Source: Phellopilus nigrolimitatus (taxonomy: Eukaryota; Basidiomycota; Agaricomycetes; Hymenochaetales; Hymenochaetaceae). Taken from it: a stretch of DNA of 64,000 nt. Where the stretch lies: contig JAJOHG010000021.1 in assembly GCA_021029095.1 (NCBI GenBank), positions 310,001-374,000 on the forward strand, written 5' to 3'. A program made the translations under genes and the position numbers. The notes under the pieces are model-generated. The model did no database searches and was not told where the DNA came from. It saw only the letters and a list, made by a program, of their open reading frames with translations. Below are positions 1 to 64,000 of the stretch, in pieces; position 1 is the first letter of the stretch, and the number at the start of each line of letters is the position of its first letter.

Positions 1-1114
1 CCTGCTGTTTTTATCGCTTGCTATGAGGTAGCTGATGCTATGTTTTTTTTTATTCTCTTACTCGAGCGACCGAAGTCTGGGCAGGTCGAAGGAGACTAAT
101 CCACATGTGAAGTCCCCTCGGTTTTTGATCGTAGGTTGAGCTATCTCGATGGCTGGAGCTGTGCATGCAATCTCTGGCTCGCTTTGTCATTCTGTGAAAA
201 ATAGTAAATGCGGAATTTCTGCGGCCACGAGTAAGTATTTCTGCCTGTCCATGTACATGCAGTAAGTAGATGGAGATTAAGATCTCGACGTCACTCACCA
301 CCTGGCTTGGCCGGCGCGAGTCCGTTCATCTGCGATGACTTGGCTGGAGTTCAATAAATCTAAGTGTTTGTCGTGCTTTTACTATTTAGAAGGAAAGAGC
401 TATACCGATTTAAGTTCAAGCAAATTTGAAGTGCAGATTGGTGGCGTGGGAAGGAAAAATCAAAATCGGCGCTCGTAGCGACTTCCTTACTGCGGGCCTT
501 CTCCCGGACACTTTCTGTCAAGCTGTGCGCGGGTCTGCAAGCATTTGTCCTCGTCACAACGCCGCTCAAAGCGCTCTCCCGAGGCCTTCGAGTGCCTTGC
601 GATCTGCGCAGCTCGACATTGATCTGTAGAACGACAGTTACTCCGAGACTCTTTGGCTCAGGCTTGAAGCTCATTTTTCTTTTCGCTTCATCCTACAGCA
701 ACAAAGAAACTCCGGAAGATGATTGTCTGAAAAGTTTTACTATTTCTCGGTGTGCTTTTCATCCCTGTATACGTCACCCATGGAATTACATGATTGTTTT
801 AAAACCAATCAATCTCCGCATCCTTCTGGTTAATCCGAGTGTCAAGTCCTCGTCGAAGCCTACCAAAGGCGGAATTGTCGGAGGGCTCCACTTCACAAGA
901 CTTTGAGCCAAGTCAATCTCGTGTTTCTTCACACCCTGATAGTCTTTTGCCGTGATTCGGGTGCTCTAATGTGCTCCAAACGATTCATAATATACACCCT
1001 TGCGGAAGACATACGTCTAGAGCGTCGGAAACATACTTAAGATGACCCGGATTTAGCTGAAGACTCCCAGTCGAAGTAATCCCCTTCCCCTCCCGACTCC
1101 CAATTTCTGTAGAC
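1..1114. other. Upstream region without a recognised gene
   Basis: Only short open frames lie here on both strands, and none resembles a protein family I know. The last few hundred bases must hold the promoter and 5' leader of the oxalate decarboxylase gene that follows. No clear repeat or RNA gene was seen. Confidence 0.4.
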
Positions 1115-3232
1115 ATGTCTAGCGCTCGCTTGCTCTATTGTCTTTTGCTCGCATCGGCGGCGATGGGTGCGCCCGCAGGCAAGCGGCGTGTCTTCATCTG
1201 TCTCTGGTTCTTCCTCCACGTTGTCCGCCATCCCGGAGTCTCAAACAGTTGCACCGGCCAGCGACAAAGCGAATGAGCCAATGTGGGCCCAGAACTCGAA
1301 CTCGACTCCCGAAGCCATCAATGGACAGCTAGGAAGCACGATCATCTCAGCAGACGACACCCTTCTTGACATACAGAATCCTGACATGGTCGCACCCCCG
1401 TCAACGGACGCAGGAAGCACGTAAGTCATTTTTTCCCTGCAGCACTCGATTTCCTGGTGAAGATCTGAATGTGAATTCTAGAGGAAATGCGAAATGGTCA
1501 TTCTCTCTGAGCCACAACAGAATCCAGTCTGGAGGATGGGCTCGGCAGCAGAATTGTACGTGTCGAAGAATTAGTTTAGAGCCATTTCACTCAACTTTCA
1601 TCCCATTTTAGTGGATGTCATGCCTTTGGCTACGGCCATGGCGTCGGTTAACATGCGCCTCGCAGCGGGTGCTATTCGGTAAGTCGATATATTGATGGGT
1701 GTGCGCATGCGCTGACTTTGTATCCCAGTGAGCTTCACTGGCACAGTACTGCGGAAGTAAGTCAGATACATCGTTTCGGCAATATTACGCTAATGTGTTC
1801 GACAATATTTCTTAGTGGGCGTATATATTGAAGGCAAGGAATGAGTCTGCTGGTGGGGTTCGATGCTGATATATTCTATAACAGGGAAGCACTGTTGTCA
1901 CGTCTGTAAACACCGACGGGCAGGTATTCGTGGACAAAGTAGTGCGTACTTCTACCTTTTTTGCCTATAGGATGCTTTCTAACAGTTTCATCCGTAGAAC
2001 GAAGGCGACCTCTGGTACTTCCCTGCTGGGATCCCTCACTCGCTTCAGGCGACAGACGACGATCCTTCCGGAACCGAATTCCTTCTTGTGAGACATACGA
2101 ATAACCGACGTACTGTTTGGTCTGATCTTCGAATTCCCATAGGTATTCGACAACGGTGCCTTCAGCGAAGACTCGACCTTCCTGTTGACGGATTGGACAG
2201 CGCATATCCCTAAAGAAGTGCTTTCGAAGAACTTCCAGGTCAACATATCCGCGTTCGACAATATCCCATCGGAGCAACTCTACATCTTCCCAGCTGGTGA
2301 GTATAAGTACCGTTAGCAGTCTCCGACGCACAGCTGATTCTCTTCTTTTCAAGCCCCTCCGCCACAGGATGAGCAAGGCACCATCGAGCCCCGAAGGATA
2401 CGTCCCGAGCAACTTCACGTACAAGCTTTCGCAGCAGTCTGCGATTCCCTGTTCAGGCGGGTCAATCAAGATTTTCGACACCAGCGCGTTCCCGGTTGCA
2501 AACACTATCGTCGGTGCCTTGGTCACGGTCGAGCCTGGAGCCATGAGGTAAGTTGTAGTGATTATGTCTTGCTGAGATCCATTGATAACTGGCTAATACT
2601 ACTAAAAGGGAGCTTCACGTTAGTGGTTGCTTATTCATTCCATTGTCTTTCGCTAACACTTTCATAGTGGCACCCGACTGAGCCTGAGTGGGATTACGTC
2701 CTGTATGTCTCTGTCTTTAACTAGTCCTCGAAATGGCTAATTGTTATTTCGTAGCGCTGGGGAAGGCCGTATGACGCTCTTCGCATCAGTCTGCCAACGC
2801 AAGGACTTTCGACTATCGCGTATGTTACCCTTTCTCAGCTACAGCTCAGTCTGCTCATTAAGTTTTAATTTATAGCCTGGTGACATTGGTTTGTCCAATT
2901 GCCTACCGTCCAAGATATGGAGGCCTAACTGTACGTTCTTATGAATCTACAGGTTATGTTCCTCCGTCGTATGGACACTACATGGAGAACACCGGCAACA
3001 CCACCCTGCAATTCCTGGAAATCTTCAACTCCTGGTATATCTATTATTGCTATGTGATTGATCTAGTGTCCTGATTCGGGACTCCACAATAGATAAAGTC
3101 GAGGACATGAGCTTGCGGCAGTGGCTTGCGCTCACTCCATCTGCATTAGTCAAGGACCACCTTGGCGTTGATGATTCGTTTGTCGCTTCTCTCAACAAGA
3201 CCAAGCAGTATGTCGTCGGTCCCTCGAACTAG
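1115..3232 (+). CDS. Oxalate decarboxylase (bicupin), with apparent frameshifts
   Basis: Converts oxalate to formate and CO2 with Mn; fungal members are secreted or periplasmic and limit oxalate and acidity. The proposed start gives a hydrophobic leader MSSARLLYCLLLASAAMG. Exons: 1115-1420, 1482-1555, 1612-1678, 1729-1756, 1816-1833, 1885-1941, 1998-2087, 2143-2296, 2354-2547, 2609-2618, 2668-2702, 2755-2819, 2876-2888, 2953-3034, 3093-3232. Cupin 1 shows ELHWHSTAEW and GIPHSL plus the lid loop SEDST; cupin 2 shows ELHWHP and GHYMENTG. All expected metal ligands and the lid Glu are present. The intron at 1834-1884 appears to be GC-AG. Four joins need one extra base skipped: after the leader (about 1170-1195), about 2385-2392 (run of C), 2789, and the end of exon 14 (about 3034). 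This is either a young pseudogene or a consensus with insertion errors. The family is certain; functionality is not. Confidence 0.85.
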
Positions 3233-3794
3233 AGGCTAGTATCCAAGCAGTCAACGAGAATACCCGGGCACGATTGATAGACGGAGATATCTTATTGGAT
3301 TAGTCTGTAGAGCTTCTGGTTTTGTGGCACTTCTATCTTCTCAAAACACCTTTGAGCGATCTTTGATGTAAATACCTGATATCTTTGATAGGAAGGCAAT
3401 TTCGAGTCCGTTTCTACCAGAATACGTTATAATAAATCTCTATCAGGAACGAATGGACTAAAATTAGCGAACGGTGCAAGCTGACTCCAAGCGGCTTGGC
3501 CTTACAGACAACTAACGCCGCTGCGGAGCTAGCTTTCGCAAACACGCAGAATACCCTGAGTGCCGAGCGTGATCTGCTGGAGTTTTCCTGATGTCATCGG
3601 ACTGGCTTTGCACAGTGCAAGATTTTCGTGCGTAAAACTGTCGACGCGTTGTTGTTGCATATTGACGCGTTTGATCGTAATCGTAATTGTTAGACTAAAC
3701 ACCGCTTTGACGTCTTTCTGGCACTTTATTAAATAAGGAAAGCGATACAGAACAAAATACGGAACAAAAATCTATCAGCTGTTTAGCCGCACCG
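3233..3794. other. Intergenic region between oxalate decarboxylase and HNH remnant
   Basis: Presumed 3' untranslated region and terminator of the upstream gene, followed by unremarkable mixed-composition sequence. No open frame, RNA gene or repeat could be supported. Confidence 0.4.
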
Positions 3795-4030
3795 TCATCT
3801 TGTCTGTTGGACGCTATCTTGACTCTGCCGCCTCTCTCGCTTTCTCCGCCACTTCGTTCAGAAATATACCCCACAACACCAAATCATATCCTGTCCGGCG
3901 AATCGCTCTCCGCGCTCTACTCCTTTCCTCTTCACTTGTTCCTCGCGTCTTAATTTCTTGGCCTCGTCTTTTGCCAACTTATTTTGCAGGCCAGAACGAT
4001 CCGGCTTGTCGCCGCGCATTTAGTCGCAAA
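3795..4030 (-). pseudogene. Decayed C-terminal remnant of the HNH_2 family
   Basis: Read on the minus strand, this stretch matches the charged C-terminal region of the HNH proteins at 6.9-9.7 kb. It keeps the LAKDEAKKLRREE block, a GQDMI core and REAAES near the end, but carries substitutions and stop codons and lacks the HNH domain. It lies directly beyond the 3' end of CLF1, so CLF1 is bordered on both sides by members of this family. It is a fossil, not an expressed gene. Confidence 0.65.
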
Positions 4031-4085
4031 GTAAGCTATCACGAAGCCCAATAATAAGTACAACAGATATCAGGTACAAATACGC

Positions 4086-6769
4086 CATTAGTCGCCACCA
4101 GTCGAGCTCGCCATCTCCTCGTCGCTGTCCTCGCCCTCCTTTGGCGGACTCTGATCAGGTCCGTTCGAAGCGGGCACCTCAGCCGGCTCGCCGGCACAGC
4201 TGTTTTCGCCGCAGCGAGTAGCGAGGATCCCGTGCCAGCAGCCTGCATTCGCTTCCACTTGTGCGCCATCTCGAGGAACTTGAAGGACGCAGGGTTCGCC
4301 TCGCGCTCATCGTCGGGGAATACCATGTCCCAGTCTGTAAACGAGCATATGAGTTGTCAGTGAATCCGAAAATTCAAGACTTCCTGAAGAATATAACGCA
4401 CATTCTTCCAAGTTGTCCCCAAATTCGTCGACCTTGCGCTGCTTCCGGCTGACAATCGGCATCATAGCTTGCACCTTCTCAACGTCTGATTCGGACCCAT
4501 GCTGTTGCTCGAATTCTTTCCAGCCATCGAGTAGAACGACACGCTGACGAAAAAGAAAAGGAAATCAGAAATTAATTCTGTAGGCTTGGATGCCATGAAA
4601 ACACACCTCTTCCTTTAGCCCCTTACTCTTCAAGTCCTTGTATCCGCGCTCGAAGACCTGGCGTGCAAGCTGCAAGTCACCCTCTACAAACTTTTCCTGG
4701 TCGTTTTCGTCCTCTTCCTCCTCCTCTTGAAGTGCTTGGCTCATTGGGATTGGCGCAGCTTCAGACTCCGCATACGCGCGCCACACCTTGACGTGGCCGC
4801 TGAGCGCGACGAGACGCTCGTACAGCGCTCGGGTCTTTTCGCGCTCACCCTGCTCGAACTCGAAGTCGATGTATGCCTTCCACAGATTTTCAGGATACGA
4901 AAGTGGCGTCTGTCCAATACCGAGCTCGAAGATTGCGCGTGCACGTGAATAGTCGGCGAGCGCAGCTTCGAATTGGGCGAATTGGATCCACGAAGAGGAG
5001 TTGGTGGGATCAAACTGCAAGATGCGATGAGTTGGAACAAGGAAACAACCAAAGACGAATGTACCTCAATGTATTTTTCGTAGAGCGTCCGTACGCGGTC
5101 GAATTCCCGCAGCTATTCTAACGTCAGTGACAATCCTGCAAAGGTCGGAATGACCACATACATCAAGTTCAAGTTGAATGTAGTCCTTGAAAAGCTTCTC
5201 TTTGGGACACATTCCGATTGCAGCACCGAGCAGTTTCCGAGCAGCAGGAAGGTCGATCCTTCGTACTTCGAACCGTGCAAACATAAGCCACAGCTTGGCA
5301 AAGGTGAACTGCTTGTGCGGGACCACTTGCAGCACCGTCCTATATATCTGTCGAGTTCGATCATAGTCCTAAAGAGAAAACACTTTATTCAGAACACGGT
5401 ACCTGAGCAGCGTGAGCGACTCACCTTCGTCTCTATCTCTTCGAACAATGCATAGTCCAGCCAAAGAAAAATATACCGTCGCCAATGGCGCTTCAGTTCG
5501 CCTGGCGGCACCTGCGCGACTGCACGCTCATATATTTCCCGTACTCGTCCCACTGCCGCCTCCACCTCATCGTCTGCAGCATCTTCTTCTTTTAATGTCC
5601 TCACCGCACCTTCTTCTAGCCTCGCGTAATCGAACCAGACATCATAGTTCCGACCGTCGTGAGTCAGCTCTTCCTCGTATTGAATGCGCCTCTTTCCAAT
5701 CACGGTGGTCTCGAGCGTCGTCCGGGTACCATGCTGCTTCTCGAATTTGGTGTACGCAGCGTAGAGTGCGCTCGATTTCGACCGGGGAAGACGTTCCAGG
5801 GCAAATTTGAAAATCACCCGTGCCCGCTCATACTCCTTCAGCCGGGTCTCCATCTTCGCAAATGCGTTAAACACAGCCTGTGCCTTCTCGATCTGCTCCG
5901 CGTCGTCGCCGAAGAACTCGAGCGCCGTCTGGAAGACTTCGCGCGCTTTATCGAGCTTCACGCGTTCCTCCTCGAACTTGGCCCACTTCACCCACACTCG
6001 GGGTTCAGGACGCACAGCGACCCAGCGCTCGTAGATGGCGCTTGCGCGATCGAGCTCCTGGTAGCGCTCCTCCATTTTGATATAAGCCTGCCACGCCTTG
6101 TCCTCGGGCTCCCACTGCATCCAACGCTCGAACACCTGGCGTGCACCTGGGACGTTGCCGAGCAGCTCCTCGAGGTAAACGTACTTGTACCACAGTTGAT
6201 CGATACGCGGAAGGAGCGTCACGGCACGGTCAAAGAGATTGCGAGCGTGTTGAACATTGCGTCCCTTGAGCTCCATTTCAGGTATACGACAGCCATAGTT
6301 GGACGCTCCGTGCGTCGACAGTCGAGAGCACGCTCGTACACAGAGCGGGAGCGCTCATACTCCCCTTGACTGGCCTCCCAGCTCGCATATGACTGTCCAT
6401 TCCTTTCTGCGACGTGTCAAAGACGCCACGAATACTGCGACCAAAGAATTACGCACAAGTTTCCTCGCGTCCGCCTGATGCGTTCCTCGAACTCCTTCCT
6501 CTTGCGACCTCTGTACTCATTTAACTCCTCGAAGTCTTCGACACGCTGCTTCGGTGCGCGGAAGGCTGTTTCCTGCCGCTCCTGCGCCTCTCGCAGGAGT
6601 TGCTCGGCGGTGATCTAAAGAACGACAGTGAGCTCGCGAAGTTCAATCAGAGTTTGCAGACGCACTTGAACGGCTGCTGCAGCCCGGTTTTTCACTCTGA
6701 ATACTGAATTCAGCCACCTCCTTAAAGTCTATTTTCGAAATCATACCGTGGTGCTCTACCGTCCTGCAT
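4086..6769 (-). CDS. CLF1: Pre-mRNA-splicing factor CLF1/Syf3 (Crooked neck), HAT-repeat protein
   Basis: Scaffold of the NineTeen/Prp19-associated spliceosome complex, nuclear, built of HAT (half-TPR) repeats. Exons, minus strand: 6747-6769, 6666-6696, 6457-6614, 5425-6406, 5162-5368, 5065-5112, 4607-5014, 4402-4543, 4086-4334. The start [29 protein letters not shown] is typical of the family. HAT motifs run through the long exons (for example [20 protein letters not shown] and [13 protein letters not shown]). Exon 4 has three places within its first ~130 bases (aca/gtc, gac/t/gtc, acc/t/gaa) where one base must be skipped to keep the conserved reading [21 protein letters not shown] and MELKGRN. 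The C-terminus is ambiguous: one frame runs to 4039, another gives an acidic tail EGEDSDEEM ending at 4086, which is the more family-like. Three truncated copies lie at 28.3, 45.4 and 52.1 kb. Confidence 0.88.
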
Positions 6770-6918
6770 ACTTTTGCAGTCTGAAGGAGAAGGCTTGAGG
6801 ACCAGAGGTAGAGGTGAAGTTAGGACTGGCGGAGCGAGCGCCGTCGTAGTTGTATTCGTGGGAACGTTTCCTGGATGTATAACATCTGTTACCAAAATTT
6901 AAACTCGACTACAAACCC
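6770..6918. promoter_or_regulatory. Divergent promoter region between CLF1 and HNH1
   Basis: Only about 150 bp separate the two divergent start codons, so both promoters must overlap here. The same sequence is kept between the CLF1 fragment and HNH gene at 28.18-28.32 kb and at 52.97-53.12 kb, showing that this boundary was copied as one unit. No clear TATA box was seen. Confidence 0.5.
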
Positions 6919-8098
6919 ATGTCTCAACCCTCAGAACGTCCGATTCTGCTAAATCTTTGCCTGATTTCGTCGAACGACTGGTCGACCGCCTTGAAAATAC
7001 CGTCTGAGATACTTCCTGTATTCTGCTCGAAGCCTCGCAAATGGCTGGACTATCTAGGCTACGCTTTGACCGGCTCCGACGGGACTCTGTCACATTCTCC
7101 AGAAACCCCTGCAGACTTGTGCGATCTCGACCTCCCCATAGCTCCGGGGGAGGCGTTCTTCTTTCATACGAGCGGCTCTGTCGCGTACGTCGATCCGGAC
7201 CTGATGACAACCGATTCAAGCCACTCCTCCACTGCAAGAGAGACGGGTTTCTGGGATGCGCTGCTCACTCGTGACGGAATGTGCCCCTTCACGTCGTTAT
7301 CACCGGGACTGTGCGACGCCGCACATGTGCTAGCTCAGTGCAAAAGGTAACGAAGTGAGCCATCTTTGTATACACCATTTATGCATTGCGCGCCTTGACG
7401 CTGCTGGCGCAGTACATCAGACTATTGACGAGCATGCGGACCAAGGGACAGCTGGTCATTGAGGAGATAGATGATGCGCGAAATGGGCTCCTTGTCGATG
7501 TAGGCATTCACAAGTTGATGGGGCTTGGTTCGTTAGTATTTTTACAGGTATACTCGCTATTCTGCTCTGCGGAAAACTTCACTCATAATTTGTTTGTCAG
7601 ACTCCTATTCGGTCACTGAAATTCAGCGACATTCATGAGGGTGCCGAGCCCGACGCATACCGTCTTACCATAGATGTTTTCTCGGAAGATAGTAATGATC
7701 GGCAGTTTCTTAATCACGGCAAGGCAGCGAGATTACGTTCACCTCTTCCAGACGACTGGCCGCCAGAAGTCATATTCACCACACTTTATGCCAGTGCAGC
7801 ACTGAGAACATGGGGGAAAGAAGACTTCAAGTCTAGACTCGCAGGCATCACTCGCAAAGACTATTATCTTAATGGCCTGCAGGATAAATCGGCAAAAGAC
7901 GAGGAGAAGAAATTGAGACGCGAAGAGAGAATGAAGAGAAAGCAGCAGCAACCCAGAGAACCCGACGAGCAGGATATGATCATGACACTGTGGAGCATAT
8001 TCCACGACAAGGCAATGGAAAGAGCAAAGGAGGCAGCAGAGTCCGAGTCAAAGCAGCGTTCAACAGAAAAGGTGACGTCGTGGTTGGATGATCAGTAG
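6919..8098 (+). CDS. HNH_2 domain protein, copy 1 (one frameshift)
   Basis: Member of the fungal HNH endonuclease-like family (PF13391 type); cellular role unknown. Exons 6919-7354, 7413-7547, 7601-8098, the same three-exon pattern as the other copies. An N-terminal domain (SNDWSTAL, KPRKWLDYLGYALTGSDG) is followed by the HNH core: TRDGMCPF, CDAAH (first His), the conserved RNG (Asn) and a GIH-type motif (second His). The C-terminal third is basic and coiled-coil-like (KDEEKKLRREERMKRKQQ). In the first exon, near 7336, the sequence reads ctcagtgc where the other copies read ctcatgc; the extra g shifts the frame and causes a stop at the end of the exon. Corrected length is about 355 residues. 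It sits in tandem with copy 2. Confidence 0.75.
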
Positions 8099-8221
8099 CC
8101 AGCAGGTTGTTGGACTTGTACTATTATTTCCTCTTCATGTTGTCATGTAATTATAAAAGCGCGACAGTTCTAATACTTTATACAATATTTTTATTTAACA
8201 AATTGTGTCATAATTTCTCAT

Positions 8222-8345
8222 AGTCGCAAGCATTACCTGCAAAAGCCATTATCCCAATAGCCTGCAAGACAGATCGGCAGGAGATGATGACAAGAAAATC
8301 AGTACGTGAGGAAGGAAAGAGAAAGAATACAGGAATGCATTCGAC
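8222..8345 (+). pseudogene. Short HNH C-terminal remnant between copies 1 and 2
   Basis: The stretch encodes, with breaks, a sequence like the C-terminal HNH block: cysteine/lysine then HYPNSLQDRSAG followed by acidic and lysine residues, matching KDYYPNDLQDKSAKDE in copy 2. It is the debris of a third tandem unit or of an unequal exchange between copies 1 and 2. The rest of 8099-8468 is AT-rich and should contain the copy 2 promoter. Confidence 0.5.
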
Positions 8346-8468
8346 GAAACAGGCGGAAATACGGGAAGCTGATAGGTACGTAAAACGTCAGAATTGCCCG
8401 ATGCGAACTCGTGGGAAACGTGGTTATACTGAGCTGCTTGTCCTTGGCCTCTAACCACAACTGAAAAC

Positions 8469-9654
8469 ATGGCCCAACCGCTCATTCAAGTGCCAGAGCC
8501 AGTTCGGTTGGAGATCAGCCTTTCTCCGGACGAATGGCTTACCGTTCTAGAAATTCCGATTGATATGCTCCCTCACTTCTCTTCTAAACCTCGCAAGTGG
8601 CTAGATTATTTGGGCTATGCGTTAACGGGGTCCGATGGGACTTTGTCACAGCTCCGCGACGTCGAGGCAGTGGCTTGCGACCTTGATGTCCCGATAGCTC
8701 CGGGAGAAGTTTATTATTTCCACGCAAGCGGCAACATCGTATTTATCGACCCAGACGTGTTCACAACCGTATCAAGTCATTCTTCTCAAGCTCGGGAGTC
8801 GGGATTCCGGAGTGCGCTGTTCGCTCGTGACAGAAAAGTGCCTCTTCTCACCGACACAGCCAGATGTGTGCGACGCCGCACATCTGCTAGCTCATGCAAA
8901 AGGCAACGAGGTGGGTCATCTTTGTATATTACGTCTATGCGCTGCGCGCCTTGACGTTACTGGCGCAGTACATCAAATTATTGACGAGCATGCGGACCCA
9001 TGAACAACTAGTCATTGAGGAGATAGATGATCCACGAAATGGGCTCTTTGTCTTTTCAGGCATTCACAAGTTGATGGGGATTGGTTCGTTAGCATTTTTA
9101 CAGGTATACTCGCTATTCTGCTCTGCGGAAAACTTCACTCATAATTTGTTTGTCAGACCCCTATTCGGTCATTGAAATCCAGTGACATTCATGAACATGC
9201 AGAGCCCGACGCATACCGTCTTACCACACATATTTTCTCGGAAGACAGCGATGCTCGGCAGTATCATCATCACGGCAAGGCAGCAAGTCGACGTTCACCT
9301 CTTCCAGACGACTGGCCGCCAGAAGTTATCTTCACCACTCTTTATGCAAGCGCAGCGCTGAGAATATGGGGGAAAAAAGACTGCAAGACTAGACTCGCAG
9401 GCATCACTCGCAAAGACTATTATCCGAATGACCTGCAAGATAAATCGGCAAAAGACGAGGAGAAGAAATTAAGACGCGAGGAGAGAATGAAGAGAAAGCA
9501 GCAGGAGCCCAGAGAACCCGACGGACAGGATATGATCATGGCGCTGTGGAGCATATTCCACGACAAGGCAATTGAAAGAGCGAAGGAGGCAGCAGAGTCC
9601 AAGTCAAAGCAGCGCTCAACAGAAAAGGTAACATCGTGGTTGGATGAACAGTAG
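8469..9654 (+). CDS. HNH_2 domain protein, copy 2 (one frameshift)
   Basis: Tandem paralogue of copy 1, more diverged at the N-terminus (MAQPLIQVPEPVRLEISL, DEWLTVLEIP). Exons 8469-8910, 8969-9103, 9157-9654. The HNH core is CLFSPTQPDVCDAAH, IDDPRNGLF and SGIH, so the H-N-H triad is complete. Just before the core, near 8831-8836, there is a run aaaa with one base more than the other copies between Arg-Asp and the Cys codon; without skipping it, the frame leaves the domain. Corrected length is about 357 residues. The C-terminal basic region is intact to the stop. Function is not established; the family is often multicopy in mushroom genomes. Confidence 0.75.
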
Positions 9655-9890
9655 CCAGCAGGTATCACTTTTCCCTCTCGATGTAGCTATGTATTGTCAT
9701 GTAATTATAAAAGTGCAATGACTGTAGTCTTTTTATTTATTTTTATTTTTATTTCTAATTTATTTTTACGTTTATCACATTTCCGGCGTGAACAGCCGGC
9801 TGAGTGCGGTACGCGCTCCGAGAACGTATACGTTGATCGAAACAGCGAGCACCTTCATGTTCATCCCACCCTGCCTTGATCTTTGGTAGA
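9655..9890. promoter_or_regulatory. HNH2 3' flank and RCY1 promoter region
   Basis: Contains an A/T-rich run after the HNH2 stop and then the 5' leader of RCY1. A segment with gtacgcgct, gagaacgta and ttgatctttggtagaat is repeated downstream of HNH3 (inverted, 26.76-26.88 kb) and HNH4 (54.43-54.53 kb), marking the far edge of the duplicated unit. Confidence 0.5.
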
Positions 9891-12800
9891 ATGGACCGTT
9901 TTACGACGCTCGAGCCTGTCAAGCTCTATGCGACGGCGGCGACGTCCACCTTGCTCGGGCGCGGCGCGGCGAAGACGCCTAATACCCAGCATTTCATCGG
10001 AAGACTACCTGTGGACCTCCATATATCTATTCTCATCTACCTAGCGATACCAGATGTACTGGCGTACAGCAGGGCGTCGCGCATGCTCGCGGAGCTGGCG
10101 CGCGACGAGCACGTCTGGAAGGCTAAGTGGGATGCGCTCGGCATCGATGCCAGCGGCCTTAGACTTGACAAGACGCTGGACGAGCTAGAAGCGCGCGCGA
10201 AGGGCAGGACAAGGCCCGATGCGCAGCCGCCACCTCCCCCGCCGACGACGGAAGCGCTAACGGCGAGCTCGTCGGGTGACTTCGACGATGACTTTGGTGA
10301 CTTCGCGTCGGGCACAGGCATCGGCAGCGCTCCCCAGGACCTCTTCGGCGCGTTCCAAGGCGACTCGCTCTCGTTGCACCCCGCCGTACTGACTGGGTCC
10401 TCCCAGCGTACGTACCGGCGGAAATTCATACACGTCCACACTATATTGAAGGCGCTGCTACCGAATCTGTCTTCCCCGCCGCACCTCGTCCTCTCGACCC
10501 TCTTCCCCGCGCCTTCGCCGCCGCTGCTCCATCAGTCACACACCCTGCATCTCCTCGCGCTCTACCTCTCGCCTGCGGTGCGCCCCGTCCGGAACCACGA
10601 GACATTGTACGCGGCGCTGCGTAGTGCCGTCGACCGCTTCCAGGCGGGCCTGCTCACTGCGTTCGATGTCGCTGACGGAAAGAAAGACGAGGCCGGGATG
10701 CGCGAGGCCGCACTTGCGAGCTGGGAGGTCTGGGAGGGCCATCTCAGCGAACGCGCGATGCCCGTCGCAGACTGGGAGCTGGGCCGTGTCTGGGCGGATA
10801 AGCGCGAGGTCTTCTACGAGCAGGGGCGCTGGAAGCCGTTGGAGAACTTCACGTGCGCATTTCCGTTTACTTTTGTTCTCGGTGTTCATCTTTGCAACAT
10901 GCTGAAACGCACGTTGGCAGGAAAGATGGAGAGCTGGACTTCGATGCCATGGACGAATTTATGGTGCATGTCCTTGATGCGCTCCGCACCGATGGCGCGA
11001 CTGCCGTGAACGTCTTCCCGGCCGCATCATATGTTATATTATCCTTCGCGGATAGACTGGCGATGGAAGTGGTCTGTGTATACTCCTTCTTTGACAAATC
11101 CGATGCTGAAAGGTTTTAGGTCGGAGAGTACATCACGTCGCTGCTCACGAAGGCGCGCGAAATCTCAAATGAGGTGTTCCTCAAGGCGGCGGCGGCGACG
11201 TTTCGCGAAGCCTGGCGCATGGTAGATGTCCTACTTTCATTTAAAAAGGACGACGAGACGTTCGTGACGCGTACACAGGCCGAGGACGTTGTGTAAGCAC
11301 CAACTAATTCTAAAGTCGTTTAATTCAACCTGAGGTATTCTGTTTTGACGTCAGGTTTCAGATGTTCGAACTGAACATGGACGAATACCTCGACGAAGAA
11401 GTAGAAACCGTAAAACAGGCCTTCGAAGCGATAAACCGTGACTGGGAACGCAAGGTTCCGTTTTCTGCTGCTCAATTACTTATCCTTTCTAAGACGAATA
11501 AATACAATTGTATCAGATCTCCGCACAAACGAGTACAACGGCGCCGAACGCGCCGAACGCTGCGCGCTTCCTCGGGTCGCACAACCCCGCGCAGCTAAAG
11601 CGCACCGTGCTCGCGAGCTTTACAGACGTGCTGCTCCTCCCGGTCACGATCGTCCCGCGCACGGTCGGCGCGGTCGGTGCGGCGCTCACGACGGGCGGCT
11701 CGGCGGCTGTGCAGGGTATCGCCATGCTCAACCCGCAGCGCTGGGTATCGCAAGCCGGCACGGGCGCGACGAGCGGGCGATACTCGAGCAGCTTTGGGAA
11801 GGAGGACGCGCAGATGGTGTTTGAGGTTGGCGACGAGGATCAGGAGGAGGAGGAGGAGAAAGAGAAGGAGGTCGCGTCTATCACACGGTGTAGGTTCATA
11901 GTTGATACGTTGCAGAATTTTTGAACTAATCTTCATTCTACCCAGCGTCGATATCCTCGTCGTCCCAGGCAACGCGGGAGGTATCCACAGTCTCCTCCGT
12001 AGCAACCTCCGTGCGGTCCTCCTCACCCCCGCTTTCTACATCTAAATCCGCCTCTAGGGTACGCGGGTCTGGGAGCGTGACGTCGTTCGACCAGATGGAG
12101 TTGCTGCTTTCGCTCGACGTCGCGCTCGAGCTGATCCACGCGGACCGCGAGGCACTCAAGCGTGTCGAGACGTTCGCGGCGTACCCGGGCGCATACGGTC
12201 ACCGTGTGCGCGATACGATTGAGGAGGTGTTCATCCTGCTCCTGCAGGCGATGGGCGGGCGGCACATCAGTCCGGGTTTTGAGAAGTTAGCACTCAGTCT
12301 TTCTTTCTTTTTGCCTCTTTTATGAGACATGGCTGACCTGCGGATGCAACTGTGCAGGGCGACGGAGCAGATGCGGACGTACAAACCTGCGGAGCACGAG
12401 GAGACGATGAGCGTCGCGCCGTTGATGCAGTTCTTTGAGCTCGTGCATGTTGGAGATACCATCCAATCCATGGTGCAAGTATATTTCGACAAGGAGCTGG
12501 TGAGCTGCTTCCGTCTGGACTTTCCTTTTCCCCTTTGACATGTTGAAATTGTACAGGCCCCTCATATCGATAGAACCGACTTCCTGAACGCCTGTTGTCA
12601 GAGAGAAGAAGCGGTTCGAGAACGTCCTGGACGACTCGGTCGCTGCTGGCATGAACGCGGGGACAGACGTACTCATGAACCAGGTCCGTCTCGCCTCCTT
12701 CTGTGTTCGCCCAGATCAGATACACACATGTTTCTAAGACCTCCGCCGACAGGTTGAGCACATCATCTTGATGCGCACGCAAGCGCGCGAATACTATCCG

Positions 12801-13539
12801 GTAGATGACGAGGCGCTGGACCTCGGGCCGACGCAAGGGTGCACGGAGGCGGTCGCGTGCCTTGACATGCACTGTCGGCTGCTCAAGGGGAGCACAAGCA
12901 AGGAGGTGCTCGAGGTGTTTTACGAGGAGGTCGGCATCCGGCTGCTCGCGTGCGTATGGACCCGCCCGTTTCCTGTCTCCTGCTGAAAGCTCGCGGCGCT
13001 GACTGACGTGGCGACGCTTCTTTTGAACGAATAATGGCGAAACGACGCGCTGTGCACCGTGCAGCATCCTGCACCGGCATATCAAGCGCCAGATCATCTC
13101 GCTCGCGGGTGGGTTTCAGGTGATCGCGGACCTGAACGCGTACCATACGTTCATCTCCTCGCTCAAGGTCGGTCGTATCTACATCGTACTTCCCTTTTTC
13201 TCCCGGACTGACGTAGATGTCTCAAAAACGCTGCGCAGGTCCCGTCCATCACCTCGGACTTCTCGAACCTCAAGATGCTGGGGCACGTCTACGTGGTCGA
13301 GGACGCGAAGGACCTCGCGCAGATCGTGCGCGACGTTACACGGTACGGCGGCGCGTACCGTCCAGAGGTCAGTGTCCCTCCCCAGCTCCTATGTTCGTCT
13401 ATCTTGTGCTGACTATGGGTTCTGATCGCAGGATATCTACGAGTTCATCCAGCGCCGCGCGGACTGGAAAAAGATTGAGAAAACTGTAGACAAGACAATG
13501 TACAACTTGAGCTTCAAGGAAGACTGTATTATTTGCTGA
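9891..13539 (+). CDS. RCY1: Recyclin-1 like F-box / Sec10-type protein
   Basis: Acts in recycling from early endosomes; yeast Rcy1 is an F-box protein ending in a CaaX box. Twelve exons: 9891-10852, 10921-11071, 11120-11292, 11355-11454, 11517-11887, 11946-12285, 12358-12499, 12557-12683, 12753-12949, 13065-13167, 13239-13367, 13432-13539. The F-box is near residues 25-75 (RLPVDLHISILIYLAIPDVLAYSRAS). A low-complexity acidic/Gly-Phe stretch (DDDFGDF) follows, then a long Sec10-like helical region (FELNMDEYLDEEVE, FELVHVGDTIQSMVQ). The protein ends in CIIC, a plausible prenylation box like that of yeast. Two joins need an extra base skipped: the exon 5/6 junction near 11887-11946 and exon 8 at aacgcctgttg (about 12590). 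Otherwise the homology is continuous. Confidence 0.82.
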
Positions 13540-13671
13540 GAATATCCATATCGGACGCTGGAAGATCATGTAAAATCGCCGGCAATAATTCTCTATGCAT
13601 TTACTTAGTACGTAAGGGAAAGAGACCTATGAGAAATTTAAATCGCAGGATCCGACACCAGCAGAAGCGTT

Positions 13672-14937
13672 CTATGCCAACTGTGCCTCACCCTCCTCCG
13701 GCTTCTTCGCAGCCTCACCCGGCCTAACCTCCGCCTTCTTCTTTTGTGTGCCTAGGCGCGCAGCGAGCGCGGCACTCAGGACGCGCACATACGCCCGGTC
13801 CTGCACCGATCTCAGCGCGCGGACAATGTCTGCAAGGCCGCGTGTCGTCCACGCCCACTCGGCCGCGCGCGTAGGCGAGAACCCGCCTTCGCGGCGCGCG
13901 CGCACGCTCGGCGCGTGGTCTCCCTTGCCGAGACGCGCGAGGCCGCCGGGTACGTTCAATGGGCGCCGCGCATGAGGCGGCGCGAGCCCACGCGCGAGGT
14001 CCGCCGCGAGCGACACGAGCCCGCGCTGCGCGGCCGCGCCCAGCTCAGGCTCCCCGGCCTTCTTCGCCGCGGGGCTGAGCGCGCGCGCGCACGCCTGCGC
14101 GAGCAGCGTGCAGGAGGTGAGGTCCGTGGATGCGGGCGGGAGGCCGTGGGCCGGGTAGAGCGCGGCGAAGGTCGCGGCGTTGCGCAGCGCATCGGCGGGG
14201 CTCGCGGGTGGGCGGACGAGCCGGTGCAGGATGCGGCGCGCCTCGGAGAGTGAGGGGAGCGTGAGCCCGTAGCGCGGGCGGTCGGCGAAGAGCTGCACGA
14301 GCAGTGCGGGATGCCATGCAAGGCAGCGGTCTTTTTGTTTTTTGTTTCGTAGAAAAAACAAGCAAATTTAGTTTGGTTTAGAGAGAGCGGGAAGGGGACG
14401 CTGGCGCACCTATGAGCTCGAGCGTCGTCTCGGCATCGACCACGCGCCCGTCGTTCCGCCATGCGGCGAGCAGCTCCACGAGGCGCGTCATCTGCGCGGC
14501 GCCTTCGGAATGGTGCAGGAGGCGCTGCACGGCATTCGCGCGTACCTGCGGGTGGTTTGCGCGCGGGCGCGGGCCGAGGCGGTCGACAACGAAGGCGTAT
14601 TGCTCGTCGAAAAGCAGCGCGGGCGCCTTGCCCTTGCGCTTCGGGCCGCCTGCCTCGGAGGCAGCCAGGTCCGCCGCGGCGGTCGCCTCCGCTGCCGCTG
14701 CCGCCACCGCCGTGGAGGAGAAAAGGTCGTCATCCGCGCCGTCGAACACGATTTCGCCCACTGAGGCCTTCCGCTGCTTTTTGAGAGCTATCGAGCGGCC
14801 GTTAATAGACTGAACGGGGTTTTCTTTTCTCGCTGGAACGCACCTGGCGCTGACCGGCTGAAATTCCGACAGAGCGTAACCCTCGACGGGCGGGCGATAC
14901 GCAGGACGTGCGCGCGATGCACGAAGGCGGTCGCCAT
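13672..14937 (-). CDS. Probable mitochondrial protein of unknown function
   Basis: I do not recognise a named family. The proposed start gives MATAFVHRAHVLRIARPSR followed by RNFSRSAP, an Arg-rich, acid-free leader with an RxFS-type cleavage context, typical of mitochondrial import. An intron of about 83 bp (gtgcgttcc to cctcag) then joins to VGEIVFDGADDDLFSS. An Ala-rich stretch and helical region (LLFDEQYAFVVDRLGPRPRANHPQVRAN) precede a second intron at about 14333-14411. The last part is Ala/Arg-rich with a Lys/Glu tail (KKKAEVRPGEAAKKPEEGE). Length is about 330 residues. The placement of intron 1 is inferred from reading frame. It converges on RCY1 with only about 130 bp between the stops. 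Confidence 0.55.
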
Positions 14938-15088
14938 TGCAAGGTACGACAGCTGAAGAGATGCTGAGCGGGGATGTTTGTTCTTGACAGAGTACTGTCC
15001 TGCAGACGGACACACAGTCATTGTCATTGTCACAGACAAAGTATTAGTTATGTAAATGACATAATGACTATTGAGACTTATCGTGAAT

Positions 15089-15168
15089 GGTTCTATAGTG
15101 TAGCGGTTATCACACAGGATTCTGATTCCAAAATTCCTGTAACCCCGGTTCGATTCCGGGTAGGACCT
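15089..15168 (+). tRNA. tRNA-Gln (CTG) with a short intron
   Basis: The acceptor stem pairs ggttcta with taggacc. The D arm contains gtgtagcggttatcac and the T arm ccccggttcgattccgggg-like pairing is clear. The anticodon ctg is at 15122-15124. The anticodon stem cagga/tcctg encloses 15 bases instead of 7, which implies an 8-base intron beginning one base after the anticodon, the standard position. A short T run (tttt near 15184) follows and could serve as the Pol III terminator. Confidence 0.9.
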
Positions 15169-16586
15169 TCAGGGAACCAAATTCCTATTTTGTAAATAAA
15201 ATAAAATAAACACATGTTTTAGATATTTTCGTCAAAACCTGTCGAGACGGGTTTGTCTACTTGTTTTGTAAAGGTAGGGAAAATGTGTTTTTTGTGTGTT
15301 TGAGAAAATCTTATGGTTTACTGTGCTAAGTCAACAGTCAGATGCAAATGATGCGACGTATTAGGCAAAGGTGCAACCCGCCTCAACTATTTCTATCTTC
15401 AAGCAAATACCAGATAGGCTGACAGATGAGCTTTCTACCACACCTCACTTTGAAGCTATCTTTCATTTCAGGGTCCCGATGATAAAGTAGTCACGTGTTA
15501 AAGCAGCACACATGACTTGCCAATGTCTACAGCTCTTCTCGAATCTCGGTAAAGCCTATTTCTTATTCGTGAATATCTAGACTCCTTCCCTGACCTGCAA
15601 AAAGTCAGAGGACAGGGCCGAAGGAGCGACGGCTAACATAAGGTCAGTCTATGATCGATTGAGTCCGAGTCCCCCAGTCCATCAAAGGAACGAGAAGCCC
15701 CTACGCGAAACGCGAGATCGTTAGCTTGCTTGGCGTGATCGTCAAATCCTTCCGTAGTGTATGCCCAAATCCTTCCTTGTCAAACTTTAGAGTTGCATAT
15801 GAATGGCACTCTGTACGGCACCCCTTCGGTACATTGCGCAAATACCAGTACGCATATATGTTCTTGTTGACGATCTCGCTCATATTTTTGCGCGCGCCTT
15901 GTTGGCCGGCCGGCAAGGCATATAGGCATCTCCTGCTTTCCTCAGTCTTCTAGCGACAGAGTGGATTTTCTCAGGCCGCATCTTCGCTAGTACAACTGTG
16001 GAACTCATACTTAAGTCTTTTGACTCTGGTGCTAGCTCTGGCGCAAAAACTCGAAGATATGTGAAAGCTTTCCCTGGTGATTAAGAGTTATTTTCTGTCG
16101 AATTTTATCTACTTTCTTGAGCCTGTCTAAGCTCAAGAAGGGAAAACTCTATTTTGGAATTCTCGGTCGAGCAGACTGAGTCAATTACAAATGTAGTTTG
16201 CGGGGTAGACGAATATATAGAGCTCGGAGAGTTCATGAAGAGGGGAATGGGTTCCGCATGTCTGGAAAGAACAGACAAATAAACATTTACGAGCCGAAGG
16301 CGCATACAATAAATATACAATATTGAGTTGCTGACCAGTACGTAAAATTTATCCTTTCCTTAGAGAATCAGATGAAGCAAGGAACTCAAGTAAGGTCTTT
16401 GGAAACGGATACACATAACTGTTCGATACCATTTAATTGACAAAATTCTCGTTTACATATAGGGACATATCGGCTCTATTTAATTTCACAAACTTGACAA
16501 AGCAAGGGAGGTCGTGGCATATCAGCGCGGGGCTTTGGTGGAAGGGAAGGATTGTGGACGGGAACAGATGTCTGTGCATATCTATT
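15169..16586. other. Intergenic region, nothing recognised
   Basis: Moderately AT-rich sequence of about 1.4 kb. Short open frames occur on both strands but none has recognisable domains, codon bias or a plausible exon structure. Promoter elements of the tRNA are internal, so nothing more is expected at its 5' side. Confidence 0.4.
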
Positions 16587-16892
16587 CTACTTCGACTGAC
16601 TCCACGGAGCGGCACAATACGAGATCACGCGCGGGCGGGCTCTGCGTACATTTAAGTAAATGCTCGCATTTATGAGGAACGGATAGACGTACCACTTCTT
16701 CTCGAGGCCATCGACATCAGACGCCGCCAGGGTACCAGCGCAGACAGTCTTGGGGCATGATGTGCAAAGGACGCGATAGGTGCCATCCTGGTTCTGCGCA
16801 CAGTAGTGCTTCCCTTTGTCGTGTGTGCAGTTCGCATTCTGGTTCCTTCCGGTAATCCTCTCCTGTTTGACGATGAATTCGCACTTAGGCAT
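16587..16892 (-). CDS. Small Cys/His-rich protein, copy 1
   Basis: Unknown function. From the ATG the protein reads MPKCEFIVKQ, then NANCTHDKGKHYC, VLCTSCPKTVCAGTL. It shares this spacing with the mini-gene at 21.9 kb: CEF, N-x-N-A-x-C-x-H, a second His, C-T-x-C, TVC-x-G-x-L. The pattern of four to six Cys and two His suggests a small metal-binding or disulphide-stabilised fold. A strong intron donor (gtacgt) just after LEKK and an acceptor (acgcag) would end the protein with a stop at the junction, giving about 66 residues; unspliced it is 101 residues. No signal peptide is evident. The two paralogues bracket the F-box gene at 18.4 kb. Confidence 0.55.
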   Translation of the reverse strand: MPKCEFIVKQERITGRNQNANCTHDKGKHYCAQNQDGTYRVLCTSCPKTVCAGTLAASDVDGLEKKWYVYPFLINASIYLNVRRARPRVISYCAAPWSQSK

Positions 16893-18367
16893 TGTTGTTA
16901 ATGTCAATGAGGCGGTCAACGAGGATGTTAAATGAGGACGGTTAATGAGGACGGTGATAAACTCTCTGAGGTGAAGCCAACGTTGCAGAAGCTTTCATCC
17001 TTTATAAAGAATTCAGGCGGTCAGCACTCGCCTTGCCTTGCGCCGCCCTAGGCATCCGGCTCTGAGGCTACATGTCAGTTGAGAATTTTTCACTGGCGAG
17101 ACGAGAGGGAAGAAAAAAAAAAACAGCATTGCGAAACAAAGATAAAATGCAGAACCGGGCCACTGTGGGCATGCCGTCCATTAGCGCCGTACGCCGTACG
17201 TGGCTGTAGCGAGCACAGCGTCGAAAGGCCTTTTAGATGCGCGACGGCAGGTGTTTCCTATATCGGTGAAATGCAAGGCTAGACGCTGCCGTTCATGCTC
17301 GGCCCACCACAAACACGGCGAAGTATGATCGGAGTGGTTCGGTCGGCCATCTCGGGGAATGCAGATGAGACTTGGACTTTCGTTCGTGCCCGGTACCCTC
17401 AGCGTTGGTTGGTAGGGAAAGCAGAGTGAACAATACATGATGGTAAAGTTTCTACGCCTCTTCGTGGCGCCTGGCCGAGCTGGCGTCTGGCCTGAGAATC
17501 TGGCCTTTGATGAGTCGCCGAGCAGGCTCGTGCCAGATCGGCAGTCTTGAATACCCACTCTGACCTTCACGATATCGATAGACTCTGCTAGCATGTGCAA
17601 TTACTCAAATGACGCGAGCCAATAGCTCAGTTGAGGAGCGGCCAGCACGATGTAACACGTACAAACTTTTAGAGAGCTCTTTCGAGGTCATTGATCAGAA
17701 GATGGCAGGTCGTTAATAGACTAGACTACGAGTTACTCACTGACTTGAGTTTAGCATCCTTATCAGCGGTTTGAATCTCAAATGTCTTGTTTAGTAGTTT
17801 ACAGGACAAAGTACAAGAGCATATGGCGCAAGACACCGCCACGATTAACGGCATCTCTGGACGCATGCTAAATGATTTATGTCGAGTTTCAGCATCTCGT
17901 CGAGGGCTGTCCAAGGAAGGATCGTGAGTATCAAATGTGAACGAACAAGGAGAGACAATTTAAGTAATCACAGCCACCAGTGGACACGCGATCAGAGGTC
18001 TCCCTGCTCTCGGGGTGAAGCTGCCAAAAAGAAGATATCTACGATCATGAAAATGACGCGTATCCAGTGGAGATAGCGCGCACGTACATCATTATCAGCT
18101 ATCATCGGCTACAGAGCTTTTTTTTTTTTCAATCGACATTATATATAACCAGGCACGTCACAACCAGCTCAAGAAATAGTGCGCGTCCAAACGTACAAAT
18201 TTCCTACTCTTCAACAGCTTCCAGTTCGCTTTTTTGTAACGACCCTCAAGTTCAATAAACACATACTCCTGAGAAGCGATGAGGCCGGTAACTGATGTAA
18301 AAAAAAAAAATGAAACACGTGAAGCAACACACAATAAATGGACAGAAAGGTTCTAGTTCCGGAGATC
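16893..18367. other. Intergenic region, nothing recognised
   Basis: Contains a poly-A tract near 17117 and short open frames on both strands without recognisable homology. A minus-strand frame around 17.2-17.6 kb was considered but has no family signature. Confidence 0.4.
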
Positions 18368-20047
18368 TCAGGATGGAGAAACATGAAGCTGTAGGACCAA
18401 TCCCTCTTCGACACACCGTTCGACCCTGTGGTCACCTGCGACAAGTTCTGCGTGCGCGAGGGCCGCCTGGAAACTTCTCAGAGTTGGCTCTTCACGAATG
18501 ATGACAGATCCCGAAAGAGGTGCCTCTAGACGTAAGTCGGAAAAGCGCCCAGAAATATGATCGGATGGCGGGTCGGAAGGCGACAATAATGAACGCGCAA
18601 TATGTGTGGGAATTTCGGACGGAGAAGACATCGACAACCACCGGTGTCCCTGTTCACGTCTCGACAAAATGAACTCAATTACGGCACGAGGTGAGAAGTT
18701 GCTTCTTTCCCTAAAGCTGATACGTTCCAGCCTTTTGCAGAGTACTGGACCCCCTACATTAAACGCCAGAGCATCAAGTGTTCGGTCCGTTATATCAAAT
18801 TTCGTGATGTGCAGTTCTTCCATAGCAGGCATCAGCCGGAGAAGCTCAATGAGCTGATCCTCATGGATATCGCCATGCAAATCGGCGAGCATAAAGTACG
18901 AGATGGGGGCGTGCGAGCGCCGGAGAAAAGACGCCAGCTTCTGGCCCGGTTCTAGTGTATCGGTGACATATCCATCGGACACATACTCTAGATGCGTGAG
19001 ATGAGGGATAAAAAGGTTGTCGAGGACGTCGCTCGCAGACGCCTTGGCACATGTGCGGAGGGTATGCAACCTGTGCAAAACTATGATGGGTCGACTAGGT
19101 CTGAGTTGGTCCGGACGAGAATAAGTGCGCTGATTAGTGCTGTGAGTATCGAATGTGAGCTCCTCGAGAAGTGGAGAAGCACTGAGGAGATCAAGGAAGT
19201 GTTCCAAGTTGATGAATGCGCCTAGACTCAGATTACGCAGTGCATTCGTGCGCATGGGATTCCGATAAAGTCCAGCATGTCGTGTATTAAGATCGACCTG
19301 AATGTTCCATAGGACTACGCTCGACAAAGATGTCGGCAGGTTACTTGCATTCCACTTCGTTATGATCTTCGGATCTGAGTTGCCATAGATCATCAAGCTG
19401 CTCAGGCTTTCGGCGCTCTCGAGATCCAGAGTGAACTCGAAGCGTTGTTGAGTCTCCGGCAACACTTCGGCGCTAGAAAAGTCAAGCGTCAGCGATTCCA
19501 GTTTTGGTATCGTACCGGGATTGAGATGCGCGAGAACGGGAAGCAGGGGCAGCGACGGAGCCGAGAGTGAGAGATCTTGCCACCGGCGCGAGTGAGTGAG
19601 GGCAGCAGTTACGATCAAGGTGATGAATGGAATCGTTGTTTCGTATTGGACCGTATCCGTATCTAAAGCATTGGAAAGATCGAAATCCAAAGAAAGCGGG
19701 CAAGCGCCAGATCTGTCGAGGTATACGTCCACTGTATGAGCCAGACATTCCAAATGGTAGAGAAGACATGTGCTATCGTCCATTTCGTCTGGAAATCTTA
19801 TCCGCAGACCTGTCCAAAGCTGAGGAGTAGTCAGAGCGACCTGGCGCCAATAGCGACACACTCGTGTTAGTAGAAACGGCGCTGTTTGGCTCTTAGGCAT
19901 CCTGTTGTGACTTGGCAAGCAGAAGAAGAAAATCCGGCTGAGCAGTTCGGGGATTTGAGTAACTCTATATCGCGCTGATGTATCCTCGTCGACGCGACCT
20001 GGTACTCTGCTGACTATTTGTGCGTAAGGTCGACCATCATAGGACAT
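18368..20047 (-). CDS. F-box protein with LRR-like C-terminal region
   Basis: Single-exon gene of 559 codons, a typical layout for Agaricomycete F-box families. The F-box-like segment lies at about residues 30-75 (RVTQIPELLSRIFFFCL, LLTRVCRYWRQVALTTPQLW), where it would bind Skp1 of an SCF ubiquitin ligase. The rest is irregular leucine-rich sequence (LESLTLDFSS, ALRNLSLGAFINLEHF, LEELTFDT, MEELHITKFDIT), the likely substrate-binding part. The substrate is unknown. It is not closely similar to the F-box genes at 30-60 kb, which have a different N-terminus and shorter length. The frame is intact and the ATG is followed by a plausible coding start MSYDGRPYAQ. Confidence 0.82.
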   Translation of the reverse strand: MSYDGRPYAQIVSRVPGRVDEDTSARYRVTQIPELLSRIFFFCLPSHNRMPKSQTAPFLLTRVCRYWRQVALTTPQLWTGLRIRFPDEMDDSTCLLYHLECLAHTVDVYLDRSGACPLSLDFDLSNALDTDTVQYETTIPFITLIVTAALTHSRRWQDLSLSAPSLPLLPVLAHLNPGTIPKLESLTLDFSSAEVLPETQQRFEFTLDLESAESLSSLMIYGNSDPKIITKWNASNLPTSLSSVVLWNIQVDLNTRHAGLYRNPMRTNALRNLSLGAFINLEHFLDLLSASPLLEELTFDTHSTNQRTYSRPDQLRPSRPIIVLHRLHTLRTCAKASASDVLDNLFIPHLTHLEYVSDGYVTDTLEPGQKLASFLRRSHAPISYFMLADLHGDIHEDQLIELLRLMPAMEELHITKFDITDRTLDALAFNVGGPVLCKRLERISFRERSNFSPRAVIEFILSRREQGHRWLSMSSPSEIPTHIARSLLSPSDPPSDHISGRFSDLRLEAPLSGSVIIREEPTLRSFQAALAHAELVAGDHRVERCVEEGLVLQLHVSPS

Positions 20048-21941
20048 GTGAGAAAAGTATAAGAAAGGGCGAGATTTTTGCGGTTAATTACGCACCACCA
20101 CCTCATAGATCTTGTAGCGTTCAGGCGAATTGCTTCAGGTAGTGCATCATCAAAGTTGAGTGCAATATGTGCAATAAAAATAGCCAACAGCTACACTTTG
20201 AACTGACTTTGCTACGGAAAAATATATACAAACACTCCTGTCAATCGGCAAACTCAATTACTACTTTTTCTGTCACAGTATTACGTACTACGTTACTAGA
20301 ATCACGCATTGCGCTTGCGAAAGTTTTGAAGCCGACTTGATTCAGCGTAAGCTTTGACAAATTTAGTACCTGCAGTGTCGCTGCTTGCTCTTTGGAAAAC
20401 CTGCGGTAACTTTATACTCTAGAGTCTGGGTATCTGTCAATCTGGCTTCGGACGCTCTGTTCGAGTTGACAAGGCCGGTACTAGCTGGACTACAGACACG
20501 AAAACTACAAGCGTCGACATGAATCACTCCGACGCATCCAGCTTTTCGAGGGTTGATTCAATCTGAAACTCGAATTAATAATATCATGATTTTTTCGATT
20601 GATGACTGTGCGTCCTTCGGCGATTTCGCCTTTACATCTCTAGATGTATCACTCATTTCTTCACGTGCCAGATGTGATCAGTGATATCACAAATATCGTA
20701 GCGTTCCGCAACGAGGCTGTGTCAAAGTGCAGATACGCCGTAGCTCTTCAACGACGCTCAGTTCTTCCCTCTATTCAAAACCAATTGACAGGATCTCTCA
20801 ACAAATAAGAATTTTGATTCAATATCAGTGGCACTGAAAGCTGTATCTTCACGCTCTTTAGACGACAAAACGGGGTAAGATTCGAAGCCACAGTGACGCA
20901 GACCTGAAACTTCCAGTAAAGATGAAAGTTTCCTTTAACATCGCCTGTGGTGTTCATCTTGCGATTTACTTCACCTTGACGTTGAAAACGATGTTCAGTA
21001 CTCGACAGAGGAAATGGAATACCTGCTGCTACTCGTACGCGCTTTCCTTTGCTTGACTAAATGTCGTCCAGTTTATTCCTGAAGCTTTTGCTTCATCAAG
21101 GGAACCGTAATCTCGAGCACCAGAGTCTGCCACGGATCTCAAATAATCTTTCTTGTCAAGAAGAACAAATCACTCAAGTGTCATCGCGAACAGAGTCTCT
21201 AACGCGATGCAGCGATGGCTTACCGAGCTCGGTTTGCACTGATTTGCGGATCGGTCGATACCTTTGCGCTAAAAGTTACGTTAGGTTGCATGGCAACTTG
21301 TATGCCCGGAATCACCATGGTCCTCTGCCACTTGCCAATTTGAAATTTGGCGCCTACATAGCCGCGACCATTTTTCGCATCCTTTGTTGAATTTACTTGC
21401 TGGAATGAAGCTACTCGCCCACTGCCAGCAGTGCCGCTGCAGAGACCATATTTCATGGAAGAATCTTCCACTTCTAGAAGGCGTTTGATTCTATTAAATC
21501 AACTCCCCCCCCTTTTCTGCCCGGAAAGTGAACATTTTGGACAATTTTCGAGAATCCAGTGTACTCAGCGCTGTGCTTCACTGGAAGCAACCATGCTCGA
21601 TCCCTACGAACGTACTTGTAAGGCATATCATCAAAAGGCGCTAGTCAGCCTGAAACGCATGCATAGCAGTAATTCCAATCTTTTGTTCTGCATATCTCAG
21701 CGCAGTTTGATTCATTTTGCTGAGTGTTCCATTTTATTTCATCTTGGTTTGCATTTTCTCGATCCTAAATGACAAATCGTCTTAGAGCCATGCATACCTT
21801 ATACTCTGCTCCGTTGCGCTTGACGCCATAAAAGCGAGCTTCCGGAGCAGTCATTAAAATCATCGAAATCACATCTACACTTACTATCATCGAAAACTCA
21901 TTAAACCAACCAAACCCCCAGACCCACTCTATTCTATCACT
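20048..21941. other. Intergenic region, nothing recognised
   Basis: About 1.9 kb of AT-rich sequence. Frames at 21.06-21.39 and 21.43-21.77 kb exist but lack domain signatures. The end should include the promoter of the small Cys/His-rich gene that follows. Confidence 0.4.
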
Positions 21942-22136
21942 ATGTGCGAATTTACCGCTGGAAACCCCAACGCGACGTGCCAGCACAACCGCGCAGACCA
22001 CAGGAGGTACCCGAACCAAGATCCCAGGACGTCCTTCGTGTGGTGCACGGCTTGTCATAAGAGCGGGAAGAGAACAGTTTGCAATGGTCAACTGTCGTCC
22101 ACGTCCATCAAAGACCTCCGGGAGGCGCGGGCCTGA
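21942..22136 (+). CDS. Small Cys/His-rich protein, copy 2
   Basis: A 64-residue protein, paralogous to the mini-gene at 16.6-16.9 kb. It reads MCEFTAGNPNATCQHNRADH, then WCTACHKSGKRTVCNGQL, with the same order of Cys and His residues and the same C-T-x-C and TVC-x-G-x-L motifs. The two copies differ in loop lengths and have diverged widely outside these positions, which suggests selection on the Cys/His frame. No signal peptide or membrane segment is visible. Function unknown; a small zinc-binding protein is one possibility. Confidence 0.55.
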   Translation: MCEFTAGNPNATCQHNRADHRRYPNQDPRTSFVWCTACHKSGKRTVCNGQLSSTSIKDLREARA

Positions 22137-23218
22137 GGAGTAAGATTCGCGACCATTCAGTCCTTTTATTATTATCCACTGAAGATGAAGCCCCCATGCA
22201 CAGAAGAGAATGGCGCGAGCATCGGCGAATCTTCTCACGTAACCCATCGCCGCGGATGAGTATGGAGGATTGGAATATATTGCTCTTGCACTTGTCCCTC
22301 CTTTTTGCTCTATGATAATTCCTGCAATTCACCGGCCTCACTCTTCTATCGCTTTCAAACTTGGAACCAATATTTCTTCTTGATAATCAGTTAATATTTA
22401 CATAGCAGACTCGTGGAACGTAGACAGTCAGAATCCCTCTTTTCCCCTACCTCCCTTAATTTACATGAACACACTTTGTACGCGTCCCGTAATTCCTTAC
22501 AGTAGCTATTTGTAGAAAGAATGGCACTCGTGGGTCAGATCGAAATGAAATGAGCAATTGAGGTAATCGAACTCAACTAAAATTCGACAGATCCTTGATT
22601 CATTTGCTCGCAACAGCGTTATGAATAGGTTTTCAGCGGGTTATCGACTGATGAAATAAAAATATGATACACTACGACATGCTTGCACAGTAATTTGTGA
22701 GTCTGTCCCTAAGTACAGTTGTGCTGCTGCTGCTGCAGGATACGCAAATGCTACATCTACTGGCTATACTGTCGCTGGTTACCATAGATTTACGCCGATA
22801 GAAACAAGCTCAACATGACGAAAAGGGCGCATGATCACGTTTCTGCTAGTGTGCACCGTGCAGAGGAGCCAATAAATTATATATACCATCGAATCTTGAC
22901 TAAATCCGATCATCTTAATTGCTTATTTCGTTTCGATCTAACCCGCGACTGCCATTATTTCTGCAAGCGAATGTAATTGAGATAAATTCACAAGTTCATA
23001 GAAGAACTCGATATCTCCGAACTTGACGGTGAAGAACAATTATTACAATGACGAAAAGAGGTTAAACATCTAACTACAAAGGCATACACGAAACAAGCAA
23101 GAACCGGCAACATAAAAGAAGTAGCATCATAACAATGTAAGAAAAAAAAAAAACACCAATAGGTATACTCCGAAACCAGTAGGCATACCCATTGCATCGT
23201 CCAGAATCACAGCCACCA
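22137..23218. other. Intergenic region between mini-gene and CDC20
   Basis: AT-rich, with a short ctg repeat near 22725 and a poly-A tract near 23142. It is the 3' flank of both the mini-gene and the convergent CDC20 gene. No gene was supported. Confidence 0.4.
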
Positions 23219-25191
23219 TTATCGGATCGCCATGACCCCATCGCGAGATCCCATGCTTCCGCTCTTCTCCTTCTTCTTCACAGGCTTCGGAACGTCCCAG
23301 ATGCGCCAGAACTTCAGGTTCTCGTCACCCGCGCCAGTGAGCACAAGGTCACCTGCAGGACCGACGCAACTGAACAGCACGCGCGAGTCGTGCGCCTCGC
23401 GAATCTCAGCGACACGCGTGAGGCTCGGATACGCATGCACCATGATCGAATTGTTCGGAAACCCGTGCGTGGTAAGGATCTCTTTCTTGTGGGGTGCGAA
23501 GTGCAGAGAAGTGACTTGAGAAGGAGTCTTGAGCGAGTGCAGACGTGCGCCGGTGTTGCAGTTCCAGATATGGACCGTCGCATCGTTCGTACCACCGCCC
23601 GTCGCAAGCAAGTTGGGCTGCCAGGGGCACCATGCGATAGCCTACGACAAATAAAATCAGGCGTTGCGCGCTTAAGCGCAGAAATGGTACGGTATATCAT
23701 ACCTTAACAGCTGCTGTGTGATTTCGCTTCGAAAACTTTGCCTGGTTCCTGACCTCCACTTCATCATTCTCTGTGATGCTTTCCCCCAGCCGAGCATCCC
23801 AGATGTTGACAACGTTATCATTGCCGCCACTCCCGAGATACTCTCCGTCAGACCTCCACTTCAAGCCACAGACCTCGCCATGATGACCCAACAACTCCAT
23901 CACTTTATGACGCGCGATGCGGACATCATGATGCCATATACTTCCATCACCACATCCGCTCGATAGAATATGTCCGTTCCAAGAGAGGCTAGCAATCTGT
24001 GCCTGATGGCCCACCATAGATCGCATTTTTGTCCCAGACTCCGCATCCCAGAGCTCAACTATACCAGTGCCAGTGCCAACGGCGAGGAAACCACCATCTT
24101 GAGAGAAATCAACTGCTGAGACATAAGTGCCTTCAGGTACATCACCAAGGTGTGTGACAGAGCCTGTGTCCGCACGCCAGGTATAAGTGCTCTCTCCTAA
24201 AGCAACTGCGACCAAGTTGAGTGAAGACCAGCTGATGAGATTCAAATAAAAGTCGTCTACCATACCAGGCGCGTCGAGGACGCGCTCTGGCTGGTTAGAG
24301 ATTTTGCGCGTCTTGCTAGCAGAACTTCCCCCGCTTGAGGTCGTGAGACCAATAATACCAGGGCCGCGCAAAAGAGGTTTAACATGCTCGCGCTGCTCCG
24401 CGAGCAGCGGGTCCACTCCCGCCATAGGAGGTGCTTCATGGAAGGCCAGCACACGCTTGTTGACCGGGAGGCCCGTGGCTTCAACCAAACGCGCTGTATG
24501 GCTAGGTGAAGCAGATTTGACGCTCAGATGCATGAGTTCGAGGGTTGCACAAAGATCCTGCTCCGCGCGGTTCGTGATGAAGCGGTCGGTCGGGTCAACC
24601 GTTTTCTCAGGTTCCCGAGCGTACGCTTGGGCGCGCTACAAAAACGGTTAGTGCAACGACATTTAACGAAGCGAGAAAAAATACCTTCCCTATGGCGGGT
24701 TGAGACTTCGACCGCGTCATCTTCACCCTCGGAGGGGGTGTGTAGTCATTCTTTAGAATGTCGAACTGACTCTGCGCATCCCTCCTACTCAGTAACCCTC
24801 CACTCGCTTCGCGCCTCAGCGCCTCTGTCACAACGAAACCCCCACTCTCAGACAGCTTCTTGACAGGAGATCCTGGGCGCGATCGAGTGCCCCCCAGATC
24901 AAGAGCCGCCTTGAAGTCGTAGTTTGTGCTTTTTGACAATGACTTCGAGAATGTGTTTGCCTTCGCCGGGATGTCCGGCTGGGCTATGAATGGATTTGTC
25001 GTGTCCGCAACCCGGGCCTTCATATCGATCGGTTTGGGCTTTTGGGCGGCTTTTCCTCTACGTGCTTTGTTCGGAGACGGAATGGATCCCGCCAGAGAAA
25101 GGCTGTTCATGCCATACGTTAATGACGGCGTTAACGGTGTTCGTGTCTCATTGCGCGAACGCTTCGAAGGCGTCTTTGGATCGTAGGACAT
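23219..25191 (-). CDS. CDC20: Cdc20/Fizzy-type APC/C activator, WD40 protein
   Basis: Activates the anaphase-promoting complex and recruits substrates in mitosis. Exons 24685-25191, 23703-24635, 23641 down to 23219. The N-terminus is disordered and basic. The C-box-like motif is DRFITNR (usual form D-R-[FY]-I-P-x-R, so Thr replaces Pro). WD40 repeats follow: LISWSSLNLVAVALG, VSAVDFSQDGGFLAVGTGTG, IASLSWNGHILSSGCGDGSI, VCGLKWRSDGEYLGSGGNDN, AIAWCPWQPNLLATGGG, NLKFWRIW. The protein ends in Ile-Arg, the IR tail that docks on APC/C subunits. A Cdh1/Fzr assignment is possible, but the absence of the Cdh1-type C-box context and the overall N-terminal layout favour Cdc20. It is divergent from the thymidylate synthase gene, with 236 bp between starts. 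Confidence 0.88.
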
Positions 25192-25427
25192 CGCGAAAGC
25201 AACAAGCAAAAGCACGGGAAATGGTAATGAAACGATGGAAAGAGGCGCGTGCCACAGCGAAAGCATGAGGCAGTTGGGTTTTCAACATTCGCCTATTTTG
25301 GACACGTGTTTGAAACTCCGAAGAGACGCGTTCTGTGACCAATTGAACGTGACCGCCACCATACGCGTCTTCCACGCCCACGACGCATCTTCAGTACCGA
25401 CACGACGCGTCAACTCCACGAGAAACG
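25192..25427. promoter_or_regulatory. Divergent promoter of CDC20 and thymidylate synthase
   Basis: A short shared upstream region between two genes used in the cell cycle. It contains several acgcgt/acgcg motifs (for example agacgcgttctg, atacgcgtc and cgacgcgtc), the core of the MCB element bound by MBF in yeasts, where it drives G1/S genes such as CDC21. Reading these as functional MBF sites is inference. Confidence 0.55.
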
Positions 25428-26502
25428 ATGGCAAAAGCCCCAGAGTCACCACCCGCCTCGGAAAGCGTCTCCGATGATGTCAAGGCTGTCAGCAGAAGTG
25501 CAGAGACTGTATCTGAATCGCGCAGCACCAATGTGACCGCGACGACCCACGAAGAGTACCAATACATCAATCTCATTCGCAGCGTCCTCGACTCTGGTGA
25601 AATTCGCGGAGACAGAACTGGAACCGGTACCGTCTCGCTCTTCGCGCCGCCGAATTTGCGCTTTTCCCTTGCAGATAAGACGCTTCCGTTGCTCACAACG
25701 AAACGCGTCTTTCTGCGTGGCATCGTCGAGGAGCTTGTGTGGTTCATTCGCGGACGTACGGACAGTACTTTGCTTTCTCAGCGTGGCGTAAAGATCTGGG
25801 ATGGGAATGGATCGAAGGAGTTTTTAGAGAAGCGAGGGTTGACGGGACGCAGGGAGGGCGACTTGGGTCCCGTATATGGCTTTCAGTGGAGACATTTTGG
25901 CGCGACATACGTCGACTGCGATACAGATTACTCGGGGCAGGGTGTGGATCAGCTGAAGGAGGTTATCCGGAAGATCAGGGAGGATCCGACTGACCGCCGG
26001 ATTATTCTGAGTGCATGGAATCCGGCAGGTACGCTCATATTATTTTTTAAAACATAGTCTACTGTTTGACGCGTTTTTTTCACAAGACATTTGTCTTATG
26101 GCGCTCCCGCCATGCCATCTCCTCTGTCAATTCTACGTTTCTCTGCCTCCACCAGACGCACCTGCAGGGACACGCCCGAAGCTCTCCTGTCTTATGTATC
26201 AACGCTCCGCGGATCTGGGACTCGGAATCCCCTTCAACATTGCATCATATGCTCTTCTCACGCATATCATTGCGCAACTTACAGACACGGACGCACATGC
26301 ACTTACTATTCAACTCGGTGACGCGCATGTTTATCGGGACCACATCAGCGCGCTCAAGGTACAGCTCGAGCGCGAGCCTCGCCCGTTCCCGAAGCTCCGA
26401 TGGAAGCGCGAGGTAACCGATGTCGATGACTTCGAGCCGGAAGACGTGATCGTAGAGGGATATGCGCCGCATCCACCTGTAGCGATGAAGATGAGCGTGT
26501 AA
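25428..26502 (+). CDS. Thymidylate synthase
   Basis: Makes dTMP from dUMP using methylene-tetrahydrofolate. Two exons, 25428-26028 and 26087-26502. After an N-terminal extension of about 42 residues the conserved domain starts with [17 protein letters not shown] and [13 protein letters not shown]. It contains [34 protein letters not shown], the Arg pair and [11 protein letters not shown], the catalytic site ALPPCH (nucleophile Cys) with LCQFYV, then [21 protein letters not shown]. It ends with the expected dUMP/folate contacts (GDAHVYRDH) and [16 protein letters not shown]. The frame is intact; the length, about 338 residues, is normal apart from the extension. Confidence 0.95.
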
Positions 26503-26994
26503 GCCTACATTATACGTGGTGGATGATCGGACATTGTAGGCTTTTGATTGTTCTTGATTGATGTCTCAAAATATATTTATGGTTTCTTATTGTTTCTCTA
26601 TTATTCGAACGGAAATTAACAAAATCTATCCCCACCTTTCATGTACCGGAAGTTTTTAAACTTTTTCTAACTTCGCATACTCAGGATCGAGAAATCTAAT
26701 TTCATTAATGCATCACATTTGAAATCAAACTGTGCCTTCTCGCTTCTGGCAGGGGTAAGATGAATAACAGGCTACCAAAGACCAAGACAGAGTGGTATGA
26801 TCATGAAGATGCTCGCTGTTTCGATCAACGTGTAAGTACGTTCTCGGAGCGCGTACCGCGCTCAGCGGTTCACGCCGATCGCGAACGAAAATAGAAAATA
26901 AAATAACAAATAGAAAATAAAAGATTACATAGTTATAAATACACAACAATCACCGTCGAGAGGGGGAAATGATACGACTGCAACGACCTGCCGG
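26503..26994. other. 3' flank of thymidylate synthase plus copied RCY1 5' scrap
   Basis: The first part is an AT-rich 3' flank. From about 26760 to 26880 the minus strand carries the leader/start region of RCY1 (agaacgta, cttggtctttggtag), followed by cctgttattcat exactly as at 54.54 kb. Compared with that copy, about 25 bases including the RCY1 start are missing. This is the outer edge of the copied unit containing HNH3. Confidence 0.55.
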
Positions 26995-28177
26995 CTACGG
27001 ACCATTCAACCACGATGTCACCTTGTCTGTTGAATGCTGCTTTGACTTGGACTCTGCCGTCTCCTTCGCTCTTTCCATTGCCTTGTCGTGGAATATGCTC
27101 CACAGCGCCACGATCATATCCTGTCCGTCTGGCTCTCTGCGCTCCTGCTGCTTCCTCTTCATTCTCTCTTCGCGTCTTATTTTCTTCTCCACGTCTCTTG
27201 CCGATTTATCTTGCAGGCCATTCGGATAATAGTCCTTGCGGGTGATGTCTGCGAGTCTAGCCTTGAAGTCTTCTTTTCCCCATGTTTTCAGTGCTGCGCT
27301 GGCATAGAGAGTGGTGAAGATTACTTCTGGCGGCCAATTGTCTGGAAGAGGTGAACGTAGATTCGCTGCCTGGCCGTGATTAAAACACCGCCGAGAATGA
27401 CTATTTTCCAAGAAAGCATGTATAGTAAGACGATACGCGTCGGGTTCAGCACCTTCATGAATGTCATTAGATTTCAGTGACCGGATAGGGGTCTAACAAC
27501 CAAAAGATGAGTGAGGTCCACCGCAAAGGTAAAAAAGTAACAAGTATACCGGTAAAAACCCAAGCACCCCACCCCCCATCCTCCCGTGAATGCCTACATC
27601 GACAAGGAGCCCATTTCGCGGATCATCTATCTCCTCAATAACTAGCTGTCCCTTGGTCCGCATGCTCGTCATTAGTCTAATGTACTGCGCCAGCAGCGTC
27701 AAGGCGCGCAATGCATAAATGGAATATACAAAGATGGCTCACTTCGTTACCTTTTGCATGAGCTAGTAAATGTGCGGCGTCGCACAGCCCCGGTGATACC
27801 GACGTGAAGGGGCACATTCCGTCACGAGTGAGCAGCGCATCCCGGAATCCCGTCTCTCTTGCAGTGGAGGAGTGGCTTGAATCGGTCGTTATCAGGTCCG
27901 GATCGACGTACGCGACAGAGCCGCTCGTATGAAAGAAGAACGCCTCCCCCGGAGCTATGGGGAGGTCGAGACCGCACAAGTCTGCAGGGGTTTCTGAGGA
28001 AAGTGACAGAGTCCCGTCGGAGCCGGTCAGAGCGTAGCCTAGATAGTCCAGCCATTTGCGAGGCTTCGAGCAGAATACAGGAAGTATCTCACACGGTATT
28101 TCTAAGGCGGTCGACCAGTCATTCGACGAAGGTAGGCAAAGATTTAGCATAATCGGACGTTCTGAGTTTTGAGACAT
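26995..28177 (-). CDS. HNH_2 domain protein, copy 3 (intact)
   Basis: Exons 27743-28177, 27550-27684 and 26995-27492 give an unbroken protein of about 355 residues. HNH core: TRDGMCPF and CDAAHLLAHAKGNE, then IDDPRNGLLVDVGIH, with the H-N-H residues in place. In exon 2 the second His is followed by GRMGGGVLG, where copies 1 and 2 have KLMG. The N-terminal half keeps KPRKWLDYLGYALTGSDG and the C-terminus the basic KKIRREERMKRKQQ block. The gene has no frameshift, unlike copies 1 and 2. It is divergent from a CLF1 fragment and is copied together with RCY1 leader sequence, so it arose by duplication of the 4-10 kb locus. Confidence 0.82.
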
Positions 28178-28319
28178 GGTTGTGTAGTCGCGGTTAGAAT
28201 TTTGGGTAACAAATGTAATACATCCAGGAAACGTTCCCACGATACAGCTCGCTTCGCCCAACGAGTTCTGACTTCACCTACCTCTGGTCCTCAAGCTTTT
28301 CCCTTCGGACAACAAAGGT

Positions 28320-29325
28320 ATGCAGGACGGTAGAGCGCCACGGTATGATTTTAGAAATGTACCTTCAGGAGGCGACTGAAATCTGATACTCAGTGTAAAA
28401 AGCCGAGCTGGTCTGCAAGCTCTGATTGAACTGCGCGAGCTCACTGTCGTTCTTTAGATCACCGCCAAGCAACTCCTGCGGGAGGCACAGGAGCAGCAGG
28501 AAACAGCCTTCCGTGCACCGGAGCAGTGTGTCGACGACTTCGAGGAGTTAAATGAGTACCGAGGTCGCAAGAGGCAGCGCATCAGGCGGACGCGAGGAAA
28601 CTTGTGCGTTTTTCTTTAGTCGCAGTATTTGCAGCATCTTTGACACGCCTTTGACACGTCGCAGAAAAGAAGGGACGTCATATACGAGCTGGGATGCCAG
28701 TCAAGGGAAATATGAACGCTCCCGCTCTGTGTAGTCCAACTCTGGCTGAGATGGAGCTCAAGGGACGCAATGTTCAACACGCTCGCAATCTCTTTGATCG
28801 TGCCGCGACGCTCCTTCCGCGTATCGACCAACTGTGGTACAAGTACGTCTACCTCGAGGAGCTGCTCGGCAACGTCCCAGGTGCACGCCAGGTGTTCGAG
28901 CGTTGGATGCAGTGGGAGCCCGAGGACAAGGTGTGGCAAGCGTATATCAAAAATGGAGGAGCGCTACCAAGAGCTCGATCGCGCAAGCGCCATCTACGAG
29001 CGCTGGGGTGCCGTGCGTCCTGAACCCCGCGTGTGGGTGAAGTGGGCCGAGTTCGAGGAGGAGCGCGTGAAGCTCGACAAAGCGCATGAGGTCTTCCAGA
29101 CGGCGCACGAGTTTTTCGGCGACGACGCGGAGCAGTTCAAAAAGGCACAGGCTGTGTTCAATCGAACGTATTCCTCGGTCAAAATCGAGCGCGCTCTACG
29201 CCGCGTACACCAAATTCGAGAGGCGGCACGGCATCCGGACGACGCTCGAGATGGTTATAAAGATTGGTCGCTCTCAGGAAGGGCAGACACGCACACGACC
29301 GAGGACAGCTTGCCGAAATGAATGA
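28320..29325 (+). pseudogene. Truncated CLF1 copy A
   Basis: Starts with the same codons as CLF1 (MQDGRAP-), keeps the positions of the first introns and then [15 protein letters not shown] and [19 protein letters not shown] stop follows SRSV, where sequence between the first HAT repeats is deleted. The later part reads [57 protein letters not shown], then another deletion after AQAVFN. Only about the first third of CLF1 is represented. Its deletions are shared with copy B at 45.4-46.3 kb, so both descend from one already broken copy. Confidence 0.8.
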
Positions 29326-29329
29326 ACAA

Positions 29330-29870
29330 ATCGGCGACAGCGGCTGGGAACACATTACAGCGCGCGCCGTCCGGATCGTGCGTGCGTGCGCGCGTACGCG
29401 TTTATTTCGTGCTTCTTTCCAGGCGGCGGGCTAGGTTGAGATGCCTCTAGCAGAGCTGCGAGCCGCGTGCAGGATGCTCTGGAGGGAGATGTGCACAACT
29501 CAGGGCGCGCACGTGCTGTAGGCGGGACGAGATGAATCTGCAAAAAAAAAGGGAAACAACAACAAAAAGGCGTTGCGTGTTGGAAGAGTAGCTGCGCGGA
29601 GGGCTCGGGCGTGCAGTTTTCGGGACGCGCACTCCCGGGGAGAGCGGGCAGCCAGAAAGACAGATAAAGAGGGGGTGTCATGTTTTGTCCGACGACATGA
29701 TAATGTGGTTAGTGCGATGGGTTTGGCCGGCGTGGTCAACAGGTGGGCGACAAAGAACCAGGTTCCTGCGTGGAAGGTCCGCAAGAGCGTAGTTACATGT
29801 ACTTGAGTAGAGCCGGTGATGTGATGAGATACATAGTGCACGATAATAGATTATTAGATATAGATGGATG
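29330..29870 (-). repeat. GC-rich dispersed repeat unit, copy beside CLF1 fragment A
   Basis: Read on the minus strand, it contains gcgcgtcccgaaaactgcac, gcccgagccctccgcg, a T run, then cagattcatctcgtcccgcc. The same order of motifs occurs at 44.87-45.40 kb in opposite orientation (nearly identical) and at 51.62-52.02 kb (more diverged). It travels with the CLF1 fragments. Open frames inside it are conserved only because the DNA is nearly identical; they have no protein signature. Confidence 0.6.
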
Positions 29871-30156
29871 AGATACTGAGGGTCAGTGTGCACGTGACGT
29901 GGCCGATCGTCTCCGCCTGTTGCTGTCAAGTGCATGGGTATGAGCTGAGTGCGCATGAGTTCCGGAATTCAATATTATTTTCTTTCTTTCATTGTGGTAT
30001 GCAGGTTTGCCTTGCATTAATGAGAGCACCATTGGAACATGCCACCATTTGCATGGTTTTATTGCGATAAAATATTGTATATCAATCCTGACTACTACAA
30101 TGTCTGTTGTTTAAGCAATGGCATTTTCTCACATCTATATTAGTCAGCTTCATCAA

Positions 30157-31446
30157 TTACCATTCATCCACTACTACCTCCAAACCCAACTCTACTAAGG
30201 CTTCATATTGAGACTTAGTGACATCATCAGGAACAGTGAGTTTCTTCAGTGGTTTAAATCTTGTGTCATGTGATCGAGAATGTACCATATTCTGAAGCTT
30301 TTCAAAGTTGGGGAAGGGATCACTGGAAGAAATTTCTAGCTCCTCAAGATCAGGACAGTAAGGATGGTTTTCACTCCTTGCTGTCAGTGCGTCCAGAACT
30401 GTGTCTGTCATTGGAGCTACTTTCAAATAAACCAAGCTGGGGCATTGCTCCAGGTATGTCAATACACTATTTTCTCTGATTTGGAAGCAGGCCAAAGTGA
30501 GCTTTTTGACTTGTGGTTTTGAGCGGTGCAGAAAGTTCTCAACAATAGTTGAGGTGTTCAATTCAGCCCCATGCACATTGACATACAAGTCAGTCAACAC
30601 AGGTAAGGTAAGCTGTGAAAGCAATGGCCTTATGTCTGAATACTTAAATCCAAAGATATGTAGCTGGGAGACATTGTCAAGCTTCCACTCATGAAGAGGG
30701 GAAAATTGATAAGGCTCTGGCTGTTCAAGATTAGGAGAAACAATAAGTGCCTTTAGGTTTGGTGCTTGCTTAATCCACCACATGATAGATTCCGTAGATG
30801 GGCTGTCAGATAATTCAAGACCAGTGAGTCGTGCATACCCAGAATGTCTACCTTTGGGTTGTAGAGTGAGGGCAGAGTATGTTGCTTTCCAGGCAGGACA
30901 GTTATCTTTTTTCTTGTCACGAACCTCAAGTACACATTTTCTGAGCTGTGGTGCATTGTCAAGGTTGGTCATTGCATCCAAGAGACGCTGAACCACAGAG
31001 AAGTCTTCCACATAAATAACAAGTCTATTCCAGCGGTGCTGACAAGTTAAAAGCAGGTCAACAATATTTCCCATTTCTTGCCAATAGTCTTCATAGGTGC
31101 CTTGGCCAGGCAAGAGCATGTATGAGAACTTGATGGAGATGGAGACATCTCCAGAATGTTTTATCCATCTTCCCAGACAGTTGAGAAACTTTTCTGGACT
31201 AAGTCTGGTTTCACTTTTCTTTGAGGTGTTGTGAAGTTCAATGGCAGTCCATAGGTGAGGCAAGGCATTGGCTATTTCCCTCCAAGTCCTGCAGACCTGA
31301 GTCAGAAGCAGGGGTGCAGCTGAAGCAGATGGTTTGTTATTGTGGCCAGGTCCAGTTTCTAGACAATAACCAAAAATATGAAACAGGATGTCTGGTGGGA
31401 GATTATTCAAATGAGTGGAAGGTGTCCCATTATTCTGAATGGGCAT
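30157..31446 (-). CDS. F-box protein, family copy A
   Basis: Intact single-exon gene of about 429 residues starting MPIQNNGTPSTHLNNL. The F-box-like part is LNNLPPDILFHIFGYCLETGPG, then LLLTQVCRTWREIANALPHLW. An LRR-like part follows (YARLTGLELSDSPSTES, WWIKQAPNLKALIV, LSQLTLPVLTDLYVNV, LVYLKVAPMTDTVLDAL, CPDLEELEISSSDPFPNF). The expected role is substrate recognition in an SCF ubiquitin ligase; the substrate is unknown. It differs from copy C at 49.75-51.04 kb at only a few positions. Base composition is AT-richer than the neighbouring GC-rich sequence. A better upstream start than this ATG was not found. Confidence 0.82.
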   Translation of the reverse strand: MPIQNNGTPSTHLNNLPPDILFHIFGYCLETGPGHNNKPSASAAPLLLTQVCRTWREIANALPHLWTAIELHNTSKKSETRLSPEKFLNCLGRWIKHSGDVSISIKFSYMLLPGQGTYEDYWQEMGNIVDLLLTCQHRWNRLVIYVEDFSVVQRLLDAMTNLDNAPQLRKCVLEVRDKKKDNCPAWKATYSALTLQPKGRHSGYARLTGLELSDSPSTESIMWWIKQAPNLKALIVSPNLEQPEPYQFSPLHEWKLDNVSQLHIFGFKYSDIRPLLSQLTLPVLTDLYVNVHGAELNTSTIVENFLHRSKPQVKKLTLACFQIRENSVLTYLEQCPSLVYLKVAPMTDTVLDALTARSENHPYCPDLEELEISSSDPFPNFEKLQNMVHSRSHDTRFKPLKKLTVPDDVTKSQYEALVELGLEVVVDEW

Positions 31447-31525
31447 GCTATGGAGCAAATGTGATGTGAAGCAGGTTTGTGCCTTGGAAGACAGGGGCAA
31501 TTGGGGAGTGAGAGGAAACAATGAA

Positions 31526-31532
31526 ATTTATA
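31526..31532 (-). promoter_or_regulatory. TATA box of F-box copy A
   Basis: On the minus strand tataaat lies about 80 bp before the ATG, inside a block gaagcaggagtataaatttc that is kept in front of copies B and C and, slightly changed, E. Confidence 0.55.
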
Positions 31533-31590
31533 CTCCTGCTTCACAATGTCCTACATGACAAGCAGCAGTAGTGAGGCCAAAGTTCTGTTT

Positions 31591-31626
31591 AGTTTGCAGT
31601 TCAGTCGGAAGACTGAACTGCAAACT
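31591..31626. repeat. Perfect 16-bp hairpin upstream of F-box copy A
   Basis: The arms agtttgcagttcagtc and gactgaactgcaaact are exact reverse complements around a ggaa loop. The same hairpin occurs at 49572-49607 before copy C but not before copy B, where only part of one arm resembles it. Confidence 0.85.
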
Positions 31627-33053
31627 TTCAAACCAACACCAAAGTTGCAGAACTAAAGCAAAGCTACTGACTGCTGCCCAGATTAGGTTAGAGTCCCCTC
31701 TGCCCACCCTATTGAAGAATGTCTGGAAATGTGGACATCACTGCACAGTATTGTACATTGTACCCACGATCAAAGATGGAGCCTTGTTCCCAGGGAAGCG
31801 AAGCAGACTTGGAGAGTTCTGCATGCCTGTGGTTTGGTCAATGGCATTGGTGTGCTCCCAACCCGTTGGTGGCACCTGACTGGATGTGCATCCGAGTGTA
31901 GTAGGCGGAAGTGTGATGAGGGCAACACTGTACTGTACCACACGAGCTGCAGTCCCCCTTTTTTGTTCTTCTGAATTATGTGGACATTTTGTGATAGGGA
32001 TAAGATGCACAGCAAGGCTAACCTCGGTGGTGGAAGCGCCATTAGATACGAGGCTTACCCAGCATAGGCGATAGCGCCTATTTATTTGGTTTGCTTTGCA
32101 TACAAGTCCATCCAGAGCGGCCGTGGAAGAAACGAACGCGCCAGGCAGGGGCAGACTGGGGAGAAGGGGAAGAGGAGTAGATCCTTCTTGCATAGCCTCG
32201 CGCAGCGCGCCGAAAAGCAAAAGGAAAAGAAGGAAAGAGAGAAACATACATCTGTCTTCCTTCACAAACACAGTTGGCGGGCGCACGGGCGGAGACTGCC
32301 CGCGCAACTTCCGCGCTCCCTGCAGCGCAGAGCCGACGCAGGGAGGCGGCATACAGAAGTGCGCACACCGAGTTAGGATATGTAAAAAGAAACAAAATTG
32401 CAATTTGTATATCCGATCCTCCTACGTACGTACGCGTGCTCCAATGTAATTCCAAGTAAGTTCCAGAAAAAAGAAAAGAAAAGAAACGCAAACAAAAAAG
32501 CGGCCACGAGATTAGACAGAACGAAAAAAAAAAGAGAGAGGAAAGAGAGGAGCGAGGGAGGGGGGATACAGCGGAAGACGCGCAGGAAGACAGAGAAGCG
32601 CAGGAGAAAGAAAGAAAGGAACAAAGTTAAGACGGGTCGTGCAGAGAATAACAGAATGGCGGGGCGGGCGGATTGATTGATTGGTGGCCTGGGTCGTAAT
32701 CTAGGAACTAGGGTAGTAGGTAGGCTGACAGAGAGAATAGAGTGCACAAGGGAGCGTCGGGGTCATACAAAAAGAGGTACATGCCATCCACACGAGAAAG
32801 AAAGAGAAGGACACGAAGGAAACAGTTAAACACAAAGAAAGAGAAAAAGTATAAGAAAAGGAGGTTGAGAACAAAACTACTCTTGATAATGTAAAATAGA
32901 AAACAGGAAGGCGGGCAAACGACCGGCAGGTATAGCGGAGAAACGGCCTCCACACATGAAAGAGAAAAAAAGCAAATCTAGTAGAATCCAGGTCCGGGCA
33001 AGCGAAGCGGAGACGGTCTTCGGGCGCCGCAGACGGAAGCGGTATCGGGCGCG
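31627..33053. other. Intergenic part of the left inverted arm
   Basis: Holds the distal promoter of F-box copy A and the 3' flank of the Pro/Ser/Gly-rich gene. It has A-rich and gaa-rich tracts (32.46-32.63 kb, and 32.80-32.95 kb). Open frames are low-complexity and are broken differently in the right arm, so no gene is proposed. Confidence 0.45.
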
Positions 33054-36000
33054 TCACCGCCGCGGCGCAGGCAGCGAGCTCTGGCGGTACACCATGCCAG
33101 TTCCTGTGCGCGGCCTGCCGGGGACGACAGGAGACGTCGGCGCAGACAGGCGCACGGGCGAGGGCGGCGGCGCCGACGCGCTCGGCGCATGCGGGACCCG
33201 CAGCGCCGGCGTCGACCCATACACCCCGCCGCCGTGCGCGGACGACACCGAGTGCGCCGAGAGCGCCGGCGAGGACGCCGCTGGGGTCAGCGGGCTGCGC
33301 GGGCTCGCGGGGCTCACCGGCGCCGACGCGCCGCCGCCACCGGCGAGCAGCGTCGCGCGCTGCCGGTCGTGCAGGTTGCGGTTGTAGCCCAGGAGCGCGC
33401 CCGTGCGCGGCGGCGGCTGGCCGGGCTTCAGGGGCGACTGCGGCGGCGGCGGCTGCGACTGGGCATGCTGCTGGTGCAGCGCGGGGAGGCGCAGCGGGCG
33501 GGGCGTCGCCGTGCCCGGCGAGCCGGGGATGCGGGACGCCGCGGCTGCGGCTGCGGCGGTGCGCGGAAGGGGCGGCGCCGACGGCGCGTCGCACACCGAA
33601 GCCGGCGCGGACCTGGTCGAGGACGCCATGCGTGGGCGCGGGCGCGCCGCTGCGATCTGGCTCGGCCTCGGTGCGCGCGCGGGGGGCGCGGGCGTGGGCG
33701 TGGGCGTCTTCGTGCGCGCTCTCCGGATCGACGCCGTCAGGAGGCTCGCGCTCGACGCGCCGGCGTCCGCGTCGTTGTCGTTGTCGTCATACAGGTCGTC
33801 GCGCGGCGTCGGCGGGAAGGGCAGGCTCGCGCTGCTCGAGCTCGTCGTGCCGCTCGTCGGCGCGGGCGACATCGAGCGCCGCTCCGGCACGCTGGAGCAC
33901 GCCCCCGCCCCGCCGCCGCCGCCGCCGCGCCGTGCGAGCGCCCCGGGGCCGGGGCCCGCGCGCGTGAGGCTCGCGGAGGAGAGCGATTTTGACAGCGGGT
34001 GCGGGTGCGGCGCGGAGCCGCGCGCGGTGTGGTACGAGCTGAGGCTCGTGGCGGAGTACGACGACGGCGCGCGCGCGGCGGGGGCGCCGCCGCCGGGCGT
34101 CGAGCGCGCGAAGAACTGCGACTGCTGGGAGGCCGCCGCGCGGAAGGACGCGATGCTGTTGTTGCGTGTCGGGGTCGCCGCTTTTGAGAGGCTCGAGAGC
34201 CGGTGCACGAGTGGCGCGGGCGCGTCCTCGTCTTCGCTGTTAGTTTGACGAAATTTGTCATAAAGCAGAAAGTCCGTGAGAGCGAAGCGCGCACCTGTCG
34301 CTCCAGCCCAGCCCCGTCGTCAGCCCAAGGCCTTCCCTTAGCTGCTTCCCGTCGCGATGCCGCTTGCGCCGGCGGTCCGTGTCGCGCTCGTCCTTGAACA
34401 GGCCGGACTTGGTCATGACAGAGCCCATCGACGCTGCCGCACCCAAAACAAAACAAAAAAAGCGCATCAGCGGCCCGAAACCCCCGACAAGAAAATCCCA
34501 GTACGCACCGACCGTAACGTTGCTCGCGACGCTCTCGCGGCCGCCGCCGCCGAGGCCCATCGAGGCGAGCGAGCCGCGCGACGCCGACGACGCCAGCGAG
34601 GCCATGGACGCCGCCGACGCGAGCACCTTCGAGTGCGGCGACAGCACGCCCGCACGCAGCAGGATGTGCGGCAGCGGCGTGTGCAGGTCGATGTCGCTGT
34701 CGCTGTCCTCGCTCCCGTCCGCGTCCGCGTCCGCGTCCTCCCGAAAGAACCCCCTATCGCCGCCGCCGCCGCCGCCGCCGCGGCGCAGCACGCCAAGCTC
34801 GTCGACCGCCTCCGCGTCCAGCAGCGCCGGCGCGAGGTCGTACCCGCCGCGGTGCCGCGCGATCGCGACGCCGTAGTCCGGCTCCTCGTCGCGCAGAATG
34901 CCCCCATACGCGTCCTCCAGCTCGTCCGCCCCGCGCCCCCGCGCCAGTGCCATCCCGCGCTCGCGCCCGCTCGGGAGCGACGGGCGCGCGCGCGCCCCGG
35001 TGCCGGTGCCGGTGCCGGTGCTCCCCCTGTCCCGCACGGAGCTCGAGCGCGAGGGCGTCGTCGCGCGGAGGGACCGCGACGAGCGGCTCGAGCGGGCCGA
35101 GCGCGGGGGGCGCGGCGTCGTGCACATCATCGCCGCAACGTCCGGCGAGGTCGCGCCCCTGCCACGCGCCGCGCCGTCCGTGTCCTCGACCCAGCTCTGC
35201 GTGCGGCTCGACGACGACGCAGACGCAGACGCCGACGCCGACTCGAGCGACGCCGCGCTCGCGACGCTCGTGCGCGGGGGCTTCGCAGGGAGCGGCTTCC
35301 TCCTACTCTGGCTCAGCGTGCGCCCCATCATCCCCCTCCCCACCCCCCTCCCCATCCCCACGCCCACGCCCACGCCCACGCCCGCCGTCTTCCCAAACGC
35401 ACTCGGCGGCGGGGGCGCAGGCGTGCGCGGGAACTGGCCCAACAGGCCCGCACTCACGAGGTCCGGGTCCGCATCGCGCCCCTCTCCGCCCTCCCCGCCG
35501 TCGTCCGTGTCCGACAGCGGCGGCACCGCCGCGAGCGACGCGCGCGGGAGGGGCGCCGGCGAGCGCGCGGCGGCGCGCATGGTGTGCAGCGTCGCGCCCA
35601 TGCTCGAGAGCTCCAGCGGCGACGGCGACATCCCGCCGCCCACGCCCGGGGCCGCGGAGGCGGGCGCGGGCGTGACGGGCGTGACCGCGCGCGCGAGGAG
35701 CGGGTCCGCGCGCATGTCGGGCTCCGCGGTGAGCAGCGCGACGGGCGCGCCGCCGGCGGGCATGCCGAGCGAGGCCTGCGAGGGCCGCGTTTTCAGTTTT
35801 GATTTCGTCGTGTGCTGTTGCGGCTGCTGCTGCTGCTGCTGCTGTGGGCCGAGCGCGGTGTCGAGGATGCCGCTCACGCGCGTGCGCAGGCTCTGCGCGG
35901 CGCTCATCCCGCTCGCGACGCTGAACAGGCTCGCCGTCGGGCTCCGCGGGCCGTCCCTCTCCCTCTCCTTCTCCTTCTCCCTCTCCCCATCCCGTTCGCG

Positions 36001-37200
36001 CACGCCGCCCACACGCCCATCCCCTCCCTCCTCCTCCTCCTCCCTCTGTGACATCAGCGGCGGCGGCGGTGGCGGCGACGCAACCACGCCGGCACCCGTA
36101 CCCGTACCCGCACCCGCGCCCGCGCTCCCCAGCGACGCGCGCTCGCCGCGGCGCGGAATGTCGATGCGCAGCGCGCGCACCCTCCGCTCCCGCGCGCCCG
36201 CGCCCGCGCCTCCGCTCGCGGCCGAGTCCGCGCTCGCGGCGCTGGCCGTGCTCGCCTTGCGCCGCGGCGGCGCACCCGCGCTGCGCGGGAGCGGCGGCAG
36301 CGGCGCGCGCGGCGGCGCGCCGATCGCGTTCCCATTCCCATTCCCGTTCGCGTGTCCGTTCGGCAGACCACTTGCTGCGTTCTGCGCCGCGCCGTCCGGG
36401 GGCGCCGACGCGGGCGCGTGGGCGCCGGGCGAGAGCGGGGAAAAGAGGGGCGGCGGCGCGGGGAACGCGAACGCGGAGACGGAGGCGGGCGCGGAGGTCG
36501 GGCTCGTCGGCGGCGGTGGCGACGCCGGGAAGAAGCCCGCGGGCGGGTCTGCGGCCGAGGGCGGTGGTGCGGCCGCCGCGCTCTGGCTCTGGCTCTGGCC
36601 GTGACCATGGGCGGGGAGCGGCGAGCTCGGCGTGACGTAGATGTAGCCGCCGCCGCCGCCGCCGCGCGGGGGGACCGCCTCCCTCCCCTTCTCCCTGTCT
36701 CCCCTCCCCTTCTCCCTGTCTCGCTCCCTGCTCCCCCGGCGCCGCTCGCGCCACTCCCAGTCCTCGTTCTTATTCCTATTCTCATTCCTGTTCTCGTTCG
36801 CCTTCTCGTTCGCCTTCTCGCCTCCTCCGCTCCTGTGCGTCCGCTGGCCCTGGCTCTGGCTCTGGCTGCGACTCCGGTTCAGATGCGGATTTTGGTTCTG
36901 GTTCTGGTTCTGGTGTGTCTCCTGGCGTGTCTCCTGGCGCGTCTCCTGGAAGCTGCTGCTGCCCACGCTCTGCGCGCCGCCGGGGATGTGGCTCGGCGGC
37001 GCGGGGAACGCGGAGAGCACGTCCTCGCCTGGGCTCGGCGGGGGCGGGGGCAGGTGCATGTGCGGGTGCGTGGTGTGCGGGTGCGGGTGCGAGTGCGTCG
37101 GCGGGTGCGGGTGCGGGGGCGGGGGCGCTGGAGTATACGCCGCGTGCATGGTGAGTGCGTGTGCGAGGGCGGGGGTGGACGCAAGGAACGCGGTGGCCAT
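33054..37200 (-). CDS. Large Pro/Ser/Gly/Arg-rich disordered protein
   Basis: Not recognised. Three exons (34509-37200, 34295-34433, 33054-34236) give 1337 residues with both joins in frame. The protein is almost wholly low-complexity: His/Pro repeats (PHPHPPTHSHPHPH), QET repeats, alternating Gln-Asn, Glu/Arg stretches (REREKEKERERD), a Gln run, Val-Gly repeats and Ser clusters. More ordered islands are GILRDEEPDYGVAIARHRGGYD, the basic exon 2 (FKDERDTDRRRKRHRDGKQLREG) and GYNRNLHDRQRATLL near the C-terminus. A regulatory, signalling or RNA-linked protein is possible but not shown. The conserved splice sites and frame in the right-arm copy support that it is a real gene. The sequence is extremely GC-rich. 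Confidence 0.65.
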
Positions 37201-39800
37201 CGTAGTCTCCTCTCCTGCGCGTGCGCGTCGTGGTGTGGTGTTTGTCGCGTGTGGGTTATGTGCGGGCGTACGGGTGTACGTAAGGCGCGGAGGGGGGCGT
37301 ACGCGGGCGCGCGCGCGGGTGCAGAAGCAAGAAGCAAGAAGCGAGAAGCAAGGAGCAGATTATTGTCGCGTCGCTAGGGAACGAAATGAACGAGCGAGCG
37401 AGCGAGCGCGCGCACACGCTTTTTTTTTCCTTTCGTGGGTATGGGTTGGTGGGGAACCCTGCAGGTCGCAATTTCGCGTGTTGCGAGGGGCGCGGCGCAG
37501 GAGGGGCGGCGGCGGCGGCGGGCGCGCGAAGAGAAGACCCGAGATGAAACGAGAGCGAGAACGAAAACGGAAGAGGGGCGTCAGTCAGTCAAGCTCGTGT
37601 TATTTCCCAAACCGGGAGACGTAGAGAGAAGAAGAATGTGGAAGAATGTAAATCGTGTGTGGCCACAGCGCCACGGCGCCACGACGCCGTGCCGTGTGTG
37701 GCTTCCCGGCGGGATGGTCGCCCAAATGATGGATGGTGGCCAAACGGAGGCCAAGGCGCACCAACCAACCAACCAACCAAAAACACCAGCCATGCGCAAC
37801 GGCAACGCTCAGGGCCGCGCGCGCGCTCAAATGCGCAAATGTAAATAACACACACACACACACACACACATGAACCCGTAACCCAGACCGCACACACACG
37901 CAACGACAACGACAACGACAATAAGGGAAAATCAAGCACGCGAAGGGGAGGAGACTCACGTGAAAAAAAAAAGTTGCGAAGGGAGAAAGAAGACGGGGCG
38001 GCCAATATTGCGATATTGCGATACTGCGATATTTTCGTGCGTTGCTAGCTAGAGAGTCGGCAGGGAGAGGGGGACGTGTTTCAGCGGGAGGGAGACGGCC
38101 GGGCGCGAGGAGACGGAGGGGCTGGAGATAAATGGCGCGGGAGGACGCACCTGAAACCCGAAAACCGAAAACCGAGAACCGCAAACCGAGAACCGAAAGC
38201 GAAAGCGAGTGGCAGCAGCTGGCGACCGTGATATGAGGTGAGGGAGGCGACGTCGGCTGGCGGGAGGGTGGGGGGTGCGGCCGCGCCGTGAAGAGGGTGG
38301 GGATGGTGGGGATGGTGGGGTGGGGATAGCGCAGACGTCGGGCGTCTGGGCGCGGGCAGCGGCGTGCGTGCGTGCGTGCGTGCGTACGTGATCTGAGTCT
38401 CGAGTCTTGACAGCGAGGGGCGAGGGGCGAGGGACGAGTGGTGGGCGCGGGCGCGGGCGTCGCCGTCTTGCCCGTCTCGAAGAGCGAGCGAGGGGCGCGT
38501 ACGAACGAACGCACGTACGTACGTATACAGAAGCGAGCGAGCGAGAGGCCCCAGCGATTTTCGAGATCGCGTCCACACGGAAATAAGCACACACTTCGCG
38601 CTAGCACGCCTCGCTAGTCTCGTCTAGTCGGCCCCTGGCTGGCTGGCTGGCTGGCTGGCTCGCGCTCCCGCGGCGGCGCACTCTTCTTCGACACGCGTAA
38701 AACGTAATGTACAGATGTACAGTCCGTCCGTCCGTCCGTCCGTCCGTCCGTCGGGCGTTCGTGTCGTGTCCTCGTCGTTAGCAGCGTGTGTGTCGCGGGA
38801 TCGAAGAAGAAGAAACAAAAAAGAGTCGCAGTCAAGCTCTGCAAGCAACCGGGTATATGCGGCCCCGGCCGCGGACGAACAGGGTCCGCGAGCGAAGAAG
38901 CGCCACCCCGGGGTCCCGTCCCTTCCTCGTTCCACGCGCTGCGAAAAAGCTTCCTCGCAGGCCCCCCCCTGCCCCCGGGCACTGCCCCAATTAACGCTTA
39001 GGCGCGCGCGGAGGGGCGTGCGATCGGCGCCGGGGTGGCGCCGCTTATTAGCTTTACCCCCCGCGCGTCCAAATAACACAACAGCGGTACAGCAGGAACC
39101 AAAACCATTTCTCTGTGTGTTTGTTTGCATCCGCCCGCGGCGCGCTGGCACGTCGCCAGCGCGCGCGCGGGAGCACGTACACGTACACGCACGCAACGAC
39201 GACGACGACGACGACAGGCAGGCGCTTCTGCGCCACCTCGGGCTCGACCAGCCCCGTTTTGGGTAGCCTGCTAGCACGAGCACGTCACCCCGCCGCGGAC
39301 CTCCAATCCCCAAACCCAATCCTCAAACAAACAAACGCGCGCGATCGTTCTCTTTTTTCTTTCCTTTTTTTCTCTCTGTTTCCCTTTCTTCTTACCGTTT
39401 TCGGCCGCGCTGCTGCTCGCTTCACGTGAAGCGCGCGTAACGGTTAACCACTTATTATTCCCGTAATTTACTGAATTAATTTATTTCGCGCTTCTCCCCA
39501 GCCCGCCCCTGCCCGGCGCACGAACTCTTTTTCTTTCGCGAAGCAAAGCAAAGCCCGGGCGTTTTCAACCCAAAGACAAAGACAAAGTTCCAGCGCGCCA
39601 CAACGAAACAAAAAAAAAAGGCACAGGCAAAGGCAAAGGCAAAGGCAAAGGCAAAGGCAAAGCAAAGCAAAGCAAGACGTTCAGCCCAAAGACAAAGTCC
39701 AGCGCGCGCGCCACAACAAAAAGCAAAAACAAATCGATGCCCGCACCGCCAGACCCTGCGCTATCTCATCCAGCCCAATCTCAATCACCGTATCAGGCGC
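37201..39800. repeat. Microsatellite-rich upstream region of the Pro-rich gene
   Basis: Contains many short tandem repeats: gagc (37.39 kb), ccaa (37.76 kb), ca (37.85-37.87 kb), caacga (37.90 kb), cgatatt (38.01 kb), accgaaa-type (38.15-38.20 kb), tgcg (38.37 kb), ggct (38.63-38.66 kb), ccgt (38.72-38.75 kb), acg/gac (39.19 kb) and a hexamer caaagg (39.62-39.66 kb). The first kilobase probably holds the promoter and leader of the minus-strand gene. The Arg- and Pro-rich frames here are compositional shadows. Confidence 0.7.
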
Positions 39801-39849
39801 TAGCTCATCTCATCGCCGGCTCTATCTCATAACGACCTTCCGCGCAGAA

Positions 39850-42060
39850 AACGCCTCGTCACTCGCCATCGCCCGCCCGCCCGCCGATCGCACTTATCCC
39901 ATCCATCACCCCCTCTTTATCTGTCTTTCCGCCTGCCCGCCTGCCCGCCCGCCCGCGCCTCCGACGCGTCCCAATTTCCTCTTTCTTCTTCTCTTTCCGG
40001 CAGACGACCCGTACCGTCACGTCGCGTCGCGTCGCGCGTCCTGGATCGGGCACCGCGCAGACCCCGTGCGCCCGTGCGCCCGTGCTCCGCCGCGCCCGGG
40101 CACCCCGCGCCCGTGCTCCGCCAGCGACGTCTCCGCCTCCGCCTCCCGCCCGCCCCCCGCCGTCCTGGGAAGAAGAGCAACGAACAGAAGACCCCGCGCG
40201 CACCGCACTGCGCTGCGTTCCCGGCCCGCTCTCGCTCGCGCGTTGTTTCTTTTCGTCTCGCCAAGCTGTCCTCGTCGCGCGCGCATGTCTGTCCTTCCTT
40301 CCCGAGAGCAACCCCCGGCCACCGTAACCACGCACGCCCGGCCGCGCTCAATCAGCAAAAAGCAGCCAAACACCCGCTCCGTCCCTATAGCTAGAACGCG
40401 TCGTACCCTTCTCAGCCGCGGCCGGTTTCTGTCTCTCCCTGCGCGGAGCTCCTCCGCTGTGCGCTGCTCTCTTGTCTCTGTCTCTGTGTCTCTGTCTTTT
40501 TGTCTCGCGGCTCTTGCGGCTCTCTCGGCTCTCTCGGCTCTCTGGCATCTGAGTCTGCCCCGCGCGCACGCACGCGCATCCGCCGCCGCCGCCGCCGCAC
40601 CCGAACGAAAACGAAAAAAAAAAAAAAACGCAGAACAAAAAAAAAAAAAACGCACACCGTCCCCGGAAAGCGCGCACGCGCACGTGCACGCAGATATGCA
40701 TTAACCCGCACGCTCGCTATTCCGTCCTCGGTTCCATTTTTACTTCGCTTTTCTTGACCGCGCTTCGCGTCTGTTCCTTTTCTCTCTTTTTTTTTTGTTT
40801 CTCGAGCGCGAGCGCACGCGCGCGCGCCGGTCTTTTGTAACTACAAGCACCAGAGCCCGCGCTCCCTCCCTCTCATTGCACGCGCGCGTGTGCTCCGTCC
40901 GCACGCAACACAGAACGAACGCCGGCGCGGAGGGGGGAGGACCGCGTCCCCCTCCCAGCGTGCGCGCCGATCCTTACCCCAACCCACGAAACGTACATGC
41001 AACTTTCTTCGAGTCGCACCCTCTCGCCGTCCCACGCCAGCACCCCCTCTTTCTCAAAAAAAAAAAAGAAATGCACCTCCGCGTGTCGATCCCTGCAACA
41101 AACAAACAAACAAACCAGCACCTCTCCGCCGTCCATCCCCGCGTGCTATCCACACCGCACCGCACCCCCCACCCCCTCGCTTATCCTCCGCCCCGCGCCG
41201 CGCGGAGCCCAGGGCCCGTCTGACCCCATACGTATACGGCAGGCCGCGCCTTCTCAGGGCGCCAACAAAAAAGCCACCCGGCTGATCCTCGGCCTTCCCA
41301 GGTCCCCAGGTCCGCACGGCTCCACGACGAACAGACGCGTTAATCTGCGTTTGCGCGCCCCAGCAGCGCACACACGCACCGTAACCATCCCCTACTACCT
41401 TACGTCTTTACACTTCCCAGACCTTTCTTTGTGCTCCCACACTCGTATACATTACCCGAAACGTTTCCTCAATCTGTTACCGTCTTCCACGCGACAACAA
41501 CGAAGCAGGTGCGCGCGCGCGAATTCGAAGACAGCCGCAAGGAACCAAGAAACCAAGCCCCCCAGCTCGGCGCGCCCGCCTCCGCTGGGTGGGAAAGGCC
41601 CGAGTCTAATCGCGCCTTCTCCCACCCAAGCGCTGTATTTTAACTTTGCTGTGCACGTCTCGTCTTATCTCCATGCCATCACGAAGCTTTGCGCAATTTT
41701 AACATAAATGAACTGCAGTGCAATACAATACAGTACAATACGCCCCCCATCGTGCTGCAGCCCTCTGTGTCCTTTTCGGACGCCCGTTCAGTCGGGGCCG
41801 GCAATGAGTCGGACGCGCACTTTGTCCCTGCGCGCATGCACACTCGAATGCCACTAGTAAATTGATAATTCGGCTCTCGCAGCTCCGTTGTGCCAGTGCC
41901 ATGCTTCCTTCTCTGCTATTGACGGCACCCGACGTCTGCTCGCGTAGATAAAGGAGAGAAGATGAGAGTGAGCCGGGCAAGCTTTAGTTAATTCAATGCA
42001 CTGCGCTGCACATATATCTATCTCCAGCCTGGAGGTCCCCAACACAAGCAGCCCTAAAGC
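39850..42060 (+). repeat. GC-rich dispersed repeat, long copy upstream of F-box B
   Basis: Similar in order and sequence to 54.80-56.15 kb. Shared landmarks are ctgtctttccgcc, cgcgcggagcccagg, ccttctcagg, atcctcggccttcccag, cgtccctgcgcgca and agataaaggagaga. In both places an F-box gene follows about 0.5 kb further on. Parts (gtcaagctgtcctcgg type) also match the shorter units at 45.4 and 51.95 kb. No reverse transcriptase, transposase or clear long terminal repeat was seen, so its class is unknown. Confidence 0.6.
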
Positions 42061-42502
42061 GAGGTCCTGGGCTTCCGCCCATGGATAATTGAGAGAACCT
42101 ATCTGGTATGAGCCCCTGTTCTTTCACAGGCTATTTCCCAACTGGTCGTTATTCTCTTAAAAAAGCTGCAGTTGTCGGCTGCGCTTGCTTCGCCGTCATC
42201 TCTCAAAATGTCCTCAACTCATAGCTAGTATGAAACAATAGGATACCCGACCTTAGCACAGGCACACAGAACTTTCCAAATCTGCTTCATTCCATTGAGA
42301 TATTAACATTTGAGGTTTGATATATACAATACTGTGCACAGTAATTAGTAATTTTGCTTTAGTTCAGTATTTGTAGTGTTAATTTTTAATTTCAAGCTTT
42401 GCGGTTTCATATTTCTGACTAATTTGCAAACCAAGCAGAACTGTGGCATCTCTGCTAGTGCACATTTTCTGCTTGTGTTATGTATTAATTGTGAAGCAGG
42501 AG

Positions 42503-42509
42503 TATAAAT
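42503..42509 (+). promoter_or_regulatory. TATA box of F-box copy B
   Basis: tataaat within gaagcaggagtataaatttc, about 90 bp before the ATG. Confidence 0.55.
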
Positions 42510-42595
42510 TTCATTATTCCCCATCACTTCCTATTGCTCCCACCTTCCAAGGCACACACCTGCTTCACACCACTCTCTCCAACTTGCTTCACATC

Positions 42596-43862
42596 ATGCC
42601 CACTCATTTAAATGAACTCCCAGCAGAGGTCCTATCTCAAATTTTTGTTTCCTGTCTAGGAACTGGTCCTGGCCGCAAGAACAAACCATCTGATTCAGTT
42701 GCACCCCTGAATCTAACTCTGGTCTCCAAAACTTGGAGTAAAATTGCCAATGACGCACCTCACCTGTGGACCAGCATTGATCTTAATAATGTCCCAAAGA
42801 AAGATGAAAGTCAACTTAGTCCAGAAACATTCCTTGACCATCTGGGAAGATGGATGAAAAAATTTGGAAATGTCCCCATCTCCATCAGGCTCTTATACAA
42901 ACACTTTCCTGAGTATAGCACCTATGAAGAGTATTGCAAAGAGATGAAAGACATTGTTGACCTGCTTCTAACTTGTCAGCACCGCTGGCATACACTGGAG
43001 ATTGCTGTGCAAGACTTCTCTGTGGTTCAGGGTCTATTGGATGCAATGGCCAATCTTGACAATGCACCACGGCTCAGGGAATTTAAGCTTCATGTTGATG
43101 ACAAGAAAAATGATAAATATCCAGCCTCGAAAGCAGGCCACTACCCTCACTCTGCATCCCAAAGGTGAACATTCTGGGTATGCACGGCTCACTGGTCTTG
43201 AATTATCTGGCAGCCCATCTACAGAGTCAGTTATGTGGTGGATTAAACGAGCACAAAACCTAAAGGCACTCTATGTTTGTATTTATCCCAAACACCCAGA
43301 ACATCATCAACATCCCCCTCCTCATGTGTGGGAACTTGGCAGCCTCTCTAAGCTAGATGTTTTTGCATTAGATTTGTCAGACTTAAGGCCATTGTTTTCA
43401 AAGCTTACTTTTCCTGCATTGACTGACTTAAGAGTTGGTGTGGCTGGGGATGAATCAAATAGCCCAGCTTTTGTTGAGGATCTTCTGTGCCGCACAAATA
43501 TGCAAGGCCTCAAAAAGCTCACTTTCTGCAATTTTTCAATCAGTGAAGCTCATATAAAGCTATGCTTGAAGCAAACTCCCAGTCTGGTCTATTTGAAATT
43601 AGTCCCAATGACAGGCATCATTCTGAATGCACTGACAGCAAGGAGTGGAAAGCATCCTTATTGTCCCAACCTTGAGACCCTAGAAATCTCTTCTAATAAT
43701 CACTTCTCTGACTTTGAAAGGCTTCAGAATATGGTACTTTCACGATTACATGACACAAGATTCAAACAAATGAAAAAACTCACTGTTCCTGATGATGTCA
43801 CTGAGTCTCAATGCCAAGCCCCAGTAAAGTTGGGTTTGGAGGTAGCAGTGGATAAATTGTAA
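42596..43862 (+). pseudogene. F-box protein, family copy B, frameshifted
   Basis: Begins MPTHLNELPAEVLSQIFVSCLGTGPG, with LTLVSKTWSKIANDAPHLW completing the F-box-like segment. The first part stays open to about 43168. Near 43133, after PASKA, two bases fewer than in copies A and C shift the frame. Downstream in the other frame the LRR-like part is well kept: YARLTGLELSGSPSTESVMWW, LVYLKLVPMTGIILNAL, CPNLETLEISSNNHF, LTVPDDVTESQ, with a stop at 43860. No intron borders would repair it convincingly. It is more diverged than A and C are from each other. Its 3' flank matches 29.88-30.16 kb. Confidence 0.75.
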
Positions 43863-44175
43863 TTGACGAGGCTGATTGACAGAGATGGAAGAAAATGCTA
43901 TTGCTTAAATAACAGATATTGTAGTAATCAGGAATGATATCCAATATTATATAAATTGCATTAAAACCATGAAGAATGGTGGCATGCTCCAAGGGTGCTC
44001 TCAGTGATGCAAGGCAAACCTGCATGCCACAATGAAAGAAAGAAAACAAAATTGAATTCCGGACCTCATGCGCACTCAGCTCATGCCCACGGTGTACATG
44101 CAATGCGCTCGCCCGGCCCTTGACGGAGACACAATCCACGTCACGTGCACACCACACCGCTGTCTACCAGTAGTA

Positions 44176-44864
44176 CTGAGGGGAGGCAATCCCTGCCAAA
44201 AGAGTGTGCACGCTTTGTAATCTGACAAATGATCGGCACTTCCCAAATTAAGAAATTTTGGTGGCAAAAATTTACAGATGGCCAACTTGATGCAATTTAG
44301 CCACTCCTTGCTGATTTTTATTATTTTAAAGTCATAGAACTGTATTTTAAGGCTATACATACAATAATCACTTGATATAATGTAGCTTCTTTCTGAGGAA
44401 AGACTTATAGCAAAGAAAAGAGCAGGAGGAGAGCGCATTTTCGGCAGGCACGTGACCTCAGCGCACAGGAATGGCCGCGCATACATGCAAATGCGCAGAA
44501 CGATTTTTTGAGCTCAATTCTCAACCGTTTTGCGTGATTTAAGCTCGTATGCACTCGTATGATATGGGGCTGGGAGGGCTACGTTGTCGATTTTTTAATT
44601 TCGGCCTTAAAGTGTCAGAACAACCATGTAAGACAGCTGTTCTGACACTTTGAGGGCGAAATTAAAACATCGGCAACGTAGCCCTCCCAGCCCCATATCA
44701 TACGAGCGCATACGAGCTTAAATCACGCAAAACGGTTGAGAATTGAGCTCAAAAAATCGTTCTGTAACTTGTCCTTCACTCAGGAGTCGCAAAATGTCCG
44801 TTTTTGGTAGAAGTGTAAACAACTACAAATGCACACTCTTTTGGCAGGGATTGCCTCCCCTCAG
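44176..44864. mobile_element. Non-autonomous TIR element with nested fold-back
   Basis: The ends are perfect 35-bp terminal inverted repeats beginning ctgaggggaggcaatccctg and finishing gtgtgca inward (44176-44210 and 44830-44864). The element is flanked by tagta on both sides (44171-44175 and 44865-44869), a likely 5-bp target duplication, or TA if only two bases are counted. The related sequence at about 29.88 kb lacks the element, so it is an empty site. It carries no open frame of note and needs a transposase from elsewhere. The superfamily is not assigned. Confidence 0.8.
44496..44764. repeat. 269-bp near-perfect fold-back inside the TIR element
   Basis: The left half from cagaacgattttttgagctc to gtgtcagaaca is almost the exact reverse complement of the right half ending gagctcaaaaaatcgttctg, with only a few mismatches and a loop of about 15 bases (accatgtaagacagc). 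It could form a long RNA or DNA hairpin. It may be a separate miniature element nested in the larger one, but I see no target duplication at its own edges. Confidence 0.85.
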
Positions 44865-44869
44865 TAGTA

Positions 44870-45405
44870 CCACGTGCTCTCGGTATCTCATCCACCTATA
44901 TCATGCACTATCTCATCACATCACTCAAGTACATGTAACTACGCTCTTGCGGACCTTCCACGCAGGAACCTGGTTCTTTGTCGCCCACCTGTTGACCACG
45001 CCGGCCAAACCCATCGCACTAACCACATTATCATGTCGTCGGACAAAACATGACACCCCCTCTTTATCTGTCTTTCTGGCTGCCCGCTCTCCCCGGGAGT
45101 GCGCGTCCCGAAAACTGCACGCCCGAGCCCTCCGCGCAGCTACTCTTCCAACACGCAACGCCTTTTTGTTGTTGTTTCCCTTTTTTTTTGCAGATTCATC
45201 TCGTCCCGCCTACAGCACGTGCGCGCCCTGAGTTGTGCACATCTCCCTCCAGAGCATCCTGCACGCGGCTCGCAGCTCTGCTAGAGGCATCTCAACCTAG
45301 CCCGCCGCCTGGAAAGAAGCACGAAATAAACGCGTACGCGCGCACGCACGCACGATCCGGACGGCGCGCGCTGTAATGTGTTCCCAGCCGCTGTCGCCGA
45401 TTTGT
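44870..45405 (+). repeat. GC-rich dispersed repeat unit beside CLF1 fragment B
   Basis: Reverse-orientation partner of 29.33-29.87 kb, with nearly identical sequence including the T run and the atctcgtcccgcctacagc motif. It ends where the CLF1 fragment starts. Confidence 0.6.
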
Positions 45406-46284
45406 TCATTCATTTCGGCAAGCTGTCCTCGGTCGTGTGCGTGTCTGCCCTTCCTGAGAGCGACCAATCTTTATAACCATCTCGAGCGTCGTCCGGATGC
45501 CGTGCCGCCTCTCGAATTTGGTGTACGCGGCGTAGAGCGCGCTCGATTTTGACCGAGGAATACGTTCGATTGAACACAGCCTGTGCCTTTTTGAACTGCT
45601 CCGCGTCGTCGCCGAAAAACTCGTGCGCCGTCTGGAAGACCTCATGCGCTTTGTCGAGCTTCACGCGCTCCTCCTCGAACTCGGCCCACTTCACCCACAC
45701 GCGGGGTTCAGGACGCACGGCACCCCAGCGCTCGTAGATGGCGCTTGCGCGATCGAGCTCTTGGTAGCGCTCCTCCATTTTTGATATAAGCCTGCCACAC
45801 CTTGTCCTCGGGCTCCCACCGCATCCAATGTTCGAGCACCTGGCGCGCACCTGGGTCGTTTCCGAGCAGCTCCTCGACGTAGACATACTATAAAACAGTT
45901 GATCGATGCGCGGGAGGAGCGTCACGCCGCAGTCAAAGAGATTGCGAGCGTGCTGAACGTCGCGCCCCTTGAGCTCCATCTCAGCCAGAGTTGGACTACA
46001 CAGAGCGGGAGCGTTCATATTTCCCTTGACTGGCATCCCAGCTCGTATATGACGTCCATTCTTTTCTGCGACGTGTCAAAGGCTCGTCAAAGACGCTGCA
46101 AATACTGCGACTGAAGAAAAACGCACAAGTTTCCTCGCGTCCGCCTGATGCGCTGCCTCTTGCGACCTATGTACTCATTCAACTCTCGAAGTCTTCGACA
46201 CACTGCTTTGGTGCACGGAAGGCTGTTTCCTGCCGCTCCTGCGCCTCTCTCAGGAGTTGCTCGGCGGTGATCTAAAAAACGACA
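45406..46284 (-). pseudogene. Truncated CLF1 copy B, joined to Pro-rich gene
   Basis: Carries CLF1 from intron 2 (ctttttag-type acceptor, [15 protein letters not shown]) to the third HAT repeat. It has the same internal deletions as copy A (after SRSV and after AQAVFN) plus its own changes, including disruption around YSMSTSRSC where the parent reads [10 protein letters not shown]. The first two exons are missing: in intron 2 the sequence jumps at about 46285 directly into exon 1 of the truncated Pro-rich gene. This junction is a breakpoint of the inverted duplication. Confidence 0.8.
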
Positions 46285-48125
46285 GGACGCGTATGGGGGC
46301 ATTCTGCGCGACGAGGAGCCGGACTACGGCGTCGCGATCGCGCGGCACCGCGGCGGGTACGACCTCGCGCCGGCGCTGCTGGACGCGGAGGCGGTCGACG
46401 AGCTCGGCGTGCTGCGCGGCGGCGGCGGCGGCGACGGGGGGTTCTTTGGGGAGGACGCGGACGGCAGCGAGGACAGCGACAGCGACATCGATCTGCACAC
46501 GCCGCTGCCGCACATCCTGCTGCACGCGGGCGTGCTGTCGCCGCACTCGAAGGTGCTCGCGACGGCGGCATCGATGGCCTCGCTGGCGTCGTCGGCGTCG
46601 CGCGGCTCGCTCGCCTCGATGGGCCTCGGCGGCGGCGGCCGCGAGAGCGTCGCGAGCAACGTTACGGTCGGTGCGTACTGGCTTTTTTTTTTTTCTTGTT
46701 GTGGGGTTTCGGGCCGCTGATGTGCTTTATTTGTTTTGGGTGCGGCAGCGTCGATGGACTCTGTCATGACCAAGTTCGGCCTGTTCAAGGACGAGCGCGA
46801 CACGGACCGCCGGCGCAAGCGGCATCGCGACGGGAAGCAGCTAAGGGAAGGCCTTGGGCTGACGACGGGGCTGGGCTGGAGCGACAGGTGCGCGCTTCGC
46901 TCTCACGGACTTTCTGCTGTCTGACATCTTTCGTCAAACTCTCAGCGAAGACGAGGACGCGCCCGCGCCGCTCGTGCACCGGCTCTCGAGCCTCTCAAAA
47001 GCGGCGACCCCGACACGCAACAACAGCATCGCGTCCTTCCGCGCGGCGGCCTCCCAGCAGTCGCAGTTCTTCGCGCGCTCGACGCCCGGCGGCGGCGCCC
47101 CCGCCGCGCGCGCGCCGGCGTCGTACTCCGCCACGAGCCTCAGCTCGTACCACACCGCGCGCGGCTCCGCGCCGCACCCGCTGTCAAAATCACTCTCCTC
47201 CGCGAGCCTCACGCGCGCGGGCTCCGGTGCCGGGGCGTTCGCACGGCGCGGTGGCGGCGGTGGCGGGGCGGCGTGCTCCAGCGTGCCGGAGCGGCGCTCG
47301 ATGTCGCCCGCGCCGACGAGCGGCACGACGAGCTCGAGCAGCGCAAGCCTGCCCTTCCCGCCGACGCCGCGCGACGACCTGTACGACGACAACGACAACG
47401 ATGCGGACGCCGGCGCGTCGAGCGCGAGCCTCCTGACGGCGTCGATCCGGAGAGCGCGCACGAAGACGCCCACGCCCGCGCACACGCCCCCCGCGCGCGC
47501 ACCGAGGCCGAGCCAGATCGCCGCGGCGCGCCCGCGCCCACGCATGGCGTCATCGACCAGGTCTGCCCCGGCTTCGGTGTGCGACGCGCCGTCGGCGCCG
47601 CCCCTCCCGCGCACCGCCGCAGCCGCAGCCGCGGCGTCCCGCATCCCCGGCTCGCCGGGCACGGCGACGCCCCGCCCGCTGCGCCTCCCCGCGCTGCACC
47701 AGCAGCACTCCCAGTCGCCGCCGCCGCAGTCGCAGTCGCCCCTGCAGCCCGGCCAGCCGCCGCCGCGCACGGGCGCGCTCCTGGGCTACAACCGCAACCT
47801 GCACGACCGGCAGCGCGCGACACTGCTCGCCGGTGGTGGTGGCGGCGGCGCGTCTGCGCCGGTGAGCCCCGCGAGCCCGCGCAGCCCGCTGACGGCGTCC
47901 TCGCCGGCGCTCTCGGCGCACTCGGGGTCGTCCGCGTCCGCGCACGGCGGCGGGGTGCACGGGTCGACGCCGGCGCTGCGGGTCCCGCATACGCCGGGCG
48001 CGTCGGCGCCACCGCCCTCGCCCGTGCGCCTGTCTGCACCGACGTCGCCCGTCGTCCCCGGCAGGCCGCGCACGGGAACCGGCATGGTGTACCGCCAGAG
48101 CTCGCTGCCTGCGCCGCGGCGGTGA
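46285..48125 (+). pseudogene. 5'-truncated copy of the Pro/Ser/Gly-rich gene
   Basis: Starts within exon 1 of the parental gene at DAYGGILRDEEPDYGV and lacks about the first 740 residues, including the start codon. The rest is conserved: the two introns keep gtgcgt-type donors and cag acceptors, exon 2 is almost unchanged, and the last exon stays open to the same PAPRR stop. Small in-frame insertions and deletions occur in the Gly and Ala runs. The retained frame suggests a recent duplication. Without a new promoter it should be silent. Confidence 0.75.
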
Positions 48126-49571
48126 CGCGCCCGATACCGCTTCCGTCTGCGGCACCCGAAGACCGTCTCCGCTTCACGTGCCGGGACCTGGATTCTACTA
48201 GATTTGCTCCTTTTTTCTCATGTGTGGAGGCCGTTTCTCCGCTATACCTGCCGGTCGTTTGCCCGCCTTCCTGTTTTCTAATTTACATTATCAAGAGTGG
48301 TTTTGTTCTCATCCTCCTTTTTTTTTACTTTTTTTTACTTTCTTTGTGTTTAACTGTTTCCTTCGTGTCCTTCTCTTTCTTTCTCGTGTGGATGGCATGT
48401 ACCTCTTTTTGTATGACCCCGACGCTCCCTTGTGCACTCTATTCTCTCTGTCAGCCTACCTACTACCCTAGTTCCTAGATTACGACCCAGGCCACCAACC
48501 AATCAATCCGCCCGCCCCGCCATTCTGTTATTCTCTGCACGACCCGTCTTAACTTTGTTCCTTTCTTTCTTTCTCCTGCGCTTCTCTGTCTTCCTGCGCG
48601 TCTTCCGCTGTATCCCCCCTCCCTCGCTCCTCTCTTTCCTCCCTCGCTCCTCTCTTTCCTCTCTCTTTCTTTCTGTTCGTTCTATCTAATCTCGTGGCCG
48701 CTTTTTTGTTTGCGTTTCTTTTCTTTTCTTTTTTCTGGAACTTACTTGGAATTACATTGGAGCACGCGCGTACGTACGTAGGAGGATCGGATATACAAAT
48801 TGCAATTTTGTTTCTTTTTACATATCCTAACTCGGTGTGCGCTTCTGTATGCCGCCTCCCTGCGTTGGTGCTTCGCTGCAGGGAGCGCGGGAGTTGTGCG
48901 GGCAGTCTTCGCCCGTGCACCCGCCAACTGGATTTGTGAAGGAAGACAAATGTATGTTTCTCCTTTTCCTTCTTTTCCCTTTGCTTTTCGGCGCGTTGTG
49001 CGAGGCTATGCAAGAAGGATCTATCCCTCTTCCCCTTCTCCCCAGTCTGCCCCTGCCTGGCGCGTTCTTTTCTTCCACGGCCGCTCTGGATGGACTTGCA
49101 CGCAAAGCAAGCCAAATAGGCGCTATCGCCTATACTGGGTAAGCTCCGTATCTAATGACGCTTCTTCCACCACCAAGGTTAGCCTTGCTGTGCATGTCTT
49201 GTCTTATCCCTTTCACAAAATGTCCACATAATTCAGAAGAACAAAAAAGGAGGACTGCAGCTCGTGTGGTACAGCACAGTGTGCCCTCATCACATATCAA
49301 CCTACTACACTCGGATGCACATCCAGTCAGGTGCCACCAATGGGTTGGCAGTACACCAATGCCATTGACCAAAGCACAGGCATGCAGAACTCTCCAAGCC
49401 TGCTTCGCTCCCCTGGGACAAGGCTCCATTGTGGGTGCAATGTGCAATACTGTGCAGTGATGTCCACATTTCCAGACATTGCTCACCAGGGTGGGCAGAG
49501 GGGACTCTAACCTAATCTGGGCAGCAGTCAGTAGCTTTGCTTTAGTTCTGCAACTTTGGTGTTGGTTTGAA
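48126..49571. other. Intergenic part of the right inverted arm
   Basis: Reverse-complement partner of 31.63-33.05 kb with pyrimidine-rich tracts (ctttc and ttttct). It includes a duplicated cccccctccctcgctcctct-type block near 48.62-48.66 kb not doubled in the left arm. No gene is supported. Confidence 0.45.
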
Positions 49572-49607
49572 AGTTTGCAGTTCAGTCTTCCGACTGAACT
49601 GCAAACT
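49572..49607. repeat. Perfect 16-bp hairpin upstream of F-box copy C
   Basis: Arms as at 31591-31626, loop ttcc, located about 145 bp before the ATG of copy C. Confidence 0.85.
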
Positions 49608-49665
49608 AAACAGAACTTTGGCCTCACTACTGCTGCTTGTCATGTAGGACATTGTGAAGCAGGAG

Positions 49666-49672
49666 TATAAAT
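49666..49672 (+). promoter_or_regulatory. TATA box of F-box copy C
   Basis: tataaat in the same conserved leader block as copies A and B, about 80 bp before the ATG. Confidence 0.55.
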
Positions 49673-49751
49673 TTCATTGTTTCCTCTCACTCCCCAATTG
49701 CCCCTGTCTTCCAAGGCACAAACCTGCTTCACATCACATTTGCTCCATAGC

Positions 49752-51041
49752 ATGCCCATTCAGAATAATGGGACACCTTCCACTCATTTGAATAATCTCC
49801 CACCAGACATCCTGTTTCATATTTTTGGTTATTGTCTAGAAACTGGACCTGGCCACATTAACAAACCATCTGCTTCAGCTGCACCCCTGCTTCTGACTCA
49901 GGTCTGCAGGACTTGGAGGGAAATAGCCAATGCCTTGCCTCACCTATGGACTGCCATTGAACTTCACAACACCTCAAAGAAAAGTGAAACCAGACTTAGT
50001 CCAGAAACATTTCTCAACTGTCTGGGAAGATGGATAAAACATTCTGGAGATGTCCCCATCTCCATCAAGTTCTCATACATGCTCTTGCCTGGCCAAGGCA
50101 CCTATGAAGACTATTGCAAAGAAATGGGATTTATTGTTGACCTGCTTCTAACTTGTCAGAACCGCTGGAATATACTGGATATCTATGTGGAAGACTTCTC
50201 TGTGGTTCAGCGTCTCTTGGATGCAATGACCAACCTTGACAATGCACCACAGCTCAGAAAATGTGTACTTGAGGTTCGTGACAAGAAAAAAGATAACTGT
50301 CCTGCCTGGAAAGCAACATACTCTGCCCTCACTCTACAACCCAAAGGTAGACATTCTGGGTATGCACGACTCACTGGTCTTGAATTATCTGACAGCCCAT
50401 CTACGGAATCTATCATGTGGTGGATTAAGCAAGCACCAAACCTAAAGGCACTTATTGTTTCTCCTAATCTTGAACAGCCAGAGCCTTATCAACTTTCCCC
50501 TCTTCATGAGTGGAAGCTTGACAATGTCTCTCAGCTACATATCTTTGGATTTAAATATTCAGACATAAGGCCATTGCTTTCACAGCTTACCTTACCTGTG
50601 TTGACTGACTTGTATGTCAATGTGCATGGGGCTGAATTGAACACCTCAACTATTGTTGAGAACTTTCTGCACCGCTCAAAACCACAAGTCAAAAAGCTCA
50701 CTTTGGCCTGCTTCCAAATCAGAGAAAATAGTGTATTGACATACCTGGAGCAATGCCCCAGCTTGGTTTATTTGAAAGTAGCTCCAATGACAGACACAGT
50801 TCTGGACGCACTGACAGCAAGGAGTGAAAACCATCCTTACTGTCCTGATCTTGAGGAGCTAGAAATTTCTTCCAGTGATCCCTTCCCCAACTTTGAAAAG
50901 CTTCAGAATATGGTACATTCTCGATCACATGACACAAGATTTAAACCACTGAAGAAACTCACTGTTCCTGATGATGTCACTGAGTCTCAATACAAAGCCC
51001 TAATAGAGTTGGGTTTGGATGTGGTAGTGGATGAATGGTAA
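49752..51041 (+). CDS. F-box protein, family copy C
   Basis: Intact single-exon gene of about 429 residues, nearly identical to copy A. Visible differences include GHINKPS for GHNNKPS, DYCKEMGFIVDLLLTCQNRWNILDIYV for DYWQEMGNIVDLLLTCQHRWNRLVIYV, and KALIELGLDVVVDEW for EALVELGLEVVVDEW at the C-terminus. In the first block copy C is closer to copy B, which would fit gene conversion. F-box-like and LRR-like parts are as in copy A. The gene has kept its frame after duplication, so both copies may be active. Confidence 0.82.
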   Translation: MPIQNNGTPSTHLNNLPPDILFHIFGYCLETGPGHINKPSASAAPLLLTQVCRTWREIANALPHLWTAIELHNTSKKSETRLSPETFLNCLGRWIKHSGDVPISIKFSYMLLPGQGTYEDYCKEMGFIVDLLLTCQNRWNILDIYVEDFSVVQRLLDAMTNLDNAPQLRKCVLEVRDKKKDNCPAWKATYSALTLQPKGRHSGYARLTGLELSDSPSTESIMWWIKQAPNLKALIVSPNLEQPEPYQLSPLHEWKLDNVSQLHIFGFKYSDIRPLLSQLTLPVLTDLYVNVHGAELNTSTIVENFLHRSKPQVKKLTLACFQIRENSVLTYLEQCPSLVYLKVAPMTDTVLDALTARSENHPYCPDLEELEISSSDPFPNFEKLQNMVHSRSHDTRFKPLKKLTVPDDVTESQYKALIELGLDVVVDEW

Positions 51042-51111
51042 TTGATGAGGCTGACTCATATAGATGGGAGAAAATGCTATTGCTTATATAAAGACATTGT
51101 AGTAGTCAGGA

Positions 51112-51314
51112 ATTGGGCATAGCATGGGACACTCTATGGGTAGATCCAGATCTGTTTGTGTGGGTATGAAATTTTCAAAACTCAGATGTGGACTCCCACC
51201 TGACCCAGATCTGCAGGTCTGGGTAAGGCAGGTCTATGGGTATTCCATTTCTGCTCACTTATCCTCATATCTGCTTCACACCATTGTCTCCAATACACAC
51301 ACTCACTTCACAAC
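51112..51314. other. Junction segment with hAT-like end
   Basis: After the 3' flank of F-box C comes tgggcatagcatgggacac with gggta/accca repeats, resembling the left end of the hAT-like element at 57.3 kb (tagagcatagcacgagtag with gggttgaccc repeats). From about 51.25 kb the sequence is again F-box leader sequence. It may be a short decayed relative of that element; no matching second end was found. Confidence 0.35.
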
Positions 51315-51479
51315 ATGCCCTCTCTGAATAATAGGAGTACTCATGGCCACTTAGCTCATCTCCCAGTAGAAACCATGTCTCATATTTTTCACCTTTGTCT
51401 AGAACCTGGTCCAAACACAAGACCATCTCCTTCAACTGCACCCCTGCTTCTGACTCAGGTCCGCAGGACTTGGGACTAG
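51315..51479 (+). pseudogene. F-box family copy D, N-terminal fragment
   Basis: Encodes MPSLNNRSTHGHLAHLPVET followed by MSHIFHLCLEPGPNTRPSP and LLLTQVRRTWD, then a stop. It is a member of the same F-box family cut off inside the F-box-like domain. Sequence after 51480 is unrelated to the family. Confidence 0.75.
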
Positions 51480-52139
51480 TGTCCGAGCATGCCTTTTCTA
51501 ATTAATGAGGATAAATATGAGCAAACTTGCACTCAAAGATGGGCTGGATGCAAGCTAACAATGACACCATGCCTGACTATTAGAGCTTTGCATTTGTGCA
51601 AGAAACTGACAGTTGAACACTTGGTTTGGTCCCCGGGAGCACGCGCCCCGAAAACAGCACGCCCGAACTCTGCGCGCTGCGGCTCCTCCAACGCGCAACA
51701 CTTTTTGTTGTTGTTGTTGTTGTTATTTCTTTTTTTTTTCTCGCAGACCCATCTCGTTCCGCCTACAGCCTGCGCGCGCCCCCGCGTTCTGGATCGGGCC
51801 GCGCAGCTCCAGCCAGAGAATGCTCACGCAGCTCGCAGCTCTGCCAGCGGCCTCTAAGCGTAACCACCGCCCAGAAAGAAGCACGAAATAGATGCGTGCG
51901 CACGCACGTTCAAAACGGTGCGCGCTGCACTGTTTTCCTAGCCCGCTCTCGCTGGCTCGTTCTTTCGTTTCGTCAAGCTGTCCTTGGTCGTGCGCGTGTC
52001 CATCCTTCCCCAGAGCCACCGATCTCTATAACCATCTATAACCACGCACACACCCAGCCCCGCCCTCCCGCCTCCTGCACGCACACGCAGACACACAGAA
52101 AATCCGCAGGCAGGACATTCGGCAGGGCGCGCACAGCCA
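51480..52139 (+). repeat. GC-rich dispersed repeat unit beside CLF1 fragment C
   Basis: From about 51.62 kb it contains gagcacgcgccccgaaaac, gcccgaactctgcgcgctgc, a ttg/T run and cagacccatctcgttccgcc, a diverged version of the units at 29.4 and 45.1 kb. At 51.95-52.05 kb it has cgtcaagctgtccttggtcg and ataaccacgcacacaccc, also present at 40.26-40.34 kb. The first 140 bases hold nothing recognisable. Confidence 0.55.
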
Positions 52140-52970
52140 AGAACCGTCTGGAAGACCTCGCGCGCTTTGTCGAGCTTCACGCGCTCCTCCTCGAACGTGA
52201 CCCACCTCGCCCACGCGCGGAGAGTCCAGGACACACGATATCCCGGCGCTCGCAATTGGGGCCTGCACGGCCCGGCTCTTGACATCGCTCCTCCATTTTT
52301 GATATACGCTTGCCACACCTTGTCCTCGGGCTCCCACTGCATCCAACGCTCGAACACCTGGCGTGCACCTGGGACGTTGCCGAGCAGCTCCTCGACGTAG
52401 ACGTACTTGTACCACAGTTGATCGACGAGCAGGAGGAGCGCCACGGCGCGGTCAAAGAGATTGCGAGCGTGCTGAACATTGCGTCCTTTGAGCTCCATTT
52501 CGGATATACGACATCAAAAGCGCGCTCGTACACAGAGCAGGAGCGTTCATATCCCCCTTGACTGGCCTCCCAGCTCGCACATGACGTCCATTCTTTTCTG
52601 CGACGTGTCAAAGGCATGTCAAAGACGCTGCAAATACTGCGACTAAAGAAAAACGCACAAGTCTCCTCGCGTCCGCCTGATGCGTTCCTCGAACTCCTTC
52701 CTCTTGCGACCTCTGTATTCATTTAACTCCTCGAAGTCTTCAACACGCTGCTTCGGTGCGCGGAAGGCTGTTTCCTGCCGCTCCTGCGCCTCTCGCAGGA
52801 GTTGCTCGGCGGTGATCTAAAGAACGACAGTGAGCTCGCGAAGTTCAATCAGAGTTTGCAGACGCACTTGAACGGCTGCTGCAGCCCGGTTTTCACTCTG
52901 AATATTGAATTCAGCCACCTCCTTAAAGTCTATTTTCGAAATCATACCGTGGTGCTCTACCGTCCTGCAT
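52140..52970 (-). pseudogene. Truncated CLF1 copy C
   Basis: Starts with the full CLF1 5' end (MQDGRAPR, the same introns, [11 protein letters not shown]) and [12 protein letters not shown]. Here the piece [16 protein letters not shown] reads in frame where the parent gene needs an extra base skipped. A deletion then removes most of the next HAT segment (FDVVYPKW). [22 protein letters not shown] to [20 protein letters not shown] remains before decay. It is independent of copies A and B, because it lacks their shared deletions. It is divergent from HNH4, as in the parental locus. Confidence 0.8.
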
Positions 52971-53120
52971 ACTTTTGCAGTCCGAAGGAAAAAGCTTGAG
53001 GACCAGAGGTAGAGTGAAGTTAGGACTGGCGGAGCGAGCGCCGTCGCAGTTGTATTCGTGGGAACGTTTCCTGGACGTATTACAATTGTTACCCAAAATT
53101 CTAACCGCGACTACACAACC

Positions 53121-54304
53121 ATGTCTCAAAACTCAGAACGTCCCATTCTGTTAAATCTTTGCCTAACTTCGTCGAATGACTGGTCTACCGCCTTAGAGAT
53201 ACCGTATGAGGTGCTTCCTGTATTCTGCTTGAAGCCTCGCAAGTGGCTGGACTATCTAGGCTACGCTCTGACCGGCTCCGACGGGACTCTCTCGCTTTCC
53301 TCAGAAACTCCGGCTCCAGCAGACTTGTGCGATTTAGACGTCCCTGTAGCTCCGGGGGAGGTGTTCTTCTTCCATACGAGCGGCTCTGTCATGTACGTCG
53401 ACCCGGACCTAATAACGACCGATTCAAGTCACTCCTCCACTGCCCGAGAGACGGGATTCCGGGATGCGCTGCTCACTCGTGACGGAATGTGCCCCTTCAC
53501 GTCTGTATCACCGGGGCTGTGCGACGCCGCACATTTGCTAGCTCGTGCAAAAGGTAACGAGGTGAGCCATCTTTGTATACTCCATCTATGCATTGCGCGC
53601 CTTGACGTTGCTGGCGCAGTACATTAGACTAATGACGAGCATGCGGACCAAGGGACAGCTAGTCATTGAGGAGATAGATGATCCGCGAAACGGGCTCCTT
53701 GTCGATGTAGGCATTCACGGGAGGATGGGCGTGCTTGGGTTTTTACCGGTATACTTGTTATTTTTTTTTTCCTTTGCGGTGGACTCACTCATTTTTTGGT
53801 TGTTAGACCCCTATCCGGTCACTGAAATCTAATGATATTCATGAGGGTGCTGAACCCGACGCATATCGTCTTACTATACATGCTTTCTTGGAAAATAGTC
53901 ATTCTCGGCAGTGTTTTAATCACGGCAAGGCAGCGAATCTACGTTCACCTCTTCCAGACAACTGGCCGCCAGAGATCATATTCACCACCCTCTATGCCAA
54001 CGCAGCACTGAAAACATGGGGCAAAGAAGACTTCAAAGCTAGACTCTCAGGCATTACTCGCAAAGATTATTATCCGAATGGCCTGCAGGATCAATCGGCA
54101 AAAGACGAGGAGAAGAAAATAAGACGCGAGGAGAGAATGAAGAGAAAGCAGCAGGAGCGCAGAGAACCCGACGGACAAGATAGGATCATGGCTCTGTGGA
54201 GCCTATTCCACGACAAGGCATTGGAAAGAGCGAAGGAGACGGCAGAGTCCAAGTCAAAGCAGTGTTCAACAGACAAGGTGACATCGTGGTTGGATGGTCC
54301 GTAG
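53121..54304 (+). CDS. HNH_2 domain protein, copy 4 (intact)
   Basis: Exons 53121-53561, 53620-53748 and 53807-54304 give about 355 residues with no break. It has a two-residue Pro-Ala insertion after SSETP and lacks two residues after the second HNH His (GRMGVLG) compared with copy 3. HNH core residues are present (TRDGMCPF, CDAAH, IDDPRNGLLVDVGIH). The divergent CLF1 fragment lies upstream and RCY1 leader sequence downstream, so the whole boundary was copied. Together with copy 3 it forms the outer layer of the palindromic block. Confidence 0.82.
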
Positions 54305-54419
54305 CCGGTAGGTCGTGCAGTCGTATCATTTCCCCCTCTCGATGTAGCTAGGTAATTGCTGTGTATTTATAACTATGTAATCTTTTATTTTCTATTTGTT
54401 ATTTTATTTTACATTTTCG

Positions 54420-54550
54420 TTCGCGATCGGCGTGAACGGCTGAGCGCGGTACGCGCTTCGAGAACGTACTTACACGCATCTTCATGATCATACCACTCTG
54501 TCTTGATCTTTGGTAGAATAGGCCGTTTTACGACGCTCGAGCCTGTTATT
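54420..54550 (+). pseudogene. Copied leader and start region of RCY1
   Basis: The segment from gcgtgaacggctgagcgcgg to tttacgacgctcgagcctgt matches 9.79-9.93 kb. It includes the codons just after the RCY1 start, but the ATG has become ATA, and similarity ends after cctgt. It marks the right edge of the duplicated unit. Confidence 0.75.
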
Positions 54551-54799
54551 CATTTCATTCGTTTTGCGCCTCTTCTTCTGCCCAGTCCGGCCCATGCCCT
54601 GCGCATTGTTTGCGACCGCCCTGGATGGAATCCAAAACCGAACATCACCAAAGCGAAGTCCTGCCCGCCACAGCAAAGCGAAGCGCGCACCACATGCTTA
54701 CCCGCGTTCGACATACAGAGCACGCAATGCACTCGCCCGTCCCGCGACCGGATTAGCCACGTGCGCCGCACACGATACCGACACCCGCGCTGCGCCTGC

Positions 54800-56160
54800 C
54801 CACCGCGTCTACTGCTATCTCATCCAGCTCTATCAGGCGCTATCTCATCTCATCGCCGGCTCTGTCTAGCTACATCTCTACCTGTCTTTCCGCCTACCCG
54901 CCCGCCGCTGGCGCGCTCGCCCCGAAAAGGGCACGCCCGGGCCCTGCGAGACGCCGCACCTCCGAGAAGCGCAACGCGCGATTTTTTCGCAGACCCGACC
55001 CGTCTCGTCTACAGTTTGAATCGGATCCCGTCGCCGCTCGGACATGCCGCTCGCGCACACAGCTCTGCCAATGGCTAGCCCGCGTCAGCCCGCCGTCGTA
55101 GTAAGAAGAGCGCGAAATAAACGCACGGGCACGTTCGTTCCGAGCGGCGTGCACTGCACTGCACGCGCGCTCCGTGTGCACACACGGCACGGCACGGCAT
55201 CTCCATCGTCTCCTCCAACCACACCCCCGCACACGCGCGCGCGCGCCTCTCCAGCGCACCCCTGCCCTTTCCCGCCTCCCCCTCCCCGCGCGCCGATCGT
55301 GCCGCCCACAGACAGAGACGCACATCTCTTTCGCGCCCCGCGCCCGCGCTTCCTCGAAAATGAAAAGGGTGCGCCTTTCCTGCCCGCGCGCTTCTCATAT
55401 CGGTCCCTCTCTCCGCCACCCCGCCCCGCGCGGAGCCCAGGCCCAGTCTGGTCCCTCACGACAACCCGCGCCTTCTCAGGGTGCTGAAAAAGCTACTCCA
55501 GCCCCGCACGCACCGGCCGATCCTCGGCCTTCCCAGTGCGCGTGCGCTCCACGGCAAAAGCCTCGTTAATTTTCTCTTCCTAGCGGCGCATACGCACGCA
55601 CCGACACACGTACCCGAGCCGTTCCTCTAATTCGTACCGGCTTCCTCGTACCAACGAAGCCGCAGGACCCAAAACCAGATTCACAGATGGAAGCGAGCAA
55701 TCGCCTCCGCTGGCAAAGCCCCGCGTCCAACCGCGCGCCTCCCACCAAGCTTAACTTTGCTGCGCACGTCGTAAGCGTCGTATCCCGCGCCATCACAAAG
55801 CGCTTACACAACTGAGAAGAAGAAGAAAAAAGAGGACTGCTGCGCAATGCAGCACATTACAACACACCCCCCATCGCGCTTCAGCCTTCCGCACACCGAC
55901 ACGCCGGGGGCCGGAAACGGATCGGGAACACAGCAACGCCGCTCTCCTGCTGCGTCCTAAGCTCCGCTTCGTCCCTGCGCGCACGCTGCTGATAAACTGA
56001 CACGTCAGCCATCTCAGGCTCCGCTGTGTCTGTGACATGCTTCCCTTCCCGCTATTCAGGACACTCGACATTTACTCGCATAGATAAAGGAGAGATGATG
56101 AGGGTAAGGCGGGCAAGCTGCCCTTGACTCGGCGCACAATACATCTACAGCTGAGTATTT
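54800..56160 (+). repeat. GC-rich dispersed repeat, copy upstream of F-box E
   Basis: Shorter relative of 39.85-42.06 kb with the same landmarks, ending at the gataaaggagaga and gggcaagct motifs. From 56.16 to 56.72 kb the sequence becomes AT-rich and contains the F-box promoter. Confidence 0.6.
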
Positions 56161-56587
56161 CATAATGCATACGCTCGTTCCAGGTTTTCCTATGCATTAG
56201 TGTAGTAGTATTATACAATAATGAATAACTTGTGATCGAAATAATAGGTTTTCTTGTTATAAGGAGTGACTAAGCGCTGCACATACCATCCGAAATACAG
56301 CATATTATGCCACAACAGAACCATAGAAAATCCAAACTGTACATCTTTCAAGGCATAGTTCTAGAATGTTTGCAAGCGGGTCATGGAATTCCGGCTGCCT
56401 AAAACCAGGCTGAAGATTGTAACCATCAATATTCCTATAGCAACTGCAAATATGTATCCAGCACCTGACAGCAAACAGCAGCCAATGGCATATCAACCAA
56501 CAAACTTGACATTTTGCATATCCCATTGTCATGCTACCACCGTTACAGGTTTGCTCCTTTTTTTATATAATAAGCTATGAAGCAGGG

Positions 56588-56594
56588 TATAAAT
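56588..56594 (+). promoter_or_regulatory. TATA box of F-box copy E
   Basis: tataaat in gaagcagggtataaattc, a slightly changed version of the family leader block, about 130 bp before the ATG. Confidence 0.5.
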
Positions 56595-57665
56595 TCACTG
56601 CTAACAAGGTCCATTCCCTCTCACTTACCTTTGTCCCCATCTTCCAAGACACATACCTGCTTCACACTAAAATCCTTCAAGACACATACTTGCTTACATC
56701 ATAGCCTCTCAGCATAATCCAATGAATGGCTTGCTTCAAAGCTCCTCAGGAGTTACTATCCCATCAGAGACAATGGCTCAAATCTTTGTTGAATGTCTAG
56801 AACCTGGTCCCACCAGACCATCTCCCTCAACTGCACCCCTGAATCTGACCTGGGTCTGTAAGGATTGGAGGAGACTTGCCAATCACACAGCACGCCACCT
56901 ATGGACTGACTTGGAACTTAACAATTATCCAATGAATGGTGGAACTAGACTTAAACCAGAAAAATTTGCTGACATTCTAAGAGAATGGATAGAGAGATCT
57001 GGAAATGTCCCTATCTCCATCAAGCTTGCATTCTATTATGACCACACAAAAATGGACCTCAGAACATACATTGATCAGATGTCAAAAATTTTAGACCTGC
57101 TGGTAGGATGTCAGAAGCGCTGGCGTAGACTGCAGATTTATGTACGTGGAGTTGGTTTTGTAAAGCATCTACTGCGTGCCATGCAAGACCTTGACAAATC
57201 ACCACATCTTCAATTATTTGTTCTAGATGTCATTAACAGGTTTGATCCCATTTATAATCCGGGTAATGACTACCTTCTCTGGAAAGCAGGACACACCTCC
57301 CTGAGCCTACATTAGAGCATAGCACGAGTAGAACCTCGGGTTGACCCGGACCTGTTGGCGGGTCACCCGTGGCAAAAAATCCTAGACCTGGACCCGGTTT
57401 GACCTGGACCCGTTGGGACACGGATCTGCGGGTCACCAAATTCCCACGGTTCCAGGTCACCGAGGTCACGGGTTGCTCACAGCTCCTTGCGGGTCTTCCT
57501 CGCCAACTCCGCGCACGGCCTCCAGAGGTAGCCCACCCGCGTCCTCGTGTCCTCGCCATCGCATGCCGCTCCTGGTCCCAGCAGTGCACATGCACCCTAA
57601 ACTGCTAATAGACGCGGATCAACTCGCTGAAGCGGGAGCGTTCTTCGTCACCGATGGACATGTAA

Positions 57666-59040
57666 ATGTCCTCCGAGGACAAGGAAGACGGACAGATCAG
57701 CAAACTCGAACAGCAAGAGGAGCGCGAGTCGCGCCTCCTAAACAAGGCGAAGCTCACTCTGGAAGACCTTGAGAAGTGCCGACTTTCATGCAACAAGCTT
57801 TTCAAGTACGCATTGATGCCGTGGTTCGAGGCTTTCGTCAAAGGTAACTTGCTCGACATTCTGTCGTCCCTCGAACCTTTCGACGATTGGTGCACTGCAA
57901 AGGTTCATGGGTGCGCTACCTTATTGGCGCAGACCAAGGCCAGCCCGTGTATCGAATTTGCGAGATCGCAAGTACATGTTGCATCCCCGCCTGTGTCTTG
58001 TTTCTAGTGTTCTGAGCGCGCGCCTCCCAAAGACCTCGGCGCAAACACAGCTAAGCCCTATAAGATTGAAAACGAGTACTTCGACACCAGCCTCGAGCTG
58101 CGGCACGGCGCGGCTATCAAAGTGTTCCCGATGGACAAGGTTTCCAATGCGGCGTTCACAGAGGTAGGATCATCGACCTTTTGTTCCGATGCCTGGTTGC
58201 TGGACAAACACTTCGGTACAGGACGAGTGGCGCCGGTTCAAAGCAACGTGTGAACATGAGAAAGTCAAGCTCCCTGCGAGGCGCGCGATCGAGAAGAAGC
58301 TGCAGCAGTTCGACAAGCTGACGAGCCATTCATTAACGGAGGTACGTGCTTGCCCCTCTCCCCCAGAGAGCTGCTGCTGGAAACGCGCACACAGGCGGAC
58401 GTCACTGCGATCCTCGCGCGCAAGGCGGAGCTGAACCGCAGCCTGCCGAAGTCGCGCACGACCGCAACGAAGGCTGAGCGCGCGGAGCTCGTGCGCATGC
58501 GCGCGCTCGCGCAGATGCGCCGCGACTTCGTGGAGAACGCCGCGCTCGAAGTGCAGCTCGCCGCGCTCGACGCGTGGCCGGGCGTGGGCGTGCCTGCGCG
58601 CTCCGAGAAGGAGGACACCCTCGCGAAGGTGAACAAGCGCAACCGGTAGGCGAACCGCGACGCCGTGCGCCGCGCGGAGGTGGCCGAGGCGGAGCGCAGG
58701 AAGAAGGCGCGTCTGGCGCGCACGGCCGCTGCGAACGGCTTGCGGGCAGGCACGCCGGGCGTTTTCAAGTGCGTCTGTTTCTGTATCTGTTTTTTTCGCC
58801 ACACCCATCAACTGACTTTGCGCATCGCGTATCTTCACAGGGACTCGCCGAACAGGACGCCGCTGCTCGGCGCGTCGCTTGCACTCGGGGACGGCATGCG
58901 CTCCGTGTCGCCCCACCCCCGCAGAAGGGCGTGCTCGGGAACCGGGCGTTCGAGAATATCGTCGCGAGCTCCGTCGAAGTGCTGCTTTCGGTGGGCGGAC
59001 GCGGACGGGGCTTGCGAGCTCATGCCTTTCCTTTTTTGCT
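57666..59040 (+). pseudogene. Captured fragment of RTF1 (Plus3 domain)
   Basis: RTF1 is a Paf1-complex subunit acting in transcription elongation. With introns removed the fragment reads LTLEDLEKCRLSCNKLFKY and MPWFEAFVKG-SWVRYLIG, then QPVYRICEIA, KPYKIENEYFDTSLELRHGA, IKVFPMDKVSNAAFTE and DEWRRFKATCEHEKVKLPAR, the core of the Plus3 domain, followed by the helical region with KLTSHSLTE and ADVTAILARKAELNRSLP. At least four introns with GT-AG borders are kept (for example 57843-57900, 57970-58026, 58164-58220, 58341-58389 approximately), so genomic DNA was captured. The N-terminal acidic part is missing. A TAG at 58647 interrupts NKRNR-ANRDAVRRAE, and the C-terminus is incomplete. Confidence 0.88.
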
Positions 59041-59220
59041 GTGGACCTGGGAGCATACATGTGTAGATTACGAAGCAGATTAACCATACATATTCTGAAC
59101 ATACATGCAATATACATATAAATGTACCTTGGCCACTGTAAGCTTGAAAATCTGTGTAAATTACCCACAGGTTTTGGAAAAACACAAATTCTGAACCCGG
59201 ACCCACGAAAACCTGTTTCC

Positions 59221-59250
59221 CACGGATCACCCGTGCACGGGTGATCCGTG
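59221..59250. repeat. Perfect 30-bp palindrome in the right hAT subterminus
   Basis: cacggatcacccgtg is followed directly by its exact reverse complement. Similar cacccg/cgggtg motifs occur near the left end, so the site may be part of transposase-binding subterminal repeats. Confidence 0.85.
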
Positions 59251-60165
59251 AATACGGGTCTGCAGTCCGAGTCGGGTCGTAGATACCTGCGGGTTCCAGG
59301 GAGTCGTGCTAGGCTCTAGCCTACATCCTAAGGGTGGATACTCTGGGTATGCACGTGTCACAGACATTAAGCTGCTGTCCTGCCCATCTACAGAAGATAT
59401 TCTACAGTGGATTAGGAGATCACCAAATCTAAAGACACTTGAAATTACTACCGACTTTAAAGGCCCAGTAATTCAACAAAATCTCCCTCAAGTTTCCTAT
59501 CCACTTAACAAACTCTCTAAACTGGATGTCTTTGGTCCCACATCAGAAGACATCTCACCAGACATTGGGCCATTGCTTAAACGCCTTACCCTGCCTGCAT
59601 TGACTGACTTAAAGGTGGAGATGGATGTGTATGATCCTAATAATAACTGGGATTATGTTGAGGATCTTCTGAAGCGTTCAAGATCACAAGCCCTGAAAAG
59701 GTTTGCATTGATCTATACACCAACCAGTGAAGATAGAATCCTCAGATGCCTGGAGCATTCTCCTAGACTTGTCTATTTGAAAGTAGCTCCAATGACAGAT
59801 GGAATTCTGGATGCACTCACAGCAAGAGGAGGAAGGTATCCTTACTGTCCTGAGCTTGTGCAGCTTGAAATTTCTGGCAGTATGAATGACTTTAGCTTTG
59901 AAAGGCTTAAGACTATGGTATCCTCTCGTGGCACTGGCGCCAGACAATTGACAAAACTCATGGTTCCTTATGACGCCACTGATGAAAAATTGAGAGACCT
60001 ACAAAGGTTGGGTTTGGAAGTACAGCGTGAGAGCTCAGGTGATGATGACTGATGAGGATAGTTGATAGAGATGAGAGGAGATGCTACTACTTAAAGAATA
60101 GATGTTGTAACAGCCATAAATGATATTTAATACTTAATGCATGCTCTGAGGATGCTTAGCCGATA

Positions 60166-60340
60166 TTGGCTGACATCACCCTATTGATAGCAGATGGTCA
60201 AAGCTCCATTAAGAAGTATGGCTGTCACAGAATTGCCTGCCTGAGTCTGGCTGATTGTGAAAGTGATTCCCATGTGTGGTGGCTTGAAAAACTAAAGACA
60301 CTCAAAGTCTCTACGAGCTCAGTACACGCAAGAAGATTAA
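60166..60340 (+). pseudogene. Remnant of an F-box family LRR segment
   Basis: A short frame reads GCHRIACLSLADCESDSHVWWLEKLKTLKVS, which lines up with YARLTGLELSDSPSTESIMWWIKQAPNLKAL of the F-box copies. No F-box and no further family sequence is attached. It is probably a scrap left from a further copy. The rest of 60053-60882 holds nothing recognised. Confidence 0.45.
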
Positions 60341-60882
60341 ATCGGACGGCCTAAGTTATGATAGACATCGTGCTTCTTTAGTACAGGTCCAGCTTGGGTG
60401 CATGTTCTCGGCTTGAAGACATATTCCTCCATTTAGTTTCACGATTTCTTCGCGAGACTTCTGCTTTTCGAGGTCTTCTTGGGACGACCTAAATAGATCT
60501 ATATGACTTCACAGAATTTGAACAAGCAAGCCAGATGTACCAGAATTTCGAGTTTCTTGACAAGCACATAAAATGACTATCGTCGCTATATAAATGCATT
60601 CCCGATCAGGTAGCCTCTTGCTCACCTCACGGTGGACACATAATTTCCTACTTAATGCATAGCCCTTGTCCTAAGGTCCATATTTTATATTGTTTCGTAT
60701 TCTGAGTAATAAGGCAACGGAGGGAATATTAAAAAGCAGCAAGAGCAGCGAAGAGCAGAGGGCGCATGAGATCCGGCAGTCGCGAGGCGCGCTAGGCCCA
60801 AATAGACGTCAACAACACGCGTCGTTGAACGCGCCAACGACGTGCATGAAATCTTTTCCCGTCTTCCAACACCTTCGTCGAC

Positions 60883-63800
60883 ATGTCCGACCTTCCCTCG
60901 CTGCTGCTCGCGTCACTTAATCCGACGACCCGCAAGCAGGCCGAACAAAACCTTGCTGCCCTCTCCGCACAGCCGGGCTTTTTGTCTGTGCTCCTGCTCC
61001 TCATCCTCAGCCCGACGCAGGATCGATCTGTCCGATTGGCGGGGAGCGTCTTCTTGAAGAATACGGTGAAGCGGAGATGGGAAGAGGTGAGCGTGATGGC
61101 GGATGTATTTCAGACCGGCGCTGACCGTGGCTAGGACGAACCACTCATCCCAGAGGAAGAAAAGAAGTTGCTACGTTCGCAGCTCGTACCCGCCATGATT
61201 TCGCTCTCTGATCCGACAGACAAGACATTGCGAGCCCAGGTTGCGGAGACTGTCTCTATTATTGCTGGTTATGATTTCCCGGCGCGTTGGGATGACCTGA
61301 TCGATGTGAGTGCTTTACATTCTTGACTTCCATCTTTGTACTTGCATAGCTGTATGCACCTTGTGTTTCTCGACTGTATTATCCCTTCCTCCCATTATGG
61401 TCATGGCAAGTGCTACTTGCGCCAAGCGCTGCAGCCGTTTGATTTCCCCAACAAGTTCGTCTGACCCTTTCAACGGTCTTTTTGCTTCACCTATGAATTC
61501 CACACATGTCTACCCAGATACATTTTCACTTGCATAAACTGATTCTCTTCTAGCTGCTTGTAGGTGCTCTGGCACCCTCTCCAGGGGCCTATGCGACCAA
61601 TCTCTCCGTGCTCGAAACAGCGCATTCGATTTTTGGTAGGTGGCGCTCAGAAATGCGGTCCAACGAGCTCTACACCGTCATCAACTTTGTCCTTTCGCGC
61701 TTTGTCGACCCGTTCCTGCAAGTGCTCCGGTATACTGCCGATATGCTGCTTAACAAACCACTTGCGTCTAAGCAAGAGGCTGAGACGGTCGCTCAAGCGC
61801 TGGTGGTGATGCTTCATCTTTTCTACGACCTCGCATGTCAGGATCTCCCACCAGCGCTGGAGGATGCGCAAGCCGAGTTCTTTGGACCCGAGTCCGGCAT
61901 GTTTACCCGCTTTCTTGCATGGGATCCGCCAGAGCTCCAGGGCGACGCTGATGAACCTACACCGAGCGTGCCCTCGCAAATCAAAACCGCCATCTTCGAA
62001 CTTGCAGAGCTTTACACGCACCGCTATCCGGAGCTTCTCATCAGCTCATCATCTGTCGAATCGTTTGTTCGTGCACTCTGGACGCTCCTCGGTGGGGGCC
62101 AGCGCTCGGGCGTCGCCTATGATGGACTCGTCTCACAATCGCTACGTTTCCTCAGCACGGCGATCCGCTCGGGCAACTACCGCGGTATTTTCGAGAGTAA
62201 GGAGACCATCTCGGGGCTTGTCGAGGGCGTCGTGGTTCCGAATGTGACATTACGCGAGCATGAGGTCGAGCAGTTCGAGGATGACCCGCTCGAATACGTG
62301 CGCGTCGACCTGTCGTTCGCGAGTGCGAGTGCCGCCTCCAGTACAGGCGGGCTCACCGCGGAGGGTACGACCCGCCGCCAGGCTGCCGCGGACGTACTGC
62401 GTGCGCTCGTTGCGAGTGGCTTCGAGTCAGACACGACGGAGGTTGTGCTTGGTTGGGTCGGCCGTGGGCTGCAAGCGTACGCGGCGGACCCAAAGGGCGA
62501 GGACACATGGAAGCGGAAAGATGAAAGTGTATACCTCCTCACGGCTGTCGCAACGCGCGGGGCAACTGCTCAGGTGAGTCGAGCTGCGACCAGACTGTCA
62601 AAGAAGTACTGATAGCCGTGCAGCAAGGTGTAACGAGCACAAACGCACTCGTTGACGTCGTGCAGTTCTTCTCGCAACATGTCTTCGAGGATCTGCAGGC
62701 TGCGGCCGATGCTGTGCATCCGATCCTCCAGGTCGACGCCATACGATTCCTCTACTCCTTCCGCAATCAGGCAGGTCTAATTACTTTCAGCATGAGTGCT
62801 TGGTCAATCTAATAAATGTCCCCACAGCTCACAAAAGAGCAACTAATTTCCGTCTTGCCCTTCCTTCTCCGCCACCTCGGGTCATCAAACTATGTCTGCT
62901 ATACTTACGCCGCGACGACCATCGAGCGTATCCTGTTCATCAAGCGTGGGACGCAATTACTGTCATTGATTCCATCCTTTCATGTGGGCTACACGCTAAC
63001 GTACTGGTTTCAGCTTCAACCAAGAAGACATCCGCGAGATCGCCCCCCAACTCCTCAATGTCGTCCTTGCAAAAATTGAATCTGGCGGGACACCTGAAAA
63101 GATCGCAGAGAATGATTATCTGATGAAGTGTACGTAAAAAGCTCAGGTTTCTGTCTGCGACTCTCTGAACGGTTTTTAGGCGCTATGCGTGTCATCCTAA
63201 CCGCTCGCTCGACGCTTGTACCCGGCTACGAGAGCCTTCTCCAACGCTTGATCAGCATTCTCGGCGCCATTGCCAAAAACCCAAGCAACCCCAACTTTGA
63301 CCAGTACATCTTTGAAAGTATTTCGGCCCTTATTAGGTGAGCACCTTTGCATCCAAGTCAGTTAGGATACTCATAACAGTCCTATAGGTTTACTGTCGCC
63401 ACTTCGCCGCAGACACTGTCCACATTTGAGCAGGGGCTGTTCGGACCATTTACTTTCATCTTACAGCAGGATATCGACCGTAAGTGAACTGATCAAGCTC
63501 GAGATTCAGTAACTAATAGGCTATATTGATGCAGAATTCATCCCGTACGCCTTCCAAATACTGTCGCAGATGCTTGAGCACCACCAGGGCGACGTGCCCG
63601 CGGACTACCGCTCGCTCCTTCCTTTCCTCTTGCAGCCTGCGAGTTGGGCGCAGAAAGGCAGCATCCCGGGTCTCGTGCGCCTGCTCAAAGCTTTCCTGCG
63701 GCGCGACGGCGCGCAGCTCGCGAGTACAGGCCAGTTCACAAGCGTGCTCGCCGTCGTACAGCAAAAGCTCATCCCGTCGAAGGTCAACGACACATGGGGC

Positions 63801-64000
63801 TTCGAGCTTCTACAGGCTGTGTTGCAGTACATCCCGCCCGCCGCACTTGGCCAGTACATGAAAAGCATCCTCACAATGCTGCTAACGCGCCTCCAGACTG
63901 CGAGGACGGATATATATTTGTACTCATTGGTGTACTTTTTCATATTTGCCATGGCCATCGATGTAGATGGCTCGGCGCCTGACTTCCTCATCGGCGCCAT
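60883..64000 (+). CDS. CSE1: Importin-alpha re-exporter CSE1/CAS (exportin-2), 5' part
   Basis: Karyopherin-beta that returns importin-alpha to the cytoplasm with Ran-GTP; HEAT repeats. It starts MSDLPSLLLASLNPTTRKQAEQNL, an importin-beta N-terminal domain with RLAGSVFLKNTVKRRWEE. Exons seen: 60883-61086, 61134-61304, 61554-62573, about 62624-62770, 62828-62963, about 63014-63127, 63180-63336, about 63389-63479, 63534 onward. Diagnostic blocks are DFPARWDDLID, VLETAHSIFGRWRSEMRSNELYTVINFVLSRF, EDDPLEYVRVDL and TPEKIAENDYLMKCAMRVILTAR. The intron after DLID is long (about 249 bp). The intron after FRNQ (62771) seems to begin with GC. All joins keep frame. The gene runs off the window after APDFLIGAI; about two thirds is present. 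Confidence 0.92.

Follow-up and report, generated by a model that had tools for sequence, protein, structure and literature searches.

An RTF1 fragment with its introns inside a non-autonomous hAT-type element of Phellopilus nigrolimitatus, and the gene-carrying family of that element

The window considered here, a 64,000-nucleotide stretch of Phellopilus nigrolimitatus DNA, contains at 57313-59318 a 2,006-bp non-autonomous hAT-type element, and the coordinates given for it in a preliminary description proved exact. A perfect 8-bp target-site duplication (TSD), GCCTACAT, occupies 57305-57312 on the left and 59319-59326 on the right, and inside it lie 15-bp terminal inverted repeats (TIRs), TAGAGCATAGCACGA at 57313-57327 on the forward strand and TCGTGCTAGGCTCTA at 59304-59318 on the reverse strand, which pair at 14 of 15 positions. 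The left hAT end region (57313-57502, forward strand) carries subterminal repeats and is common to elements with other cargo, about 174-190 bp of it being shared with the elements designated C146, C611b, C9, and C625; the right end region (59083-59318, forward strand) is defined by matches in the fungus's own genome. Thirteen-mers of the CGGGTCACCCGTG type are found at 57359, 59223, and 59238, and the subterminal repeat GACCTGGACCCG at 57385 and 57401; the right end contains, at 59221-59250, a palindrome of 15+15 bp without mismatch. The target duplication, the hAT-style ends, and the repeated subterminal motifs that had been described from the sequence are thus all present. A search of the own genome (G000; 56.4 Mb in 635 contigs) with both ends, as had been recommended, recovered related copies throughout, with at least 40 matches for the left 168 bp (all 40 of those scored, out of 154 candidates) and at least 40 for the right 238 bp (40 scored, out of 144 candidates), and this recurrence of both ends indicates that they are more than a chance resemblance.

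The element interrupts a host open reading frame on the forward strand, the 5' part of which lies at 56671-57312 (start counted from stop to stop) and the 3' part at 59327-60052 (from the open reading frame list and the rejoined frame); removal of the element and one TSD copy in silico restores a single frame of 455 codons from stop to stop. A label of F-box/LRR-like for this frame had been given by eye, and Pfam returned no match. Weak relatives of the frame occur in the window at 30587-30892, 42850-43487, and 50306-50611 (66-83%, short pieces), forming a local gene family that is present on contig C630 too. Elsewhere in the window, 33900-40650 is GC-rich with many short tandem repeats, the GC content being 74% at 34001-36000.

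When the joined flanks of the element were compared with the own genome, C630:61473-62170 was recovered as one continuous match, with 99% identity over 698 of 700 bases. This stretch has a single GCCTACAT and no element, and is an empty insertion site; with one copy of the 8-bp repeat there, the refuting outcome that had been named beforehand for these repeats did not occur. The relatives of the interrupted frame agree in order and relative orientation between contigs C124 and C630. The 99% identity and these collinear neighbours make it probable that C630 represents the other haplotype, in which case one of the two carries the insertion.

Inward of the left end, a short fragment of unknown origin (57503-57594, forward strand), common to the copies on C446, C611, C290, and C301, is followed at 57595-59082 by genomic DNA derived from RTF1, which by alignment to the native gene covers, on the forward strand, everything from the last part of intron 4 to the first part of the 3' UTR. 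Exon 5 (57612-57843) has an in-frame stop at 57663-57665; exons 6 (57903-57971), 7 (58033-58163, with part of the Plus3 domain above the Pfam cut-off), and 8 (58222-58341) follow, and then exon 9 (58395-58768), with an in-frame stop at 58647-58649, and a shortened exon 10 (58841-58980) that lacks the native stop codon, all on the forward strand. Introns 5-9 are kept whole, and all five are GT..AG. Pfam assigns 58044-58163 to Plus-3 with 29.4 bits against a cut-off of 27, and the gene model of a sister copy on C301 gives E=2e-29 for Plus-3 and E=1.5e-19 against solved RTF1 structures, which bears out the earlier recognition of an RTF1 Plus3 fragment. This sister copy is 99% identical to the window element and stands at a different site with its own TSD, CAACAGAT, indicating that the element has become multicopy by transposition. 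About 570 bp found in the C446 copy are missing from the window copy, which by this comparison arose by shortening of a longer RTF1 element; the longer form also has the upstream fragment of unknown origin.

The interior of the element matches 13 places in the genome, namely 11 element copies (the window copy included) and the native RTF1 on C101 and C141. The native gene on C101 encodes 519 residues, has nine introns in its gene model, and is identical to the public protein, and the intron positions of the window cargo are those of native RTF1; the proposed alignment of the interior to the host gene thus revealed a separate, intact gene, and the capture of genomic DNA with introns, claimed from the sequence alone, is upheld. 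No TIRs were found within 1.5 kb on either side of native RTF1 on its two contigs, so that the arrangement feared in the preliminary description, with the same ends at the normal RTF1 locus, does not occur there. The occurrence of RTF1 at 13 places would by itself be compatible with a plain duplication of the gene between repeats, and a retrocopy or Helitron capture might also be considered. However, the introns are retained, the TIRs and 8-bp TSDs are found repeatedly, a single target copy stands at the empty site, and other genes lie between the same ends, and we therefore reject these explanations as having next to no probability; Helitrons, moreover, have neither TIRs nor TSDs.

In all 11 RTF1 element copies the native 3' end point is the same to within one base, and the unrooted tree of the 13 RTF1 sequences separates the element copies from the native pair with a support of 100; because of this common end point and this split, one capture event at the 3' side of the RTF1 cargo is the simplest reading. 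The left RTF1 junctions lie, in native numbering, in intron 1 (C446, C611, and C290), exon 2 (C9 and C244), exon 3 (C24 and C249), exon 4 (C625), and intron 4 (window and C301), and the copy at C124:1-1583 is interrupted by the contig end. Upstream of RTF1, the copies C24:704041-708543 and C249:6118-10620 carry a fragment of an MCM1-like MADS-box gene (E=5e-14; Pfam SRF-TF below the cut-off), and in these two elements the right end was found and the left end was not. In C9:66312-70840 the 5' fragment preceding RTF1 may be derived from coatomer beta' (a weak match, E=0.019), in which case the 5' cargo varies among the classes of RTF1 element. It should be noted that the public gene models P0004, P0005, P0007, P0015, and P0022 correspond to RTF1 transposon copies (C9, C249, C301, C290, and C611, respectively), and caution is therefore needed with at least five public P. 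nigrolimitatus gene models, annotated as plus-3-domain or hypothetical proteins, that represent transposon cargo.

These public models on five element copies might suggest that some of the copies are working genes and that a truncated Plus3 protein is propagated along with the element. Changes private to each lineage were examined by comparing the number of nonsynonymous changes with an expectation matched for base and CpG context. Native RTF1 shows 2 nonsynonymous among 18 private changes where 11.9 are expected (P=0.0002), and the window/C301 lineage shows 15 of 22 (14.9 expected), from which the window copy looks as if it were evolving like neutral sequence. The corresponding values are 19 of 32 for C9/C244 (21.2 expected), 29 of 51 for the C446 group (33.3 expected, P=0.12), 29 of 45 for C625 (29.8 expected), and 53 of 71 for C124:1-1583 (46.7 expected). 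C24/C249, with 8 of 24 (14.7 expected, P=0.004), is the sole element lineage with a signal that hints at constraint, but six element lineages were tested and the remaining five are not significant, and stops or frameshifts are present in all 11 element RTF1 copies when native splice sites are used, C24/C249 among them with one in-frame stop and one frameshift. We accordingly regard working RTF1 genes among the element copies as very unlikely. Constraint in several element lineages had been considered from a codon-position contrast against a majority ancestor (non-CpG P values of 0.10 for window/C301, 8e-4 for C24, 0.023 for C9, 2e-4 for C446, 0.013 for C625, and 0.079 for C124a), and the stricter test upheld C24/C249 only; no selection is claimed from the contrast. 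A bolder reading of C24/C249, in which the hAT family of this basidiomycete would be a continuing exon-shuffling engine, its elements opened, filled with whichever host genes happen to be available, and re-mobilised, and in which the MCM1-RTF1 chimaera would be kept by selection as a new Plus3 protein, is also unlikely.

RTF1 does lie inside the element, as had been proposed, but it is one cargo among many. A search for the TIR TAGAGCNTAGCACGA with at most one mismatch gave 60 sites, against 14 for the reversed control, and these combine into 19 inverted pairs with spacings of 2.0-8.1 kb; the 20th paired-end element, C625:203400-205557, has a right TIR that has diverged further. Both flanks were read in 19 of the 20 (the one left out is C290:62295-70399), and in these the TIRs are 15 bp with 1-3 mismatches and the TSDs are 8 bp, 18 of them perfect and one with a single mismatch. 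The elements on C9 and C244 are probably alleles, as they have a common TSD. All 20 paired-end elements contain host-gene DNA, frequently from two or three genes each. RTF1 is carried by eight of the 20 and septin by three; C7, C123, C135, and C190 combine an unnamed host gene (C90/C83) with SMC2 and a Sec23/24-type piece, C146 has RPS19 and the C90/C83 gene, C154 an HMG-box, C478 CHD1 and DJ-1, C179 HSP70 and the C90/C83 gene, and C290:62295-70399 a Sec23/24-type piece (read from 67600 onward). Besides RTF1, at least eight host genes are thus represented between the ends of the same family. Pfam matches above the curated cut-offs were obtained for septin (8e-28), S19e (2e-9), the Sec23/24 trunk (1e-11), HMG (2e-6), the CHD1 HTH (6e-16), DJ-1 (2e-12), and HSP70 (6e-12), whereas two of the ten cargo pieces submitted had no Pfam family; the SMC2 cargo matches solved SMC2-type proteins (8e-19), and the name SEC24 is based on the Pfam Sec23/Sec24 trunk. 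A by-eye designation of the C90/C83 gene as NLI/FCP1-phosphatase-like found no Pfam or PDB match, and the gene is therefore called unnamed. Native donors were located for RTF1, septin, SMC2, CHD1, DJ-1, and the C90/C83 gene, with best pieces 91-95% identical.

For a sister TIR, TAGGGCATACCACGA, 173 sites were counted, its control giving 8, and among the 100 sites listed there are pairs at 300-480 bp (MITE-like) and at 1.8-2.9 kb. Two 2.6-kb elements with sister TIRs, C13:412295-414938 and C68:639237-641862, have 8-bp TSDs (ATTCGCGC and GCGCAAAC) and one fragment in common with a septin-carrying element. C434:196300-200720 holds an element of 4.26 kb that has sister TIRs and the TSD CTACCAAC, and within which a nested element with the TSD GCGTCTCT carries a piece of elongation factor G (Pfam EFG_III 3.5e-25).

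The manner of capture may be approached by comparing elements that share cargo. The right cargo junction is identical in C7 and C146; in C146 the C90/C83 gene is uninterrupted over native positions 1316-1592, whereas C7 has native 1313-1415, then 636 native bases of SMC2, and then 1526-1592. C7 therefore looks like the product of a break within an existing element, in which 110 bp were lost and the gap was filled from SMC2. The C7-type product is found at five places, its junctions having been read in C7 alone. In C478, CHD1 is present as three pieces with the native order changed and one inverted, and at most 3 bases are common at the joins; the apparent microhomology at joins, counted by eye, is 0-3 bases. 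Gap filling and template switching both fit the patterns in C7/C146 and C478, which do not distinguish the two here. Capture may instead have followed the model put forward for multicopy animal Pack-TIRs (PMC8277862), transposition having merely spread the products, and the three reordered pieces that C478 took from one CHD1 locus, with one inversion and such short joins, speak for it; the local loss of 110 bp and its filling in C7 relative to C146 are, however, explained at least as simply by gap repair, and we consider this alternative possible but rather doubtful. Uptake of host genes during DNA break repair is, from these junctions, likely.

As to mobility, no transposase was found in the open reading frames of the window element or by a Pfam hAT search of it, and none was found in the own genome within an element bearing exactly window-type TIRs. 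At C423:5721-12312, however, sister-type TIRs accompany pieces of a hAT transposase, and a second place of equal length, C423:12693-19284, has sister-type TIRs as well. The hAT dimerisation domain in C423 scores 40.8 bits across one predicted splice against a cut-off of 21.4, and 20.4 bits, below that cut-off, when unspliced. The ends of this element are 82% and 81% alike to those of the window element over about 160 bp, in the opposite orientation; its TIR is of the sister type (13 of 15), and its own TSD is imperfect (6 of 8). The search for an autonomous hAT suggested at the outset has thus yielded a transposase-bearing relative, but one with related rather than identical ends. A hAT of the C423 type is the likely kind of helper, and we treat the C423 element as a candidate. 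Seven places with Pfam hAT dimerisation domains were rejected as helpers, as no matching ends lie within 1.5 kb on each side, and C434:196381-200639 (4.26 kb), considered as an autonomous element, contains the nested EF-G-carrying element instead.

Overall, breaks inside older elements would be repaired with unrelated genomic DNA, copied in by way of very short homologies, as junction patterns suggest, and the transposase of a related hAT is predicted to move the composite elements in trans by cut and paste; the window copy would be a neutral by-product that disrupts its target reading frame rather than a working RTF1. We are accordingly quite confident of a non-autonomous hAT-type element with RTF1 exons 5-10 and five introns, likely built by gap repair and predicted to be moved by a related hAT.

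A basidiomycete thereby joins the hosts of Pack-type gene shuffling, here with introns retained and several genes in one element; gene shuffling of this kind is best documented in plants, and the fungal cases found were ascomycete hATs with one gene taken up as a transcript. Because a single genome provides the empty site, the donors, a before-and-after capture pair, and transposase-bearing relatives, gene uptake becomes directly testable in a fungus. In the open-licence PMC literature, no intron-keeping multi-gene Pack family was found for a basidiomycete among the papers listed, "Pack-hAT" occurs for plants and animals only, and "Pack-type" together with basidiomycetes gave nothing; subscription journals are mostly outside this literature, which makes it a weak negative. 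The expectation that a fungal case would be unusual holds for a basidiomycete with intron-bearing, multi-gene cargo, but the capture of histone H3 as a transcript by hATs is a precedent in the ascomycetes Pyrenophora (PMC3538342) and Pseudocercospora (PMC6710886).

Pack-hAT elements are known from maize (PMC8903248), and the plant Pack-hAT and Pack-TYPE elements are likewise non-autonomous, with the TIR and TSD of their superfamily and host coding DNA that often comes from more than one locus; their hosts are plants, maize in the case of Pack-hAT, whereas the host here is a basidiomycete. The histone H3 hATs of Dothideomycetes resemble the present family in that a fungal hAT amplified a housekeeping gene, with an 8-bp TSD in P. 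fijiensis, but they involve one transcript-captured gene and retain transposase parts (PMC3538342 and PMC6710886), whereas the present elements lack a transposase and carry genomic DNA, introns included, from many genes, and most copies are not heavily mutated. Animal Pack-TIRs (PMC8277862) are likewise TIR elements with host DNA taken up by capture; microhomology is found at their joins, gap filling and template switching have been modelled for them, and some have spread by transposition. They belong to other element families and hosts and are in many cases single-copy, and a bias toward nearby donors is reported for them.
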